Shown piece by piece: positions 1 through 64,000 of a DNA stretch of 64,000 bases. How positions within the stretch are numbered: the stretch's first letter is position 1; every line of letters begins with the position of its first letter. Under the pieces are notes generated by a model. That model saw only the letters and a program-made list of their open reading frames with translations. It ran no database searches and had not been told where the DNA came from. The DNA comes from Cyanobium sp. N.Huapi 1H5 (GTDB lineage: Bacteria > Cyanobacteriota > Cyanobacteriia > PCC-6307 > Cyanobiaceae): contig NZ_JAGQBH010000004.1 in the NCBI RefSeq assembly GCF_024345535.1, positions 62,001-126,000 of the forward strand, read 5' to 3'. The position numbers and the translations under genes were made by a program.

Positions 1-2159
1 CAGATGATGCCCAGCACATCCACCCCGGAGGCCCGGATGCGACGGCTGGCCTGGGGAGCCAGCTCACGACTCACCTTGCCGAGGCCGACCAGGAAGAGGA
101 TGCCGTCGAGCTTCTCTCCCAGCAGGATCGGATCGGCCAGCATCAGGCAGGGAGGCGCATCCACGACGATGATGTCGTAGCCGGGAAGGGCACGGATCTC
201 GTCCATGACTTCCTTGCAGCGGGTGGAGTTGAGCAGCTTGGCCGGATCGGGCGGCTTCGGGCCGGCAGGAAGCACATCCATGTTCTCGGCGATGGAGTGG
301 ATGAAATCCGTCGGTTTGCGGGTTGAATCCGAGAGCAGGGTGGAGAGGCCGTCGCCCTGCTCCACACCCAGGTAGCGGGCCTGCATCGGCAGCCGCATGT
401 CGGAGTCGATGACGAGCACCTTGAGGCCGAGGTCGGCCAGGGTGCGGGAGAACACCGCCACCGCGGTGGACTTGCCTTCCCCCTGGGTGGAGGAGGTGAT
501 GCCCACCATGCGGATGCTGCTGTCGGCGCGGAGCAGTCGGAAGGTGGTGAACAGGCTGCGCAGCGACTCCTTGATGGCGAAGCGCTCGCTCGAGGACATC
601 TTCGAGATGCTGGTGGCGATGTCGACACCGGGCTCCAGGGGCAGGTAGGGAATCAGACCCAGAACCGGCAGCTGCAGGTCCTTCTCCACCTCCATGGGGG
701 TGTGGAAGACGTTGTCGGTCCGCTCCCGGAGGATGGCGGCGCCGAGACCGGCCAGGAGACCGATCATGATCGCCCTGAGCAGGTTGCGCTGGATGTTGGG
801 CTCCACCGGGCTGCCGCCGAAATCGGGAGGTCCGATCACTTCCCAGGGGGAGATGGAACGGGCCATCTCGAGCCGGTAACGCTCCCTGGCCTGGATGTAG
901 GAGGAGTACTGCTCCCTGGCGATCGAGAGCCGCTGGTTGATGTTCTCGAACTCCGACATCTTCTGGGGATTGTTCCGGAAGTTCTCGCTCAGCAGAAGGA
1001 TCTGGCGGTTGATCTCATCCTGCTGGGCCACGTTGGAAAGCAGCCGGGCCTTGACGGCGTCGGCGGCCTGCCGCTGCACGACGGGAAGCAGCTGGTTGCG
1101 GCGGGCGATCAGGGACTGAACGATCGGAGAGTTCTCCTTGAACGTGCCCTTGGCGGTGGCCAGCTCCTGCTCGAACTGGTTGAGGAGGTCAAGGGGCGTC
1201 TTGGTGCCGCTGGCAGCCTCGGCTCCGGAGGAGCCCCTTCCCGGCACCAGAACGCTGTTGCGACCCAGCTGCTCGAGGGCGGTGGGGGCGCCGCTGGGGG
1301 TGAACTGCAGCTTGCCGGTCTGGATCGACTTCAGCTGGCTGTCGAGCTGGACCTGCTCGTTCTGAAGGGTGCGCAGCTGGTTGACGAGACCTTCGCGGGC
1401 CCCGAGGATCTGGCTGGCCGCCGCGGCAGGGTCAACAAAGTTGTTGCGTTCCCGGAACCTGAGCATCTCCTGGGAGAGCTTGGTGACCCGTTCCTCGATC
1501 GCGGGGGCCTGCTCGTCGAGGAAGCGGACGCCGGAGTTGACCGCCGCCTGGCGCTGGGTCAGGGAGAAGGCGGTGTAATCCTTGGCGAGCTGGCGGAGGA
1601 TGGCCTTGCCCTTGGCTGGATCGGGCCAGCGCAGGGAGACGTTGAGGACGTTGTCGACCCGGGCCGACTCCTGGTTGATGGACAGGTTGCTCTCCAGGGC
1701 CCGGAGCGGCACGCCCTGACGCTGGGCGACCGGCCCGAGCAGCAGGGGGCTGCGCATCAGAACGATGAGACTGGGCACATCGGTCTTGATCTCGCTGCGG
1801 GCGATGGTCTCCACGGAACCGCTGCCGCCGCCGCTGCCCGGATTGTCAAAGGGATTGCTGATCTGCATCTGGAACCCCCCCTGGTAGACGGGGGAGAAGA
1901 TGCGCTGACGCAGCGTGTTGATCGCCAGGACCCCGGTGACCACGGCGAAGGTGATCAGGAAAATGGACTGGCGGCGCTTGACCGTGCGGACGAGTCCCCC
2001 CAGGCCGCCGCCGCCGGACTGACCCTCGCCGATGGGGCTGAGGGGACTCTGCTGCGACGGATCGAAAGCGCCTGCACCCGGACCACCCGCGGCGGGAAGG
2101 GACAGCGGGCGCGCGGTTCCACCCGGAAAGGTCTCAGGAGGAACACCCGTCGTTGTCAC
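1..2159 (-). CDS. Wzz/GumC-type chain-length determinant fused to BY-kinase (3' end beyond window)
   Basis: Inner-membrane polysaccharide co-polymerase with a cytoplasmic bacterial tyrosine kinase domain, which controls chain length and export of capsule or exopolysaccharide. About 719 residues are visible; the C-terminus, where the Tyr cluster normally lies, is off the left edge. A first membrane segment lies near residues 63-83, a long coiled periplasmic region follows, and a second membrane segment lies near 458-478. The kinase domain has a Walker A motif at about 553-565 (STQGEGKST), Walker A' VLVIDSD at 581-587 and Walker B IIVVDAPP at 663-670. Start: GTG at 2159 gives the natural N-terminus, but the frame stays open upstream and no clear ribosome binding site is seen, so the start is uncertain. 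It is divergent from the OPX gene. Family assignment is firm; the substrate is unknown. Confidence 0.9.
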   Translation of the reverse strand, partial: MTTTGVPPETFPGGTARPLSLPAAGGPGAGAFDPSQQSPLSPIGEGQSGGGGLGGLVRTVKRRQSIFLITFAVVTGVLAINTLRQRIFSPVYQGGFQMQISNPFDNPGSGGGSGSVETIARSEIKTDVPSLIVLMRSPLLLGPVAQRQGVPLRALESNLSINQESARVDNVLNVSLRWPDPAKGKAILRQLAKDYTAFSLTQRQAAVNSGVRFLDEQAPAIEERVTKLSQEMLRFRERNNFVDPAAAASQILGAREGLVNQLRTLQNEQVQLDSQLKSIQTGKLQFTPSGAPTALEQLGRNSVLVPGRGSSGAEAASGTKTPLDLLNQFEQELATAKGTFKENSPIVQSLIARRNQLLPVVQRQAADAVKARLLSNVAQQDEINRQILLLSENFRNNPQKMSEFENINQRLSIAREQYSSYIQARERYRLEMARSISPWEVIGPPDFGGSPVEPNIQRNLLRAIMIGLLAGLGAAILRERTDNVFHTPMEVEKDLQLPVLGLIPYLPLEPGVDIATSISKMSSSERFAIKESLRSLFTTFRLLRADSSIRMVGITSSTQGEGKSTAVAVFSRTLADLGLKVLVIDSDMRLPMQARYLGVEQGDGLSTLLSDSTRKPTDFIHSIAENMDVLPAGPKPPDPAKLLNSTRCKEVMDEIRALPGYDIIVVDAPPCLMLADPILLGEKLDGILFLVGLGKVSRELAPQASRRIRASGVDVLGII

Positions 2160-2218
2160 GTTATGAACCGCAGGGAAAGTTGAGCTGATGATAATGGCAA
2201 CCAGCAAAGAATGCCCCC

Positions 2219-2246
2219 TTGACTCGGGCGTCTATGGTGGTAATCC
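2219..2246 (+). promoter_or_regulatory. Candidate sigma70-type promoter for the export operon
   Basis: TTGACT at 2219-2224 is followed by a 16-base spacer and TAATCC at 2241-2246, in the divergent gap between the BY-kinase and OPX genes. Initiation would fall about 10 bases before the GTG at 2262, which leaves a very short leader. Pattern match only. Confidence 0.35.
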
Positions 2247-2261
2247 GATTAATGTCCTTCG

Positions 2262-3482
2262 GTGGCTTCTCCTCCCAGAACATCCGTACGCCAGGGATCT
2301 GCAGCATCTGACGGAAGGTCCCGTCGCAGGAGCCTTCGCCCCTCGATCCGGCGGCGTCTCTCTTCCCTTGGCGTACTGGGTCTGGCCGGTGTGATGGTGG
2401 CCCCGACAGGCCTGAAGGCCTCGGTGCCCCAGGGGGTGGCGCCCCATTCCCCCTGGCGGGGTGCCGCGGCCGTGAGCGCCGCGCCCAACGCCGGTCCAGC
2501 GTCGTCGGCCCCTCTGCCCCTCACGGTCACGGAGGTCTACAACGATCTTTACGTCCTCGGCCCCGGGGATGGTCTGCAACTCACCTTCACCGACCCTTCT
2601 GCCTCCGCCATCGGCGGCCCGGTCGTCATCCTTCCCGACGGCACCTCGACCCTGTCGCTGCTGGGATCGGTGCAGCTCACCGGCCTGACCATCGGCCAGG
2701 CCACCCGCTGGCTCACCTCGCTCTATGCCAAACAGCTGGTGCGGCCCGAGCTGATCCTCAGCCTCACCACGCCCCGCCCCGTCAAGGTGACGATCATCGG
2801 CGAGGTGGGCCGTCCTGGCCTCTACCCCCTGGCCTCCTATTCCACTCCGGTCTCGGCGATCCAGACGGCCGGCGGCGTCACCCTGAACGCGGACATCCGC
2901 AAGGTGCTGCTGCGGCGTCTGGCCGGGCCCGACGGCAGCCAGAAGCAGACCGTTCTGGACCTGGCCCAGGTTTTCCAGGTCGGCAACCAGCGGCAGAACC
3001 CGATCCTGTTCGACGGCGACACGATCGTGGTCGCCCGCACGGAGGATCTGATCCCCGAGGAAATCCTCCAGATCGGTGCCACCAACCTGGCCCCGGCCAC
3101 CATCAACGTCTCGGTGATCGGCGAGGTCCGCAGCCCCGGCAACCTCAGCCTTCCCGCCAACACCCCCCTGGCGGAGGCCATCTTCCGGGCCGGTGGGGCG
3201 GAGAACTGGCGGGCCAACAAGAACGACATCGAGCTCGTCCGCCTCAACCGCAACGGCACCACCACCCGGGAGGTCTACAGCTACCGGGATGGCATCGGCG
3301 TCTCCAAGGGGTTGAATCCCCCGCTCCGGGATCGGGACACGATCATCGTCAATCGCACCTTCTACGCCGAGGCCCTCGACGTCATCAATCAGGTCATCGT
3401 TCCCCTCAGCCAGGCCGCCAGCTCCTACTATTTCTTCCGAGATACATTCAACGGCAACAGAAACAACAACAACTTCCGCTGA
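2262..3482 (+). CDS. Polysaccharide export protein, OPX/Wza family
   Basis: Periplasmic/outer-membrane polysaccharide export protein. The 406-residue product has a basic N-terminus and hydrophobic segment (about residues 25-50, GVLGLAGVMVAP), consistent with a signal peptide, but no lipobox cysteine follows, unlike classical Wza. A Poly_export domain begins near DLYVLGPGDGLQLTF, and two SLBB-type repeats contain IIGEVGRPGLYPL and VIGEVRSPGNLSLP. The C-terminal tail ends in an Asn-rich stretch. The GTG start at 2262 fits the signal peptide; it lies 102 bases from the divergent BY-kinase start. It is followed closely by a proline-rich protein and an outer-membrane barrel, probably one operon. 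Whether it spans the outer membrane itself cannot be told from sequence. Confidence 0.9.
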   Translation: MASPPRTSVRQGSAASDGRSRRRSLRPSIRRRLSSLGVLGLAGVMVAPTGLKASVPQGVAPHSPWRGAAAVSAAPNAGPASSAPLPLTVTEVYNDLYVLGPGDGLQLTFTDPSASAIGGPVVILPDGTSTLSLLGSVQLTGLTIGQATRWLTSLYAKQLVRPELILSLTTPRPVKVTIIGEVGRPGLYPLASYSTPVSAIQTAGGVTLNADIRKVLLRRLAGPDGSQKQTVLDLAQVFQVGNQRQNPILFDGDTIVVARTEDLIPEEILQIGATNLAPATINVSVIGEVRSPGNLSLPANTPLAEAIFRAGGAENWRANKNDIELVRLNRNGTTTREVYSYRDGIGVSKGLNPPLRDRDTIIVNRTFYAEALDVINQVIVPLSQAASSYYFFRDTFNGNRNNNNFR

Positions 3483-3504
3483 CAACCGCTTCTCGAGCCC
3501 TCCC

Positions 3505-4593
3505 ATGTACCGCGAACCCACCATCAGCCCCAAAGCCATCGCCTGGGCCCTGCTGAGCCAGTCCATCTGGCTGCCCCTGCTGGCCATCGATGCCCACGAC
3601 CGCTGGCAGTCGCGGGTCAAGGACATGACCATCCCCCAGCCGGCTGATCCCAAGGGGACCGACGAAGCGATCGCCTCGGCTCAGGAAGCACCGTCCACCA
3701 CCCCGGCTCCCGCCACCTCCTCGCCCCTCGACGACCTGGGCACCACCACCGGCCATGTGCTGAGTTCGGCCTCCGAAAAAATCGGGTCGTTGCTGGATGC
3801 CCCCCTCGCCCGCAGCCTCGATCTCAGCGGTCCCCCCAGCACCTCGCGGGCCCGGCGGCCCGATCCCGGTCGCCGTCCGGCGGTCGCCCTCCGGAGCACC
3901 GCCCCGGTCCAGCTGGCCAAGGCCCCTGGCCGCCCGGCGTCCTTCCGCATCGACGGTCCCCCCCTGGGCACCACTGGCCTGGGCAGCGCCCAGACCCTGC
4001 TGCAGCGCAACTTCTCGAATTCCGAGCTCCTCGGTGGGGTGCTCACCATCCAGGATCTGGGCCTGCCCGCCATGCCAACGGTGGCGCGGGCGGAACGGGC
4101 CCGCTGGGCCAGCAGCGGCGATCCGATGGCTCCCATTCCCCAGAACCTGAGGGAGCCGATGCGCCAGGCGATCCGCACCCTGCCGGCCCCCACGCCCACC
4201 AAGACGGCCAAGCTCCAGCAGGCCCGGGTCATCCATGTCCCCTCGACCCGGGTCAGCAAGCCCACCCAGGTGCCCCTTGCGATCCAGGCGGACGGCAGCG
4301 TCGATGTGCTGAGCCAGCCGGATGATCCCGCAGTGATCGAGGACATCAAGGAGTGGTCCAGCCGCCAGCCGGCCCAAGCCCCCGGGACCGTCACCCCCAC
4401 GGTGGTGAACCTGCAGCCGCTCCCGGCTGAGGACAGGGCCACCCCCGCCCCCGTCCGGGTCTCGCCGGTGGCCAGCAGCGCCCCGATCGCACCGCCGCCG
4501 CCGCCGGCCGCTGCCACGGTGGCCCCTGTGGCGGAAGCTCCCGCCCCCACCCCGGCCCCGGCCGGTCCCGCCGGCGCCGTGGTGGCCCAGTGA
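3505..4593 (+). CDS. Proline/alanine-rich membrane-anchored hypothetical protein in export operon
   Basis: I do not recognise this 362-residue protein. It has one probable N-terminal membrane segment or uncleaved signal (about residues 11-30, IAWALLSQSIWLPLLAIDA). The rest is low in hydrophobic residues, and the tail (about 300-362) is Pro/Ala-rich and probably extended. That architecture resembles periplasm-spanning linkers such as TonB-like proteins, but no TonB domain is visible. It begins 22 bases after the OPX stop, and its own stop overlaps the next start (GTGA at 4590-4593), so it is probably translated with the OPX and barrel proteins. A role bridging inner and outer membrane in polysaccharide export is inference from context only. 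Confidence 0.75.
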   Translation: MYREPTISPKAIAWALLSQSIWLPLLAIDAHDRWQSRVKDMTIPQPADPKGTDEAIASAQEAPSTTPAPATSSPLDDLGTTTGHVLSSASEKIGSLLDAPLARSLDLSGPPSTSRARRPDPGRRPAVALRSTAPVQLAKAPGRPASFRIDGPPLGTTGLGSAQTLLQRNFSNSELLGGVLTIQDLGLPAMPTVARAERARWASSGDPMAPIPQNLREPMRQAIRTLPAPTPTKTAKLQQARVIHVPSTRVSKPTQVPLAIQADGSVDVLSQPDDPAVIEDIKEWSSRQPAQAPGTVTPTVVNLQPLPAEDRATPAPVRVSPVASSAPIAPPPPPAAATVAPVAEAPAPTPAPAGPAGAVVAQ

Positions 4594-5264
4594 AGCGGAT
4601 GCGGCTCCACCCGGGCGGTGCCCCTCTGGTCGGTCTGGCCTGCCTGGCCCTGGCGGCCGATCCTGGTCGGGCCCAGTCGCTGCCGGCGCCACCGGCTCCC
4701 TGGGTCCCCATCGCCCCGGAGCCCGCGGCAGCCGGCTGGGAGCCCGTCACCGACGCGGCCACCCTTCCTCCCGACTACCTCCCGCCACCGGCCAACCGTG
4801 ATCCCGCCGAGCTGGCCGTCGTGCCGCGCCAGGGCAAACCGATCGAGAACGTGGGGATCTACGGCATCGGCGGTGGCGTCAATTTCGGCAGTGACTTACC
4901 CACCAGCGGGGTGTTCACGGGTCGTATCGGGTACAAACTCAACGAAACCCTGGCGGTCTCCCTGCGTCCCAGTGTGATCTTCGGCAACCGGGATGTGCTG
5001 GGTCGCTACAACGGCCAGACCTCCTTCCAGCTGCCCCTCACCCTGGATCTGTTCCGCCGCTCCGTGGTCTCCCCCTACCTGGGGGGTGGCATCGCCACCA
5101 ACACCTATTCCACCGGCCAGACGAACGCCATGCTCACCGGCGGCGTTGATCTGAACATCACCCAGAACGTGACCCTGGGGTTCAACGTCAACTACGTCTT
5201 CCTGCCCGATGGCGTCACTTTCGACGCCCTTCAGGCCATGACGCTGCTCTACCTGAAGTTCTGA
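4590..5264 (+). CDS. Small outer-membrane beta-barrel protein in export operon
   Basis: The 224-residue product has a signal peptide (GLACLALAADPGRAQS), a Pro-rich linker (about 30-80), then alternating amphipathic strands (about 85-224) ending in LYLKF. A C-terminal Phe is typical of outer-membrane barrels. The size suggests about eight strands, as in the OmpA/OmpW/opacity class. The GTG start overlaps the upstream stop by four bases (GTGA), which indicates translational coupling with the proline-rich protein. In this operon it could be an outer-membrane partner of the OPX protein or an unrelated surface barrel; sequence alone does not decide. Confidence 0.75.
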   Translation: MKRMRLHPGGAPLVGLACLALAADPGRAQSLPAPPAPWVPIAPEPAAAGWEPVTDAATLPPDYLPPPANRDPAELAVVPRQGKPIENVGIYGIGGGVNFGSDLPTSGVFTGRIGYKLNETLAVSLRPSVIFGNRDVLGRYNGQTSFQLPLTLDLFRRSVVSPYLGGGIATNTYSTGQTNAMLTGGVDLNITQNVTLGFNVNYVFLPDGVTFDALQAMTLLYLKF

Positions 5265-5298
5265 GGTTCCCGGCCAGGATCTTGGCTGGGGCCATGGC

Positions 5299-5874
5299 TC
5301 AGTCAGCAACGGCCTCGATGGCTGCGGCGATCGCCTGACGCTGTTCGGCGTCGTACCCCCAGCGGTCGAGGAAGGCCCTGTCCTCCGCCACCGCCGCCTC
5401 GGTGGCACCGTCCTCCGCGGCGGCCGCCAGCAGGGTCTCGAGGCGCTGCTTCACGGCCACGGGCTCCAGCTGGCGCAGCAGCTCGGTGCTGCGCAGCTGC
5501 ACGCGCTCCGAGCCGGCCCGGTGCTCCGGGTCCCCCGATCGCCGGTGGTGCAGGACCATCGCCGTGCTCATGGCCAGGTTGCGCGCCGTGAGATCCACCA
5601 CCCCCGGACCCGCCTGCCGCAGGGCGGCCACCAGGGGTTCCGGCAGCCGGTCGAGCAGGGGCGCCTCGCCGGTGAGGCCGACCACGAAGAACCCGCGGGC
5701 CCCGTCCCGGCTCGCCACCAGCTCCCCCACCCGATCGGCCAGCACCTCATCACTGAGCTCCCCGGCTTCCCAGAGGCCGATCCACTGGGCCGCAATCTCC
5801 ATGGCCTGGGGGAAGCTCGGCGCCAGGGGGGTCCCGTTCGAGGGGGTCTCGGTCAGCGGGGCGTCATCGGTCAT
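5299..5874 (-). CDS. Conserved hypothetical protein, acidic helical
   Basis: The 191-residue soluble protein starts with ATG at 5874 (MTDDAPLTETPS). It has no signal peptide or membrane segment. It is rich in Ala, Glu and Leu and probably all-helical, with FFVVGLTGEAPLLDRLPEP near residue 62 and EDRAFLDRWGYDAEQ near 164. I cannot name a family or function. It is divergent from era (46 bases between starts), so the two may share a promoter region. Longer same-frame readings that run into era are not needed: this ATG gives a normal N-terminus and avoids antisense overlap. Confidence 0.7.
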   Translation of the reverse strand: MTDDAPLTETPSNGTPLAPSFPQAMEIAAQWIGLWEAGELSDEVLADRVGELVASRDGARGFFVVGLTGEAPLLDRLPEPLVAALRQAGPGVVDLTARNLAMSTAMVLHHRRSGDPEHRAGSERVQLRSTELLRQLEPVAVKQRLETLLAAAAEDGATEAAVAEDRAFLDRWGYDAEQRQAIAAAIEAVAD

Positions 5875-5920
5875 GGCGGCGGACGGGCGGCGGGGCCCGC
5901 GGACTGGCACTGTTGAGGCT

Positions 5921-6904
5921 ATGGACCCGAGCGCCCCGACCGCCAGCCCCGGCGATGCCCAGCCCGACGACGGCAGCAGCGATGGGGCGCCCTTCCGCTC
6001 CGGCTTCGTGGCCCTGATCGGACGGCCGAACGTGGGCAAATCCACCCTGCTCAACCAGCTGGTGGGCCAGAAGGTGGCGATCACCTCCCCCGTGGCCCAG
6101 ACCACCCGCAACCGGCTGCGGGCCATCCTCACCACCCCCTCCGCCCAGCTGATCCTGCTGGACACGCCGGGGATCCACAAACCCCACCACCTGCTGGGGG
6201 AACGGCTCGTCCAGAGCGCCCGGGGCGCCATCGGCGAGGTGGATGTGGTGCTGCTGCTGGTGGATGCCAGCCAGCCGGCCGGCCGGGGGGACGGGTTCAT
6301 CGTCGACCTGCTGCGCCACAGCCGGGTGCCGGTGCATGTGGCCCTCAACAAGAGCGACCGGGTCGGCGCCGACGCCGAGGATCTGGCCGCCACCTACCGG
6401 GAGCTGCTGGCGGAGGGTGGCGATCACCCCGTGGCCTGGCCCCTGCACGCCTGCAGCGCCCTCAACGGCGATGGCTGCCAGGCCCTGGTGGAGGCCCTGG
6501 CGGCCGAGCTGCCGCCGGGTCCCCTGCTCTACCCGGCCGACACGGTCAGCGACCAGCCGGAACAGCTGCTCCTGGCGGAGCTGATCCGGGAGCAGGTGCT
6601 GACCCTCACCCGGGAGGAGGTGCCCCACTCGGTGGCGGTGCGGATCGAGCGGATCGTGGAGGAGGAGGCGAAGGGCAAGGTGCGCACGGCCGTGCTCGCC
6701 ACCGTGCTGGTGGAGCGCAGCAGCCAGAAGGGCATCCTTATCGGCAAGGGGGGACAGATGCTCAAGGCGATCGGCCAGGGGGCGCGGCTGCAGATGCAGA
6801 AGGTGTTCGACGGTCCGGTGTACCTGGAGCTGTTCGTCAAGGTGGTGCCCAACTGGCGCAGCCATCCGGGCCGGCTTGCCGAGCTGGGCTACCGGGGCGA
6901 CTGA
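5921..6904 (+). CDS. era: GTPase Era
   Basis: Ribosome-assembly GTPase that binds 16S rRNA near its 3' end during 30S maturation. The 327-residue product shows G1 GRPNVGKS (34-41), a G2 region TTRNRLRAI, G3 DTPGIHKPHH, G4 NKSD and G5 SAL. The C-terminal KH domain carries GKGGQMLKAIG and ends in LFVKVVPNWR. ATG at 5921 gives an N-terminal extension of about 25 acidic residues before the G domain, which is common in cyanobacterial Era. The product is of normal length and all key residues are present. Confidence 0.97.
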   Translation: MDPSAPTASPGDAQPDDGSSDGAPFRSGFVALIGRPNVGKSTLLNQLVGQKVAITSPVAQTTRNRLRAILTTPSAQLILLDTPGIHKPHHLLGERLVQSARGAIGEVDVVLLLVDASQPAGRGDGFIVDLLRHSRVPVHVALNKSDRVGADAEDLAATYRELLAEGGDHPVAWPLHACSALNGDGCQALVEALAAELPPGPLLYPADTVSDQPEQLLLAELIREQVLTLTREEVPHSVAVRIERIVEEEAKGKVRTAVLATVLVERSSQKGILIGKGGQMLKAIGQGARLQMQKVFDGPVYLELFVKVVPNWRSHPGRLAELGYRGD

Positions 6905-7004
6905 GGCCACCCGCCCACGGCAGCCCACGCACCGCACGGGCCGGCGGGGGGTTTGCGAGGATCCCATCCGGGTCCACCGGCCCCGATCTCCCGCCGCCCC
7001 CGCC

Positions 7005-7526
7005 GTGACCAGCGCGACCGAGCCGCCCGCCGCCCCCTTCCCGCCCGAGACGATCGCGGCGTTCCTGGCCTTCTGCGCCGGCGACTGGCTCTCCCTGCGC
7101 AGCTGCTTCAGCCTGGAAGAGGCGGCAGAGGCGGCCCGGGAGGCCGAGGCGGACGAGGCCGGCTGGCACAGCTCCGAACGGGGGGAACTGTCGGTCACCT
7201 ACCTGGCCCCTGAGCAGAGCGGCGAGCCGGGGGGACTGGAGGTCACCCCACCCGGCGGCGGCCGTCACCGGCTGCTGTTCCGTCCCGACGGCGGCTTCCA
7301 GGGCAGCGCCCCGGACGGGGCCGCCAGCACGGGCCGCTGGCAGCTGTGGCCGGACGGGAGCCTGGAGCTGACCAGCGAGCGGTCCGGGGCGTCGGTGCGG
7401 GAACGGATCTGGTTCACCAAGGCCAACCTGCGCCTGCGCAGCAGCGTGGAGCACCACCCCGACGGCCGCCCGGGCCGGGCCAGCTTCAGCTCCGAGATCC
7501 GGCGGGTCAGCCGACCCGCCGGCTGA
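7005..7526 (+). CDS. Phycobiliprotein lyase, CpcS/CpeS family
   Basis: Probable bilin lyase attaching phycocyanobilin or a related bilin to phycobiliprotein cysteines. The 173-residue product has FLAFCAGDWLSLRSCFSLEE near the N-terminus and ERIWFTKANLRLRSSVEHH followed by RASFSSEIRR near the C-terminus. The CpcS/CpeS lipocalin-like fold has the same W-S-R start, W/F-x-x-x-N-L-R-L-R-S strand and F-x-S-E-I-R-R end. GTG at 7005 (VTSATEPPA) is chosen because the frame upstream is low-complexity and overlaps the region just after era. Whether it is CpcS, CpeS or CpeU, and which bilin site it serves, cannot be decided here. trmD starts eight bases later. Confidence 0.85.
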   Translation: MTSATEPPAAPFPPETIAAFLAFCAGDWLSLRSCFSLEEAAEAAREAEADEAGWHSSERGELSVTYLAPEQSGEPGGLEVTPPGGGRHRLLFRPDGGFQGSAPDGAASTGRWQLWPDGSLELTSERSGASVRERIWFTKANLRLRSSVEHHPDGRPGRASFSSEIRRVSRPAG

Positions 7527-7533
7527 GCTCCCC

Positions 7534-8229
7534 ATGCGCTTCGACGTGGTGAGCCTGGTGCCGGACGCCTTCACGCCCCTGCTGGGGCTGGGGGTGATCG
7601 GCCGTGCCTTCGCCGCCGGCATCGCCGAGGTCCACACCCACAACCCCCGCGACCACGCCACGGATCGCTACCGCAAGGTGGACGACGTGCCCTACGGGGG
7701 CGGTGCCGGCATGGTGCTCAAGCCCGAGCCGGTCTATGCCGCCTTCGAGGCGATCCCTGTGCTGCCGCGCCGCCGCGTGCTGCTGATGAGCCCCCAGGGC
7801 CAGCCGCTGCACCAGCGCGACCTGCGCCGCTGGGCCTCTGAGCACGACCAGCTGGTGCTGCTCTGCGGCCACTACGAGGGCTTCGACGAGCGCATCCGGC
7901 CCCTGGCGGACGAGGAGGTGTCCCTGGGCGATTTCGTGCTCACCGGTGGGGAGCTGCCGGCCCTGGTGGTGATCAGCGGCGTGGTGCGGCTGCTGCCGGG
8001 CACCGTGGGCTCGCCGGATTGCCTGGAAGCCGAGAGCCACAGTGGCCCGCTGCTGGAGCACCCCCACTACACCCGGCCGGCGGAGTTCCGCGGCATGGCG
8101 GTGCCGGAGGTGCTGCGCAGCGGCGACCACGGCGCCATCGCCCGCTGGCGCCAGGAGCAGCAGGTGGCCCGCACCCGCGAGCGCCGCGCCGACCTGCTGG
8201 CCCAGTGGCAGGCGGAGCAGGAGACCTGA
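7534..8229 (+). CDS. trmD: tRNA (guanine-N1-)-methyltransferase
   Basis: SAM-dependent SPOUT methyltransferase that makes m1G37 next to the anticodon, preventing frameshifting. The 231-residue product has [13 protein letters not shown] at its start, the conserved [17 protein letters not shown] segment, [12 protein letters not shown] and the trefoil-knot [16 protein letters not shown]. All hallmark motifs are intact and the length is typical. It sits between a bilin lyase gene and ispF, all on the plus strand. Confidence 0.97.
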
Positions 8230-8281
8230 GACACGCCTTCGCCCCGCACCGGCGACACTGGATCCGCCCCCACCGCCCCCC

Positions 8282-8767
8282 ATGCAGCTGCGCATCGGCA
8301 ACGGCTACGACATCCACCGGCTCGTCCCCGGCCGTCCCCTGATCCTCGGCGGCGTGCGCCTGGAGCACCCCGACGGCCTGGGGCTGGACGGCCACAGCGA
8401 CGCCGACGTGCTCGTGCACGCCCTGATGGACGCCCTGCTGGGGGCCCTCAGCCTGGGGGACATCGGCACCCACTTTCCTCCGGAGGACGAGCGCTGGCGC
8501 GGCGCCGACAGCCTGGTGCTGCTGGAGCAGGTGGTGGCGCTGGTGGCGGAGCGGGGCTGGCTGGTGCTGAACGTCGACACGGTGGTGGTGGCGGAGCGGC
8601 CCCGGCTCAAACCCCACATCGCCGCCATGCGGGAGGCGATCGCCGGCCGCATGGGCCTGGCCCCCGACCAGGTGGGGGTCAAGGCCACCACCAACGAGGG
8701 ACTCGGGCCCACGGGCCGCCAGGAGGGCATCGCCTGCCATGCGGTGGCGCTGCTGCACCGGCCGTGA
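8282..8767 (+). CDS. ispF: 2-C-methyl-D-erythritol 2,4-cyclodiphosphate synthase
   Basis: MEP-pathway enzyme that makes the cyclic diphosphate intermediate for isoprenoids, including carotenoids and the chlorophyll phytol tail. The 161-residue product has metal ligands D10 and H12 (GYDIHRL) and H46 ([14 protein letters not shown]). It also has the conserved [14 protein letters not shown] and [10 protein letters not shown] segments. ATG at 8282 starts [12 protein letters not shown], which matches the family N-terminus exactly. The stop overlaps the next start by four bases (GTGA at 8764-8767). Confidence 0.96.
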
Positions 8768-9261
8768 CCCGTCGACCGCCCCGGCTCGCTACCTTGCTGG
8801 CCGCCCTTTGCCTGTTCACTCTCGTGCTGGTCGGCCTTCCCGCCACGGCCCCGGCCGCCACCCCGGCCTCTCTCCCCCGGACCCAGGGGCCGGTGGTCGA
8901 ACACCTCAGGGTCAAGGTGCCCGCCGAAGCCCGGGGCGCCTGGCTGCAGGCGGAGGAGGAGAGCTGGGGACCCTGGCTGCGCCGCCAGGACGGTTTCCTG
9001 GGGCGGGAGCTGCTCTGGGACACCGAACGGGAGGAAGGCCTGCTGCTGATCCGCTGGCGCAGCCGCCGCCAGTGGCTGGCCATCCCGGCCGGCGAGATCG
9101 AGGCGGTGCAGGGCCGCTTCGAGGTCGCGGCCCGACGGGCCCTCTCCCGCGATCCAGGCGGGCAGGAGCTGGCCCGGGCCGCCAACCCCTTTCCCCTGGT
9201 CCACGCCGGCGAACTGGAGTGGGTGGCGCTGACGCCGCCGGTGGAGGAGGAGGGGCGTTGA
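8764..9261 (+). CDS. Secreted protein of the cyanobacterial TIGR03792 type
   Basis: The 165-residue product has a clear signal peptide ([22 protein letters not shown]). It is followed by an approximately 110-residue domain with [35 protein letters not shown] and [15 protein letters not shown], the pattern of a cyanobacterial family I recall as TIGR03792, which resembles antibiotic-biosynthesis-monooxygenase-like ferredoxin folds. No function is known to me. The GTG start overlaps the ispF stop, and its stop overlaps the larB TTG start (TTGA at 9258-9261), so the three genes are probably coupled. Confidence 0.75.
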
Positions 9262-9959
9262 GCGAGGACGCCCGGCTCGACCTGGGCCGCCGCGGGCGGA
9301 TCGGCATGGTGGAGGCGGTCTGGGGCGAGCACAAGAGCGTCGAGCAGATCGCCGCCGTGATGCTGGAGATGCGCCGGGCCGGGGAGCTGGCCCTGGTGAC
9401 CCGCGTGTCGGCGGAGAAGGCCGCGGCGGTGGAGCGGCGGCTCCAGCTCCAGGAGCGCTTGGGGGCCCTCGGGGACGGTGAAGCAGCCCCCGTCCACCAT
9501 CCCCTGGCCCGTTGCCTCACTTGGCCCGCGCCGCCGCTGGCCGATCCGTCCATCGGGCGGGTGGCGGTGCTCGGCGGCGGCAGCAGCGACCTCACGGTGG
9601 CGGCCGAGGCGCGCCTCGCCCTGGCCTGCCACGGGGTGGCCAGCGACCTGGTGCTCGACGTGGGCGTGGCCGGGCTGCACCGGCTCCTGGGGCAGCTGGA
9701 GGGCCTGCGCCAGGCCCGGGTGCTGATCGCCTGCGCCGGCATGGAGGGGGCCCTGCCCACGGTGCTGGCCGGCCTGCTCCCCCAGCCGGTGATCGGGGTG
9801 CCGGTGGCGGTGGGCTACGGGGTGAGCGCCGGCGGCCAGGCCGCCCTGATGGGCATGCTGGCCAGCTGCGCCCCCGGGCTCACCGTGGTGAACATCGACA
9901 ACGGCTACGGGGCCGCCATGGCCGCCCTGCGGATCCTGCAGCTGGACCGGGCCGGCTGA
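9258..9959 (+). CDS. larB: LarB-type nickel-pincer cofactor carboxylase
   Basis: LarB carboxylates and hydrolyses nicotinic acid adenine dinucleotide to the pyridinium biscarboxylate precursor of the nickel-pincer nucleotide of lactate racemase; older annotations call it a PurE-like carboxylase. The 233-residue product has LDLGRRGRIGMVEAVWGEHKS near its start and the PurE-like core VAVLGGGSSD, IACAGMEGALPTVLAGL and GVPVAVGYGVSAGG. The TTG start at 9258 is favoured over ATG 9306 because it keeps the conserved LD-x-x-R start and overlaps the previous stop as TTGA. No larC, larE or larA is in the window, so the cofactor pathway cannot be confirmed here. Confidence 0.85.
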   Translation: MSEDARLDLGRRGRIGMVEAVWGEHKSVEQIAAVMLEMRRAGELALVTRVSAEKAAAVERRLQLQERLGALGDGEAAPVHHPLARCLTWPAPPLADPSIGRVAVLGGGSSDLTVAAEARLALACHGVASDLVLDVGVAGLHRLLGQLEGLRQARVLIACAGMEGALPTVLAGLLPQPVIGVPVAVGYGVSAGGQAALMGMLASCAPGLTVVNIDNGYGAAMAALRILQLDRAG

Positions 9960-10118
9960 TCAGCCGCCCGGACGCAGGGGACCCGCCGGAGGCGCTTCCA
10001 GCTCCAGCACGGTCTGGAGCCAGAGGGCCAGGGGGCGCGGCAGCCGGCCCTGCTCATAACGCTCGATGGCCTCGAGAAGCACCGGGGAGTTGATCCAGCT
10101 GATCCGATGGGGAGGCAC
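9960..10118 (-). CDS. Candidate 52-residue small protein convergent with larB
   Basis: A short minus-strand frame from GTG at 10118 to TGA at 9960-9962 encodes about 52 residues. It includes HRISWINSPVLLEAIERYE and LPRPLALWLQTVLELEAPP. The periodic Leu/Ile/Glu pattern looks like two amphipathic helices, unlike the Arg/Ser/Pro-rich shadow frames around it. Its stop directly abuts the larB stop (9957-9959). The frame is open further upstream, so the start could be earlier. No family is recognised. It is supported only by composition and position. Confidence 0.4.
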   Translation of the reverse strand: MPPHRISWINSPVLLEAIERYEQGRLPRPLALWLQTVLELEAPPAGPLRPGG

Positions 10119-10181
10119 CGGTGCCTGCGGCTTCTGCCGAGCAGTGTGGGGGACGGCAGGCCACGCCGCAAGGGCGCGGGC

Positions 10182-11141
10182 TCAGAGATGCTGGAGGTCG
10201 GGGTAGGCCGTGATCACCTGCTCGGTGGTGAGCACCTCACCGGCCCCTTCCGGCTGCCAGATCACCTCGATGGCCAGCAGATCGTCCGCGCCGACCGCAC
10301 CCAGCTTCTGGAGCGAATCGCGCAGGTCGTCGGCGGTGCCGGCCCCCTTGATCATCAGGTTGCGGCGGCTGGCCACCAGCAGGGTGACGACGATGAAATC
10401 GCTGGCCGCGTCGCTGGCCCCGGGGGCCACGGGGGCGGGCTCACTGAAGCGGCGCCCGGCCACGTTGGCGGTGAGCTCCCGCTCCAGCTTGCTGCGCTCC
10501 TGCATGGAGAGCCGGTTGAAAGTGGATTCGGCGCTGGCGAAGGGCACCTGGCCCACCTCGCCGCTGGCGTACACCCAGAGATCGGGATGGCGCAGCAGGG
10601 ATAGGCTGGTTTCCTGGAGAACGCGCTGCAGGCCGCTGCTGCTGGAGGTGTCCGAGGAACCGGCCAGTCGCCGCAGATCGTCCTGGAGATCGCGGGCGGA
10701 GGCCAGCAGACCCACCTGGACCTGGGCGATCGAGACCGGCCCGTCCGGGCGCGGCCTGTAGGCCAGGTCGGAGCCGGAACCCGCCAGGGCCGGACCGCCG
10801 CCGCCGCCGCGCAGGGCGTTGACCACCACGCCGGCCACGGCCATCAGGATCAGGAAACCGAACAGGCCGCCGCCGCCGAAACCGAAGATCGGCACGATGA
10901 AGGGGAAGCCGATGCCGCCGCCCCGGTAGCCGCCGCCCCGGTAGCCGCCGCCGCCGAAGCTGCCGCCCCCGTAGCCACCGCCGTAGCTGCGGGGCATGGA
11001 GGGCGCCGAGCGGAAGCTGCCACCACCGATGCGACCGCCGCTGGCGGCCTGGGCCGGCGGCGGGGAGGCGATCACCAGGCCGGCCACCAGCATGGGCACG
11101 ACCATCAGACCGGCCAGGCGCCGGAACAAGCGGGAACCCAT
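10182..11141 (-). CDS. DUF1517 family membrane protein (FLAP1-like)
   Basis: The 319-residue product has a signal peptide (VPMLVAGLVIASPPPAQAAS), then a Gly/Tyr/Arg-rich segment (about 35-80) with repeated GGGYRGGG units. One membrane segment follows (about 83-107), then a soluble C-terminal domain with IAQVQVGLLASARDLQDDLR and LMIKGAGTADDLRDSL. This matches DUF1517, whose plant relative FLAP1 affects thylakoid pH and photoprotection under fluctuating light. A thylakoid or plasma-membrane location is inferred. The gene lies downstream of thiS on the same strand with no tight coupling. Confidence 0.85.
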   Translation of the reverse strand: MGSRLFRRLAGLMVVPMLVAGLVIASPPPAQAASGGRIGGGSFRSAPSMPRSYGGGYGGGSFGGGGYRGGGYRGGGIGFPFIVPIFGFGGGGLFGFLILMAVAGVVVNALRGGGGGPALAGSGSDLAYRPRPDGPVSIAQVQVGLLASARDLQDDLRRLAGSSDTSSSSGLQRVLQETSLSLLRHPDLWVYASGEVGQVPFASAESTFNRLSMQERSKLERELTANVAGRRFSEPAPVAPGASDAASDFIVVTLLVASRRNLMIKGAGTADDLRDSLQKLGAVGADDLLAIEVIWQPEGAGEVLTTEQVITAYPDLQHL

Positions 11142-11168
11142 GGGGTACGACGTTGCGATGGAAGGAAT

Positions 11169-11408
11169 CTAGGAACCGCCCCCCACGATGGTGACCACTT
11201 CCAGCACATCGGATTCCACCACAGCCTGGGCGGGCCAGCGATCCCTGGGCAGGATCTCACCGTTGAACTCCACCACCACCAGGCGCGGCTGATAGCCGAG
11301 GGCCACGAGCACGGCATCGAGACACAGACCCGCCGGGCAGCGGCGCGCTTCCCCATTGACCCGCAGCAGCAGGTCTCCCGTCCTGCCATCTGTCATGCCA
11401 CCCGTCAT
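11169..11408 (-). CDS. thiS: Sulfur carrier protein ThiS
   Basis: Small ubiquitin-like sulfur carrier for thiazole synthesis in thiamine biosynthesis. The 79-residue product has LLLRVNGEARRCPAG, LVVVEFNGEILPRDRW and DVLEVVTIVGGGS. The active C-terminus of ThiS is normally Gly-Gly; here the reading ends GGG followed by one Ser before TAG at 11169-11171. Start ATG 11408 overlaps the thiE stop as ATGA (11405-11408), which supports it over ATG 11396. It is the promoter-distal gene after thiE. Confidence 0.9.
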   Translation of the reverse strand: MTGGMTDGRTGDLLLRVNGEARRCPAGLCLDAVLVALGYQPRLVVVEFNGEILPRDRWPAQAVVESDVLEVVTIVGGGS

Positions 11409-12520
11409 GCCTCAGCCTCCAGCCCCGCCAGCAGGGTGGCGACCGCGGCGCCGGGGTCGGCGGCGGCCGTGATGGCCCGCACCACCGCCACCCGATCCGC
11501 CCCGGCGCGGCGCACGGCGGCCAGGTTGCCCGGATCGATGCCGCCGATGGCGAAGAAGGGCAGGGGGCATTCCGCCGCCGCCTGGGTCACGTAGGCCAGC
11601 CCCACCGGCTCGCGGCCGGGCTTGGTGGGCGTGGCGTTGACGGGCCCCACCCCCACGTAGTCGCAGCCATCGGCGATGGCCTGGCGCAGGTCCTCGAGCC
11701 GGTGGGTGCTGCGGCCGATCAGCCGGTCAGGCCCCAGCAGGCGGCGGGCCACCGACGGCGGCAGGTCGCCCTGGCCGAGGTGAACGCCGTCGGCCCCCAC
11801 CGCCAGGGCCAGATCGATGCGGTCGTTGATCAGGAACAGGGCGCCATGGCGGTGGCAGAGCTGGCGCAGGGCGCTGGCCTGCTCGAAGCGACGCCGGTCA
11901 TCCAGGGGGGCGTCGGGTTTGGCGCGGTACTGCACCAGCCGCAGCCCCGCCGCCAGGGCGGCGGCCACCACGGCCTCCAGGCCGTCCACCGGACTGGTCA
12001 CCAGGTACAGATGGCAGCGGCGCAGCAGGGCCCGGCGCCCGTCGCCGTCACGGCCGGCCTGGAGCAGATCCACCTCCACGTCGTAGAGGGCGTAGCGGAT
12101 CGACGCCGCCTCGGCCGCCAGTTCCGGGTCCTCGAGCCGGCCGAACTCCTCCAGCACCCGCAGCGCCTCCTGCACCCGTCCGGCATTGGCGGCCAGGACA
12201 CTGGCACCGTCCTGCCGTTCGGCCTGGGCCGGATGGGTCAGGCCGGCGGCCGGGTCGCTGGCGGTGTGCCGGGCCAGCTTGTAGGAGGTCCGGTGCAGCC
12301 GCCCCAGGCGCTGGCGCAGGTCCTTGGTGCGGGCCACCAGGTCGGGTCGGTCGAGGGCGAAGCGGGCCCAGTCCTCCAGCACCCGCAGCCCCTCCCGGGC
12401 CCGGTCGAGGTTGGCATCGAGCAGCCGGTCGATGGCGGCACGCTCGCTGGCGGCACGGTGGGTGGAACCACGCTCACGGCCGGGCAATGGCGGCGACGGG
12501 ACTGGAGGCTGGGGCGTCAC
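11405..12520 (-). CDS. thiE: Thiamine-phosphate synthase with N-terminal ThiD2-type domain
   Basis: The C-terminal half (about 160-371) is ThiE, which joins HMP-PP and thiazole phosphate into thiamine phosphate. It has NDRIDLALAVGADGVHLGQ, GRSTH, VGPVNATPTKPG and FFAIGGID. The N-terminal part (about 25-150) has DRLLDANLDRAREGLRVLED, TASDPAAGLTHPAQAERQD and NAGRVQEALRVLEEFGR. I recognise this as the ThiD2-type domain often fused to ThiE and proposed as an alternative HMP-P kinase. GTG at 12520 is chosen; TTG 12487 is an alternative. The stop overlaps thiS (ATGA). No TPP riboswitch motif was recognised in the 127-base gap upstream. Confidence 0.92.
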   Translation of the reverse strand: MTPQPPVPSPPLPGRERGSTHRAASERAAIDRLLDANLDRAREGLRVLEDWARFALDRPDLVARTKDLRQRLGRLHRTSYKLARHTASDPAAGLTHPAQAERQDGASVLAANAGRVQEALRVLEEFGRLEDPELAAEAASIRYALYDVEVDLLQAGRDGDGRRALLRRCHLYLVTSPVDGLEAVVAAALAAGLRLVQYRAKPDAPLDDRRRFEQASALRQLCHRHGALFLINDRIDLALAVGADGVHLGQGDLPPSVARRLLGPDRLIGRSTHRLEDLRQAIADGCDYVGVGPVNATPTKPGREPVGLAYVTQAAAECPLPFFAIGGIDPGNLAAVRRAGADRVAVVRAITAAADPGAAVATLLAGLEAEA

Positions 12521-12647
12521 CGGACCGGGGCGGGTGAGGCCTCCAGGGTATGGGAGGGCTTCTTCGGGCGGGAGGAGAGACGGCGGCGGGAGCTCGGGCC
12601 ATGGGCGGCAGAAGCCCGTACCGCCGGACGGAGCTGATGTCCTGCCC

Positions 12648-13637
12648 CTAGGTGGAAGCCTCCCCAGGGGGTCCGAGTGTCCGGCAGAGCTCCCCGGCCC
12701 GATCGGCATCCAGCCGGATCTGCTCGCTGAGGGCCTCGAGGCTGGCGAACGCCTGCTGGCGCCGCAGCAGCCGCAGGGGCTGCACGGTCAGATGGGCCCC
12801 CACCAGCTCCAGCCGGCGCTCCAGCAGGTGCACCTCCACCGCCGATGGGGCCAGGGGATCGACGGTGGGCTGGGGGCCCAGGTTCATCACCGCCGCCATC
12901 GGTCCCTCGCCGCCGTCGCGCCAGGCCAGGGCCGCATAGACCCCTTCCAGCGGCAGGAACTTGCGGCCGTCCACCGCCAGGTTGGCGGTGGGCCAGCCCA
13001 GCTGGCGCCCCAGGCCCCGACCGCTCACCACCTGGCCGCTGAAGCGGTAGGGACGCTCCAGCAGCCGCGCCGCCTCGTCGATGTCGCCGGCCGCCAGGGC
13101 CCGCCGGATGCGGCTGCTGCTCACCCGCTCGGCCCCATCCCACAGCATCGGCACCACCTGCACGTCGATGCCGAAGCTGGCGCCGATGCGGGCCAGGTCG
13201 TCCACGTCCCCGCGCCGATCGACGCCGAAGCGGAAGTTGGTGCCCACCGCGATCCTGCGGGCCTGGAGCCGTTCGGCCAGCACCTGGCGCACGAAGGGCT
13301 CCGGGGTCAGCGCCGCCAGCTCGCGGGTGAAGGGCACCAGCACCAGCTGCTCGATGCCAAGGGGTTCAAGCAGTTCCAGCTTCTCCTCCGGGAGATCGAG
13401 CCGCAGCCGCGTCTCGCCGTGGAGCACCTCGCGGGGATGGGGCCAGAAGCTGACCACCGTGGGCACAGCCGGCTCCTGGCCGGCGGCCATGGGCGCGGTG
13501 ACGGCGGCGATCACGCTCCGGTGACCCCGATGCAGGCCATCAAAGCTGCCCAGGGCGACGGCGGTGGGGCGCAGAGCGCTGGAGGGGTCGTGAAGCGGGA
13601 TCAACGGCCTCGGCCCTCGCCGGCTGGATCCTCCCAT
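12648..13637 (-). CDS. ribF: Bifunctional riboflavin kinase / FAD synthetase
   Basis: Makes FMN from riboflavin and FAD from FMN. The 329-residue product has the N-terminal nucleotidyltransferase motif GSFDGLHRGHRSVI and the VSSSRIRRAL segment. The C-terminal flavokinase domain has GRGLGRQLGWPTANL, PLEGVYAAL and MNLGPQPTVDP, with a final domain containing LRRQQAFASLEALSEQI. ATG 13637 (MGGSSRRGPRPL) is chosen; the frame continues upstream but overlaps the divergent DUF3611 gene. Divergent starts are 30 bases apart. Confidence 0.95.
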   Translation of the reverse strand: MGGSSRRGPRPLIPLHDPSSALRPTAVALGSFDGLHRGHRSVIAAVTAPMAAGQEPAVPTVVSFWPHPREVLHGETRLRLDLPEEKLELLEPLGIEQLVLVPFTRELAALTPEPFVRQVLAERLQARRIAVGTNFRFGVDRRGDVDDLARIGASFGIDVQVVPMLWDGAERVSSSRIRRALAAGDIDEAARLLERPYRFSGQVVSGRGLGRQLGWPTANLAVDGRKFLPLEGVYAALAWRDGGEGPMAAVMNLGPQPTVDPLAPSAVEVHLLERRLELVGAHLTVQPLRLLRRQQAFASLEALSEQIRLDADRAGELCRTLGPPGEAST

Positions 13638-13667
13638 GCCAAGTTTGGGGCCTTCGCCCTTCTCCCC

Positions 13668-14249
13668 ATGGTCGACACGCTGGATCTGCAGCGCATGGCC
13701 GATGCCCTGCGCCGCACGGGCTGGGTGCGCTTCTGGATCCAGCTGGCCCTCGGGGTGGTGGTGGTGGTGGTGCTGCTGTTCAACAACATCGGCGGCCGCC
13801 TGGCGGCCAACTCCTCCCGCGCCCTGGGGCTGGGCCCCGGCCTTTCCCTCACCACCCTCTCGTTCCTGGTTCTGCTCTGGAGTCTGTGGCAATCCTGGCT
13901 GGTGGTGCGCTGCGGCCGTGCCCTGGCCAGCCCGGTGCGGCCCAGCCGGGGGGAGACCTCCCGCCTGGTGAAGCGGGGCCTGGTGGCCGATGTGGCCGGT
14001 CTGACCCTGGCCTCCGTGGGCTACCAGGCCCTGGCCGGCAGCCTGTTCGTGCAGGCCTCCCAGCAGGTGCCCGGCTTCCTCGGGGCCCAGCTGCCGGCGA
14101 CGCCGGGCAGCGGCGGCCGGGTGGTGGGGCTGCCGATCACCTCGATCGAGATGCTCTCGGTGCTGAGCAACACCCAGGTGCTGTTCGCCCACGTGCTTGC
14201 CCTGATCATCAGCCTCTGGCTGCTGCAACGGATCTACCGCAGGAGCTGA
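13668..14249 (+). CDS. DUF3611 family integral membrane protein
   Basis: The 193-residue protein has four predicted membrane segments: [17 protein letters not shown] (about 22-40), [20 protein letters not shown] (about 62-82), a segment near 108-125 and [12 protein letters not shown] near 175-188. The loop [21 protein letters not shown] precedes the last segment. I recall this pattern as DUF3611, found in cyanobacteria and plastids, without known function. The last 16 bases overlap the convergent surE 3' end (14234-14249). Confidence 0.8.
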
Positions 14250-15052
14250 TCCCGGCGCCCCAGCGCCTCCACCGACGGCAACGACGCCACGGGACCGCGC
14301 CAGAACAGCTCCGGCTGCAGCGGCGTCAGGGACGGTCCGCCCTGCTGCACCCAGGCCACATCGGTGGGCCACTCGGCGGGGCCGGCGCCGGTGCCCTCCA
14401 GATCGTCGACCACTTCGCCGGCCAGCCAGTAGTAGGTGCGGCCGCGGGGGTCGTTGCGTTTCTCGAACTGATCGATGTAGCGACGCACGGCCGTGCGGCA
14501 CCAGCGCAGCGGGGCGAGGTCTGCGGCGGGCCGGGGCGGCACGTTGAGATTGAGCAGCAGCCCCTCCGGCCAGCTGGAGGCCAGCATCCGCTCGGCGACT
14601 TCAAGGGCCAGGGCCGCCGCCGCCTCGAAGCGGCGCCAGTGGAAATCGGCGCTGCTCACCGCCAGGGCCGGCAGACCCTCGATCGTGCCCTCCATGGCCG
14701 CCGACACCGTGCCCGAATAGAGCACGTCGGTGCCGAGGTTGGGGCCATGGTTGATGCCGGAGAGCACCAGGTCCGGCGGCTGCTCCAGCAGCCGGAACAG
14801 GGCCAGCTTGACGCAGTCGGAGGGGGTGCCGCTGCAGGCCCAGGCGGTGACCCCGGCGGCGAAGAGCTCATCGGCCCGCTCCGCCCGCAGCGGGGTCTGG
14901 AGCGTGAGGCCATGGCCGGTGGCGGACCGCTCCCGGTCCGGGCAGACCACGGTGACGGTGTGGCCGCGGCCGACGGCCTCGGCCGCCAGGGCCTGGATGC
15001 CATCGGCGAACACCCCGTCGTCGTTGCTGATCAGGATCCGGAGCGGTGCCAT
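14234..15052 (-). CDS. surE: 5'/3'-nucleotidase SurE
   Basis: Metal-dependent nucleoside monophosphate phosphatase linked to stationary-phase survival. The 272-residue product has [19 protein letters not shown], with the metal-binding Asp pair at 11-12. It also has [50 protein letters not shown] and LLLNLNVPP. All family motifs are intact. The 3' end overlaps the convergent DUF3611 gene by 16 bases. It is divergent from pheS across a 74-base gap. Confidence 0.96.
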
Positions 15053-15126
15053 CGGCCTCGACCGCGTGGACTGCCGGCAAGCTAGACGCTGCTGCCTACA
15101 GTCGCTTCCTTCTCCCGACCCGTGCC

Positions 15127-16134
15127 GTGAGCGCCACCGTCAGCCTGCAGCAGCTCACCGACCAGCTGGAGCGCCTGGAGGCGGAGGCCGCCGCCGCCAT
15201 CGCCGCCGCCGAGGACGCCACGGCCCTCGAGGAGCTGCGGGTGGGCCTGCTGGGCAAGAAGGGACGGCTCTCCGGGGTGCTGGGTGCCATGGGCCGGCTG
15301 CCCGGCGACGAGCGCCCCCTGGTGGGCCAGCGGGCCAACCGCCTCAAGGACCAGGTGCAGGAACTCCTGGGGGCCAGGCTCGAGGCCGTGCGCAGCGCCG
15401 CCATGGCGGAGCGGCTGGAGCGGGAGCGGATCGACGTGACGGCGGGCTGCAGCTACGTGCCGCCGGGCCACCGCCATCCGCTGCAGAGCACGATCGAGGA
15501 GATCGTCGACATCTTCGCCGGCCTCGGCTACCGGGTCTCGGAGGGGCCGGAGATCGAGACCGACCACTACAACTTCACCGCCCTCAACATCCCCGAGCAC
15601 CACCCGGCCCGGGACATGCAGGACACCTTCTATCTGGGGGGCGACCGGCTGCTGCGCACCCACACCTCGCCGGTGCAGATCCGCCACCTCGAAGCCAACC
15701 CCCCGCCGGTGCGGGTGATCGCCCCCGGCCGGGTGTACCGCCGCGATGCGGTGGATGCCACCCACTCGCCGGTGTTCCACCAGGTGGAGGTGCTCGCCCT
15801 CGACGAGGGCCTCGACTTCAGCCACCTGCGCGGCACCGTCACCACCTTCCTGCAGCAGTTCTTCGGTGACCTGCCGGTGCGGTTCCGGGCCAGCTACTTC
15901 CCCTTCACCGAGCCCTCCGCCGAGGTGGACGTGCAGTGGCGGGGCCGCTGGCTGGAGGTGATGGGCTGCGGCATGGTGGATCCGGCGGTGCTGGAGGGCC
16001 TGGGCATCGATCCGGAGCGCTGGAGCGGCTTTGCCGCCGGTCTGGGGGTGGAGAGGTTCTGCATGGTGCGCCACGGCATCGACGACATCCGCCGGCTGTT
16101 CAACAGTGATCTGCGCTTCCTGGAGCAGTTCTGA
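15127..16134 (+). CDS. pheS: Phenylalanyl-tRNA synthetase alpha subunit
   Basis: Catalytic alpha subunit of the class II PheRS heterotetramer. GTG at 15127 ([17 protein letters not shown]) gives 335 residues, the usual length. The N-terminal coiled coil (about 1-85) includes [20 protein letters not shown]. The catalytic domain has [85 protein letters not shown] and [18 protein letters not shown]. Longer in-frame starts add only an Ala/Arg-rich stretch. pheT is not in the window. Confidence 0.97.
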
Positions 16135-16140
16135 TCGGCG

Positions 16141-17229
16141 ATGTCTGACATCGGCGGTGCACCGTGGTCGACCGCCCCGCAACGGGTGAAATCCCTGGTG
16201 TACGCCGAGAGCCAGCGGTGTCACTACGGCCTGAACAATCCCTGGGAGCAGGAGCTCGGCAGGATCGAGAACTACCTCCGCCCCTTCACGATCCCCCCCC
16301 AGCAGTACCTGGAGGCGACGGGCGCCCATCTCGTCTCCATGGTCGGCATCGTCAAGCCCTGCCGGATCCTGCACGAAACCACCCCGTTTCTTCGGCTGGG
16401 GGGGAGAAGGGCCTGGCGCCTTGCCGCCCGGTCGCACCTGCGGGCCACCGAGACCATCCCTGACACCGTGGTCCCCCTCGTGGACTTTCGGGGCTGGCAT
16501 CGGGGCTACTTCCACTGGTTCCTGGACTTTCTTCCCCGCGTGCTGGTGGCCGAGCACCATCACCAACGGACCGGTGGGGCCGTCCGGCTGCTCGTGCCGG
16601 AACGGCTGAGCGCCTGGCAGGTGGAATCACTGGCCCGACTGGGACACCCTGTCAGCTCCCTCCTCCCCTACAGACCCCACTCCGGCGGCACCAACATCCG
16701 CTGCCACACCCTGCTCGCCGCCGCTTCGCACCGCCATCAGCACGAATCGGAAGCCCCCTTCGATGCGATCTCCCCGATCCATCTCAGGCAACTGGCCGAG
16801 CGACTCGGATCCGCAGAAACCAGTCGGACGGCCGCCGACCTGCCACGCCGGGTGTTCATCAGTCGCCGCGGGGCCGGATCCCGGAGAATCACCAATGAGG
16901 CCGAAGTCGCCAGCCATCTTGAGGGCTACGGCTTTGCAACGATTCAGCTCGAGAAGCTCAGCCTCTCCGAGCAGATCAGGCTGTTCCGCGATGCCACCCA
17001 TGTCATCGGCGTGCATGGTGCGGGCTTCACCAATCTGATGCACGCCAGCAACTGCACCGTACTGGAACTCTTCGCATCGGCGCATGGCATTCGCCCCGAC
17101 TATTTCCAGATCGCCAACATCAAGAATCTGGCGTATCACTTCCACTGTCTGCCCTCCTTGAACGCCTCCCACGACATCCACCTGCCCCATCAGCTGATCG
17201 ACGACTTCCTGGCGATCACCCCCTCCTGA
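16141..17229 (+). CDS. Glycosyltransferase family 61 protein (DUF563)
   Basis: Probable sugar transferase acting on a surface or secreted glycan. The 362-residue product has FRGWHRGYFHWFLDFLPRVL near residue 120, RRVFISRRGAGSRRITNEAEV near 235 and IGVHGAGFTNLMHASNCTVLELF near 290, the GT61 signature. No signal peptide or membrane segment is visible. ATG is six bases after the pheS stop. It is convergent (10-base gap) with a sulfotransferase. The stretch 16141-18106 looks richer in A/T and less codon-biased than its flanks, suggesting acquisition. Donor sugar and acceptor are unknown. Confidence 0.85.
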   Translation: MSDIGGAPWSTAPQRVKSLVYAESQRCHYGLNNPWEQELGRIENYLRPFTIPPQQYLEATGAHLVSMVGIVKPCRILHETTPFLRLGGRRAWRLAARSHLRATETIPDTVVPLVDFRGWHRGYFHWFLDFLPRVLVAEHHHQRTGGAVRLLVPERLSAWQVESLARLGHPVSSLLPYRPHSGGTNIRCHTLLAAASHRHQHESEAPFDAISPIHLRQLAERLGSAETSRTAADLPRRVFISRRGAGSRRITNEAEVASHLEGYGFATIQLEKLSLSEQIRLFRDATHVIGVHGAGFTNLMHASNCTVLELFASAHGIRPDYFQIANIKNLAYHFHCLPSLNASHDIHLPHQLIDDFLAITPS

Positions 17230-17239
17230 TTCAGACCCC

Positions 17240-18106
17240 TCAGATCGGTGAACCCTTGGGCAGGCCTGCGGCGAGCGGTTGGCCCATTCGATAGAAGCGG
17301 TGGTTGAGGCGCCTGGCCGGGCCGTTGATGAGATAGGCCAGAAGAATCGCGTCATCGGTGAACCAGCGCTGGTCGTAGCGGACACGGCTCCGATTGCGCA
17401 TCAAGAAGTCCTTGTTCCCCATGGCGATGTGCGATCTCGTGTTGGCGATGTCCAGGCTGGGGAGCGGCGCTTCCTCAACCATCGCCAGCAGCCCGTTGAC
17501 CTGGCCCAGCGTATCGAGACAGAGATGTTCGTAGAGGTTGATGCGATGGGGGATGGAGGGGTCGGCGGCCAGAACCTTCAACCACTTGGTATTGGCATGG
17601 GTCCAGTAGTTCATCGAACGGAAAGCGGAAAGCAGCCCCTTGCCGCCACTCTTGCGCTTCATCGAAGCCGTGAAGCTGCGCACATCCTTGGCCACGAGGA
17701 TGAGCCCGAAACGATCCTGGCTGGCGGCTTCGCGCCGAAGGGCACGGCGCAGGGCGTCCAGGGCTTCCACGGACTTGGAAGAATCCGTCACCAGCACATC
17801 ATCACCGAGTTGGCGTCGAATAAAACTGATCAGCTGGGCATATTTCTCGACCAGAGGAAGATCTGAATTCAGGCCATTGAGATGGGTGAGCTGTCCCCAG
17901 AAGGAACAATTCTCCCAGTCACTGCCACAGGAACAGCGACGCACGTCGTCATGGTCTCCCCAGGCGCGGAGATAGGCCTGCATGTGGGAGGGAGAGAAGA
18001 AGGAAGCGATCTCTCCCAGGCTGAGGCTGCGGGAATGGCTGCTCAGCAACTGCTCGGTGAGGGTGGTCCCGCTGTGCTCGAGACCACCGATGTAAAGAAG
18101 CTTCAC
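17240..18106 (-). CDS. Sulfotransferase family protein
   Basis: The 288-residue product begins [26 protein letters not shown] is a PAPS 5'-phosphosulfate-binding loop typical of the Sulfotransfer superfamily. A later segment, [19 protein letters not shown], corresponds to the 3'-phosphate-binding region (Arg then Ser). There is also a Cys-containing stretch [15 protein letters not shown]. No signal peptide is seen, so it acts in the cytosol or at the membrane face. It faces the GT61 gene with a 10-base gap, so the pair may decorate one glycan with sugar and sulfate. The acceptor is unknown. Confidence 0.8.
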
Positions 18107-18127
18107 CGGCAGCAGCCGACGGGACGA

Positions 18128-18176
18128 AGTGCCCGGATGTTAACGCTGTCGCTTTGCCAGAAATCATCCGGGCACT
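18128..18176. repeat. 12-bp perfect inverted repeat with 25-base loop
   Basis: AGTGCCCGGATG at 18128-18139 pairs perfectly with CATCCGGGCACT at 18165-18176. It lies in the divergent gap between the sulfotransferase and nadK. No T-tract follows on either strand, so it is not a standard intrinsic terminator. It could be an operator, a leader-RNA hairpin or a recombination trace. Confidence 0.6.
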
Positions 18177-18183
18177 GTCGACG

Positions 18184-18197
18184 AGGCCTGCAGGCCT
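18184..18197. repeat. 14-bp palindrome
   Basis: AGGCCTGCAGGCCT is a perfect palindrome, eight bases after the preceding inverted repeat. It could bind a dimeric regulator. No matching second site was noticed. Confidence 0.45.
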
Positions 18198-18209
18198 TGT
18201 TCGGCGCGG

Positions 18210-18226
18210 GCGGCCAGGGAGGCCGC
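18210..18226. repeat. 6-bp hairpin, third in the nadK upstream gap
   Basis: GCGGCC (18210-18215), loop AGGGA, GGCCGC (18221-18226). Alone it is ordinary for GC-rich DNA; it is listed because three inverted repeats fall within about 100 bases. Confidence 0.35.
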
Positions 18227-18322
18227 AAGGCCATCACCCCAGCCTGGCTTTCCCCTTCCCCTGCAGCCGTGGCTGCCGTTCCGCGTCCTCCTAGAGTCTG
18301 GGTGCCATTCAGCCTGCGATCG

Positions 18323-19249
18323 GTGCCCCGGGTCGGACTGATCGTCAACGACGGCAAGGATCTGGCGATCAGCACCGCCGACCTGATCGAGAACCGGCTG
18401 ACCGCCGCCGGGCTGGAGGTGGCACGGGTGAGCAGCTCCGGTGGCGTGGTCGGTTTCGCCAATCCCGACCAGCACCTGCGCTCCCGGGGCTACGCCGCCT
18501 GCGTGCCCGCCAGCTTCAACGAGGACATGGCCCTGGCGCTGGTGCTGGGGGGGGACGGCACCGTTCTCTCCGCCGCCCGCCAGACCGCCCCGATCGGGGT
18601 GCCGATCCTGACGATCAACACCGGCCACCTCGGCTTCCTGGCCGAGGCCTACCTCAAGGACCTGGACCAGGCCCTGGCCCAGGTGGTGGCCGGGGAATGG
18701 ACTGTGGAGGAGCGCTCCATGCTGGTGGTGAGCGTGATGCGGGGCGAGCAGCGGCGCTGGGAGGTGCTCTGTCTCAACGAGATGGCCCTGCACCGGGAGC
18801 CGCTCACCAGCATGTGCCACTTCGAGATCGCCATCGGCCGCCACGCCCCCGTCGACATCGCCGCCGACGGGGTGATCCTCTCCTCCCCCACCGGCTCCAC
18901 GGCCTACGCCCTCAGCGCCGGCGGGCCGGTGATCACCCCCGACTGTCCGGTGCTGCAGCTGACACCGATCGCCGCCCATTCCCTCGCTTCCAGGGCCCTG
19001 GTCTTCAGCGACCAGGAGCCGGTGACCGTGTTCCCCGCCACCCCCGAGCGGCTGATGATGGTGGTCGACGGCAGCGCAGGCTGTTACATCTGGCCCGAGG
19101 ACCGGGTACTGGTGCGCCGCAGCGAGCATCCGGTGCGCTTCGTGCGGCTGGCCGACCACGAGTTCTTCCAGGTGCTGCGCAACAAGCTGGGCTGGGGACT
19201 GCCCCACGTGGCCAAGCCCTCCAGCAGCCACGCCGACGCCCCCCTGTGA
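18323..19249 (+). CDS. nadK: NAD(+) kinase
   Basis: Makes NADP from NAD, essential for photosynthetic electron acceptance. The 308-residue product begins [15 protein letters not shown]. It has the catalytic GGDGT at 76-80, [40 protein letters not shown] and the C-terminal [14 protein letters not shown] 18323 is chosen because it yields the family N-terminus; GTG 18302 is also in frame and adds seven residues. The stop overlaps the next start as GTGA (19246-19249), so it is coupled to the response-regulator gene. Confidence 0.95.
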
Positions 19250-19935
19250 CCACGCCACCGTCGACCACGCCACCGACCGTGGTGCTGCTGGTGGGCCCGG
19301 AGGCCGCCGGCCTCGCGCCGCGGCTGGAGGTCTCCGGTTACCGGCCGCAGCTGCGGGAGTCCGGGGAGGACCTGCCGGCGGCGGTGGTCCTGTCGCCCGG
19401 CAGCGAAGAGCGGATCCCTGAGCTGCGCCGCCGGCTGGGGGCCCGCCCGCTGCTGCTCGGCATCACCAGTGACAGCGTCGAGAGCCGCAGCCGCTGCCTG
19501 GAGTGGGGCGCCGATGATTTCTGGCTGCCGAGCCAGGGCACGAGCGACCTGCTCACCCGGCTGCGGCTGCACCTCGGCTTTGCCAGGCGCCAGGCGCCCA
19601 CGCCGGTGTCCACCCTGCTGAAGGTGGCGGATCTGCGCGTCGACCCGGTGGCCTGCCAGGGCTGGCGGGGTCAGCGCCAGCTCAGCCTGACGGCCCGGGA
19701 GTACCAGCTGCTGCTGCTGCTGCTGCGTCAGAAGGGAACGGTGGTGAGCCGGGAGCAGATTCTCGAGGAGATCTGGGCCGACCAGGGCGGCGGCGCCAGC
19801 AACGTGATTGAGGTCTACGTGCGCTACCTGCGCCAGAAACTGGAGCAGGACGGGGAACCGCGGCTGATCCACACCGTGCGGGGGCGTGGTTACTGCCTCA
19901 GTGACGGGCGGCCCCCGGTGGGGCCCTTGCCATGA
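19246..19935 (+). CDS. OmpR-family winged-helix regulator with degenerate receiver
   Basis: The C-terminal domain (about 130-222) is a canonical OmpR/PhoB DNA-binding domain: [43 protein letters not shown] and [10 protein letters not shown]. The N-terminal domain keeps a receiver-like outline ([26 protein letters not shown]-type end). However, the acidic pocket after strand 1 reads LLVGPE instead of a D-D/E pair, and the expected phospho-Asp strand reads AVVLSPGS with no Asp. Phosphotransfer therefore seems impossible. GTG start, coupled to nadK (GTGA) and to the DUF192 gene (ATGA, 19932-19935). Targets are unknown. Confidence 0.88.
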
Positions 19936-20441
19936 ACCGTTCCCTGCTCCGGAGCCTGGCCATCGCCGGCGTCGTCGGGCTGATCGGCTGCGGGCCGGGC
20001 CTGAGCCAGAGCCCGCCCCAGTTCCTGCCCATCACCGCCCAGTGGTGCCTGGAGGGGCCGCCGCCGGCGCGCTGCATCCAGCTGGAGGTGCCCCGGGGCG
20101 AGCGCCAGTACGCCATGGGGCTGCAGATGCGCCCGCCCCTGCCCCACCTGCGTGGCATGTGGTTCCCCTATGCGCCCCCCGCCGTGGCCCGGTTCTGGAT
20201 GCACCGCACGCCCGAACCCCTGGACATGCTGTTCATCCGCGACGGCCGGGTCATCGCCCTGCAGAGTCCCGCCCGCCCCTGCATGAACCTGCCCTGCCCC
20301 AGCTACGGCCCCGACACGCCGGTGGACGGGGTACTGGAACTGGCCGCCGGCCAGGCTGCCGCGCTCGGCATCAGCGTGGGCACCCCGGTGCGGATCACCC
20401 CGCTGCCGGGAGCGACCCCTTCAGCACCAGCACCGGATTGA
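19932..20441 (+). CDS. DUF192 lipoprotein
   Basis: The 169-residue product has a hydrophobic N-terminus ending in a lipobox-like LIGC (Cys about residue 20), so it is probably a lipoprotein. The DUF192 domain follows, with LEVPRGERQYAMGLQMRPPL, FWMHRTPEPLDMLFIRDGRVI and VLELAAGQAAALGISVGTPV. Function is not known to me. ATG overlaps the regulator stop (ATGA). The last 47 bases overlap the 3' end of convergent cobL. Confidence 0.85.
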   Translation: MNRSLLRSLAIAGVVGLIGCGPGLSQSPPQFLPITAQWCLEGPPPARCIQLEVPRGERQYAMGLQMRPPLPHLRGMWFPYAPPAVARFWMHRTPEPLDMLFIRDGRVIALQSPARPCMNLPCPSYGPDTPVDGVLELAAGQAAALGISVGTPVRITPLPGATPSAPAPD

Positions 20442-21690
20442 GGGGCGCCAGGCGGGTGCCCTCCGCCAGGGGGGCGCCGCGCCAGGCCTGGATCTGGGTG
20501 ACTCCCACCCCCAGGCCGGCCTGCTCGAGCTGGGGCCTGAGCTGGGCCAGGGCTTCGACCGTCGCCAGGGGCAGAACCACCACCCCGCCGGGCCGCAGCC
20601 GGCCCAGCACCGCCTCCAGCACCACGCGCCGGTCACGGCCGCCGCCGCCGATCAGCACGCGGTCGGGATCGGGCAGGGGGCCCAGGGCAGCCGGGGCCTC
20701 CCCCTCCAGCACCGCCGCGGGCCGCACCCCCAGCCGGTCCGCATTGGCGCCGATCAGGGCGGCGGCCCCGGGCCGGCGCTCCACCGCCCACAGCTCCAGG
20801 GCGGGGCGCAGGCGCAGCGCCTCCAGCCCCACCGACCCCACCCCGGCGCCGATGTCCCAGAGCACCCCGGTCTCGGGGAGCTCCAGATCGGCCAGCAGCT
20901 GGATGCGCACCTCCCGTTTGGTCATCAGCCCGGGCTGATCGGGGTGCTGCAGCCAGAGGCCGTCGGCCAGGCCGAACAGGGGCAGGGCCTGCGGCGCCGG
21001 CACGGCAGGCTGGAGCGCGATCAGCAGCACTAGGTGCAGGGGATCGAGATCGGGCGGCAGGGGGTCAGCGGGGGTCAGCCGCTGCAGCCGCTCCGCCGGA
21101 TGGCCCAGGCGCTCCCCCAGCCAGAGCTCATAGGCGGCCTCCAGCCCCGAAGCCCGCAGGATCCGGCGCACGGCGTCGGCGCCGCCACGGGCCGGATCGG
21201 TCAGCACCGCCAGGGCGGCGGGCCGCTGCTGCAACCGGGCCGCCAGCGGCTCGGGGTCGCGGCCATGGAGGCTGATCCAGGAGGCGTCCTGCCAGGGCCG
21301 CCCCAGGCGGGCAAAGGCGAGCTGCAGGGAGGTGGGGGCCGGATGGAAGCGGAGCTGTTCGGCGGGGAGGTGCTGCAGCAGCAGACGGCCGATGCCGAAC
21401 CAGAGGGGGTCGCCGCTGGCGAGCAGCACCACCTGCTGGCCACAGGAAAGGGCCCGCTCCAGCCGCGGCAGCAGGTCGGCGGGCCGGTCACTGGCCAGCA
21501 GCTCCGGTGCGGGGGCCTCACCCCGCCAGGCCTCGAGGTCCGCCAGGAGACGCCGGGGGGCCGCCACCAGATCGGCCTGGCGGATCCGCTCCTGCCAGTG
21601 GCGGGAGAGACCCGCCAGACCGGCGGCATCGGTGCCCAGCACCTCCAGCAGCGAACCCTCCAGCCGTGCCCCTGCGCCACTTCTGGCCAT
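20395..21690 (-). CDS. cobL: Precorrin-6Y C5,15-methyltransferase (CbiE-CbiT fusion)
   Basis: Corrin-ring methylase/decarboxylase for cobalamin or pseudocobalamin synthesis. The 431-residue product has an N-terminal CbiE-like tetrapyrrole methylase: LLEVLGTDAAGLAGL, VVLLASGDPLWFGIGRLLL, APTSLQLAFARLGRPW and ISLHGRD. The C-terminal CbiT domain (about 245-431) has LMTKREVRIQLLADLEL, LWDIGAGVGSVGLEALRL (SAM motif) and DRVLIGGGGRD. ATG 21690 (MARSGAGARLEG) is chosen; the frame continues upstream in low-complexity sequence. The 3' end overlaps the convergent DUF192 gene by 47 bases. No other cob gene is near. Confidence 0.93.
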   Translation of the reverse strand: MARSGAGARLEGSLLEVLGTDAAGLAGLSRHWQERIRQADLVAAPRRLLADLEAWRGEAPAPELLASDRPADLLPRLERALSCGQQVVLLASGDPLWFGIGRLLLQHLPAEQLRFHPAPTSLQLAFARLGRPWQDASWISLHGRDPEPLAARLQQRPAALAVLTDPARGGADAVRRILRASGLEAAYELWLGERLGHPAERLQRLTPADPLPPDLDPLHLVLLIALQPAVPAPQALPLFGLADGLWLQHPDQPGLMTKREVRIQLLADLELPETGVLWDIGAGVGSVGLEALRLRPALELWAVERRPGAAALIGANADRLGVRPAAVLEGEAPAALGPLPDPDRVLIGGGGRDRRVVLEAVLGRLRPGGVVVLPLATVEALAQLRPQLEQAGLGVGVTQIQAWRGAPLAEGTRLAPLNPVLVLKGSLPAAG

Positions 21691-21725
21691 GATGCTCCCG
21701 GACGTGCCGGCCCACCCCCCTGCCC

Positions 21726-21989
21726 ATGAGCGACCGACGCCAGCGGATCCACAGCCTGGTGGTGGCCCTGCTGGCCCACCAGAGTGATCTCGAGCTGCTG
21801 GATGACGACCGCTCAGGCCCGGGCGGCCATCCACTGGCGGGCGGTGGGGATGCCGGCAGCTGGCTGGAGCGCAACCGGCGGGTGGTGCAGCGGTACCAGT
21901 CCCTGGTGCGCAGCGCCGTCACCCTCGATGCCCTGATCGAGCAGGAACTGGGCAGCGATCAGCTCGGTGGCGGCGCACCGTCCGCCTGA
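21726..21989 (+). CDS. Small conserved hypothetical protein
   Basis: The 87-residue acidic protein MSDRRQRIHSLVVALLAHQ ends in LVRSAVTLDALIEQELGSD. It is mostly helical with a Gly-rich middle and has no signal peptide or membrane segment. It is divergent from cobL (35 bases between starts), and its 3' end overlaps the convergent acyltransferase gene by 31 bases. I do not recognise a family; coding potential is supported by its regular helical pattern and clean start. Confidence 0.6.
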   Translation: MSDRRQRIHSLVVALLAHQSDLELLDDDRSGPGGHPLAGGGDAGSWLERNRRVVQRYQSLVRSAVTLDALIEQELGSDQLGGGAPSA

Positions 21990-24088
21990 CCCTCGAGGAA
22001 GGCCATCAGGCGGGGATAGAGCAGCAGGGCGCCCGCGTTGGTGAGGTGGGTCTCGTCGCTATAGAGGAGCGTCCCGGCCTGGACGCTGGAGCAGACGGCC
22101 TGCGTGGGCGGGCAGATGCTGTCGAAGGGGGTGAACAGGCGCGTGCCGGCCAGGTCCCGGATGCTGCGCTCCTGCAGGCGCTGGGCCGGAGCGATCGCGG
22201 CCAGCTCCTGCCGGCGCGGCCGCAGCACCGGCTGGCACTGGGAACCCAGGGACCAGGCCGGCCGGAACCACTCCGTCTGGCAGAGGGTGAGCGGACCGCC
22301 GATCTTCAGCTGGGGGAAGGTGGGCAGGGGGCCGAACACCACCACGTCCGCCCCACGGCGGGTCACCTCGGCAGCGAAGCGGCGCAGGGCGGCGGCATAG
22401 GAGGCCTCGACGCTCGGGCGGGCGGCCCCCTGGATCCCCTCCAGGTGGCCGGCAAGATTCGATACCAGCACGACCTGGTCCCCAGGCCGCAGGCGGGCCA
22501 GCACCCGGCGCTCCTCGTTGTCGGCGTAGGGACGGCAGCGGCGGTAGCGGGCCTTCTCCGGGGCGCCCTCCCCCCAGCGGGGGAAGAAGGGCACCGGGCA
22601 GCCGCCGCGGGCCATGAAGGACACGTTGAAGCGGCCGCTAGCCAGCAGCTTCTCCCCAAGGGGAATCAGCACATGGGTGTGGCTGTCCCCCAGGAAGAAG
22701 AGGGTGGGAAGCTCCTTCCCCTTCGGCCCCAGGGCCAGGCAGGGGTCGGGCCCGTCACCTCTGACGACCGGATCGGTGGGCTCCTGGAAGCAGTGGACCG
22801 TGTCGACGGTCGTACCGCCGATGCGCTTCATGTTGGCCGTGGTGCCGACGGTGTGGCGGCGCTCACCGACAAACAGCCGGCCCAGCAGCGGTCCCTGCAG
22901 ACCCGCGCTGAAGGCGGCCACCAGCACGGTCATGGCCGGGTAGGCCAGGCCGGGGCGACCCAGGCCGGGGATGGCGGGGTGGCCGTAGCGGAACAGGCAC
23001 TCGAGCCGGTAAGAGAGGGCCGTGCACAGGGTGATCAGCACCAGCACCGGCAGCAGGGTGACGGCGTTGAAGCCCACCGTCCAGCGGGCCAGCACGATCA
23101 CCGGCCAGTGCCAGAGGTAGAGCGAGTAGGACACCATGCCGATGGCCAGGCAGGCGGGATGGCACAGCCAGCGGCCGATGCCCCCGGCCGGCTGGAGGAG
23201 CAACAGCAGCAGCGCGGTCAGCGCCGTGATCCCAACGGTGGTGCCCAGACTCCAGGCCTCCGGCAGCAGCAGCAGGGCCAGCGACGCCACCAGGGCCAGC
23301 AGGGCCAGGGGCTGACGCCAGCGGGGCAGGGCCAGCTTCTGGCCCAGGTCGCGGGCGCTGCCGCTGCCGCGATGGAGCAGGTAGGCCACGCAACCCGCCG
23401 TCAGTTCCCAGAACCGGGCGGTGGTGAGGAAGAAGGCCCGCTCGGTGTTGCCGCCCAGGCTCAGGCCCAGATAGAGGGCCAGGGACAGGGCCAGCAGGAG
23501 CAGGCTGGCCACCTTGAGCCGCCGCAGGGCGCCGGCCCCGGCCGCGGCCACCCCCAGACCGCAGAGCAGCAGCACCGCCGGCCAGACCAGATAAAACTGC
23601 TCCTCCACCCCCAGCGACCAGGTGTGCATGAAGGCGTTGAAGTGGTTGTCGGTGGCGAAGTAATTCGAGCCCTGGCGGAGCAGGTAGAGATTGGAGACCC
23701 CGAAAAGGGCGGCGGTGCCGGTCCGCATCACCGGCGCGAAGAAATCATCGTGCGGCGAAACCAGCATCGAGAACAGGGCCGAGACGACGGCGATGTTCAC
23801 CACCAGCGCCGGCATCAGGCGTCGGATCCGGCGGCCGTAGAAGCGGCGCAGGAACTGCCAGCGGCTGCCATCCCGCCGCGCCAGCAGCGACGAGGTGACC
23901 ACATAGCCAGAGATCACGAAGAAGATGTCAACGCCGAGAAAGCCTCCCGGCAGCCAGCGGGGATCAAGGTGGTTGATCAGCACCGCAAGGACGGCCACGG
24001 CCCGCAGGCCGTCGATCTCGGGCCGATAGGCCCGCGAGCGCTGCGGCGGCAGGATGCCCGGGCCGAAAAGCCCCACCAGAGAATTCAC
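21959..24088 (-). CDS. Acyltransferase 3 / SGNH O-acetyltransferase (OafA-like)
   Basis: The 709-residue protein begins with YRPEIDGLRAVAVLAVLINH and GGFLGVDIFFVISGYVVT, the acyltransferase-3 signature. About ten membrane segments follow to about residue 390. The C-terminal domain (about 440-709) is SGNH-like: LFFLGDSHTHVLIPLGEKL has the catalytic Ser block, and SDETHLTNAGALLLYP has the Asp-x-x-His block. Such proteins O-acetylate surface polysaccharide or peptidoglycan. This fits the glycan theme of the window, but the acceptor is unknown. It is divergent from the GH116 gene (95-base gap). Confidence 0.92.
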   Translation of the reverse strand: MNSLVGLFGPGILPPQRSRAYRPEIDGLRAVAVLAVLINHLDPRWLPGGFLGVDIFFVISGYVVTSSLLARRDGSRWQFLRRFYGRRIRRLMPALVVNIAVVSALFSMLVSPHDDFFAPVMRTGTAALFGVSNLYLLRQGSNYFATDNHFNAFMHTWSLGVEEQFYLVWPAVLLLCGLGVAAAGAGALRRLKVASLLLLALSLALYLGLSLGGNTERAFFLTTARFWELTAGCVAYLLHRGSGSARDLGQKLALPRWRQPLALLALVASLALLLLPEAWSLGTTVGITALTALLLLLLQPAGGIGRWLCHPACLAIGMVSYSLYLWHWPVIVLARWTVGFNAVTLLPVLVLITLCTALSYRLECLFRYGHPAIPGLGRPGLAYPAMTVLVAAFSAGLQGPLLGRLFVGERRHTVGTTANMKRIGGTTVDTVHCFQEPTDPVVRGDGPDPCLALGPKGKELPTLFFLGDSHTHVLIPLGEKLLASGRFNVSFMARGGCPVPFFPRWGEGAPEKARYRRCRPYADNEERRVLARLRPGDQVVLVSNLAGHLEGIQGAARPSVEASYAAALRRFAAEVTRRGADVVVFGPLPTFPQLKIGGPLTLCQTEWFRPAWSLGSQCQPVLRPRRQELAAIAPAQRLQERSIRDLAGTRLFTPFDSICPPTQAVCSSVQAGTLLYSDETHLTNAGALLLYPRLMAFLEGQADGAPPPS

Positions 24089-24183
24089 GCCGCCCCGACG
24101 ATTGCAGGCAGGGTAATGGCGATCTGGCCGGGCACTCGCTGAGGGGCCAGCTCTGACAAGCTGGGCCCACTTCGTCTGGCCCC

Positions 24184-26691
24184 ATGGCGCCCTTCGGCCT
24201 CTCCGCTCTCCACAACCTGCGGCGCGGCAGGAGTCCCTGGCAGCCCCCCGAGGCCAGCTGGTCGCGGCCCTTCGGCCAGGGCTGGAGCCAGCCCTACACG
24301 GTGCGCTACGCCAGCAACCTCGACGACGGCCCCAACCACGGCATGCCCCTGGGGGGCTTCGGCGCCGGCTGCCTCGGCCGGGGCATCGACGGCGCCTTCA
24401 ATCTCTGGCACCTCGATGGCGGGGAGCACTGGTTCGGCGTGCTGCCCGACTGCCAGTTCGCCCTGTTCGAGCAGGACGGCGAGGGGCGGCGGGCCCATGC
24501 CCTGGCCACCACACCCGCCTCTGACGCTTCCCGCCCCGACGCCGGCCCGCCGCTGGCCGCCTGGAGCTGGTACCCCGCCGCCACCCCGGAGCAGCCGAGC
24601 GGCACAGTGGCGGTGCGCTATCCGATCAGCTCCCACCACTACGCCGCGGTGTTCAGCGCCGACGTGCGCTGTGAGTCCTTCAGCCCGATCCTCCCCGGCG
24701 ACTACCGCCGCACCAGCTACCCCGTCGCCGTCTTCGCCTGGACGTTCAGCAACCCAATGAATCAGCCGCTGGAGTTGTCGCTGCTGCTGAGCTGGCGCAA
24801 CACCGTCGGCTGGTTCACCAACACCGACCCGGCGGCGGAGGTCCACTTCCGGGATGACGGCAGCCCGGAGCACAACTACGTGCCGGCGATCGGCCGCGGC
24901 AAGGGGCAGCGCAACCGCTGGGTCGATGCCACCGGCCTCAAGGGCCTGCTGCTGGAGGGGGAGCGCTCCCAGCCCCTGGCGGAAGGGGAAGGGCAGTGGT
25001 GCCTGGCGGTGCCCGACGAGGCGGCGCTGAACCATCCGGGTCTGGAGGTGTTCCGCTGCAGCCGCTGGGATCCCAGCGGCGACGGGGCGGAACTGTGGGA
25101 ACCCTTCAGCCGTGACGGCTCGATCCCCAACAGCGACAACGACCGCCGCAGCACCGGCGACGATGCCCTCAGCGCCGCCCTGGCGGTGCGTTTCCGGCTG
25201 GAGCCCGGGGCCTCGCTCGAGATCCCGGTGGTGATCAGCTGGGACCTGCCGGTGACGGCCTTCGCCACCGGCACCCGGGCCCTGCGCCGCTACACCGACT
25301 TCTTCGGCACCGATGGCGACAGCGCCGCCGCCATCGCCGGCGAAGCCCTGGCCGAATGGCGTGACTGGCACGCCGCAATCGAGGCCTGGCAGGCGCCGGT
25401 GGTGCAACGCCACGACCTGGCGGAGCCGCTGCGGATGGCGTTGCTCAACGAGCTCTACGACCTGGCCAGCGGCGGCAGTCTCTGGACGGCCGCCAGCCCG
25501 AGCGATCCAGTGGGCCGCTTCGGGGTGCTCGAGTGCCTGGACTACGCCTGGTACGAAAGCCTCGACGTGCGGCTGTACGGCTCCTTCGCCCTGCTGCAGC
25601 TGTGGCCTGAGCTCGACAAGGCCGTGCTGCGCAGCTTCGCCCGCGCCATCCCGGCCGCCGATGCCACGCCGCGGCCGATCGGCTGGTACTTCACCCAGGG
25701 GCGGGGCCGGGTGGAAGCGGCCCGCAAGGTGGCCGGCGCCACCCCCCACGACCTCGGGGCCCCGAACGAGCGCCCCTTCGACGCCACCAACTACACCGCC
25801 TACCAGGACTGCAACCTCTGGAAGGACCTGGCCAGCGATTTCGTGCTGCAGGTCTGGCGCACCTACCGCCTGGCCCCCAGCGGCCCGGACATCGCCTTCC
25901 TGGCGGACTGCTGGCCGGCGGCGGTGATCGCCCTTGACTACCTCAAGCAGTTCGACGTCAACGACGACGGACTGCCCGACAACGGCGGTGCCCCGGACCA
26001 GACCTTCGACGACTGGCCCCTGCAGGGGGTGAGCGCCTACTGCGGCGCCCTCTGGATCGCCGCCCTGGAGGCCGCTCTGGCCATCGGCCAGCGGCTGCAG
26101 CTGGAGCTGGGTCTGGACACCGCCGAGGAGCAGCGGCGCTTCGGCGGCTGGCTGGAGCAGTCCCGCCACCACTTCGATGCCCTGCTGTGGAACGGCGAGT
26201 ACTACGCCATCGATGCCGGCAGCGGCACCCCGGTGGTGATGGCCGACCAGCTCTGCGGCGACTTCTACGCCCGCCTGCTGGGGCTGCCGCCGGTGGTGGC
26301 CGACGAGCGGGCCCGCTCCTCCCTGAAGGCCATCCGCGAAGCCTGCTTCGAGGGGTTCGAGGGCGGCCGCCTCGGGGTGGCCAACGGCCTGCGCCGCGAT
26401 GGCACCCCCCTCGATCCGAAGGGCACCCATCCGCTGGAGGTCTGGACCGGCATCAACTTCGGTCTGGCCGCCTACTACCGGCTGATGGACGAGAGCGGCA
26501 CCGCCTTCGCCATCACCGGCGCCGTGGTGCGCCAGGTGTACGAGGGGGGCCTGCAGTTCCGCACCCCGGAGGCGATCACCGCCGCCGGCACCTTCCGCGC
26601 CTGCCACTACCTGCGGGCCATGGCGATCTGGGCCCTCTGGGCCACCCACACCGGCTGGCAACCGATCCCCGGCGCCGAGCGCCAGCCATGA
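24184..26691 (+). CDS. GH116 glycoside hydrolase (GBA2-type beta-glucosidase)
   Basis: The 835-residue product resembles bacterial relatives of non-lysosomal glucosylceramidase. The N-terminal beta domain has PLGGFGAGCLGRGIDGAFNL; the C-terminal (alpha/alpha)6 part has LECLDYAWYESLDVRLYGS and TFDDWPLQGVSAYCG. By family analogy, E450 would be the nucleophile and D609 or D610 the acid/base; their spacing (about 160) matches the characterised Thermoanaerobacterium enzyme as I recall it. No signal peptide is seen, so it is probably cytoplasmic. Substrate could be glucosyl glycerol-type solutes, glycolipids or imported oligosaccharides. The stop overlaps the DUF3122 start (ATGA, 26688-26691). Confidence 0.92.
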   Translation: MAPFGLSALHNLRRGRSPWQPPEASWSRPFGQGWSQPYTVRYASNLDDGPNHGMPLGGFGAGCLGRGIDGAFNLWHLDGGEHWFGVLPDCQFALFEQDGEGRRAHALATTPASDASRPDAGPPLAAWSWYPAATPEQPSGTVAVRYPISSHHYAAVFSADVRCESFSPILPGDYRRTSYPVAVFAWTFSNPMNQPLELSLLLSWRNTVGWFTNTDPAAEVHFRDDGSPEHNYVPAIGRGKGQRNRWVDATGLKGLLLEGERSQPLAEGEGQWCLAVPDEAALNHPGLEVFRCSRWDPSGDGAELWEPFSRDGSIPNSDNDRRSTGDDALSAALAVRFRLEPGASLEIPVVISWDLPVTAFATGTRALRRYTDFFGTDGDSAAAIAGEALAEWRDWHAAIEAWQAPVVQRHDLAEPLRMALLNELYDLASGGSLWTAASPSDPVGRFGVLECLDYAWYESLDVRLYGSFALLQLWPELDKAVLRSFARAIPAADATPRPIGWYFTQGRGRVEAARKVAGATPHDLGAPNERPFDATNYTAYQDCNLWKDLASDFVLQVWRTYRLAPSGPDIAFLADCWPAAVIALDYLKQFDVNDDGLPDNGGAPDQTFDDWPLQGVSAYCGALWIAALEAALAIGQRLQLELGLDTAEEQRRFGGWLEQSRHHFDALLWNGEYYAIDAGSGTPVVMADQLCGDFYARLLGLPPVVADERARSSLKAIREACFEGFEGGRLGVANGLRRDGTPLDPKGTHPLEVWTGINFGLAAYYRLMDESGTAFAITGAVVRQVYEGGLQFRTPEAITAAGTFRACHYLRAMAIWALWATHTGWQPIPGAERQP

Positions 26692-27197
26692 GCCGGGGGA
26701 TCTGCGGGCGGATCGGGGCTCTGCTGCTGGCCCCCCTGCTGGCCCTGATCCTGGCCGTCGCCCCGGCGCCGGCCCAGGCCCTGATCCACGCCCACCCGGA
26801 TGCCGAGGGAACGCCGGTGGTGCGCAGCCTGGAGAGCCTGCGCGACCTCGACGACCAGAGCTGGCAGGTGGTGGCCTACCGGGAGGGGCCGCCGGGGGGG
26901 CCGCTGCGGCTGCGGATCGTGGGCTACCCGGGCAAGGTGCGCCTCGACCATCCCACCGCCCTGGAGGTGCGCAGCGGCCGGCTGCGCTGGGACCTGGAGG
27001 ACGTCACCCTGGCCAGTGCCGCCCTGGCCAACGACAACCGCGCCGCCGCTGCCGAGTTTGATCTGGCGCCTCTGCTGGCCGATCTGGAGCGCAACCGTCC
27101 CCTGCGACTGCGGCTGCCGCGGGTGTTCAGTGAACTGGCCGTGCCCCCCTACGTGGTGGCCGAATGGCGCAGCCTCCCGGACGCCCCCGCCCCGTGA
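26688..27197 (+). CDS. DUF3122 family secreted protein
   Basis: The 169-residue product has a signal peptide (LLLAPLLALILAVAPAPAQA), then ESLRDLDDQSWQVVAYREG, RLRIVGYPGKVRLDHPTAL and LEVRSGRLRWDLEDVTL, which I recall as DUF3122, a cyanobacterial family of unknown function. It is coupled to both neighbours by four-base overlaps: ATGA with the GH116 gene and GTGA with ribD (27194-27197). Confidence 0.8.
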   Translation: MSRGICGRIGALLLAPLLALILAVAPAPAQALIHAHPDAEGTPVVRSLESLRDLDDQSWQVVAYREGPPGGPLRLRIVGYPGKVRLDHPTALEVRSGRLRWDLEDVTLASAALANDNRAAAAEFDLAPLLADLERNRPLRLRLPRVFSELAVPPYVVAEWRSLPDAPAP

Positions 27198-28327
27198 GCC
27201 CTGGCTCCCCCTGGCGCCGCTGGATGGCCCGGGCCCTGCAGCTGGCCGCCCTCGCCGAGGGCCGCACCAGCCCCAATCCCCTGGTGGGCGCCGTGGTGCT
27301 GGACGCCGAAGGGACACTGGTGGGGGAGGGATTCCATGCCCGCGCCGGGGAGGCCCACGCGGAGGTGGGCGCCCTGGCCCAGGCGGGGGAGCGGGCCCGG
27401 GGGGGCACCCTGATCGTGACCCTCGAACCCTGCTGCCACCACGGCCGCACCCCACCCTGCAGCGAGGCGGTGATCGCCGCCGGCATCGCCCGGGTGGTGC
27501 TGGCCATGGCCGACCCCAACCCCCGGGTGGCCGGCGGCGGCATCGCCCGCCTGCGGGACGCGGGCCTGGAGGTGATCGAGGGGGTGATGGAAGCCGAGGC
27601 GCGGCGGCTCAACCGGCCCTTTCTGCACCGGATCGCCACCGGCCGGCCCCTGGGGATCCTCAAGTGGGCCATGAGCCTGGATGGCCGCACGGCGCTGCCC
27701 AACGGCGTCAGCCAGTGGATCAGCGGTCCCGGGGCCCGGGACTGGGTGCACCGCCTGCGGGCCCGCTGCGATGCGGTGATCGTGGGAGGCGGCACGGTGC
27801 GGATCGACGACCCCCTGCTCACCAGCCGGGGGCGACGCAGCCCTGAACCGCTGCGGGTGGTGCTCAGCCGCGGCCTGGACCTGCCGGAGAAGGCCCGACT
27901 CTGGGATCCGGCCGCGGCAGCGACGCTGCTGGTCCATGGGCCGGAGGCGCCCGAGGATCGCCGCGACCGCTTCGATCGGCTGGGGGTTGAACGCCTGGCC
28001 CTGGAGGCCTGTGAGCCGGCGGCCCTGGGGATCGCCCTGGCCGAACGGGGCTGCAACCGGGTGCTCTGGGAGTGCGGGCCGGGGCTGGCGGCGGCGGCCA
28101 TGCGCCAGGGCTGTGTGCAGCAGCTGGCCGCGGTGATCGCCCCGAAGCTGCTCGGCGGCCATCCCGCCCGCACCGCCCTGGCGGATCTGGGCCTGGAGAG
28201 CCTGGAGGGCGGCTGGGCCCTGCAGGACGGGATGATCGGCTGGCTGGGTCCGGACCTCCTCTGGCAGGGCGCGGTGGAGGGAGGCCCCCCGCTCAGCGCA
28301 GCTCCGGATGCCGGGGATCCCCCTTGA
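27194..28327 (+). CDS. ribD: Riboflavin biosynthesis deaminase/reductase
   Basis: Bifunctional enzyme for the deamination and reduction steps of riboflavin synthesis. The 377-residue product has the zinc site H55-A-E57 and C80/C89 within PCCHHGRTPPC, plus NPLVGAVV and ADPNPRVAG. The reductase half has LKWAMSLDGRTALPNG, WISGPGARDWVHRLRA, AVIVGGGTVRIDDPLLT, VLWECGPGLAAAAM and APKLLGG. GTG 27194 overlaps the DUF3122 stop (GTGA), supporting this start over GTG 27164. The 3' end overlaps the convergent DUF427 gene by 35 bases. Confidence 0.95.
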   Translation: MSPGSPWRRWMARALQLAALAEGRTSPNPLVGAVVLDAEGTLVGEGFHARAGEAHAEVGALAQAGERARGGTLIVTLEPCCHHGRTPPCSEAVIAAGIARVVLAMADPNPRVAGGGIARLRDAGLEVIEGVMEAEARRLNRPFLHRIATGRPLGILKWAMSLDGRTALPNGVSQWISGPGARDWVHRLRARCDAVIVGGGTVRIDDPLLTSRGRRSPEPLRVVLSRGLDLPEKARLWDPAAAATLLVHGPEAPEDRRDRFDRLGVERLALEACEPAALGIALAERGCNRVLWECGPGLAAAAMRQGCVQQLAAVIAPKLLGGHPARTALADLGLESLEGGWALQDGMIGWLGPDLLWQGAVEGGPPLSAAPDAGDPP

Positions 28328-28775
28328 ACGGTCCCTCCACGGCGCTGGTGATCCAGCCGCCGTAGAAGCCGCCGGGCTGGGGGACCACCCGCTCCCCATC
28401 CACCCAGCAGCCGTCCATCAGCGCCGGGTAGCAGGCCAGCCAGCCGGCCAGGGCCTCGAAGGCCGGGGTGGGTGAGGGGTACGACCACAGGGCCCGCCGC
28501 AGGCGGCGCTCTCCGCCTGCGCCATCCGGGGCCACCAGATCGAAGTAGCGGGCCACGCCTTTCCACTCGCAGAAGCTGGAGCCGGTCGCGGGCTCCAGCA
28601 GGGTCAGGTCCACATCCTCCGGAGAGAGGTAGAAGACGGGGGGATGGAAGGTTTCGAGCACCCGCAGGCTGCGCTGGGTGTCACACAGCACCCGCCCCAG
28701 GGCCTCCACCCGCACGTGCTGGCTGCAGGGCAGCAGCGCCGGGGGCCGGGGATAGCTGGCGACGGGCTCGGCCAT
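28293..28775 (-). CDS. DUF427 family protein
   Basis: The 160-residue product has RVEALGRVLCDTQRSLRVLE, FHPPVFYLSPEDVDLTLLEP, SSFCEWKGVARYFDL and the C-terminal FYGGWITSAVEGPFKG. This is the DUF427 pattern with its conserved Pro-x-x-Tyr-x-x-x-x-Asp and C-x-W-K-G segments. No function is known to me. It is the last gene of a minus-strand group (SRAP, Nif11-like, DUF427) and its 3' end overlaps ribD by 35 bases. The Nif11-like gene stops six bases upstream of its start. Confidence 0.9.
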   Translation of the reverse strand: MAEPVASYPRPPALLPCSQHVRVEALGRVLCDTQRSLRVLETFHPPVFYLSPEDVDLTLLEPATGSSFCEWKGVARYFDLVAPDGAGGERRLRRALWSYPSPTPAFEALAGWLACYPALMDGCWVDGERVVPQPGGFYGGWITSAVEGPFKGDPRHPELR

Positions 28776-28780
28776 GGGGA

Positions 28781-29035
28781 TCAGCCGGGGATGAAATGGC
28801 GCAGGCGCCGCGCCTCGGCCCCGGCCCGGGCCTGCAGCTCCTCGTCGCTGAGGCCGGCCTCGGCCCGCTGCTGGGCGGCGATCACATCCGCCTCGTCGAC
28901 GGCGAAACCGGCGCCGCGGGCCAGGGCCAGAAAGGCCGCCAGGTCCGGGGGATCGGCCGGGTCGTGGAGGCGGCGATCGAGGGCCGCATCGGTCCTGGCA
29001 TGGGCCAGAAAGGCATCCAGCTGGTCGAGGCTCAT
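28781..29035 (-). CDS. Nif11-like leader-type small protein without a core peptide
   Basis: The 84-residue protein MSLDQLDAFLAHARTDAALD continues with DLAAFLALARGAGFAVDEAD, the Nif11 domain. LSDEELQARAGAEARRLRH follows, where natural-product precursors of this class carry LSDEEL-x-x-V-A-G-G before the cleavage site. Here the GG is replaced by A-G-A (71-73), and only about 12 residues follow. The whole protein has no Cys and no Ser/Thr after the motif, so it cannot be a lanthipeptide precursor. It is probably a stand-alone Nif11 protein of unknown role. No modification enzyme or transporter is adjacent. Confidence 0.85.
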   Translation of the reverse strand: MSLDQLDAFLAHARTDAALDRRLHDPADPPDLAAFLALARGAGFAVDEADVIAAQQRAEAGLSDEELQARAGAEARRLRHFIPG

Positions 29036-29061
29036 GGGACCGGCGTCAGGGCCATCCCTCT

Positions 29062-29778
29062 CTAGCGGTCCGTCGGGTCGTCCGCCGGGTCGTCCGTCCT
29101 GGCGGCCAGCAGATCGAGCTGGACGGTGGCCGGCGGCCTCGCCATCAGCTTCACCGCCTCCCACGGCGCCGGGTCCCAGGGGGCCATCAGGGGTTCCAGG
29201 GCCCGCAGGGCCGGGCCATCGACAGGCTCCAGCCAGGCCTGCTCGAGCCCGTCGGGGATCACCACCGGCATGCGGTCGTGCACCCGGGCCAGCAGATCGT
29301 TGGGGGCGGTGGTGAGCACGACGCAGGTCTCAAGCTCCCCCCCGTCCGCCCCCAGCCAGCGGTCCCAGAGCCCGCCCAGCCAGAAGGGGCGCCGATCCCG
29401 CCGTCGGAACAGCCAGGGCTGCTTGACCATACGGCCCTCCACCGTCTTCGCCTGCCATTCGTAGAAGCCATCGGCGGGGATCAGGGCGCGGCGGTGGCGC
29501 CAGGCCCCCCGGAAGAAGGGTTTCTCCCCCACCGTCTCGCTGCGGGCGTTGATGGGGCGGCGGCGGGCGCCGGGGTCGGGGCACCAGTCCGGGACCAGCC
29601 CCCACAGGGCCAGGGCCACCTCCAGGCGGCCGTGCTCCTGGCGCTGCAGCAGCACCGGCTCCCCCGGCCGCACCTGGGACCGGGGGGCGTAATGGTCCTC
29701 CAGCCCCGGCGGCAGCGGGCCCTTCAGCCGGGGCAGCAGCCGGTCGAGGCTGGTGGCCAGGGAGTAGCGGCCGCACAT
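29062..29778 (-). CDS. SRAP-domain protein (YedK/HMCES family)
   Basis: Forms a covalent crosslink with abasic sites in single-stranded DNA to shield them at replication forks. The 238-residue product starts MCGRYSLATSLDRLL; Cys2, exposed by Met removal, is the crosslinking residue. Other conserved sites are NARSETVGEKPFFRGAWRHR, the Glu in ADGFYEW and the His in RVHDRMPVVI. ATG 29778 is certain from the Cys2 requirement. It is divergent from ftsH across 106 bases, upstream of the Nif11-like and DUF427 genes. Confidence 0.93.
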   Translation of the reverse strand: MCGRYSLATSLDRLLPRLKGPLPPGLEDHYAPRSQVRPGEPVLLQRQEHGRLEVALALWGLVPDWCPDPGARRRPINARSETVGEKPFFRGAWRHRRALIPADGFYEWQAKTVEGRMVKQPWLFRRRDRRPFWLGGLWDRWLGADGGELETCVVLTTAPNDLLARVHDRMPVVIPDGLEQAWLEPVDGPALRALEPLMAPWDPAPWEAVKLMARPPATVQLDLLAARTDDPADDPTDR

Positions 29779-29884
29779 GGGGGGTGGGAAGCCGAGGGGC
29801 GGGGCGTTCGGTTCTCCCGACCGGGGGTGGGAACGGCGGGTGACGACCAGACCTAGCTTGGGCCCATTCGACGTCGCGCGCAGC

Positions 29885-31777
29885 ATGGCCATCCGTCAGG
29901 ACGACAACCGACCCACCCGGCGTTTCGGAATCGTCAACCTGCTGCTGATCGGCTTCGGTGTGCTGCTGCTGTTCAGCAACTTCCTGCCCAACCCCGCCAC
30001 CCAGGTGCCCCGGGTGCCCTACTCCCTGTTCATCGACCAGGTGAACGACGACAACGTCAAACGGGCCTACATCACCCAGGACCAGATCCGCTACGAGCTC
30101 ACCAAGCCCCCCGAGGAGGGCGCCCCCACGGTGCTGTCCACCACCCCGATCTTCGACATGGACCTGCCCCAGCGGCTGGAGCAGCACGGGGTCGAGTTCG
30201 CCGCGGCGCCGCCGAAGCGGCCCAGCTTCATCACCACCGCCCTGAGCTGGGTGGTGCCGCCGCTGATCTTCATCCTGGTGCTGCAGTTCTTCGCCCGCCG
30301 CAGCGGCATGGGCGGTGGCGCCCAGGGGGCCCTGAGCTTCACCAAGTCGAAGGCCAAGGTCTACGTGCCCGATGAGGAGTCGCGCGTCACCTTCGCCGAT
30401 GTGGCCGGCGTCGACGAGGCCAAGACCGAGCTCACCGAGATCGTCGACTTCCTCAAGACGCCCCAGCGCTACATGGACATCGGCGCCCGCATCCCCAAGG
30501 GGGTGCTGCTGGTGGGCCCCCCCGGCACCGGCAAGACCCTGCTCTCCAAGGCCGTGGCCGGGGAAGCCAGCGTTCCCTTCTTCATCATCTCGGGCTCCGA
30601 ATTCGTGGAGCTGTTCGTGGGGGCCGGCGCGGCCCGGGTTCGCGACCTGTTCGAGGAGGCCAAGAAGAAGGCGCCCTGCATCATCTTCATCGACGAACTC
30701 GATGCCATCGGCAAGAGCCGCTCGGGCTCCATGGGCGTCGTGGGCGGCAACGATGAGCGGGAGCAGACCCTCAACCAGCTGCTCACCGAGATGGACGGCT
30801 TCACCGCCCAGGACAAGCCAGTGATCGTGCTGGCGGCCACCAACCAGCCCGAAACCCTCGATGCCGCCCTGCTACGTCCGGGCCGCTTCGACCGCCAGGT
30901 GCTGGTCGACCGTCCGGACCTCTCGGGCCGCAAGATGATCCTCGACATCTACGGCAAGAAGGTGAAGCTGGCCGAAGGCGTCGATCTCGACAAGATCGCC
31001 CAGGCCACCAGCGGCTTCGCCGGCGCCGACCTGGCCAACCTGGTGAATGAGGCGGCCCTGCTGGCGGCCCGGGCCTACCGCACCACTGTCGAGCAGGCCG
31101 ACCTCAACGAAGCCATCGAACGGGTGGTGGCGGGCCTCGAGAAGAAGAGCCGGGTGCTCCAGCCCGACGAGAAGAAGGTGGTGGCGTACCACGAGGTGGG
31201 CCACGCGATCGTGGGCCACCTGATGCCCGGCGGCAGCAAGGTGGCGAAGATCTCGATCGTGCCCCGCGGCATGGCGGCCCTCGGCTACACCCTGCAGCTG
31301 CCCACCGAGGAGCGCTTCCTCAATTCCAAGGAGGATCTCGAAGGCCAGATCGCCACCCTGCTGGGTGGGCGGTCCGCCGAGGAGGTGGTCTTCGGTGAGG
31401 TCACCACCGGAGCCGCCAACGACCTGCAGCGGGCCACCGACATCGCCGAGCAGATGATCGGCACCTACGGCATGAGCGAAACCCTCGGCCCCCTCGCCTA
31501 CGACAAGCAGGGCGGCAGCCGCTTCCTGGGCGGGAATTCCAACCCCCGCCGGGCCGTGAGCGACGCCACCGCCCTGGAGATCGACAAGGAGGTGCGTGGG
31601 CTGGTGGACCGGGCCCACGATCGGGCCCTGGCGATCCTGCACCACAACCGCGAGCTGCTGGAGACCATCTCCCACAAGATCCTCGAGAAGGAGGTGATCG
31701 AAGGCGACGAGCTCAAGCAGCTGCTCGCCTCCAGCCAGCTGCCCGATGCGGCGGTGCTGGAGGGAGCCGCCGCCTGA
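29885..31777 (+). CDS. ftsH: ATP-dependent zinc metalloprotease FtsH
   Basis: Membrane-anchored AAA+ protease; cyanobacterial FtsH complexes degrade damaged photosystem II D1 and regulatory proteins. The 630-residue product has membrane segments at about 15-33 and 117-138. Walker A GPPGTGKT is at 211-218, Walker [10 protein letters not shown] near 267-274, the SRH region follows ([10 protein letters not shown]), and the zinc motif HEVGH is at 436-440. ATG 29885 ([15 protein letters not shown]) is the natural start; longer readings cross the SRAP gene's upstream region. Cyanobacteria carry several FtsH paralogues; which one this is cannot be said. Confidence 0.97.
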
Positions 31778-31792
31778 GGGGCTGCCCAGGTG

Positions 31793-33310
31793 ATGGACGA
31801 CGCTGATCCATTGCCCCCAGGCCACTCCCACCGGGCCCGTCACCTGGTTCCGGTGGCCCTGACGGGGCTGCTGATCCTGTTCTGCCTGACGATGGCGGGC
31901 CAGGGTCTGACAACCGCCTACTCCTACTGGTCGGATGAGCTCTGGTCCGTGGCCGCCAGCAGCGCCGACTGGGGGGTTCTGCTCCATGACTGGCTGATCC
32001 CCGACGTCCATCCCCCCCTGTATCAGCTCCTGCTGAAGCTCTGGATCGGGGTCTTCGGCACCGGGGAGCCCGCCACCCGCAGCCTCAGCTTTCTGATCGC
32101 CGCCCTGGGCCTGGTGGCGGCGGCCCTTTGCAGTTCAGGGCGAGGGGCAGGCCGGCGCCTGTTCACGGTGGCCTTCCTGGGCACCAGCCCCTCCTTTCTC
32201 TTCTATGCCCAGGAGACCCGCAGCTATGCCCTCTCGCTGACCCTCTCGACGCTGATGCTGGGCACGGCCCTGCTGCTGCGCCAGCGAACAGGACGCCACG
32301 AGACCGCCCTGCGCTGGGGGTTCGCCATCTCCTGTCTGCTGCTGTCCCTCACCCACTACTTCTCCCTGATCTTCGTGGTGGTGGTGCTGGCGGTGGTCAC
32401 CGCCGAGGGAACGGTCTTCCGATCGCGGACCGCTGCGATCCCCCTGCTGCTGCTCCTGCTGCTGTGGCCGCTCCTCCACGGCCTGCTGAGCCCCCCCGTC
32501 GAGAATCTCACCCGCATCGACTGGATCGAGGTCACGCCCATCAGCGGCACGATCACCCAGTTCCTTGCGGGAACGCTGCCGCTGCTTGATCCGCGACAGG
32601 GTCCGCGCGGCCTGCTGATCCTGCTCGCCCTCGTCGGCGGCATCGGAGCCGCCACCTTCCCCCTGTTCAGCCGCGAAGCCTCCAGCCGCAGGCCACCCGC
32701 CATGGGGGAGGCCCGCTTCCTGCTGACGGTGATCATCACCTTCGTGGCCCTGATCCTGGCGATCGATCCGTTCCGGCCGCTGTCGCAGGGCCGCTACTAC
32801 ATCGTGGTGCTGCCAGCCCTGGCCTATCTGGTGGGAATCGGCTGGGAACTCAGCGTCGGCCTCGGCCGCGTGCGTCGCGTCGCCCTGGCCAGCCTGCTCT
32901 GCGCCGTGATGCTGCTGCAGCTGCGCATCGGCACCCAGCACCTGGCCGTCAAGCAAGGGCCCCTGGAAAACCACAAGCTTCTGGCCAGCTTCGTGGTCGA
33001 CAGCGATCTCTGCCGGAAGGGCGAGGGATGCTGGTCCAGCGGATGGTTCCCGGAGGCGCTCAGGGGCACCTACTTCAGCTCCCGCGAGCTGATGGCGTTC
33101 AATCCCGGCACGCCGCTGGCCCAGACGCGGCTGGATCGTCCGCTGCTCGGCTTCCGCAGGGCCTATCCGAAGCTGAAGGGCCTGATCGCCAACAACCCCG
33201 CCCTGGCCTGCTGGGAGGCACCTGGGTCCTGGAAGACCACATCCTTCATCCTGCTGCCCCGCACCAGCCCGGCGCAGCCGGCGCGCCACGGCCTGCGCCC
33301 CTGCCCTTGA
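31793..33310 (+). CDS. GT-C (GT39/PMT-like) membrane glycosyltransferase, tandem copy 1
   Basis: The 505-residue polytopic protein has a first membrane helix near 20-42, then a periplasmic loop with SDELWSVAASS (acidic catalytic-type site D-E) and HPPLYQLLLKLWIGVFGTG, followed by about nine further helices. This is the layout of dolichyl/undecaprenyl-phosphate-sugar-dependent transferases. GTG 31790 directly precedes ATG 31793; either could initiate. It starts 15 bases after ftsH. A second copy follows 56 bases downstream. The shared C-terminal signature is LLPR-x-SP-x-QPARHGLRPCP. Probably transfers a lipid-linked sugar to a surface acceptor; substrate unknown. Confidence 0.85.
   Translation: MDDADPLPPGHSHRARHLVPVALTGLLILFCLTMAGQGLTTAYSYWSDELWSVAASSADWGVLLHDWLIPDVHPPLYQLLLKLWIGVFGTGEPATRSLSFLIAALGLVAAALCSSGRGAGRRLFTVAFLGTSPSFLFYAQETRSYALSLTLSTLMLGTALLLRQRTGRHETALRWGFAISCLLLSLTHYFSLIFVVVVLAVVTAEGTVFRSRTAAIPLLLLLLLWPLLHGLLSPPVENLTRIDWIEVTPISGTITQFLAGTLPLLDPRQGPRGLLILLALVGGIGAATFPLFSREASSRRPPAMGEARFLLTVIITFVALILAIDPFRPLSQGRYYIVVLPALAYLVGIGWELSVGLGRVRRVALASLLCAVMLLQLRIGTQHLAVKQGPLENHKLLASFVVDSDLCRKGEGCWSSGWFPEALRGTYFSSRELMAFNPGTPLAQTRLDRPLLGFRRAYPKLKGLIANNPALACWEAPGSWKTTSFILLPRTSPAQPARHGLRPCP
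32008..32114 (+). repeat. 107-bp tract identical to 33588-33694 (copy 1)
   Basis: By eye, bases 32008-32114 match 33588-33694 without a mismatch (offset 1580), inside the two tandem glycosyltransferase genes. Flanking sequence diverges at many third codon positions, so the tract is more conserved than its surroundings. Confidence 0.8.
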
Positions 33311-33317
33311 TGTGGAG

Positions 33318-33332
33318 GGCCTGAATCAGGCC
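33318..33332 (+). repeat. Short hairpin between the tandem glycosyltransferase genes
   Basis: GGCCTG, loop AAT, CAGGCC, eight bases after the copy 1 stop. No T-run follows, so it is at most a weak attenuator or mRNA 3'-end stabiliser. Confidence 0.35.
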
Positions 33333-33366
33333 TAATGTCCCGGCACTGGTCTCCTGCAGCGGTGTG

Positions 33367-34899
33367 ATGGTGGTCGGGACAGAGCCTTCGGGGCCCCCAG
33401 CCGCCACCCGACCGCTCCAGCGCCCTCCCCGGTGGCTTCTGACCGCCGTCCTGATCCTCTGCTGTCTCGGGTTCGCCGGGCAAGGGCTGACAACGGCCTA
33501 TTCCTACTGGTCCGATGAGATCTGGTCGGTGGCCGCCAGCAGCGCCGACTGGGGCGTGCTGTTCCGGGACTGGCTGCTCCCCGACACCCATCCCCCCCTG
33601 TATCAGCTCCTGCTGAAGCTCTGGATCGGGGTCTTCGGCACCGGGGAGCCCGCCACCCGCAGCCTCAGCTTTCTGATCGCCGCCCTGGGCCTGGGGGCCG
33701 CGGCCCTGGGCAGTTCCGGGCGCGGTGCAGGCAGGCGCCTGTTCACGGTGGCCTTCCTGGGCACCAGCCCCTCCTTCCTCTTCTATGCCCAGGAGGCGCG
33801 CAGTTACGCCCTCTCGCTGACCCTCTCGACGCTGATGCTGGGCACGGCCCTGCTGCTGCGACAGGGCACGGAACGCCACGGGGCCGCCCTGCGCTGGGGA
33901 TTCCGGCTCACCTGCGTGCTGCTGTCCCTGACGCACTACTTCTCGCTGCTGTTCGTGCTGGTGGTGCTGGCGGTGAGCGCCGCCGAAGGGCGGGTGCTGC
34001 GACGACGGCGGGAAGCGGCCGTCCTGGGGCTGCTGCTGCTGCTGCCGCCCCTCGCCCATGGCCTAGCCAGCTCGGTGGGCGCCAAGTTCGAACGGATCGA
34101 CTGGATCGAGGTGGAGCCCGTCATCGGCACCCTGATGCAGTTCAGCCGCGGCCTGCTTCCCCTGCTGGACCTCCACCAGGGAGCGCTGGCCCAACTGGGC
34201 CTGATCGGACTGGCGGTGGGGATCGGCTGTGCCTTCGGCTCCTGGCGGAACCTTCGCCGCTTCCTGGTGGAGCCAACCCACCAGCTGTCCCAGGCCCTGG
34301 GGGAGGCCCGCTACCTGCTGCTGGTGATCGGCCTGTTCATGGCGCTGCTGCTGGTGATCGATCCGATCAAGCCCATGACCCAGGCCCGCTACACCATCGT
34401 GGTGCTGCCGGCCGTGGCCTACCTGGTGGGCACGGGCTGGGAGCTGACGGCCGGCCTGGGCCGCTTCCGCCGCACCGCCCTGGCCGTCCTGCTGGTCACC
34501 GTGCTGCTGCTGCAGCTGCAGATCGGCCAGAGGATGCTGGCGGACAAACGGGCACCGCTGCAGGACTATCGGGCCATGGCGACCTTCGTGAACAGCACCG
34601 GCGTCTGCACCGGCGGCTGCTGGAGCGCGGGCTGGCCCCCTGGAGCCCTGATGGGCACCTACTTCCGTCCCGGCCAGCTGCGGGATCTCGAGGAACGCGA
34701 CCCACCGGCCCTCCAGTCCCTGGACCAACCCTTTCTGGGGTTCCAGGGTCAACGGGAACGGATCCGGGAACTGAGCGCCGCCAACCCCGCCATGGCCTGC
34801 TGGGAAGCGCCGGGAGCCTGGCGATCGGCACCCTTCATCCTGCTGCCCCGCAACAGCCCGGTGCAGCCCGCACGCCATGGCCTGCGCCCCTGCCCTTGA
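33367..34899 (+). CDS. GT-C (GT39/PMT-like) membrane glycosyltransferase, tandem copy 2
   Basis: The 510-residue paralogue of the upstream gene has the same architecture, including SDEIWSVAASSADWGVL, the HPPLYQLLLKLWIGVFGTG segment and a terminal NSPVQPARHGLRPCP. The N-terminal half is nearly identical to copy 1; the middle loop and C-terminal part differ more (for example VGAKFERIDWIEVEPVIG against PVENLTRIDWIEVTPISG). GTG 33364 precedes ATG 33367 just as in copy 1, so the start region was duplicated too. The two may use different sugars or acceptors. A third, more distant GT-C gene is at 60482-62422. Confidence 0.85.
   Translation: MVVGTEPSGPPAATRPLQRPPRWLLTAVLILCCLGFAGQGLTTAYSYWSDEIWSVAASSADWGVLFRDWLLPDTHPPLYQLLLKLWIGVFGTGEPATRSLSFLIAALGLGAAALGSSGRGAGRRLFTVAFLGTSPSFLFYAQEARSYALSLTLSTLMLGTALLLRQGTERHGAALRWGFRLTCVLLSLTHYFSLLFVLVVLAVSAAEGRVLRRRREAAVLGLLLLLPPLAHGLASSVGAKFERIDWIEVEPVIGTLMQFSRGLLPLLDLHQGALAQLGLIGLAVGIGCAFGSWRNLRRFLVEPTHQLSQALGEARYLLLVIGLFMALLLVIDPIKPMTQARYTIVVLPAVAYLVGTGWELTAGLGRFRRTALAVLLVTVLLLQLQIGQRMLADKRAPLQDYRAMATFVNSTGVCTGGCWSAGWPPGALMGTYFRPGQLRDLEERDPPALQSLDQPFLGFQGQRERIRELSAANPAMACWEAPGAWRSAPFILLPRNSPVQPARHGLRPCP
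33588..33694 (+). repeat. 107-bp tract identical to 32008-32114 (copy 2)
   Basis: Second member of the perfectly matching pair. It encodes the HPPLYQLLLKLWIGVFG helix and the following segment RSLSFLIAALGL. Confidence 0.8.
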
Positions 34900-34925
34900 C
34901 GTGGGGGGGGTCGATCTCGCATAAG
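34896..34925 (+). promoter_or_regulatory. Candidate promoter for argF
   Basis: TTGACG at 34896-34901, which includes the stop of the preceding gene, an 18-base spacer with a run of G, and CATAAG at 34920-34925. It lies 21 bases before the argF ATG. Pattern match only. Confidence 0.3.
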
Positions 34926-34945
34926 GGTTCTTTGGGACGTGGGCC

Positions 34946-35908
34946 ATGGTGTCCCCCTCAGCCCCGCTCGCCGCCCTCAAGGGCGGCGATCTGCTCTCCT
35001 CGGCCGACCTCGACGGTCCCCAGACCCTCGCCCTGCTGGAGCTGGCCCGCCAGCTGAAGGTGGGTGAGCGGCGTATCGACCTGGCCGGCCGGGTGCTGGG
35101 GCTGATCTTCTCCAAGGCCTCCACCCGCACCCGGGTGAGCTTCATCGTCGCCATGGCCCGGCTCGGCGGCCAGACGATCGACCTCAACCCGGCCGTCACC
35201 CAGGTGGGCCGGGGCGAGCCGATCGCCGACACGGCCCGGGTGCTGAGCCGCTACTGCGATGCCCTGGCGATCCGCACCTTCGCCCAGGAGGACCTGGTCG
35301 ACTACGCCCACTGGGCCTCGATCCCGGTGATCAACGCCCTCACCGACCTGGAGCACCCCTGCCAGGCCCTGGCGGACGCCCTGACGATCCAGGAACGCTT
35401 CGGCCACGGCCCCAGCGACCTGCACGGGCTCACCCTGGCCTACGTGGGCGACGGCAACAACATGGCCCACTCGCTGATGCTCGTCGGGGCCCTGCTGGGG
35501 ATGGAGGTGCGCATCGGCAGCCCCGACGGTTTCGCCCCCAGCCCGGCGGTGGTGGAGCAGGCCCGGGCCCTCGCCGGCGGGCGGAGCGCGATCACCGTGC
35601 TGCAGGACCCGGTGGCGACCGCCCGGGGCGCCCATGTGCTGTACACCGATGTGTGGGCCTCCATGGGGCAGGAGGAGGAGCAGGCCCAGCGGGAGCGGGC
35701 CTTCGCCGGCTGGTGCCTCGACGAGGACCTGCTGGCCGAGGCCGATCCGCGGGCGATCGTGCTGCACTGTCTGCCCGCCCACCGGGGCGAGGAGATCAGC
35801 GCCGGGGTGATCGAGGGGGCCGCCAGCCGGGTGTTCGACCAGGCGGAGAACCGCCTGCACGTGCAGCAGGCCCTGCTCGCCACCCTGCTGGGGGGCGTCA
35901 GCGACTGA
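34946..35908 (+). CDS. argF: Ornithine carbamoyltransferase
   Basis: Makes citrulline from ornithine and carbamoyl phosphate in arginine synthesis. The 320-residue product has the carbamoyl-phosphate motif SKASTRTRVSF, EHPCQALADALTI, YVGDGNNMAHS for the ornithine region, and HCLPAHRGEEI with the catalytic Cys. ATG 34946 gives a short N-terminal extension (VSPSAPLAALKG) before the conserved DLLS. Length and motifs are normal. lexA follows 83 bases later. Confidence 0.97.
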   Translation: MVSPSAPLAALKGGDLLSSADLDGPQTLALLELARQLKVGERRIDLAGRVLGLIFSKASTRTRVSFIVAMARLGGQTIDLNPAVTQVGRGEPIADTARVLSRYCDALAIRTFAQEDLVDYAHWASIPVINALTDLEHPCQALADALTIQERFGHGPSDLHGLTLAYVGDGNNMAHSLMLVGALLGMEVRIGSPDGFAPSPAVVEQARALAGGRSAITVLQDPVATARGAHVLYTDVWASMGQEEEQAQRERAFAGWCLDEDLLAEADPRAIVLHCLPAHRGEEISAGVIEGAASRVFDQAENRLHVQQALLATLLGGVSD

Positions 35909-35991
35909 GGGCGCCACCGGCAGCCGCAGGCCCGGGCCTGGACAAACGGCGCGCGGGATGGCAGAAAGGGAGTGGTTCATCCGTACTGTCC

Positions 35992-36606
35992 GTGGTCGCC
36001 ACCCACCAGGAGCTCACCGAGGCCCAGCGGCAGCTCTATGACTGGCTCGCCGACTACATCGGCAGCCACCGCCACAGCCCCTCGATCCGCCAGATGATGG
36101 AGGCCATGGGCCTGCGGTCGCCGGCGCCGATCCAGAGCCGCCTGCGCCACCTGCAGCAGAAGGGCTGGATCACCTGGCAGGAGGGCCAGGCACGGACCCT
36201 GCAGCTGCTCGGCGAGAGCCACCCGGGCATCCCGGTGCTCGGGGCCGTGGCCGCCGGCGGCCTGGTGGAGACCTTCGACGACGTCCAGGAGCACCTCGAT
36301 CTGGCCCCGGTGCTAGATACCCGCGGCCTGTTCGCCCTCACCGTCAACGGCGACTCGATGGTGGACGCCCACATCGCCGATGGCGACGTGGTGCTGATGG
36401 AGCCCGTGGCCGACCCCTCCCGGCTGCGGGAGGGCACGATCGTGAGCGCCCTGGTGCCCGGCAGCGGCACCACCTTGAAGCATTTCCACCGCCAGGGGGC
36501 CCAGGTGCGGCTGGAGGCCGCCAACCCCGCCTACGCCCCGATCCTGCTGCCCGCCGACCAGGTGAGCGTGCAGGGCCGCCTGGTGGCGGTCTGGCGCCAG
36601 GTGTGA
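35992..36606 (+). CDS. lexA: LexA-type repressor with intact autocleavage site
   Basis: The 204-residue product has an N-terminal winged helix with LTEAQRQLYDWLADYIGSH, SPSIRQMMEAMGLRSPAPI and LRHLQQKGWITWQEGQAR. The C-terminal S24 peptidase domain has the Ala-Gly cleavage site at 88-89 (VAAGG), Ser122 in NGDSMVDAHI and Lys163 in TTLKHFH. All self-cleavage residues are present, so RecA-stimulated cleavage is possible; some cyanobacterial LexA proteins lack them and control carbon or redox genes instead. GTG 35992 is chosen; the upstream frame is Gly/Arg-rich and unlike LexA. Confidence 0.93.
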   Translation: MVATHQELTEAQRQLYDWLADYIGSHRHSPSIRQMMEAMGLRSPAPIQSRLRHLQQKGWITWQEGQARTLQLLGESHPGIPVLGAVAAGGLVETFDDVQEHLDLAPVLDTRGLFALTVNGDSMVDAHIADGDVVLMEPVADPSRLREGTIVSALVPGSGTTLKHFHRQGAQVRLEAANPAYAPILLPADQVSVQGRLVAVWRQV

Positions 36607-36673
36607 GCACGCCCGAGGGGCGGGATCGGCCACGTTGTAAGCTCCTCAAGCACCGGGCGACCGGCGCACCAAT

Positions 36674-36746
36674 GGGGCCATAGCTCAGCTGGTAGAGCAC
36701 CTGCATGGCATGCAGGGGGTCAGCGGTTCGAGTCCGCTTGGCTCCA
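36674..36746 (+). tRNA. tRNA-Ala(GGC)
   Basis: A 73-base cloverleaf without encoded CCA. The acceptor stem GGGGCCA pairs with TGGCTCC and contains the G3-U70 wobble that identifies alanine tRNA; the discriminator is A. The D arm is GCTCAGCTGGTAGAGC. The anticodon stem CCTGC/GCAGG encloses loop ATGGCAT with anticodon GGC, reading GCC codons. The T arm carries GGTTCGAGTC. It lies 67 bases after lexA, followed by a terminator-like hairpin. Confidence 0.96.
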
Positions 36747-36756
36747 TTTCCTTGAT

Positions 36757-36782
36757 CCAGGGCTCCCTGGGGCTTCTTTTTT
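36757..36782 (+). terminator. Intrinsic terminator after tRNA-Ala
   Basis: CCAGG GCTC CCTGG at 36757-36770, extendable to six pairs with a two-base loop, is followed by GGCTTC and a run of six T. A second GC hairpin (GGCCCC-TT-GGGGCC, 36784-36797) follows directly. Confidence 0.75.
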
Positions 36783-36856
36783 GGGCCCCTTGGGGCCTTG
36801 TTGCTGTGGTCAAGCTGGCTGAGCCGGAAACGGCCGGCGCCGGTGCGGCCGACAGG

Positions 36857-37288
36857 ATGGCCCGATCCCCTGCCCGCTGCCCCTTGGCCACTCGCCCCCC
36901 CCGGGCCCCATGGCGGCGACGTCGGGCCGCCGGCCTCACGACGGGCCTGGCGCTGCTCGTCCCGTCGATCCTCCCGTCCATCGTCAGGGGGCAGGGGATC
37001 GTGGAACCCAACAACAGCTCCCTGGCACCGATCGATCGCGAGGCCTTCCGCCAGCAGTACGGCCAGGAAGGCCTGTTCCGGCTGCGGCTGGGGGTGGATG
37101 CGGCCGAACAGCCGCCCAAGGCTGGCACCGGCACCCAGCCCTGCCCCGCCGCCACCTGGGCCAGCTCACCGCAGAAGCAGCGCTACGACGCGGCGATGGG
37201 CCTGCGGAAGTTCTACGCGGCCGGCGAGGCCCTGGGGGAATGGCGGCGGCTGTGTGCCCCCACGACGCCGACGACCGCCACGCCCTGA
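36857..37288 (+). CDS. Secreted hypothetical protein
   Basis: From ATG 36857 the 143-residue product MARSPARCPLATRPPRAP has a twin-Arg-like basic stretch (WRRRRAAGL) and a hydrophobic segment (TTGLALLVPSILPSIVRG), resembling a signal peptide. The mature part has DREAFRQQYGQEGLFRLRLG and PQKQRYDAAMGLRKFYAAGE and is probably helical, with a Pro/Thr-rich tail. Longer readings run into the tRNA terminator and are rejected. No family is recognised. It is convergent with the sulfatase gene (27-base gap). Confidence 0.6.
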   Translation: MARSPARCPLATRPPRAPWRRRRAAGLTTGLALLVPSILPSIVRGQGIVEPNNSSLAPIDREAFRQQYGQEGLFRLRLGVDAAEQPPKAGTGTQPCPAATWASSPQKQRYDAAMGLRKFYAAGEALGEWRRLCAPTTPTTATP

Positions 37289-37315
37289 ACCGGATCAGGG
37301 CTGTGGCCCCCCGCC

Positions 37316-39880
37316 TCACTCACTGGCCGCCTTGGTGCGCATGGCCGCCTCCAGGCTCCTGATCTCCTCCGGCGACAGCTTGGGCCGATCCAGATTGATG
37401 GTGAGCTTGTTGAGGTTCCCGGTGAAGCGGAACGGCGGCTGGTAGTCGGCGTCGTTGACGCCGGTGAGGGTGTCGGAGCCCACGTCGAAGCTCTCGTCCC
37501 ACTGCAGGATCATCGGCAGGGTCTTGGCCATGGTTTTGGTGGCCACCGCCTTGCCGTCCACCTTGAGGGTGCCGGTGCCAGGGCGGCCAACGCCACTGAA
37601 GTCGTTGAAGGCCAGGGTGCCGGCCCCCTTGCCGTCGTAGACGAAATCGAACACCACCTTGTGTTTGCCGGGGGCAAGGGCCTCGGTGCCCTCCCACTTG
37701 AGGCGCTCCAGATCCACCATGTTCCAGACCCACACGGGCTTGCTGTTCTTCAGGTAGAAGCCGTAGCCGCCGAAGCGGCCGCCGGAGGTGAGCAGCATGC
37801 CCTCGGCACCGCCAGCAGGCACCTCGATGTCGGCGCTGACGCTGTAGGAGGTGTTGAGCAGCAGGGGCGAATCCCCCTGGGGCAGGCCCACCATCGGATG
37901 GGTGTAGACGAACTCGGTGCGGCCGGCGGTGATGTTGGGCCGGGGGGCCACGATCCGTGCCGCCACGGAGGCATCGAGTGGGAACACCTGGTACTTGCTG
38001 GCCTCGGCGATGAAGGCCGCCTTCATCTCCTTCACCTTGCCGGGGTTCTGGGCCGCCAGGTCGGTGGTCTGGCTGAAATCACGGTTGAGATCGTAGAGCT
38101 CCAGGGTCTGGTTGTTGAGCGGATCGGGGTTGGCCGGGCCGAAGGCATCCCAGGGGGCCCGGTTCACCTTGGTGCTCAGCAGCCAGCCCTTGTCGTAGAG
38201 CGCCCACTGGCCCATCATCTCGAAGTACTGCCGCTCGTGCCTGGAGAGCGCCCTGGCATTCTTCGCATCGAAGGTGTACACGAAGCTCGTGCCCTCGATC
38301 GGCTTCTGGGGGATCCCATCCACCACCTCGGGCGCCCGCAGCCCCGCCGCCTCCAGGATCGTGGGCACCACGTCGATGACGTGCACGAACTGCTCCCGCA
38401 GACCGCCCCGGTCCTTGATGCGCGCCGGCCACGACACCACCATGTTCTGGTTCACGCCACCGAGACGGGAGGCGTTCTGCTTGAACCAGCTGAAAGGGGT
38501 GTCGAAGGCCCAGCTCCAGCCCGCCGACATGTGGTTGTAGGTGAGATCGGTGCCCCACACGTCGTAGAACTTCATCTGCACCTCGACGGGCAGCTTGTTG
38601 AGGCCGTTGAAGAAGGCCACTTCGTTAGGGGTGCCCAGGGGCCCGCCTTCGGCGCTGGTGCCGTTGTCGCCGTTGATGTAGATGATCAGCGTGTTGTCGA
38701 GCTTGCCAAGGTCGTCGAACTGCTGGATCACCCGGCCGATTTCATAGTCGCTGTAGGCGGCGTAGGCGGCGAACACCTCCACCTGGCGGATGAACAGCTT
38801 CTGGGCCTCCGGGCTCAATTGGTCCCAGGGGGTGATCACATCGGCGGGCCAGGGATCGAGCCTGGCGTCCTTGGGGATCACGCCGAGTTTCTTCTGGTTG
38901 GCGAAGATGCGCTCCCTCAGCTTCTCGTAGCCGTCATCAAACAGATGCATGGCATGGATCCGCTCCACCCACTCCTTGGTGGGGTGGTGGGGCGCATGGG
39001 TCGCCCCGGGGGCGTACTTAATGAACAGCGGCTTGCTGGGGTTGATCTGGTGCATCCGCGCCATGTAGTCGATGGCGTCATCGGCCATCTCTGTGACCAG
39101 ATTCCAGGTGCCGGGCTCCTTGCCCTCGAAGGGATAGATCTGGGTGGTGTTGCGGAACAGGTTGGGCTGCCACTGGTTGGCGTCCCCACCCACGAAGCCG
39201 TAGAAGTATTCGAAGCCCATGCCCGTGGGCCACTGATCAAACGGGCCGCTCTGGCTGGCCTGGAAGGCGGGCACGTTGTGGTCCTTGCCGAACCAGGCGG
39301 TCGAGTAGCCGTTGTCCTTGAGCAGGCGGCCGATCGTGGCCTTGTCCCGCTCAATGATGCTGTTGTAGCCGGGGAAGCCCGTCGACTGCTCCGAGATCAC
39401 GCCGAAGCCGGCGGAGTGGTGGTTGCGGCCGGTGATCAGGGCGGCGCGGGTGGGGGAGCACAGCGCCGTGGAGAACATGCGGTTGTACCGCAGGCCCGCC
39501 TTGGCGACGCGGTCCATGGCCGGGGTGGGGATCACGCCGCCGAAGGTGCTGGGCACGCCGAAGCCGGCGTCGTCGGTGATGATCAGCAGCACGTTGGGCG
39601 CGCTCTGCGGTGGCGTGATCCGGGGAGCCCACCAGGGCTTCGACTGCAGCGCCCCGTCCTTGATCACCCCGCCGAAGGGGGGCGCCGGGGCGGGCAGCTG
39701 GGTGCCGGAGATCGTGGTGGTGGCATTGGGGGCTCCGGGCGTGCCGGTGATCCGCTGGGCCAGGGCCGGCACGGCCCTGAACGACCAGACCACCAGGGCC
39801 AGAGCCAGGCACCCTGGCACCAGGCGCCGCAGCAGGCGGCCGAGCGCGCCGCTCAGGCGGGACAGGGGACGCTCAGGCAT
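37316..39880 (-). CDS. Exported type I (formylglycine) sulfatase
   Basis: Hydrolyses sulfate esters, probably in the periplasm or outside the cell. The 854-residue product has a signal peptide (VPGCLALALVVWSFRAVPALAQ), metal-binding Asp at 103-104 (LLIITDDAGFG) and the active-site C141-S-P-T-R145 within LCSPTRAALITGRN. C-x-P-x-R is the motif whose Cys is converted to formylglycine. Further conserved parts are AWFGKDHN, KPLFIKYAPGATHAPHH and YINGDNGTSAEGG. The C-terminal about 170 residues look like a concanavalin/LamG-like beta-sandwich. The start overlaps the stop of the adjacent formylglycine-generating enzyme by eight bases. Substrate (arylsulfate or sulfated glycan) is unknown. Confidence 0.94.
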   Translation of the reverse strand: MPERPLSRLSGALGRLLRRLVPGCLALALVVWSFRAVPALAQRITGTPGAPNATTTISGTQLPAPAPPFGGVIKDGALQSKPWWAPRITPPQSAPNVLLIITDDAGFGVPSTFGGVIPTPAMDRVAKAGLRYNRMFSTALCSPTRAALITGRNHHSAGFGVISEQSTGFPGYNSIIERDKATIGRLLKDNGYSTAWFGKDHNVPAFQASQSGPFDQWPTGMGFEYFYGFVGGDANQWQPNLFRNTTQIYPFEGKEPGTWNLVTEMADDAIDYMARMHQINPSKPLFIKYAPGATHAPHHPTKEWVERIHAMHLFDDGYEKLRERIFANQKKLGVIPKDARLDPWPADVITPWDQLSPEAQKLFIRQVEVFAAYAAYSDYEIGRVIQQFDDLGKLDNTLIIYINGDNGTSAEGGPLGTPNEVAFFNGLNKLPVEVQMKFYDVWGTDLTYNHMSAGWSWAFDTPFSWFKQNASRLGGVNQNMVVSWPARIKDRGGLREQFVHVIDVVPTILEAAGLRAPEVVDGIPQKPIEGTSFVYTFDAKNARALSRHERQYFEMMGQWALYDKGWLLSTKVNRAPWDAFGPANPDPLNNQTLELYDLNRDFSQTTDLAAQNPGKVKEMKAAFIAEASKYQVFPLDASVAARIVAPRPNITAGRTEFVYTHPMVGLPQGDSPLLLNTSYSVSADIEVPAGGAEGMLLTSGGRFGGYGFYLKNSKPVWVWNMVDLERLKWEGTEALAPGKHKVVFDFVYDGKGAGTLAFNDFSGVGRPGTGTLKVDGKAVATKTMAKTLPMILQWDESFDVGSDTLTGVNDADYQPPFRFTGNLNKLTINLDRPKLSPEEIRSLEAAMRTKAASE

Positions 39881-40898
39881 GGGTCGTCAGGAGAGGGGAA
39901 ACGAGTCGGAAACCGATGTGGGAGGTGCCTGTGTCGGGGCTTTCGGCCTCCCGTGCCGCCGGCCGGTAACGGCTGCAGTAGTTCGGGGCGCACAGGAAGG
40001 AGCCCCCCTTGATGACGTGCTTGGCCACCCCAGGCTCCCGCGGATCGCTGCTGGCGGCCGGGTCGGCCAGCACCGGATCGTCCTGGCCGGCGAGGCGGTC
40101 GTGGCCGGGCCGGTACCAGTCCGCCGTCCACTCCCAGACATTGCCGGTCATGTCCTGGAGTCCGTAGCCGTTGGGGGGGAAGCTGCCCACCGGAGCGGTG
40201 CCGGTGAAGCCATCCTCGGCGGTGTTGCTGACGGGAAACTCCCCCTGCCAGGTGTTGGCCAGGCCGGGCCGCCAGGTGTTGCCCCAGCTGAAGGCCCGAT
40301 CCCGCAGGCCGCCCCGGGCGGCGTACTCCCATTGGGCCTCGCTGGGGAGGGCGGCGCCGGCCCAGGCCGCGTAGGCCTCCGCATCCGCCAGCGACACCTG
40401 CACCACTGGATGGTCGAGCCGGTCGTCGATGGAGCTGCCGGGGCCCTCAGGGTGGCGCCAGTCGGCCCCGGGCACCCAGTGCCACCAGCTGAGCTCCGCC
40501 AGGGGCTCGCCTGGGGAGGGCGGCCGGAACACCACCGAGCCCGGGCGGCGCTCGGCGTCGGAGAGCTGCGGGAACTGCTCCGGGGGCAGGGGCCGCTCCG
40601 CCTGGGTGCGGTAGCCGGTGGCGGCCACGAAGGCGGCGAACGCGCGGTTGGTCACCTCGGTGCGGCCGATGCAGAAGGGTTGCAGCCGCACCGGCGCCCC
40701 CGACGCCGCCTCCTCCGGCAGACGGCCCGCCGCACCGATCCGGTACTGGCCGCCCGGGATCGGTGCCATCGCCGGCGGGCAGGGGTCCGCCGCCGAAGCG
40801 GGGGCGGGCCACAGCAGCACTACGCCCATCCCCAGAGCCAGGATCAGCAGGGCGGCCAGCACCGGAAAGCTCCAGGCCTCTGGACGATGAACAAGCAC
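39873..40898 (-). CDS. Formylglycine-generating enzyme family protein with signal/anchor segment
   Basis: Copper-dependent oxidase family that converts the sulfatase active-site Cys to formylglycine. The 341-residue product has a hydrophobic N-terminus (about 12-36, ending PASAADP) that looks like a signal peptide or anchor. It continues with MAPIPGGQYRIG, CIGRTEVTNRAFAAF, LPSEAQWEYAARGG, DMTGNVWEWTADWY and KGGSFLCAPNYCSRYRP. C303 and C308 in the last segment match the catalytic pair of human FGE. It is directly upstream of the sulfatase and overlaps it by eight bases, so they form one operon. An internal Met in the hydrophobic segment would give a cytosolic form if used. Confidence 0.93.
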   Translation of the reverse strand: MLVHRPEAWSFPVLAALLILALGMGVVLLWPAPASAADPCPPAMAPIPGGQYRIGAAGRLPEEAASGAPVRLQPFCIGRTEVTNRAFAAFVAATGYRTQAERPLPPEQFPQLSDAERRPGSVVFRPPSPGEPLAELSWWHWVPGADWRHPEGPGSSIDDRLDHPVVQVSLADAEAYAAWAGAALPSEAQWEYAARGGLRDRAFSWGNTWRPGLANTWQGEFPVSNTAEDGFTGTAPVGSFPPNGYGLQDMTGNVWEWTADWYRPGHDRLAGQDDPVLADPAASSDPREPGVAKHVIKGGSFLCAPNYCSRYRPAAREAESPDTGTSHIGFRLVSPLLTTHA

Positions 40899-41116
40899 GG
40901 ATTCGCTGCGCCCTGCGGATGGCTCACGGCCCGCATTGTGGGGGCGTCAATGAGCGGTTCAAGGTGGCATCGATCACCTTCGACACACTCGTTGGCACGG
41001 GCTGCGGGGCCCATGAACGCAGGACGGCAAGACTGTCGCAGCGGCGCAGAAATGCGGCGGGGATCCTGTCAGCAACGGCGTGAACCATGGCACGCTGGCC
41101 CGTCCCAAGATCAGGC

Positions 41117-41152
41117 CCCTGCCTGCATTCCTGACCCTGCCTGCGTTCCTCA
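41117..41152 (+). repeat. 18-bp imperfect tandem repeat upstream of the pilin-like gene
   Basis: CCCTGCCTGCATTCCTGA (41117-41134) is followed directly by CCCTGCCTGCGTTCCTCA (41135-41152), with two mismatches. It ends ten bases before the pilin-like ATG. It could be a regulator site or simple repeat expansion. The rest of the 263-base gap 40899-41161 shows nothing else recognisable. Confidence 0.6.
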
Positions 41153-41161
41153 GCCCCACCC

Positions 41162-41686
41162 ATGACCTTCCCCCTGTTCCGCCACGCCAGCTCGGCGCTG
41201 CTCGCCACCGTGGGCCTCGGCATCGCCATGGCCTGCCCCGGCGCCGGGGCGCAGCCGCAGGCGAGCCCTGATCAGACGGCGGCGCTTAATGCCGTGGCCC
41301 GGATGATGGAGGCGCAGCGCACCTACTACCAGAAGAACGGCGCCTTCCGGGCCACGGTCTCGAACATCCAGCAGGATTTCGGCATCACCCTGCCGGCGTC
41401 TTTCAACTACGCGGTCCGCACCACCACCGAAGCCGCCTACAGCTATGTGATTCCGGCCCAGTCGCCCAAGACGGGCCAGCTGAATGCCTATGTGGGAGTG
41501 GCCTTCCTCACGCCCACCCAGAATCCCCGCATCACCACCATCATCTGCATGAACATCCAGCCGGGCCAGATCCGTCCGGCGGACCCCCAGCTGGTGCTCG
41601 GCAGCCTGGTGGCCAATCCCAGCGGCAGGATCGTGCAGTGCGGCGATGCCTCGGTGGAGGTCACGGCCTCGATCGTCAACGAATGA
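41162..41686 (+). CDS. Pilin-like (type IV pilin G/H family) secreted protein
   Basis: The 174-residue product has a Sec signal peptide (SALLATVGLGIAMACPGAGA). A domain then begins with QTAALNAVARMMEAQRTYYQKNGAF and continues QDFGITLPASFNYAVRTT, AYVGVAFLTP and TTIICMN, ending with a Cys in GRIVQCGDAS. This resembles the soluble part of cyanobacterial type IV pilin-like G/H proteins (R/Q-x-Y-Y-x-x-N-G-x-F), but the prepilin cleavage motif and N-terminal hydrophobic helix of a true pilin are missing. The stop overlaps the AraC-family gene (ATGA). Role unknown. Confidence 0.7.
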   Translation: MTFPLFRHASSALLATVGLGIAMACPGAGAQPQASPDQTAALNAVARMMEAQRTYYQKNGAFRATVSNIQQDFGITLPASFNYAVRTTTEAAYSYVIPAQSPKTGQLNAYVGVAFLTPTQNPRITTIICMNIQPGQIRPADPQLVLGSLVANPSGRIVQCGDASVEVTASIVNE

Positions 41687-42693
41687 CGGCCACGGTTCCG
41701 CTGACGCTGCTGGAGTCACGGGCGGTGGAGGTCAACGACCCCGCCGCCCTGCTTGATCGAGTGGCGCGGGACTTCCCCCTCAACGCCTTTCTCGAGAGTC
41801 AACGCAGCGGCGGCTTTTTCCATCGCAGCGGCATCCTCCACGTCGGGCAGATCGCGGTGTCCTGCAGCCGCCACTCCCCCCTGGAGATCGGTTTCGACGA
41901 TTCCCCTGTCGCCACCCTCACCCTGCCGCTGGCCGGCGTTGGCGAGGTGACCAGCGACGGCCAGCGGCTGAAGCTTGAGGCCGGCCCGATGGCGGCTTAC
42001 CTGCCCGGCGCCGCCTTCACGGCCAGCACCGGCACCTTCGAGGAGGTGATGATCTGCCTCGATCGCCGGCGGCTGGCCGAGACGGCCGCCGCCATGGGCG
42101 GCTTCGGCGACGGCGACGGTGGCCGAGCGCCGGCCTTCGAGCACACCCTGCGGGTGGACGGCAGCGCCTCACCGCAGCAGGCCGACCTGCTGAACCATCT
42201 GCACCTGGCGCTGCGGATGCTGGAGGCCCCGCTGCTGCGGTCGGTGGGTGGAATCAGGACCTGCCAGCTGGAAGATCTGCTGTTCCGGCTGGTGGCCGCC
42301 GTCGTCTGCCCTGAGGTGCTGAACGGGATCGATCAGGGGATCGCCGATCACCGCCGGGATCGCCCCTTCGACGACCTGCTGGAGTGGATCCAGGCCCATC
42401 TGCACACCCCGATCACCGCCACGGAGCTCAGTCGGCGCAGCGCCTACTCCCAACGGAACCTGCAGTACCTGTTCCAGCGGCGGTTCGGCTGCAGCCCCAT
42501 GCAGTGGGTGAAGCGCCAGCGGCTGAGCGCGGTGCGCGCCGATCTGCTGCGGGCCCAGCCCGGCGAGACCGTGGCCGCCATCGCCCGCCGCCACGGCTTT
42601 GTCCAGCTGTCAGCCTTCGCCGCCAGCTTTCGGGAGCGCTACAGCATCACCCCCTCGCTGCTGCTGCGCCGTTCGCGCCTGGACGGCGGCTGA
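41683..42693 (+). CDS. AraC-family transcriptional regulator
   Basis: The 336-residue product has an N-terminal sensing domain (about 1-215) resembling AraC_binding_2: FHRSGILHVGQIAVSC, SPVATLTLPLAGVGEV and MAAYLPGAAFTAS. The C-terminal double helix-turn-helix has PITATELSRRSAYSQRNLQYL, FGCSPMQWVKRQRLSAVRADL and VAAIARRHGFVQLSAFAASF. ATG 41683 overlaps the pilin-like gene stop by four bases, so the two are co-translated. It may regulate that gene or the sulfatase operon divergent from it across 263 bases; this is inference. The ligand is unknown. Confidence 0.9.
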   Translation: MTATVPLTLLESRAVEVNDPAALLDRVARDFPLNAFLESQRSGGFFHRSGILHVGQIAVSCSRHSPLEIGFDDSPVATLTLPLAGVGEVTSDGQRLKLEAGPMAAYLPGAAFTASTGTFEEVMICLDRRRLAETAAAMGGFGDGDGGRAPAFEHTLRVDGSASPQQADLLNHLHLALRMLEAPLLRSVGGIRTCQLEDLLFRLVAAVVCPEVLNGIDQGIADHRRDRPFDDLLEWIQAHLHTPITATELSRRSAYSQRNLQYLFQRRFGCSPMQWVKRQRLSAVRADLLRAQPGETVAAIARRHGFVQLSAFAASFRERYSITPSLLLRRSRLDGG

Positions 42694-42787
42694 GGCGGGC
42701 ACCCCACCGGTGGTGGAGCGCTTCGCTACCGACAGGCCTCCCCCCGCAGACTTAGAGCAAGGACAGCACCTTCCCCTGCGCACGCCG

Positions 42788-43507
42788 ATGTCCAGCTCCT
42801 TCACCCAGGCGGTCGAGGCCCTCACCGCCCAGGCCCAGAGCCTGATCGCCGCCACCACCAGCGAAGTCGACGCCCTGCGGGAGGAGCTGGAGCAGGAGCG
42901 CCGATTCCGTCGCCACCTGGAGGCCGCCGCCGCCACCCGGGCCCATGCGGTGGCGGCCCAACTGGAGGAGGCCCGGCTGGAGCGGGAACGGCTCGCGGCC
43001 GAGCTGGCCGAGGCCCGCGAGGGCCGGCGCCTGGCCGAGGCGGAGGTGGAGCGCTTCCACGAGGCCATCCGTGAGCAGCTGGCCATCGCCGAACAGGAGC
43101 AGGCGGCCCTGGAGGAGGCCGAGCGGGAGCGGGACCGGCAGCGCGAGGAGGCGTGGCAGCTTCGCCTCCAGGAGGCCGCCGAGGCCGCTGCAGCCAGGGA
43201 AGCCGAGCAACAGGAGGCCGCGGAGCGCGAGCGCCGGACCCTCCTGCAGGACCTGGAGAACGAACAGCGGACGCGCCTCAGGCTGGAACGGCGCCTCGCG
43301 GGGGTGCGCCAGGCCGTGATCGACCTGCTCGACCCCCAGGACGAAGCCCCGGAAGGGCCCGAGGCCATGGCGGAGCCCGACGACACGGGCACGGACAGCG
43401 ACGCCGCCGGTCAGCTCGAGCTCCCCGATGGGACCGCTCGCCTGTCCCTGCGCAAGATCCTGGTGCACCGGCCGGCCGGCCAGGGCTCCCTGCCGGTGCT
43501 CACCTGA
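42788..43507 (+). CDS. Long coiled-coil hypothetical protein
   Basis: The 239-residue product starts MSSSFTQAVEALTAQAQSLI. Residues about 25-190 are an almost uninterrupted Glu/Arg/Ala/Leu coiled coil (for example REELEQERRFRRHLEAAAA). The C-terminal tail has an acidic stretch and then ARLSLRKILVHRPAGQGSLP, which may be a conserved docking tail. No signal peptide or membrane segment. I do not recognise a family. ATG 42788 is chosen; upstream sequence reads as AraC-gene shadow. The gap to AraC is 94 bases, with nothing evident in it. Confidence 0.7.
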   Translation: MSSSFTQAVEALTAQAQSLIAATTSEVDALREELEQERRFRRHLEAAAATRAHAVAAQLEEARLERERLAAELAEAREGRRLAEAEVERFHEAIREQLAIAEQEQAALEEAERERDRQREEAWQLRLQEAAEAAAAREAEQQEAAERERRTLLQDLENEQRTRLRLERRLAGVRQAVIDLLDPQDEAPEGPEAMAEPDDTGTDSDAAGQLELPDGTARLSLRKILVHRPAGQGSLPVLT

Positions 43508-43571
43508 TCCACGCCCGTCCGAGACGCCCCCGGGGTCCCATGCAAGGGTGTCCCCGATCGTGAGCCAGGCC

Positions 43572-44645
43572 ATGGCGGTCCCGGGATTCGTCCTCCTGAT
43601 GGCGCTCGCCCGGGTGGTGGTGGGCGCAGCGGCCGTCTGGCTGCTGGTGCGGCTGCTGCGGGGCCGGTTGCGGCGCTTCGACCTGCACTCGGACCAGGAT
43701 CCCGGCGCCGCCCCGGGGCGCGACGGCCGGATCGGGCCGCTGTTGCTGAGCAGCCTGGCCTCGCTCGGCTACCTGGCCATGGTGGTCTGGGGCTGGCGGT
43801 CCCTGGTGCGGGGCTGGGAGGTGCTGCGGCTGGATCCGGGGCCGGATCGGCTCGTGGAGGGCGCGGCTCTGCTGGTGGCGACCGTGGTCGTGGTGCGCCT
43901 GATCAACCGCAGCCTGCTGCTGCTCCTGGAGCGGTCCCTGCAGCGCCTGGGGAGGGAGGAGCAGACCAGCACCCTGCGGGCCCTCGCCCCGATGATCCGC
44001 GCCCTGTTCTGGGGGCTCGGCACCCTGGTGTTCCTCCAGAAGCAGGGGGTGCCCCTGGGGGCCGTCTACGCGTCCCTGGCGGGGGCCGGCATCGGTATCG
44101 GCCTGGCCCTGCGGGGGCCGTTAAGCCATTTCATCAACTACCTCACCATCGTCATCGACAAGCCTTTCCAGATCGGCGATCTGATCGGCTTTGCCGACGT
44201 GCTCGGCCCGGTGGAGCGGGTGGGGATCCGCTCCTCCTCGATCCGCAGCCTCAGTGGCGAGCGGATCGTGATCGGCAACGAGGAACTCCTCCAGAAGACG
44301 ATCCGCAACTTCGGCGATCTGCCCCGCCGCCGCGTCGCCCACACCCTTCGGCTCTCGGATCGGATGCCGGCGGAGAAGGCCGCCGCCATCGCGGGCCTCG
44401 TGGAGGGGGTGGTGCGGGCCCATCCACCGGCAACCTTCGACCGCTGCCACTTCATACGCTTCGCCGACGGCGCCCTGGAGTTCCAGTTCGTGTTCTTCGT
44501 GCCCGACAGCGATGTCGTGGTCTACCTCGATCTGCAGCAGGCCATCAACCTGGACATCCTGGGCGCCTTCCAGTCGGCGGGCATCGACTTCGCCCCCCCT
44601 CCCCAGGATCCGGCTCCGCCCCGGATCAGCGCCGCTCCCGGCTGA
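43572..44645 (+). CDS. Mechanosensitive ion channel, MscS family
   Basis: Pressure-relief channel family. The 357-residue product has membrane helices near 1-25, 55-80 and 95-115. The pore helix SLAGAGIGIGLALRGPLSHFINYL is followed by the beta domain DKPFQIGDLIGFADVLGPVERVGIRSSSIRSL and ERIVIGNEELLQKTIRN. A C-terminal cytoplasmic domain with FVFFVPDSDVVVYLDLQQAINLDI ends in a Pro-rich tail. GTG 43560 is an alternative start four codons upstream. The last 20 bases overlap convergent lnt. Confidence 0.92.
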   Translation: MAVPGFVLLMALARVVVGAAAVWLLVRLLRGRLRRFDLHSDQDPGAAPGRDGRIGPLLLSSLASLGYLAMVVWGWRSLVRGWEVLRLDPGPDRLVEGAALLVATVVVVRLINRSLLLLLERSLQRLGREEQTSTLRALAPMIRALFWGLGTLVFLQKQGVPLGAVYASLAGAGIGIGLALRGPLSHFINYLTIVIDKPFQIGDLIGFADVLGPVERVGIRSSSIRSLSGERIVIGNEELLQKTIRNFGDLPRRRVAHTLRLSDRMPAEKAAAIAGLVEGVVRAHPPATFDRCHFIRFADGALEFQFVFFVPDSDVVVYLDLQQAINLDILGAFQSAGIDFAPPPQDPAPPRISAAPG

Positions 44646-46155
44646 TCCAGCGCCAGGCCCCCGCCAGCAGGGCGAGGCCGATCAGGGGCCCCTCGCCCCA
44701 GCGGTCGTAGGGGGTGAGCGTGGAGCGCTGCTGCACGGTGAACAGGCCGGTGGCCGGACGCGCCGGGGGAAGCTGCTCCCTCAGCCGCCCGTCGGCGTCC
44801 ACCAGCAAGCTCGGCCCGGTGTTGGCGGAACTCACCAGCCAGCGGCCGGTCTCGATGGCGCGCAGCTGGGCCAGGGCGGCGAACTGCCCCTGCAGCTGCA
44901 GCGGATAGGGATCCAGGTTGGCGCTGGCCAGCAGCCAGCGGGCCCCCTGGCGGGTGGCGGCGGCCAGGGCCGCCCCATCGGAGAGCTCGTAGCAGATGGC
45001 CACCCCCACATCCCCCCCCGGCCGCGCCAGCAGCCGGGAGGAAGGGCCCGGTTCCACGCCCCCCACCGCCGAGAGGCCGCTCCAGCGCCACAGGCTCGCC
45101 AGGGGCACCCATTCGCCCAGGGGCACGACCCGGTGTTTGTCCACCCAGCCGCCGGCGCGGAGCTGGTCAGGCTCGAAGCGCAGCAGGCTGCTGCGCAGCT
45201 CCACCCCCTCGCGGCGGAAGCCGCCGCTGAGCACCTCCACCGGCGCCGCCTCCGGCAGGAGCTGGCCGAGGGCCAGGGATCCTTCGGACAGCAGCACCCC
45301 CTGCACCGGTGGTTCGGCCGCGGCCGCCTGGCGCTGGGCGAAGGCCAGCCGCTGCAGCAGCCGGCGCTGCTGGTCGGCCTCGAACTTCTCCCGGGTGGGG
45401 ATGGCGGGCTGCAGCACCAGCCAGCGCTCGGTCCTGCCGCCATCGCCGCCGCCATCGCGCCGGCCATCACCATCGCCATGGCCCTCGGCCCCGGCCTGGG
45501 CCAGCAGGGCCAGGCCGGCCAGGTGGCAGGTGGCCACCAGGGCCAGCGTGACCAGCAGCCAGCGGGCACGCTGGGCGGGCAGGGCCCGCAGCGCCCGCCA
45601 GAGGCCCCAGCCGATCAGCAGTTGCAGCGCCGCCAGGAACCCGGCTCCCCCCAGGGCCGCCAGGCCGGCCAGGGCCCGGTCCCCCGGCAGGGCCGCCGCC
45701 CCCAGCCCCAGCCAGAACAGGGGACCCTTGGCCAGCAGCACCTCGGCCAGGCCCCAGACGGCCGCCGCCAGCAGCGCCGTGCTGGGCCGTGCAGGATCGA
45801 GCCGGCCCACCAGGACGGTCCAGGCCCCCACCAGCAGGGCGGCGGCCAGGCCGATGGCCAGCCACAGCGCCAGGCAGATCGGCAGGCTCAGGGGACCCGG
45901 CACGCCGATCCAGTCGAGGGGATGGAGCCAGAGCAGCCAGCGATGGCTCACCAGCACCGCCGCCAGACCCCACAGCCCGCCGCGCCGGAACCGCCGCGGT
46001 GCCGAGACGGCTCCGGCGTGACCGTCCGTCAGAGACCAGAGCAGCACCACGGCGGGCCAGAGCAGCCACGGCCAGCCCAGCGGCGGCAGGGCCACCCCCG
46101 CCAGCAGCCCTCCAGCTCCGGCGGCGATCCAACCGGCACGCCGGTCATTGCCCAT
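44626..46155 (-). CDS. lnt: Apolipoprotein N-acyltransferase
   Basis: Adds the N-terminal third acyl chain to lipoproteins in the plasma membrane. The 509-residue product has about seven membrane segments (1-220) and a nitrilase-like domain. The catalytic triad is visible: E291 (LLSEGSLALG), K340 (VDKHRVVPLGEWVP) and C388 (VGVAICYELSDG). A Gly/Asp-rich, poorly conserved linker lies near 222-242 between the two parts. The 3' end overlaps the convergent MscS gene by 20 bases. It is divergent from the phasin-like gene (68-base gap). Confidence 0.95.
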   Translation of the reverse strand: MGNDRRAGWIAAGAGGLLAGVALPPLGWPWLLWPAVVLLWSLTDGHAGAVSAPRRFRRGGLWGLAAVLVSHRWLLWLHPLDWIGVPGPLSLPICLALWLAIGLAAALLVGAWTVLVGRLDPARPSTALLAAAVWGLAEVLLAKGPLFWLGLGAAALPGDRALAGLAALGGAGFLAALQLLIGWGLWRALRALPAQRARWLLVTLALVATCHLAGLALLAQAGAEGHGDGDGRRDGGGDGGRTERWLVLQPAIPTREKFEADQQRRLLQRLAFAQRQAAAAEPPVQGVLLSEGSLALGQLLPEAAPVEVLSGGFRREGVELRSSLLRFEPDQLRAGGWVDKHRVVPLGEWVPLASLWRWSGLSAVGGVEPGPSSRLLARPGGDVGVAICYELSDGAALAAATRQGARWLLASANLDPYPLQLQGQFAALAQLRAIETGRWLVSSANTGPSLLVDADGRLREQLPPARPATGLFTVQQRSTLTPYDRWGEGPLIGLALLAGAWRWISRERR

Positions 46156-46200
46156 GGTCGCCGGGCGCAGGAGGCGCCAAGGTCAGAGAAGAGTCACGCC

Positions 46201-46216
46201 GTTTCCCCAAGGAAAC
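46201..46216 (+). promoter_or_regulatory. Hairpin covering the ribosome-binding region of the phasin-like gene
   Basis: GTTTCC-CCAA-GGAAAC, a perfect 6-bp stem ending eight bases before ATG 46224. The AAGGA that would serve as Shine-Dalgarno lies in the loop and 3' arm, so folding could limit initiation. Confidence 0.5.
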
Positions 46217-46223
46217 CTCTTTC

Positions 46224-46565
46224 ATGGACCAGGGCAATCTGCTGCAGATGCTGCTGCTGCGCGGCCTCGGCACCACCTCGCTGGTGGCCGACCGACTCAA
46301 GTACGTCAGCCAGGAATGGGTGAGCAGCGGCCGCCTCGACCCCAGCCACGCCTCCGCTCTGGTGGAGGACGTCATGCGTGCCCTGCGGGGCGAGACGCCG
46401 GAGGTGGAACAGCAGGCCGAGCGCCAGCTGGAGCGCAACCGTGACCAGCTGCTGCAGGACCTGGGCCTGGCCCGCCAGCGGGAACTCGACGAACTGCGCG
46501 GTCGCATCGACCGGCTCGAGCAGACCCTGCGCCAGCGCCAGAACGGCGGCGAAGGGAACGACTGA
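46224..46565 (+). CDS. Phasin-like small helical protein
   Basis: The 113-residue product [20 protein letters not shown] has [20 protein letters not shown] in its first half and an amphipathic coiled coil (about 60-107, [20 protein letters not shown]) in its second. Such proteins are often annotated as phasin-family in cyanobacteria, but no polyhydroxyalkanoate genes are nearby, so a granule role is unproven. An FKBP gene follows 37 bases later. A hairpin overlaps its ribosome binding region. Confidence 0.7.
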
Positions 46566-46602
46566 TCGCACTGGCAGAATCCCCCCATCCGGGTCCTTCC
46601 GC

Positions 46603-47274
46603 ATGCGCGACATCCTGATCAGCTCGTTCGTCTGCGTGGCCTGCCTGATGCTGGCCTTCGTCAGCCAGCTGGTGTCGCCCTCCCAGGTGGAGGCCGCCGC
46701 ACCGGCTCCGGCCGAGGCCGGCGTCCAGCAGGCCCTGGCCCGTTCCGGCCCCGCCACCGCGCCGCAGGCGAGCCCCGCCACAGCACCGGCGGCGAAGCAG
46801 GCGGTGGCGGCCCCGCTCGAACTCGACCCCGACGTCCCCAACCCCACCCTGTTCACCATGGCCCCCGATTCCTCCAGCGCCGACCTGGCTTCCAGCGGGG
46901 CCGCGGCCCTGGGCGGGGAGCTCGTCTCCCCCACCGAGCGCACCACCCCCAGCGGCCTGCGCATCACCGACCTGGCCATGGGCGAGGGCGCGGAGGCCAG
47001 GAGCGGCCAGACCGTGGTGGTCAACTACCGCGGCACCCTCACCAACGGCAAGGAGTTCGACAGCAGCTACGGCCGCGGCCCGTTCAGCTTCCCCCTCGGC
47101 GCCGGCCGGGTGATCCGGGGCTGGGACGAAGGCGTGGCGGGCATGAAGGTGGGCGGCAAGCGCAAGCTGGTCATCCCCCCCGATCTGGCCTACGGCGAGC
47201 GTGGCGCCGGTGGCGTGATCCCCCCCAACGCCACCCTGGTGTTCGAGGTGGAACTGCTTGAGGTGAAGGGCTGA
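46603..47274 (+). CDS. FKBP-type peptidyl-prolyl cis-trans isomerase, exported
   Basis: The 223-residue product has an N-terminal hydrophobic segment (about 5-27, a signal or anchor) and an Ala/Pro-rich linker to about 110. The C-terminal FKBP domain has [59 protein letters not shown] and [15 protein letters not shown]. All FKBP signature residues are present. It probably acts in the thylakoid lumen or periplasm. sodB starts 69 bases downstream with its own promoter-like sequence. Confidence 0.93.
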
Positions 47275-47313
47275 GCCCCTGCCCCGGGCAGCCTGGATTC
47301 GGGTGACGATCGT

Positions 47314-47319
47314 TACAAT
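47314..47319 (+). promoter_or_regulatory. Candidate -10 element for sodB
   Basis: TACAAT 25 bases before the sodB ATG, in an unusually A/T-rich patch for this window. No good -35 hexamer stands at 16-18 bases upstream. Confidence 0.3.
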
Positions 47320-47343
47320 GCCGCGTAACCCCAACCCTCTCCC

Positions 47344-47943
47344 ATGGCTCACCAGCTGCCCGAACTGCCCTACGGCCTCGACGCACTCGAGCCCCACATC
47401 TCCCGCTCAACCCTCGAGTTCCACCACGGCAAGCACCACGCCGCCTACGTCACCAACCTCAACAAGCTGGTCGAAGGGACGGACCTCGAGGGCAAGAGCC
47501 TCGAAGAGGTGATCCTGGCGGTGGCCGGCGACGCCGGCAAGGCGGGCGTGTTCAACAACGCCGCCCAGGTCTGGAACCACAGCTTCTACTGGCAGTGCAT
47601 CAAGCCCGGCGGCGGCGGCGCCCCCACCGGTGCCCTGGCCGAGAAGATCGCCGCCGACTTCGGCAGCTTCGAGGCCTTCACCGAGCAGTTCAAGACCGCC
47701 GGTGCCACCCAGTTCGGCAGCGGCTGGGCCTGGCTGGTGCTCGATGGCGGCACCCTCAAGATCACCAAGACCGCCAACGCCGATCTGCCCCTGGCCCATG
47801 GCCAGAAGGCCCTGCTCACCATGGATGTGTGGGAGCACGCCTACTACCTCGACTACCAGAACCGCCGTCCCGACTACATGACCACCTACCTCGACAAGCT
47901 GGTCAACTGGGACTTCGTGGCGGCGAACCTGGCCGCCGCCTGA
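47344..47943 (+). CDS. sodB: Superoxide dismutase, iron type
   Basis: Removes superoxide made by photosynthetic and respiratory electron transport. The 199-residue product has metal ligands H27 (LEFHHGKHHAAYV), H79 (WNHSFYWQ), D161 and H165 (DVWEHAYYLDYQN). The segment GATQFGSGWAWLVL is the iron-type form. Motifs and length are typical; no signal peptide, so it is cytosolic. A strong terminator follows. Confidence 0.96.
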   Translation: MAHQLPELPYGLDALEPHISRSTLEFHHGKHHAAYVTNLNKLVEGTDLEGKSLEEVILAVAGDAGKAGVFNNAAQVWNHSFYWQCIKPGGGGAPTGALAEKIAADFGSFEAFTEQFKTAGATQFGSGWAWLVLDGGTLKITKTANADLPLAHGQKALLTMDVWEHAYYLDYQNRRPDYMTTYLDKLVNWDFVAANLAAA

Positions 47944-47966
47944 TCAGGCTCCGGCGCCAACCACCA

Positions 47967-47996
47967 GCCCCCGGGGATCCCCGGGGGCTTTTTTTT
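47967..47996 (+). terminator. Intrinsic terminator of sodB
   Basis: A 22-base perfect palindrome at 47967-47988 (GCCCCCGGG arms around GATC) is followed by eight T at 47989-47996. The T-run reaches the first base of the convergent queA stop triplet. Confidence 0.9.
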
Positions 47997-49132
47997 CAGG
48001 CTGGCCTGGCCCCTGGCAGCACCGCCTCCGGCGCGATCCACATGGCATCGCCGTAGGAGAAGAAGCGGTACTGGCGCTCGATCGCCTCGGCGTAGAGGGC
48101 CAGCAGGCGCTCGCGGCCGATCAGGGCACTCACCAGCAGCAGCAGCGAGCTCTTCGGCAGGTGGAAGTTGGTGAGCAGGCCCTGCACCACGGCGAAGCGG
48201 TAGCCAGGCTGGATCACCAGGTTCACCGGGCCGGTGTGGGGGCGGAGCTCGCCGCCATGCAGCTGGGCCACGGCCTCCAGGCTGCGCACCGAGGTTGTGC
48301 CGATGGCGATCACCCGGCCGCCGGCCGCACGGCAGGCCGCCACCGCCTCCACCAGCTGTGGGCTCACCTCCACCCATTCGCTGTGGAGCTCCAGAGCGCT
48401 CAGGTCTTCCGTTTCGATCGGCCGGAACGTGCCCAGGCCCACGTGCAGGGTGGTGGTGGCCACCCCGACACCCCGCTCCCGGATCGCGAAGAGCAGCTCA
48501 TCGCTGAGGTGCAGGCCGGCGGTGGGGGCGGCCACGGCGCCGGGACGGGCGGCGTAGCGGGTCTGGTAGCGCTCGTTGTCGCTGGCGTCGTGTTCGTGGA
48601 TGTAGGGCGGCAGGGGGATGGCGCCGTACTGCACCAGCAGGGGCTCAAGGGCGGCCGCATCGGCGCAGTCCGGCGGGAACTGCACGATGCGGCCGCCGGT
48701 GGAGGAATCGCTGCCCACCACCGCAACCGCCAGGGGCGGCTGGCCGCCGGCCACCACCTCCAGGCGGTCACCGGGCCGCAGCTTCTTGGCGGGCCGCGCC
48801 AGACACAGCCACTGGCCCGACACGCCCGGCCAGGGCTCGAGCACCAGCAACTCCACCGCACCGCCGCCGGGCCGCCTTGCCTCCAGCCGGGCCCGCAGCA
48901 CCCGGGTGTCGTTCACCACCAGCAGGTCGCCGGGCCTGAGTTCGTGCTGCAGATCCCAGGCGCTGAGGTGGCGGGCCTGGGGGGCAGGCCCGGACCCTGC
49001 CGGGTCCACCACCAGCAGCCGGGCGGCGTGACGGGGCTCCACCGGCCGCTGGGCGATCCGCTCCTGCGGCAGGACGAAGTCGTAGCTGGACAGGCGCAGG
49101 TCGGCGGGATCCGGCACGGCGGGGGTGACCAC
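47996..49132 (-). CDS. queA: S-adenosylmethionine:tRNA ribosyltransferase-isomerase
   Basis: Converts preQ1 to epoxyqueuosine in the tRNA wobble position. The 378-residue product has [78 protein letters not shown] and [21 protein letters not shown] 49132 is chosen; TTG 49138 is in frame two codons earlier. It lies 16 bases after the PDH E2 gene on the same strand. Confidence 0.95.
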
Positions 49133-49148
49133 GCGCAAAGGAGACGCC

Positions 49149-50507
49149 TCAGAGGGCCAGGCTTTCGGGCCGGTTCTCGATCAGGTCGGCGAGATCCTTG
49201 AGGAAGGCGGCGGCGTGGGTGCCGTAGATGACGCGGTGATCGGCGGTGAGGTTCACCTGCATCTGGCGCCGCACGGCGATCGAACCGTCCTTGAGGGCGG
49301 CGACGACGGGCCTGGAGGCGGCCACCGCCAGGATCGCACCGGTACCCGGGGGCAGGATCGCGTCGAAGCGGTCGACGCCGAACATGCCCAGGTTGGAGAG
49401 GGTGAAAGTGCCGGTGGTGTACTCCTCCGGCTTGAGCTGCTTGGAGCGGGAGCGGGCCACCAGATCGGCCCAGTTGCGGGAGAGCGAATAGAGGTCGGTG
49501 CGGTCGGCGGCAGCCAGCACCGGGGTGATCAGGCCGCCGTCATCCATGGCGACGGCCACGGCCACGTTGACGGAGGCCGGGTAGGCCATGCCCGCGTCGC
49601 TGGCGGAGGCATTCACCTGGGGATGGCGGGCCAGGGTGACGCCCACGGCCTTGGCCAGCAGGGCCGTCATCGTGACGCCCTTGGCCTTCACCTGCTTGTA
49701 GAAGGCGTCGAGCCGGTCGGTGGTGATCGTGTAGCCGACGTGGAAGCAGGGGACCGCCAGGCTGGCGTTCATGTTGCGGACGACCGCCTGCTGCAGGGTG
49801 TTGAAGGCCACGGTCTCGCCGGCGCGGCCAAAGGCCTGGCCGGCGGGGGCGGAGGGAGCGGCAGGGGCGGCCGCCGCACCATTGGCCGCCGGGGCCATGG
49901 CCGGGGCGGTGCCTTCGGCCACCCGCGGCACGCTGACGGGCTGGCCGGTGGCCTGCTCCACGTCCTCGGCCTGGATCCGGCCGTTGGGGCCGCTGCCCCG
50001 CACGGAGGCCAGGGCGACACCGAGCTGGGCCGCCAGCTTGCGGGCCCGGGGGGTGGCCACCACCCGGCCGTCACTGGCGGCGGCGGGAACCGCCACAGGC
50101 GCCGGGGCGGCCACGGGGGCCGGAGCCGGCGGGGGCGAGGCCGGGGCTGGAATGGGGGGTGCTGCGGCTGGAGCGGGTGCGGCCGCCGCAGGGGCCACCG
50201 GAGCGGGGGCCGCCGCGGCCGGGGCCGGGGCCGGGGCCGCCGCCTTGGCCGCCGCGATCTCCGCTTCGGTCTCCACGATCAGGCCGATCGTTTCACCCAC
50301 CGGGGCGGTGCTGCCCGCCTCCATCAGCACGGCCGCCAGGAAGCCCTCCTGGAAGGCCTCCACATCCATGTCCGCCTTGTCGGACTCGACCACGAGCACC
50401 GACTCGCCCCGCTCGACCCGCTCACCGGGTTTCTTGAGCCACTCCACGATCTTGCCCTCCGTCATGGTGGAGCTGAGGGCCGGCATGAAGATTTCGTGGG
50501 TGGCCAA
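49149..50507 (-). CDS. pdhC: Pyruvate dehydrogenase E2 (dihydrolipoamide acetyltransferase)
   Basis: Transfers the acetyl group from lipoate to CoA. The 452-residue product has a lipoyl domain with K44 ([12 protein letters not shown]), a long Ala/Pro linker (about 88-148), and a peripheral-subunit binding domain ([29 protein letters not shown]). After a second flexible linker comes the catalytic domain ending with [11 protein letters not shown], where H424 is catalytic. ATG 50507 ([18 protein letters not shown]) is the usual start. A symbol such as odhB is also used for cyanobacterial copies. Confidence 0.95.
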
Positions 50508-50553
50508 CGGGGGACTGCCTCTGTGATGGGGGGGATTTTAGGTGGCGGAAGGA

Positions 50554-50997
50554 TCAGCCCCCCTCGATCGCCTCGATCACCCCATCCCTCACCAGCACCG
50601 CCACCTGCAGCTTCTGCACCAGGTTGTCGCCCACCTGGACGTCGCAGAAGCTCTCGATCTGACCCTGCTCCACCACCTGCTCCATCTCCAGCTCCCGCAC
50701 CTGGCGCTGCTGGTCGAGCACCTGGCGCTTCTGCTCCTCGAACTCGGCGCGCTTGGCCGCCACCTGCTGCTGCACCGAACCCACCTGTTCCTGCACCCGG
50801 GGATCGAGGGGATTGGCGCTCTGACGACGGATCTCATCGACCAGCCGCTGCCCCTCCTGCTCCAGCTGGGCCAGCTGCTGGTCGAAATTGGTGAGCGCAT
50901 TGCTGAGCTCCCGCTCGGCATCCTCCTTCCAGCGCGGCGTCACCACGGCACGCACCGTGATCGATCGCTTGATGTTGAGGCTGTTGCCGTCGGCCAT
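50554..50997 (-). CDS. YlqD family protein
   Basis: The 147-residue product has a short beta start (NIKRSITVRAVVTPRWKED), a central coiled coil (about 28-108) and a C-terminal beta part with CDVQVGDNLVQKLQVAVLVR and DGVIEAIEGG. This is the YlqD pattern, a family without assigned function. It is cytosolic and lies between the acyl-ACP synthetase and PDH E2 genes on the same strand, with gaps of 47 and 46 bases. Confidence 0.88.
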   Translation of the reverse strand: MADGNSLNIKRSITVRAVVTPRWKEDAERELSNALTNFDQQLAQLEQEGQRLVDEIRRQSANPLDPRVQEQVGSVQQQVAAKRAEFEEQKRQVLDQQRQVRELEMEQVVEQGQIESFCDVQVGDNLVQKLQVAVLVRDGVIEAIEGG

Positions 50998-51044
50998 GGG
51001 ACTTCAGGTGCAGGGCTCAGGCTGTCAGGCGACGGGGGATCCGG

Positions 51045-52997
51045 TCAACCATGGGATCCGCTCTCGCCGTAGAGGGCGGCGATGGCGGCGCGGTCCCGCT
51101 CGGCGATCCGATCGCGGCGCTGCTTGAGGGTCTGGGTGAGCAGGCCGTTGTCGATGCTGAAGGGCTCCACCAGGGCCACGCCGCCGAGGCGCTCGTCGGC
51201 CCGGGAGCCCGGCCGGGCCGCCAGCAGGCGGTTGCATTCGCGGCAGAGGGCCCGCAGCAGGGCCGGATCGGCGCCGGCCCCGGGCTCGGGGCAGGGGAGA
51301 TTGGCCTCGGCCGCGAACGCCTGCAGCACCTCCGCCTTCGGCACCACCAGGGCCCCGAGCTGCTTGCGGTCCTGGCCCACCAGCATCACCTGCTCCACCA
51401 GCGGCGAGGCCACCAGGGCCTCCTCCAGGGGACCGGGCTCGATGTTCTCGCCGCTGCTCAGCACGATCGTGTCCTTGGCTCGGCCGGTGAGCACCAGGGT
51501 TCCATCGGCCAGCAGCAGGCCCAGGTCGCCGGTGTCGAACCAGCCCTCGCCATCCAGCACCTTGGCCGTGGCCTCGGGCTTGTTGTGGTAGCCCCCCATC
51601 ACCTGGGGTCCCCTGGCCAGCACCAGCCCCCGCTCGCCCACCGGGAGCGGCGTCCTGGTGGCGGGGTCCACCACCTTCAGGGCGGTGTCCGGCAGGGGCT
51701 GGCCGGCGCTGCCGCGGCGGTTGCTCCAGGGCCGGCGGCAGGCGAGCACCGGGCTGGTCTCGGTGAGGCCGTACCCCACCAGCAGTTCGATGCCGACGGC
51801 CTCGAAGAAGCCATCGACGTGGATGGCAAGGGCCCCGCCGCCGCTGATGGCGGTGCGCAGCCGCCCCCCCACCAGCTGGCCGCGCACCTTCGGCCACAGC
51901 AGGGCGCCGGCCGCCCCATGCAGCGGCAAGAGCAGCAGGGCGCCACCGGCGGCCAGGAGCCGGTCGGCCGCTCCTACCGGCTTGAGGGTGAGATCCAGGG
52001 CCGTCCGCCGCCGCCGGTGGAAGGCCCGGCTGACGGCGAGGGCCCGGCGCAGCAGGCGCTGGCGGGACGCGGGCATGGCCGCCAGGGCGTCCTCGAAGCC
52101 GGAGAGCAGGGCCTCCCACAGCCGCGGCACGCTGATCAGGTACTGGGGCCGCACCTTCTGCAGGTCGGAGCGCAGCTGCTTGAGGGTCGTGTAGGTCTGG
52201 CGGCAGCCGCAGCTGAGCAGGAAGTACTCGGCGGTGCGCTCGTAGGCATGCCAGATCGGCAGCACCGAAAGCACGTGGTCGCCGGGGCTCGGCGACACCG
52301 CCACCCCCAGGGTGCCCAGCTGGTGCAGCAGGTTGGCGTGGCTGAGGGGCACCCCCTTGGGCTGGCCGGTGGTGCCGGAGGTGTAAAGGAGCGTGGCCAG
52401 CCGCCCGGGCCCTCCCGTGGGGACGGGCGGCAGGGGGCTGGCGGCGCCGCGCTTCAGCAGGTCGTCCCAGGTGAGGCAGGGCAGCGGCAGGGGGACGGCC
52501 GGGGCCTCCCCTTCCAGCAGCACGATGAAGCGCAGCCGCCGCAGGGCCGGCCCGTCGAGGGCCAGCCGCTCCAGCAGGGCGGCCGACTCCAGCACCGCCC
52601 CCACCGCACCGGAGTCCTCGAGGATGTAGCCCAGCTCCTCCGCCGGCGCCGCGCTGCCGCGCACGGCATCGGCCGCCCCGGCCCGCATCAACCCCTGGTC
52701 GGCCACCAGCCAGCGGGGACCGTTCTCGGCGAACAGGGCCACCACATCGCCGGGCCCCACCCCCAGATCGGCAAAGGCCGCCGCCGCCCGGTCGATCGCC
52801 TGGCGCAGCTCGCCGTAGCGCAGCGTCTCCGGATGGCGGCCGTGGGGGGCTTCCAGCGCCACCCGGGGGCCATGCAGCCGCTCCAGTTCCGGCCAGAGGC
52901 CCTCGAGCCCCTCGAGCCGGCTCCAGTCGGCGCGACCTTCAAGGGCACGGCGGTCCCGGGGGCTGCCGGCCCAGTGGATCTCGGCTCTGGCGTTCAT
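51045..52997 (-). CDS. aas: Acyl-ACP/acyl-CoA synthetase (AMP-forming)
   Basis: Adenylate-forming enzyme. The single long-chain member in cyanobacteria usually acts as an acyl-ACP synthetase that recycles free fatty acids; that role is inferred here. The 650-residue product has LLYTSGTTGQPKGVPLSHAN near residue 202-222, YGLTETSPVLACRRPW, GWFDTGDLGLLLADG and GRAKDTIVLSSGENIEP. ATG 52997 (MNARAEIHWAGSPRDRRALE) is a reasonable start. The product has normal length and complete motifs. It lies just downstream of lipB on the same strand. Confidence 0.9.
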   Translation of the reverse strand: MNARAEIHWAGSPRDRRALEGRADWSRLEGLEGLWPELERLHGPRVALEAPHGRHPETLRYGELRQAIDRAAAAFADLGVGPGDVVALFAENGPRWLVADQGLMRAGAADAVRGSAAPAEELGYILEDSGAVGAVLESAALLERLALDGPALRRLRFIVLLEGEAPAVPLPLPCLTWDDLLKRGAASPLPPVPTGGPGRLATLLYTSGTTGQPKGVPLSHANLLHQLGTLGVAVSPSPGDHVLSVLPIWHAYERTAEYFLLSCGCRQTYTTLKQLRSDLQKVRPQYLISVPRLWEALLSGFEDALAAMPASRQRLLRRALAVSRAFHRRRRTALDLTLKPVGAADRLLAAGGALLLLPLHGAAGALLWPKVRGQLVGGRLRTAISGGGALAIHVDGFFEAVGIELLVGYGLTETSPVLACRRPWSNRRGSAGQPLPDTALKVVDPATRTPLPVGERGLVLARGPQVMGGYHNKPEATAKVLDGEGWFDTGDLGLLLADGTLVLTGRAKDTIVLSSGENIEPGPLEEALVASPLVEQVMLVGQDRKQLGALVVPKAEVLQAFAAEANLPCPEPGAGADPALLRALCRECNRLLAARPGSRADERLGGVALVEPFSIDNGLLTQTLKQRRDRIAERDRAAIAALYGESGSHG

Positions 52998-53024
52998 GGG
53001 CGGCCGGCGTGAAGCATCGGGAGA

Positions 53025-53741
53025 TCAGGATTCTCCCAGTCCCGACCGGTCTCCCCCCTCCCCCAGGCCAGCCAGTCCCTCCTGTGGCCCCGGCGGCCGC
53101 AGGGCCAGTCCGAAGCGGCGGGCGAAGGCCGCCAGCAGCAGCGGGGCCACCTGTTCGGGGGTGAGGGCGGGCCGCCAGTCCACCAGCCGTCCCACCGGCC
53201 GGTCGCTGAGCCCGCAGGGGACGATCGCGCCGAAGCCCTCCAGGGAGCAGTCGACGTTCAGGGCCAGGCCGTGCTGGCTGATCCAGCGGCGGGCCCCGAC
53301 CCCGATCGCGGCCAGCTTGCGGCCCTCGAGCCAGACCCCGGTGAGGCCCTCGATGCGCTCCCCCTCCAGCCCCAGCTCCTGCAGCACGGCCAGCACCACG
53401 TCCTCGAGGGCCCGCAGATAGAGGTGCAGGTCGCCGCCATGGCGCTGGAGGTCGAGCACCGGGTAGAGCACCAGCTGGCCGGGCAGGTGGTGGGTCACCT
53501 CGCCGCCCCGGTCGATGCGATGCAGCGGCAGGGGTGGATCGGCCGGATCGAAGCCGAGGTGCTCCAGGCTGGCCCCCCGACCCAGGGTGTAGCAGGGGGT
53601 GTGCTGCAGCAGCAGCAGGGCATCGGGCGCGGCGGGGTCGTCGAGCCGGCGCCGCTGCAGGCTGCGCTGCCACCCCCAGGCCAGCGGGAAGGGCACCGGG
53701 GCCGGGGGTTCAAAAAGAATTGCGGGAGTGTTGGGGGCCAT
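53025..53741 (-). CDS. lipB: Octanoyltransferase
   Basis: Moves octanoyl from acyl carrier protein to lipoyl domains, as the first step of lipoate synthesis; the PDH E2 encoded nearby is a likely acceptor. The 238-residue product has the signature [12 protein letters not shown] at 78-89, [16 protein letters not shown] with K142, and [15 protein letters not shown] with the catalytic C176. ATG 53741 ([13 protein letters not shown]) is chosen. The C-terminal 25 residues are Gly-rich and poorly conserved. It is divergent from the hibernation factor gene (63-base gap). Confidence 0.95.
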
Positions 53742-53769
53742 GCAGTGGCGTTCCTAGCTTGAGGTTGTC

Positions 53770-53790
53770 CCAGAGCCAGAATTCCTCTGG
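53770..53790 (+). promoter_or_regulatory. Leader hairpin touching the hibernation-factor ribosome binding site
   Basis: CCAGAG (53770-53775), nine-base loop, CTCTGG (53785-53790). The GGAGG Shine-Dalgarno at 53789-53793 shares its first two bases with the 3' arm, 11 bases before ATG 53805. Pairing would partly hide the ribosome site. Confidence 0.5.
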
Positions 53791-53804
53791 AGGCAGGCAC
53801 CCGA

Positions 53805-54392
53805 ATGAAACTGCTGATCCACGGCCGCAATCTCGACGTCACACCGGCGATCAGGGAGTACACCGAAACCAAGCTCAATCGCGCCATCAGCCACTTCGAT
53901 GGCATCGTCAAGGAAGCCGACGTGCATCTGTCGGTGGCCCGCAATCCCCGTGTGCCGCAGCAGACGGCGGAAGTCACGGTCTTCGCCAACGGGGTGGTGA
54001 TCCGGGCCCAGGAACGCAGCGAGAACCTCTACGCCAGCATCGATCTGGTGGCCACCAAGCTGAGCCGCCAGCTGACCCGCTACAAGGACCGTCTGCAGGA
54101 GCGCAGCCAGGGCCCGGTGCACCGCTCCGCCGCCGCCGAGGAGGCCGGTGCCGCCACGCTGCCCAACCCCGGGGGCTCCCTCACCGACGGCCTGGAGCCC
54201 GCCGTGCCCCACCGCGGCGTGCGCCGCAAGTACTTCGCCATGCCGGCGATGGACCTGGAGGAGGCCCTGCATCAGCTGGATGTGATCGATCACGATTTCT
54301 ACGTGTTCCGCGACGCGGGCACGGGCGAGATCCAGGTGGTCTACCGCCGCAACCATGGCGGCTTCGGCGTCATCCAGGCCCGTGACACCTGA
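53805..54392 (+). CDS. hpf: Long-form ribosome hibernation promoting factor (LrtA-like)
   Basis: Dimerises and inactivates 70S ribosomes in darkness or starvation; the cyanobacterial member was first described as the light-repressed transcript lrtA. The 195-residue product has an N-terminal S30AE domain (KLLIHGRNLDVTPAIREYTE, VHLSVARNPRVPQQTAEVTV, DLVATKLSRQLTRYKDRL). A linker leads to the long-form C-terminal domain (RRKYFAMPAMDLEEALHQLD, HDFYVFRDAGTGEIQVVYRR). A strong GGAGG precedes the ATG. The stop overlaps deoC by 11 bases. Confidence 0.95.
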   Translation: MKLLIHGRNLDVTPAIREYTETKLNRAISHFDGIVKEADVHLSVARNPRVPQQTAEVTVFANGVVIRAQERSENLYASIDLVATKLSRQLTRYKDRLQERSQGPVHRSAAAEEAGAATLPNPGGSLTDGLEPAVPHRGVRRKYFAMPAMDLEEALHQLDVIDHDFYVFRDAGTGEIQVVYRRNHGGFGVIQARDT

Positions 54393-55059
54393 GCGGGAGC
54401 CCGAACGGCCCGACCTCGCCCCCCTGATCGACCACGCCCTGCTGGATCCCCACCGGGGCCGGGAGGCCATCCTCCGCTGCTGCGATGAGGCCCGCCACTT
54501 CGGCTTCGCCGGGGTGTGCCTGGCCTCCCGCTGGCTGCCGGTGGCCCGTGAGCGGCTGCCGGTGGACGGGGCGGTGAAGCTGGTCGCCGTGGTGGGATTC
54601 CCCTTCGGGGCCATCCCCGCGGCGATCAAGCGGGCCGAGGCCGAGTGGGCCGCCGCCGCCGGTGCCGACGAGCTTGACGTGGTGCCCGATTTCGGCGCCC
54701 TGGCCGACGGTGACGGCACCGCCGTGCTCGACGATCTGGCGGCCATCACCGACCTGGGCCTGCCGGTCAAGGTGATCCTGGAGATGGGCCGCCTCGACCC
54801 CGAGGCCCTGGACCTGCTGGTGGAGATCAGCATCGATGCCGGGGTGCGCCATCTCAAGACCGGCAGCGGCTTCGGCCCACCGGTGACCCCGGAGCAGGTG
54901 GGCCGGCTGGTGGCCCTGGCCAGGGGCCGGGCGGCGGTGAAGGCCGCCGGTGGCATCGCCGATCTCGACCAGGCCCTGGCCCTGGTGGCGGCCGGTGCCG
55001 GCCGGCTGGGCACGAGCCGGGGCGTGGCCCTGATGCAGGCCCTGCGCGCCGGTGCCTGA
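54382..55059 (+). CDS. deoC: Deoxyribose-phosphate aldolase
   Basis: Splits deoxyribose 5-phosphate to acetaldehyde and glyceraldehyde 3-phosphate in deoxynucleoside salvage. The 225-residue product has APLIDHALLDPHRG, VGFPFGAIPAAIK, GADELDVVPDFG, VKVILEMGRL, RHLKTGSGFG with the Schiff-base K159, and AAVKAAGGIAD with K187. GTG 54382 is chosen; ATG 54355 is in frame but overlaps hpf more deeply. It overlaps hpf by 11 bases and recO by eight (55052-55059). Confidence 0.93.
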   Translation: MTPEREPERPDLAPLIDHALLDPHRGREAILRCCDEARHFGFAGVCLASRWLPVARERLPVDGAVKLVAVVGFPFGAIPAAIKRAEAEWAAAAGADELDVVPDFGALADGDGTAVLDDLAAITDLGLPVKVILEMGRLDPEALDLLVEISIDAGVRHLKTGSGFGPPVTPEQVGRLVALARGRAAVKAAGGIADLDQALALVAAGAGRLGTSRGVALMQALRAGA

Positions 55060-55858
55060 ACAGCACCTGGAGGGCCTCGCCCTCACCTGCCGCCCCCTGG
55101 GGGAGCACGACCGGCTGCTCACCCTGCTGAGCGAGGCCGAAGGCCTCACCCGGCTGGCGGTGCCTGGGGCGCGGCGGCCGAAGAGCAGCCTGGCGGCGGC
55201 GGTGCCCCTGGCCCACCTGGTGCTGCAGGTGGGGGGCCGCAGCGGCCTGCGGCGGGTGCGGCAGCTGCGGGTGCTGCGCAACTACAGCGGCCTGGCCCAG
55301 CGCCTGGAGACCCTGGCCGCCGCCCAGGCCCTGGCCGAGCTCTGCCTGAAGCTGGTGCCCGGCGAAGCCCCCGCCCCGGGGGTGCTCGCCGACCTGCTGC
55401 TCCAGCTCGGCCGCCTGGAGGCCGTGGTGACGGAGCGGGCCGAGCGGGTGGAGGCCCTGGCGGTGGCGGTACAGGGCAGCATCCACCTGCTGGCCCTGGG
55501 GGGCTTTGCCCTGCCCCTGCAGCACTGCGTCCGCAGCGGGGCGCCACTGCTGCCGCCGATCGGGGACTGGTCGTGGCGCTGCAGCCTGCTGCCCGGCGAG
55601 GGGCTGGCGATCGGGGCGGTGCCCGGAGCCCGGGTGATGCTCAACCCCTCCGAGCTGGCCCTGCTGCAGCGGTTGACGCGTCCCGCCCCACCCCGAAGCC
55701 GGGACGGCCGGCTGATGGGGCCCGAAGCCGTGTGGCTGCACCTCCTGGACCTGGTGGAGGCCTGGTGCGGCGAGCATCTCGGTCAGCGACCGCGAGCCTT
55801 CAGACTGCTGCGGACCGCCTGCGACCCCATGCCCTCCCATCCGTCCGAGCCAGCATGA
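55052..55858 (+). CDS. recO: DNA repair protein RecO
   Basis: Loads RecA on SSB-coated single-stranded DNA together with RecR. The 268-residue product has the N-terminal OB fold (LEGLALTCRPLGEHDRLLTL, EGLTRLAVPGARRPKSSLA) and a helical C-terminal domain with LAAAQALAELCLKLVPGE, LGGFALPLQHCVRSG and LLPGEGLAIG. The zinc-cysteine cluster of many RecO proteins is largely missing, a common variant. The GTG start overlaps deoC by eight bases and the stop overlaps the MFS gene as ATGA (55855-55858). Confidence 0.9.
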   Translation: MPEQHLEGLALTCRPLGEHDRLLTLLSEAEGLTRLAVPGARRPKSSLAAAVPLAHLVLQVGGRSGLRRVRQLRVLRNYSGLAQRLETLAAAQALAELCLKLVPGEAPAPGVLADLLLQLGRLEAVVTERAERVEALAVAVQGSIHLLALGGFALPLQHCVRSGAPLLPPIGDWSWRCSLLPGEGLAIGAVPGARVMLNPSELALLQRLTRPAPPRSRDGRLMGPEAVWLHLLDLVEAWCGEHLGQRPRAFRLLRTACDPMPSHPSEPA

Positions 55859-57195
55859 GCCCGAGCGGCAAGACCGAGAGGGGACTGGCCGCCGTCCTGG
55901 CCCTGCCGGGGTTCCGGCGCCTCTGGATCGGCCAGGTGTTCTCCCAGCTGGCGGACAAGTTCTACATCGTGCTGATGGTGTTCCTGATCGCCCAGTACTG
56001 GGTGACGGACACACCGCAGAACAACGCGGCCCTCGCCGAGGCGGCCGCAGCCTTCCGCATGGGCTTCGAGACCCGGGCCCAGATGATCACCCTGCTGGCC
56101 ACCGGCATCTATGTGGCCAACACCGTGCCGGCGATGCTGCTGGGAACGGTGGCGGGCGTCTGGGCCGACCGCTGGCCGAAGCGCACCGTGATGGTGGCCT
56201 CCAACGGCCTGCGGGCCGGCCTGGTGATGCTGGCCCCCCTCTGCCTGCTGCCGGGGCCGATGTGGCTGGGGCTGAGCTGGGGCTACTGGGCCCTGGTGGC
56301 CATGACCTTCTGCGAGTCGGTGCTCACCCAGTTCTTCGCCCCGGCCGAGCAGGCGGCCATTCCCCTGCTGGTGAGCTATCCCCAGCTGCTCGCCGCCAAC
56401 TCGGTGTACCAGGCCACCAGCATGGCCGCCACGATCGTGGGTTTCGCCCTCGGCGATCCGATCCTGCGGCTGCTGCGCACCCTGCTGGCCCAGGTGGGCA
56501 TCCCCGGCGGAGAATTCGTGCTGTTGCCGCTCTGCTACGGCGCCGCGGCCCTGGCCATCGCCGGCATCGAGATCCCTGAACCGCCGCGGCAACCCCGAAC
56601 CATCTCCGTCTGGGAGGAGATCGGCGAAGGGGTGCAGGTGCTGCGGGAGCGACCCAACGTGCGCAGCGCCATGATCCAGCTGGTGCTGCTCTACAGCCTG
56701 CTGGCGGCCCTGTACGTGCTGGCGATCAGCCTGGCGGCGGCGATCGGCGGGCTCGGTCCCACCCGCTTCGGCGTGCTGCTGGCGATGAGCGGGCTGGGGC
56801 TGGCCCTGGGGGCCCTGGCCATGGCCCAGCTGGGCGAGCGCTTCAGCCGCCGGGGGCTGGCCAGCGCAGGCCTCGGGACCATCGCCTGGTGCCTGGTGCT
56901 GCTGGGCCAGCTGCGGGGCAACCTCGTCTTCACCCTGCTGCTCTGCGGCCTGCTGGGGGTGGGTGCGGCCCTGCTGGCGATCCCCGCCCAGACGACCATC
57001 CAGGAGGACACCCCGGAAAACCAGCGCGGCCGGGTGTTCGGCCTGCAGAACAACCTGATCAACATCGCCCTCAGCCTGCCCCTGGTGCTGGCGGGCACCG
57101 TGGTGAGCCGCTACGGCCTGCTGCCCGTGCTCTGGGGGCTGGCGGCCATCGCCGCGGTCGCCGCCCTGAGTGAACGCCCCTGGCGCAGCAGCTGA
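55855..57195 (+). CDS. Major facilitator superfamily transporter
   Basis: The 446-residue product has about 12 membrane segments. FRRLWIGQVFSQLADKFYIV opens the first helix; the loop between helices 2 and 3 reads LGTVAGVWADRWPKRTVMVA, an MFS motif A variant (G-x-x-A-D-R-x-x-x-R). AIPAQTTIQEDTPENQRGRVFGLQN near residue 380 is typical of MFS exporters of the Enterobactin/MFS_3 class. The substrate is unknown. ATG overlaps the recO stop (ATGA). Confidence 0.9.
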   Translation: MSPSGKTERGLAAVLALPGFRRLWIGQVFSQLADKFYIVLMVFLIAQYWVTDTPQNNAALAEAAAAFRMGFETRAQMITLLATGIYVANTVPAMLLGTVAGVWADRWPKRTVMVASNGLRAGLVMLAPLCLLPGPMWLGLSWGYWALVAMTFCESVLTQFFAPAEQAAIPLLVSYPQLLAANSVYQATSMAATIVGFALGDPILRLLRTLLAQVGIPGGEFVLLPLCYGAAALAIAGIEIPEPPRQPRTISVWEEIGEGVQVLRERPNVRSAMIQLVLLYSLLAALYVLAISLAAAIGGLGPTRFGVLLAMSGLGLALGALAMAQLGERFSRRGLASAGLGTIAWCLVLLGQLRGNLVFTLLLCGLLGVGAALLAIPAQTTIQEDTPENQRGRVFGLQNNLINIALSLPLVLAGTVVSRYGLLPVLWGLAAIAAVAALSERPWRSS

Positions 57196-57246
57196 GGGCC
57201 TTCGCAGCGCTGCTAAATTCCGCTGTTGCGTGGGGCCATACAGGTG

Positions 57247-58431
57247 ATGCACATTGCCTGGCTGGGCAAGAAGTCTCCGTTCTGCGGCAACGTCACCTAC
57301 GGCCTCAGCACCACCGAAGCCCTGCGGCAGCGCGGCCACGCGGTGAGCTTCATTCACTTCGACACCCCCACCCCCTCCCTGGGGCGGCCGGAAGCTGGGG
57401 CAGGCGAGCTCGATCCGCCGGGGGGGCCGGAGGCCAACCCCGAGGTGGCCCTGCCCTACCTGGTGAAATCGCAGGTGTACACGATTCCCTCCCCGGGGGC
57501 CCAGCGGGAACTGCGGGAGTCCCTGGAGCGGCTGCGGCCCGATCTGGTGCACGCCAGCCTCACCCTCTCCCCGCTTGACTTCCGCCTGCCCGACCTCTGC
57601 CAGCAGCTGGGGCTGCCCCTGGTCGCCACCTTCCACCCCCCCTTCGACGCCGGCCTGCGCAACCTCACCGCCGGCACCCAGCAGCTCACCTACCAGCTCT
57701 ACGCCCCCTCCCTGGCGAAGTTCGACCGGGTGATCGTGTTCTCCGAGCTGCAGGCCGAGGTGCTGGTGCGCCTGGGGGTGCGACGCGAGCGGCTGGCGGT
57801 GATCCCCAACGGGGTCGACACCGACACCTGGGCGCCGGCCGCCCCGGGCGGCGAATCCGATCTGGCCCAGCTGCGGCTCAGGGTGGGCGGGCGCCGCGTC
57901 TTCCTCTACATGGGGCGGGTGGCCACCGAGAAGAACGTCGAGGCCCTCCTGAAGGCCTGGCGGCTGGTGCGTCCCCAGGGTTGCGTGCTGGTGATCGTGG
58001 GGGACGGGCCGCTGCGCTCCTCGTTGCAGAGCGGCAGCGAAGCCGATGTGATCTGGTGGGGCTACGAGGCCAGCCGGGCCCGCCGGGTGGCGCTGCTGCA
58101 GCTGGCCGAGGTGTTCCTGCTGCCCTCCCTGGTGGAGGGGCTCTCCCTGGCCCTGCTGGAGGCCATGGCCTGCGGCACCGCCTGCGTGGCCACCGATGCC
58201 GGAGCCGACGGGGAGGTGCTGGAGGGGGGGGCCGGCATCGTGATCAGCACCCAGGGCGTCACCACCCAGCTGCGCACCCTGCTGCCGGTGCTGCGGGACC
58301 AGCCGGTGCTGACGGCGGAGCTGGGACGCCGGGCGCGCCAGAGGGCCCTGGAGCGCTACACCCTCACCGGCAACATCGACGCCCTGGAGCGGCTCTACGG
58401 CGAACTCTGTCCCCAGCCGGTGGCGGTCTGA
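57247..58431 (+). CDS. Glycosyltransferase family 4 protein
   Basis: The 394-residue product starts MHIAWLGKKSPFCGNVTYGL. The C-terminal Rossmann half has LAVIPNGVDTDTW, RRVFLYMGRVATEKNVEALL, VLVIVGDGPLRSSL and VFLLPSLVEGLSLALLEAMACG with the GT4 E-x7-E motif. No signal peptide. ATG 57247 is preceded directly by GTG 57244. The N-terminal sequence recalls cyanobacterial GT4 enzymes proposed as digalactolipid synthases; I cannot verify this, so no symbol is given. Other options are an exopolysaccharide or lipid glycosyltransferase. Confidence 0.88.
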   Translation: MHIAWLGKKSPFCGNVTYGLSTTEALRQRGHAVSFIHFDTPTPSLGRPEAGAGELDPPGGPEANPEVALPYLVKSQVYTIPSPGAQRELRESLERLRPDLVHASLTLSPLDFRLPDLCQQLGLPLVATFHPPFDAGLRNLTAGTQQLTYQLYAPSLAKFDRVIVFSELQAEVLVRLGVRRERLAVIPNGVDTDTWAPAAPGGESDLAQLRLRVGGRRVFLYMGRVATEKNVEALLKAWRLVRPQGCVLVIVGDGPLRSSLQSGSEADVIWWGYEASRARRVALLQLAEVFLLPSLVEGLSLALLEAMACGTACVATDAGADGEVLEGGAGIVISTQGVTTQLRTLLPVLRDQPVLTAELGRRARQRALERYTLTGNIDALERLYGELCPQPVAV

Positions 58432-58506
58432 CAGCAGGCTCCGGCCCGCTCCCGGCGCTGCCGATCGGCCCGGATCGCGTCAAGATGAGGCGAGGTTCCA
58501 GGTGCG

Positions 58507-58986
58507 ATGAACTCCCCTCTCCCCCTCCAGGGACGCTCGGTACAGCAGGCGATCGTCCCCATCGCCACCCAGGTCGGGATGGCCTCCGACGGGGCAGTCG
58601 CCGCTCGGCCCACCGTCTCGATCGTCGACGATGACCCCAACATCCGGGCCATGGTGGCCGAGGAGCTGGCGGACTCCGGCTGCGAGGTGGTGGCCCTGAC
58701 CAACGGCCATGACCTGGAGAAGAGGCTGGCCGAGGGGGGGATCGATCTCGTCTTCCTCGACGTGCAGATGCACGACTGCGACGGCATCGAATGCCTGGGG
58801 GACCTGCGCAGCCGGGGCTGCACCGTGCCGGTGGTCATCTTCACCTCCCTGAACGACCCGGAGCGGCGCCGCCAGGCCCAGGAGGCCGGAGCCGACGACT
58901 ACGTGCTCAAGCACGAACTTCTCGACAGGCTGCCCGCCCTGCTGGAACGGCTCCTGCCCAGGAGGAGCGAGAACCGCCACCTGTGA
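58507..58986 (+). CDS. Receiver-only response regulator
   Basis: The 159-residue product has an N-terminal extension of about 35 residues, then a complete receiver: acidic D41-D43 (IVDDDPNIR), phospho-acceptor D85 (LVFLDVQMHDCDG), T113 (VVIFTSLND) and K135 (DDYVLKHEL). No output domain follows. It probably signals by protein contact, for example in a phosphorelay. The stop overlaps the histidine kinase start (GTGA, 58983-58986), so the two are probable partners. Confidence 0.92.
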   Translation: MNSPLPLQGRSVQQAIVPIATQVGMASDGAVAARPTVSIVDDDPNIRAMVAEELADSGCEVVALTNGHDLEKRLAEGGIDLVFLDVQMHDCDGIECLGDLRSRGCTVPVVIFTSLNDPERRRQAQEAGADDYVLKHELLDRLPALLERLLPRRSENRHL

Positions 58987-60488
58987 CGACCAACCCACCG
59001 ATGGCCCCCCCCACCGGGGCCCCTTCCCGTGGCTGGCGTCACCGGATGTTCGGCAGCCTGCTGGGCCAGCTCCGGCTGGCGGCCTTCACCTCGGTTTTCC
59101 TCGGGTTCAGCGCCGCCTCCGCCTTCACCCTCCTGATCAACCGGGACTGCCTGCTGCATCACCAGCACCATGACCAACGGCTGGAGGCGGGCTCCCTCGC
59201 CGATGCGCTCGACCGGCTCGTCGCCGATCCCTCCGCCACCCACGCCGGCCACCTGCGCGGGGAGCTGGAGCGCCGCAGTTCGCGGGAGCGTTTCTTCTGG
59301 GTGCGGCACGGGGATGGCTCCCTGCTGCTGCCCAGGCCGCTCGCCGGTGAACTGGTGGCCCTGCCCGGCCTCGTCGGGCAGGCGATGGCGGCCCAGGGCG
59401 GCATCTGGTCGGTCCGGTCGTTCACGCCCCTGCTGGTCGGCACGGATCGCCGCCTGGTGAAGGATCCGGAGGGCAACAGTTATCTCACTTACACCCTGCA
59501 CCAGTCCCCCGGCGGCAGCCAGCTCTGGGTCGCCGAGAACATCACCTCCAATGTCGCCAGCCTGCGCAACATGCTGCTGGGGCTGGCCGTGGTGTGGATC
59601 CTGTGCCTGGCGCTGACCCTGGTGGCGATCTCCGTGCTCACCCGCCGCCTGCTCCAACCGCTGCGGGATCTCAATCGCATGGCGGCCGGCGTCACCACCG
59701 AAAGCCTCGCCAGCAGCCATCTCAAGCTCGAGAAGGCGCCCCTGGAGGTGGAGGAGCTGGCCCAGTCCTTCAATGGCCTGCTCGACCGGCTGGCCCTGGC
59801 CTGGAGCCAGCAGCGGCACTTCGTGGGGCTCGTCTCCCATGAGCTGCGCAACCCCCTGATGATCATCGGCGGCTACCTACGCCGCCTGCAGCGCCGCGGC
59901 CAGAACCTGGATCCGGAGCAGATGCGCGCCCTCGCCACCACCGAGGCCGAGACCCATCGCATCACCCGCATGCTCAACGACCTGCTGGATCTCTCCCGCA
60001 GCGAGTCCGGCCAGCTGCAGATGGTGCTGACCCCGGTGGCGGTGGATGAGGTGCTCACCACCGCCTGCGACCTCGCCCGCAGCCAGCTGTCACGCCCGCT
60101 GCTGCTCACCCTTCCCGAGGAGGCCGCCGAGGGGCCGATCCGGGCGGTGGCCGAAACCGATCGCCTCCAGCAGGTGCTGCTCAACTTGATCGAGAACGCC
60201 GACAAGTATTCCCCTCCCGGTCGACCGATCTGCCTGGAGCTCACGAGGAACGACGCGGAACTGTGCATCAGCGTCCGGGACCAGGGCATCGGCATCCCCC
60301 CGGAGGACATCCCCAAGGTGTTCGATCGCTTCCACCGCGGCCGCAACGCCATCGAGCACGAACGGGGCTCGGGCCTCGGGCTGTCGGTGGTGAAGCTGCT
60401 GGTGGAGGCGATGGGGGGCACCATCGCTGTCGACAGCGAGATCGCGGTGGGGAGCCGTTTCCACATCCACCTCCCGGCGGCTCAGTAA
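58983..60488 (+). CDS. Membrane sensor histidine kinase
   Basis: The 501-residue product has a membrane segment near 25-45, a periplasmic sensor region (about 46-195) and a second membrane segment (about 197-218). A HAMP domain with LLQPLRDLNRMAAGVTTESL follows. The HisKA box FVGLVSHELRNPLMI has H286; the N box is LNLIENADKYSPPGR, G1 DQGIGIPPEDIPKVFDRF and G2 RGSGLGLSVVKLL. All catalytic boxes are intact. The GTG start overlaps the receiver gene. The 3' end overlaps the convergent GT39 gene by seven bases. The signal is unknown. Confidence 0.94.
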   Translation: MTTNPPMAPPTGAPSRGWRHRMFGSLLGQLRLAAFTSVFLGFSAASAFTLLINRDCLLHHQHHDQRLEAGSLADALDRLVADPSATHAGHLRGELERRSSRERFFWVRHGDGSLLLPRPLAGELVALPGLVGQAMAAQGGIWSVRSFTPLLVGTDRRLVKDPEGNSYLTYTLHQSPGGSQLWVAENITSNVASLRNMLLGLAVVWILCLALTLVAISVLTRRLLQPLRDLNRMAAGVTTESLASSHLKLEKAPLEVEELAQSFNGLLDRLALAWSQQRHFVGLVSHELRNPLMIIGGYLRRLQRRGQNLDPEQMRALATTEAETHRITRMLNDLLDLSRSESGQLQMVLTPVAVDEVLTTACDLARSQLSRPLLLTLPEEAAEGPIRAVAETDRLQQVLLNLIENADKYSPPGRPICLELTRNDAELCISVRDQGIGIPPEDIPKVFDRFHRGRNAIEHERGSGLGLSVVKLLVEAMGGTIAVDSEIAVGSRFHIHLPAAQ

Positions 60489-62422
60489 CGCTCCGGACGG
60501 GGGTCCTGCCAGTCGGGGGCAAAGCCCTTGCGCCGCAGCAGGGCGGCGGCGTCCTCGAGGCGGCGGCGATCCAGGCGCCACAGCCGATAGACGCCGGCGC
60601 GCTCCAGTTCGCTGGCACCAAGATGGCGCCAGAAAGGGGCACGGGCGGTGGTCTGGTCGATCACCACCAGCACGGTGGGCTGGTCCTCCGGTGTGCTGGG
60701 CCGCTGCCCCGCCCGGCGCTCCCGCCGCAGGCGGTCCGCCAGGTTGAGGGGGCCCTCCACGCCGATGCCCTCGTAGATCACGATCCGCCGGCTGTAGTAG
60801 TGCAGGGAGGGCTTGAGCACCCCCACCATCGCCACGGGCTCGCCTGGACGGCCCTCCCGCTGCAGGGCGGCCGCCATGCGGCGCACGGGCTCACCCCGCA
60901 GGCGATCGCCTACGCTCCACAGCGGCAGCAGGGCCGCGGGCACGAACAGCACCAGGGGCAGCTGCAGGGCCAGCAGGCGCAGGGGTGGGCGGCGGCGCCG
61001 GGTGATCCAGCCCAGCAGGGCGGCCAGCAGCCAGCAGGCGGCCACCACGGGCACCAGGGGACTGCCCCGGAGCTCCGTCGCCAGCGTCGGCATCTCCGGA
61101 TCCTGGATCAGCGGCAGCCAGAGGGGCGCCGCCAGGAACGCCAGCCCCAGGCCGCTCACCAGCAGCAGGCTGAGGCCCCAGGCCCAGCGCTCCCAGGGCG
61201 GGCCGCCAGCCTCTCCGCCATCGCCGGACCAGCCCGTCTGGGCCGCCAGGGCGATCAGCAGGGCGGCGGCGGGCGTCGCCGGCAGCCAGTAGCTGGGCAG
61301 CTTGGTGGCGGCGGCGGTGAAGAACAGCAGCACCGCCAGAAGCCAGCAGGCGGCGAAGCGGGCCAGGGAGGCGGCCGGGGGCTGGGCCCAGGTGGGGCAC
61401 CAGGAGCGGCGCAGCGGTCCGATCGCCCGGGCCAGGCCGACGAGCAGCAGCGGCGAGACGGGCAGGCTGGCCACCAGCATCACCGGCACGAAGAACCACC
61501 AGGGCTGCAGGTGGCGATTCACCACCTCGGTGAAGCGCTGGAGGTTGTGGTACCCGAAGAAGCTGTCCCAGAAGGGCTGCCCTTCGCTGTCCAGGGCCAG
61601 CAGGTACCAGGGGGCCGCCACCAGGGCGGTGAGCGCCAGGCCCCGCAGCGGCCGCAGACGCCGCCACAGCCCGGCGATGTCGGCCTGGAGCCAGCCGAAC
61701 AGCAGCAGGGTGAGGCTCAGGAGCACCACCGCCACCGGCCCCTTGGCCAGCACGGCCAGGCCGAGCACGGGCCACGGCAGCCACCAGCGCCGGCCAGGGT
61801 CGGCATAGGCCTGCCAGCAGAGCAGCAGGGCCAGGGCCACCAGGCCGCTGAACAGGGAATCGCTCACCGCCGTGCGCCCCCAGGCGAGCGCCAGGGGCGA
61901 GAGGCCGAAGGCGAGGGCGGCGGTGAGGGCCGTCAGGCCCGGACGCTCCGGCGCCGTTGGGGAGGCGTCGGCGGCGGCGGCGGCCGGGGCGGCCTCTGGG
62001 GCGGCCCGGAACGGGGGCTGGGGCCAGCGCAGCAGGGTGTCCGCCAGGGCCAGCATCACGCCGATGGCGGCCAGGGCGGAGGGGAAACGGGCGGCCCAGG
62101 TGCCCAGGGGATTCCACTGCTCCTGGCCGGGCAGGGCATAGACGAGCCCCATCAGCCAGTAGACCAGCGGCGGCTTGTCGTAACGGGGCAGGCCGTTGAC
62201 CCGGGGGATCAGCCAGTCGCCGGTCTCCGCCATCGCCCGGGCCGAAGCCGCGAACAGGGGCGGCGTCTCATCCACCAGCCCCGTCGTGCCCAGCTGCCAG
62301 GCGAACAGGACCAGGCCCAGGACCAGGGTGATCAGCAGCAACCGGCGGCGCTGGCGGCGGGGCAGGGCGGGCAAACCGGCTGGGCGAATCGGAGGGAACC
62401 TATCGCTCCCCAGCCGTTCCAT
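60482..62422 (-). CDS. GT39/ArnT-like membrane glycosyltransferase
   Basis: The 646-residue polytopic protein has a first helix near 28-48. The periplasmic loop TTGLVDETPPLFAASARAMAE has the D-E pair, and DWLIPRVNGLPRYDKPPLVY follows, a typical lipid-sugar-dependent transferase signature. About eleven further helices and a soluble C-terminal domain (about 500-646) complete it. An Ala/Pro-rich insert lies near 140-158. ATG 62422 overlaps the 3' end of the upstream GT4 gene (62400-62422). It is only distantly similar to the tandem pair at 31793-34899. Acceptor unknown. Confidence 0.9.
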   Translation of the reverse strand: MERLGSDRFPPIRPAGLPALPRRQRRRLLLITLVLGLVLFAWQLGTTGLVDETPPLFAASARAMAETGDWLIPRVNGLPRYDKPPLVYWLMGLVYALPGQEQWNPLGTWAARFPSALAAIGVMLALADTLLRWPQPPFRAAPEAAPAAAAADASPTAPERPGLTALTAALAFGLSPLALAWGRTAVSDSLFSGLVALALLLCWQAYADPGRRWWLPWPVLGLAVLAKGPVAVVLLSLTLLLFGWLQADIAGLWRRLRPLRGLALTALVAAPWYLLALDSEGQPFWDSFFGYHNLQRFTEVVNRHLQPWWFFVPVMLVASLPVSPLLLVGLARAIGPLRRSWCPTWAQPPAASLARFAACWLLAVLLFFTAAATKLPSYWLPATPAAALLIALAAQTGWSGDGGEAGGPPWERWAWGLSLLLVSGLGLAFLAAPLWLPLIQDPEMPTLATELRGSPLVPVVAACWLLAALLGWITRRRRPPLRLLALQLPLVLFVPAALLPLWSVGDRLRGEPVRRMAAALQREGRPGEPVAMVGVLKPSLHYYSRRIVIYEGIGVEGPLNLADRLRRERRAGQRPSTPEDQPTVLVVIDQTTARAPFWRHLGASELERAGVYRLWRLDRRRLEDAAALLRRKGFAPDWQDPRPERY

Positions 62423-63665
62423 CCTGTGTCGCCGTTCCGGCCATCAGCCGATCCACGAGCGCCAGCTGCCGGGGCAGGCAGACCTGGCTGAGATCGAACC
62501 GTTCCACCACCGTCCGCCGGGCCTGCCTGCGCAGCCCGGCGTGGCCGGCCGGATCGGCCAGCACCGCCGCCAGCCGCTCGGCCAGGGCCCGGTGATCGAA
62601 GAAATCCACCAGCAGACCGTTGTGGCCATCCTCGATCACGTCCTGCACCGGGGCCGTGGCCGAGCCGACCACCAGGGCACCGCAGCTCATCGCCTCCAGC
62701 AGGCTCCAGCTGAGCACGAAGGGAACGGTCAGATAGACGTGGCAGGCCGTGACCCGGAACAGCTCGTGCAGTAACGGGTGGGGCACGCGGCCGACGAAAT
62801 GGACCCGGCGCCGGTCGAGGTCGTCGCCCAGCTCCCGCAGCATCGCCTCCTTCCAGCTGCCGCCGCCGGGGGGGAGGGCGCCGTAGCTCACCCCATCGCC
62901 GCCCACGATCACCACCTGGACCCCGGGCCTGAGCCGCTGCAGCCGGGGCAGCATGCGCATGAAGGTGTGGAAACCCCGGTAGGGCTCCAGGTTGCGGGCC
63001 ACGAAGCTCACCACTTCATCCCCGGGAGCGAAGCTCAGGCCGGCGCGCTGCAGCTGCAGGCGGGCGGGGCCATGGGGGGCGATCGCGGCGGTGTCGATGC
63101 CCTCATGGATCACGCTCAGCCGCTGGCGATAGGGCGCCGGCACGGTGCTGGCCTGCCAGGGGGTAGGGGCCAGGCCCCAGTCCAGGTCCTGGAGGGCCAG
63201 CAGCTGGGGGGCCCGACGCAGGCGCAGGCGGGCCCGGGGGCGCCAGTCGGCGTCGGCGAACTCCGGGTCGAATCCCACATCGCCGCCCGCCAGCTGATAG
63301 AGGAACTCCACCTGGTGCAGGACCGGCACGGCCGGCAGCAGGTCCTTCACCACCAGCAGTTCCCCCCAGCCCGGATGGCCGATCACCAGATCGGGCCGCA
63401 GGCCGTCCTTCAGCAGCGACTCCAGGCAACGGGCCACCGCCTCGGCCCGCAGGATCTTGGTCTGGAAATCGGCTGCCCAGGGATGGCAGGGCGGCACCCC
63501 CCCGGGGGGCAGGGGGTCGTAGCGGTGCAGGGGGATGGAAGGCAGGGGCTGGCTGGTGGGGCCGCCGATGGCCACCACCCGGTCGCCGCGGGCCTGCAGG
63601 GCCGGCGCCAGGTGCCGGTACTGGCCGGGGAAGTTCTGATGGACAAATAGGACGGTGCGGCTCAT
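62400..63665 (-). CDS. Glycosyltransferase family 4 protein
   Basis: The 421-residue product starts MSRTVLFVHQNFPGQYRHLA, a start seen in a family of proteobacterial and cyanobacterial GT4 enzymes. The C-terminal half has VSFVARNLEPYRGFHTFMRM, VQVVIVGGDGVSYGALPPGG, HFVGRVPHPLLHELFRV and VPFVLSWSLLEAMSCGALVVG. No signal peptide. The start overlaps the EamA stop (ATGA, 63662-63665), and the 3' end overlaps the GT39 gene by 23 bases; the three form one minus-strand operon. Confidence 0.92.
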   Translation of the reverse strand: MSRTVLFVHQNFPGQYRHLAPALQARGDRVVAIGGPTSQPLPSIPLHRYDPLPPGGVPPCHPWAADFQTKILRAEAVARCLESLLKDGLRPDLVIGHPGWGELLVVKDLLPAVPVLHQVEFLYQLAGGDVGFDPEFADADWRPRARLRLRRAPQLLALQDLDWGLAPTPWQASTVPAPYRQRLSVIHEGIDTAAIAPHGPARLQLQRAGLSFAPGDEVVSFVARNLEPYRGFHTFMRMLPRLQRLRPGVQVVIVGGDGVSYGALPPGGGSWKEAMLRELGDDLDRRRVHFVGRVPHPLLHELFRVTACHVYLTVPFVLSWSLLEAMSCGALVVGSATAPVQDVIEDGHNGLLVDFFDHRALAERLAAVLADPAGHAGLRRQARRTVVERFDLSQVCLPRQLALVDRLMAGTATQDGTAGER

Positions 63666-64000
63666 GGCGGCACCAGCTCCGTCCGCCCGCCCGCCTGCCA
63701 GATCCGGCCGCGCTGGTTGATCAGCAGCACCGAAAGCAGGGCCAGCGCCGCCCCCAGCCACTGCAGCGGCCCCAGCCGCTCGTCCAGCAGCAGCACCCCG
63801 CAGAGCACCGCGAACACCGGCGTCAGGAAGGTGAGGGCGGTGAAGCCGGTGAGGTCGCCACTGCTGGCGAACCAGAAGAAGAGGCCATAGGCCAGGGCAC
63901 TGCCGAGCAGGGCCGCGTAGGCCATCAGGCCCCACTCCAGCGGGCTCCAGTGGGGCCAGAAGCTCACCGTCTCCGGGCGGAGCAGCGCCTCCCCACCGGC
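63662..64000 (-). CDS. EamA/DMT-family transporter (5' end beyond window)
   Basis: Only the C-terminal 112 codons are inside the window; the frame is open to the right edge. Visible are three or four membrane segments, with LEWGLMAYAALLGSALAYGLFFWFAS, LTGFTALTFLTPVFAVLCGVLLLDE and LQWLGAALALLSVLLINQ. This is the end of a second EamA repeat, where the Pro in LTPVFA and the Glu in LDE are conserved. The substrate is unknown. It overlaps the GT4 start as ATGA. Confidence 0.88.
   Translation of the reverse strand, partial: AGGEALLRPETVSFWPHWSPLEWGLMAYAALLGSALAYGLFFWFASSGDLTGFTALTFLTPVFAVLCGVLLLDERLGPLQWLGAALALLSVLLINQRGRIWQAGGRTELVPP

Follow-up and report, generated by a model that had tools for sequence, protein, structure and literature searches.

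The exopolysaccharide export locus of the freshwater picocyanobacterium Cyanobium sp. N.Huapi 1H5 described here encodes a Wzc/Wza-type exporter together with P0002, an inner-membrane-anchored periplasmic protein whose gene follows opx and is inherited with it. We see an even chance that P0002 is a dedicated, TonB-like tether which forms a conserved pair with this exporter, and that the small β-barrel encoded next, P0003, is an optional accessory. What places and opens Wza-type pores and keeps them against Wzc across the envelope is incompletely understood, and a co-inherited, probably TonB-like protein encoded right behind opx would offer a genetically tractable handle on this step. If true, the TonB/TolA design would be used beyond uptake and Tol–Pal. 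Also, a small barrel beside opx need not signal a composite translocon.

Locus and gene order

The window—the whole stretch of DNA that was analyzed—comprises 64,000 nucleotides of the forward strand (assembly GCF_024345535.1, contig NZ_JAGQBH010000004.1, positions 62,001–126,000). Its features are collected in Table 1. Between opx and P0002 lies a gap of 22 bases, and the GTG start of P0003 overlaps the stop codon of P0002 as GTGA, an arrangement kept in 13/13 sequences compared. This is the three-gene order with a 4-base overlap that the original prediction had described, and the coordinates agree. Mean pN/pS values over 12–13 species are low for all three genes (0.19 for OPX, 0.23 for P0002, and 0.15 for P0003). 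Hence, all three are genuine genes under purifying selection. Gene order, conservation, co-inheritance, selection, and domain anatomy are observed features of this system.

Table 1. Features of the export locus, with positions counted from the first base of the window
Feature	Position	Strand	Basis and remarks
wzc-type PCP-2a/BY-kinase gene	1–2207	-	NCBIfam eps_fam; truncated by the window start (full length 874 aa); oriented away from opx
opx, Wza-like OPX gene	2262–3482	+	406 aa; Pfam Poly_export and SLBB, PDB Wza matches
OPX Poly_export (PES) domain, residues 96–167	2547–2762	+	Pfam
OPX two SLBB stretches, residues 175–257 and 283–334	2784–3263	+	Pfam
OPX C-terminal amphipathic helix region, residues 366–398	3357–3455	+	Alignment to 2J58; putative counterpart of the Wza outer-membrane helix
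P0002 gene	3505–4593	+	362 aa; inner-membrane-anchored, Pro/Ala-rich periplasmic protein with a probable TonB/TolA-like domain
P0002 single N-terminal transmembrane segment, ~residues 9–28	3529–3588	+	Hydropathy, family alignment
P0002 conserved periplasmic domain, residues 168–308	4006–4428	+	Alignment, AlphaFold, VIA-align, pN/pS
P0002 Pro/Ala-rich C-terminal tail, residues 309–362	4429–4590	+	59% Pro+Ala
GTGA stop/start overlap of P0002 and P0003	4590–4593	+	13/13 sequences
P0003 gene, small outer-membrane β-barrel protein	4590–5264	+	224 aa; Pfam OMP_b-brl, C-terminal Phe
P0003 Pro/Ala-rich periplasmic linker, residues 30–85	4677–4844	+	49% Pro+Ala; between signal peptide and barrel
P0003 barrel domain, residues 86–224	4845–5261	+	pN/pS, amphipathic strands

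The full reading frame of the wzc-type gene (L070:6584–9208) encodes a periplasmic PCP domain fused to a tyrosine autokinase domain—the build of a PCP-2a/BY-kinase—and ends in a Tyr-rich C-terminal tail. NCBIfam eps_fam matches it above the cut-off (E 2.7e-32), and Wzc and chain-length models match as well. In P0002 loci with enough flank, this gene is the conserved divergent neighbor of opx. Past the window edge, the locus reads WecA-like transferase, CapD-like dehydratase, cyanoexosortase A-like protein, an uncharacterized gene, and dual-specificity phosphatase, and continues with wzc on the opposite strand, opx, P0002, and the barrel. The phosphatase next to wzc carries an HCx5R-type motif, and we infer that it is the likely Wzb counterpart for the kinase.

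We propose that the locus serves the export step of a Wzx/Wzy-type (PCP-2a/OPX) exopolysaccharide pathway, in which the divergent Wzc-type kinase and OPX would build the trans-envelope channel. With the Wza–Wzc group 1 capsule exporter of Escherichia coli it shares the PCP-2a tyrosine kinase and an OPX protein that carries Poly_export and two SLBB stretches and aligns with Wza through a putative C-terminal helix. It differs in that its OPX has no cysteine for a lipid anchor, that P0002 and—in one clade—the barrel are added, and that it stands as a separate export module by a cyanoexosortase block rather than in a capsule cluster. Exopolysaccharide genes are scattered in cyanobacterial genomes (PMC4594306).

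OPX protein and its putative C-terminal helix

OPX contains not a single cysteine in its 406 residues and, hence, no lipobox, just as had been predicted. Its GTG start is uncertain, and its relatives measure 411 to 421 residues. In Pfam, Poly_export (E 3e-10), SLBB (E 1.3e-20), and SLBB_2 score above their cut-offs. Among the NCBIfam models, EpsE and the XrtA-system/PEP-CTERM-system export proteins rank top, each below its own cut-off. These best, sub-threshold scores and the adjacent cyanoexosortase A are what the system has in common with exosortase-linked exopolysaccharide loci (EpsE/PEP-CTERM export families), for which the literature searched describes no TonB-like protein.

Built from 26 Cyanobiaceae relatives, the family profile is co-linear with E. 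coli Wza (2J58), terminal helix included. The stretch that spans the Wza outer-membrane helix (2J58 residues 234–355; OPX letters '...AKAVDAINAVVAPLTSLVNVLTLLRLL') is the second and weak one of this alignment, reaching 7.2 bits alone. Within the helix region Pro381 is invariant (26/26 relatives), and its pN/pS of 0.064 equals that of the globular core. The hydrophobic moment of the helix does not exceed that of shuffled sequences, and the same holds for Wza's own helix; this measure was left out of the evidence. As the alignment runs through the Wza helix and the OPX helix region is under the same constraint as the core, OPX, like Wza, probably builds a pore of its own in the outer membrane from C-terminal helices. 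In the proposed mechanism these helices would most likely line that pore.

Class 1 of the OPX proteins is defined by Poly_export, one or more SLBB domains, and a C-terminal, outer-membrane-spanning Wza_C helix (PMC9603273). Membership of the Cyanobium OPX in this class is likely, judged from its sequence, rather than formal, since the Pfam Wza_C model does not match it. OPX proteins that require a barrel mostly have 280 residues or less and no C-terminal helix, and 93% of OPX-linked barrels pair with an OPX of this size (PMC9601211). The expectation that the OPX described here needs a separate barrel was, thus, not borne out: it is 406 residues long and carries a Wza-like C-terminal helix region co-linear with 2J58. 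The original prediction had also offered the barrel as a gate and had named a helix ring in OPX, with no predicted contact to the barrel, as a finding that would speak against its proposal; as regards the gate, the helix alignment largely bears out the ring half of this.

P0002 and its probable TonB/TolA-like domain

A single hydrophobic stretch (about residues 10–30) is present in P0002; it is kept across the family, with Trp22 invariant and Pro24 nearly so. The predicted single membrane anchor is therefore confirmed. The long Pro/Ala tail that had been ascribed to the protein is not: the composition of 59% Pro+Ala is confined to the last 54 residues, and residues 168–308 form a conserved domain. 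In an alignment of distant relatives this domain appears as ~140 conserved residues, flanked by a linker and a tail that are poorly conserved, and pN/pS follows the same division (0.10 for residues 168–308, compared with 0.33 in the linker and 0.35 in the tail). P0002 as a mere low-complexity anchor is ruled out by this conserved core.

The domain follows the pattern 'VPLAIxxDGSVDVL...DPAVxxEIxxWSxxQ...GxVxPVVVxLxPLP', whose resemblance to TonB_C was noted before folding. AlphaFold predicts residues 150–312 with a pLDDT of 73 as two helices followed by a strand–strand–helix–strand order (E-E-H-E). In VIA-align, the best 11 rows are all TonB C-terminal domains (Z 3.2–4.3), with TolA and HasB lower; these scores are low, as Z does not exceed 4.3, in a range that the tool warns about, and rmsd amounts to 3.0–5.7 over 63–77 residues. 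With hhalign, P0002 aligns to cyanobacterial TonB_C in the expected register at a probability of 5%; the score is 19.0, only just above the 17.0 that the best of 100 column shuffles reaches. No family in Pfam or NCBIfam includes P0002. Its profile brings up no TonB in Pfam or among PDB sequences, and nothing meaningful among the latter. Foldseek returns no significant match for the domain, and the entries that it ranks highest (dynamins, acetyl-CoA carboxylase) were set aside as noise. Taken together, the sequence pattern, the predicted order of secondary structure, and the top 11 structural matches make a TonB/TolA-like C-terminal fold of residues 168–308 probable and moderately supported.

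P0002 would hence consist of an inner-membrane helix, a Pro/Ala-rich linker that spans the periplasm, and a small strand–strand–helix–strand domain. This modeled, TonB-like architecture strengthens the earlier suggestion that the Pro-rich protein bridges the periplasm, which is plausible. Most likely, P0002 acts from the inner membrane to tether or position the exporter's outer-membrane part, with its domain docking on OPX or on a neighboring outer-membrane protein. With TonB and TolA it shares the N-terminal membrane helix, the Pro-rich spanning linker, and the predicted strand–strand–helix–strand domain. In contrast to these, it lacks the SxHxLxS motif, bears a Pro/Ala tail behind the domain, and is encoded next to opx and not with exbBD or TonB-dependent receptors. 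No paper joining a TonB-like protein, Wza, and polysaccharide export was found in the literature search.

The architecture raises the question of a motor. P0002 could be a TonB paralogue through which ExbB/ExbD energize the opening of, or a pulling on, OPX or the barrel—a reading that we hold to be quite improbable. The predicted TonB-like build speaks for it, as does an ExbB/ExbD locus elsewhere in the genome, in which profile searches find neither a Pfam TonB_C match nor the plug domain of a TonB-dependent receptor. Yet the ExbB/ExbD locus encodes a Pro-rich anchored protein of its own. Export by OPX and Wzc is, moreover, already energized through synthesis. SxHxLxS is absent from 12/12 P0002 family members tested, whose membrane helix has no conserved His; this motif binds the ExbB/TolQ motors in TonB/TolA transducers (PMC12204202). 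Because the motif is missing, the tether probably operates without an ExbBD motor.

Distribution of the opx–P0002 pair

A P0002 relative occurs in 18/151 Cyanobiaceae genomes and adjoins opx in 17 of these 18. In the one genome without an opx neighbor, G032, the relative is a protein of 1046 residues, and G108 has two P0002 copies, each beside its own opx. The pair is kept in at least eight Cyanobiaceae genera. Across the phylum, the profile of the P0002 domain matches in only three of 292 genomes, all of the same genus; the family is found only in Cyanobiaceae. On the OPX tree, the presence of P0002 requires 2 changes compared with 8.9 in shuffles, with 0/500 shuffles as low. Therefore, P0002 travels with its OPX.

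It is possible, if rather doubtful, that Cyanobiaceae recruited a protein of TonB/TolA fold as a dedicated OPX partner, a device that spans the periplasm and by which the inner membrane would position or gate Wza-type export, and that one clade later extended this device by the barrel as an outer-membrane receptor.

Alternatively, P0002 might be a passive cell-wall or cargo factor of a cyanoexosortase-linked exopolysaccharide locus—a peptidoglycan spacer or a display helper of the PEP-CTERM type—with no direct role at the channel. Cyanoexosortase A lies in the fetched flanks of 7/13 barrel-less P0002 loci and of 0/25 OPX loci that lack P0002 (Fisher P 1.4e-4), a rough count since flank lengths vary among the loci. 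Exosortases stabilize exopolysaccharide at the cell surface, and in Nostoc exosortase B has an effect on how polysaccharide is retained there (PMC12188702). The cyanoexosortase literature found holds nothing on the opx–P0002 pair. A genome search for PEP-CTERM targets gave no match, and its control was likewise silent, so that it carries no weight. As the P0002 gene sits directly downstream of opx, outside the exosortase block, and tracks the OPX tree, such a passive role appears unlikely.

The small β-barrel

P0003 matches Pfam OMP_b-brl at E 5e-6 with 27.2 bits, just under the cut-off of 28.7, and the model matches 6/6 family members. A signal peptide, a C-terminal Phe, and amphipathic strands are further signs of a barrel. 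The barrel domain of 139 residues has room for ~8 strands and is strongly conserved (pN/pS 0.063). The AlphaFold model, built with 13 close homologues, reaches a pLDDT of 31, and a search of PDB sequences with the barrel profile gave nothing meaningful. From its sequence the barrel is estimated to be about eight-stranded, in line with the original prediction that it is small and an unlikely pore.

Beside P0002 the barrel occurs in one clade only, comprising the window, L076–L087, G090, and other members of the genus; G062, assigned to the same genus, lacks it. Thus, the linkage that had been proposed for the whole trio is conserved for the OPX–P0002 pair, whereas the trio with the barrel stays restricted to this clade. 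At the syntenic loci of the nearest relatives (L037, L088, L090, and L093), P0002 is present and the barrel absent, and P0002 is followed by the same downstream block of a minus-strand hypothetical gene and era. Since this block directly follows P0002 where the barrel is missing, the barrel was either inserted in the clade of the window or cleanly lost in the others. Many P0002 loci are devoid of the barrel, which hence cannot be the main partner of P0002; OPX is the best candidate for this part.

Composite OPX/β-barrel translocons are known from other bacteria (PMC9601211, PMC9603273), and EpsY/EpsX, WzaX/WzpX of Myxococcus, and VpsN/VpsM share with the Cyanobium locus an opx gene with an outer-membrane barrel gene nearby. 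By analogy, the barrel would complete or gate the passage for an OPX that is unable to span the membrane, with P0002 as the bridge. The shared operon with its invariable overlap and the strong conservation of the barrel domain would fit such an arrangement. However, composite translocons are characterized by a short D1D2 or D1D2D2 OPX (280 residues or less) without a helix and by a barrel of 16 to 18 strands (PMC9601211), whereas the Cyanobium OPX is long and bears a Wza-like helix region, its barrel is predicted to have ~8 strands with OMP_b-brl as the best profile, and close relatives keep opx and P0002 without any barrel. Eight-stranded barrels of the OmpA/OmpX type are, in addition, not known to pass a polymer. 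We therefore regard a composite translocon as very improbable. The barrel is probably a clade-specific accessory and not the polysaccharide pore; it might be a later, co-translated addition that serves, for example, as an outer-membrane site for docking or anchoring.

Many other cyanobacteria encode weak barrel relatives (54 genomes outside Cyanobiaceae), and 0/18 of the distant loci read have opx, wzc, or P0002 within 1.5 kb. G143 carries a barrel relative at another locus.

These distant relatives without OPX nearby, like the one in G143, would suit a small outer-membrane protein that is unrelated to export and merely hitch-hikes in the operon. Such a chance passenger seems somewhat unlikely: the opx–P0002–barrel order and the overlap are kept in 13/13 members of the clade, at P0002 identities of about 80–97%.

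Genes accompanying wzc and opx

Beyond the window start, the wzc kinase gene is adjoined by cyanoexosortase A-like, WecA-like and CapD-like genes. An exosortase gene occurs near opx loci that carry the gene of P0002—the anchored, Pro/Ala-rich periplasmic protein—and near 0 of the 25 other opx loci, counts that are approximate as the fetched flanks differ in length. A dual-specificity phosphatase gene also accompanies wzc/opx; in the P0002-less OPX subgroup it immediately follows opx. Its product, bearing an HCx5R-type motif, is likely a Wzb counterpart for the Wzc-type kinase.

Features around the opx loci and elsewhere
Feature	Location	Remark
Cyanoexosortase A-like gene	L070:4315-5253 (G000:C7)	~1.7-2.7 kb ahead of window start
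Dual-specificity phosphatase gene, HCx5R-type motif	L070:5830-6540	past wzc 3' end
Dual-specificity phosphatase gene, HCx5R-type motif	L045:5269-5733, also other loci	with wzc/opx
Second, distant OPX, 27% identity	L069:6668-10808 (G000:C5)	chain-length-like protein behind
ExbB and ExbD-like genes, Pro-rich anchored 240-aa protein	L147:4-1932 (G000:C11)	one locus
P0002-like domain	L043:5983-6333 and surrounding ORF (G032)	C-terminal in 1046-residue protein

Further OPX sets and P0002-like domains

The second OPX of the source genome has an adjacent family 8 glycosyltransferase and lacks P0002. P0002 is likewise missing from the extra opx/wzc set found in each of two members of the barrel-carrying clade (L067, L068); these sets fall in the other OPX subgroup. 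The source genome, with its ExbB/ExbD-like locus, yielded neither Pfam TonB_C matches nor a TonB-dependent receptor plug domain.

A second architecture for the P0002-like domain is found in G032, where a gene away from opx encodes a cytoplasmic part, a membrane helix and a Pro-rich stretch ahead of this domain.
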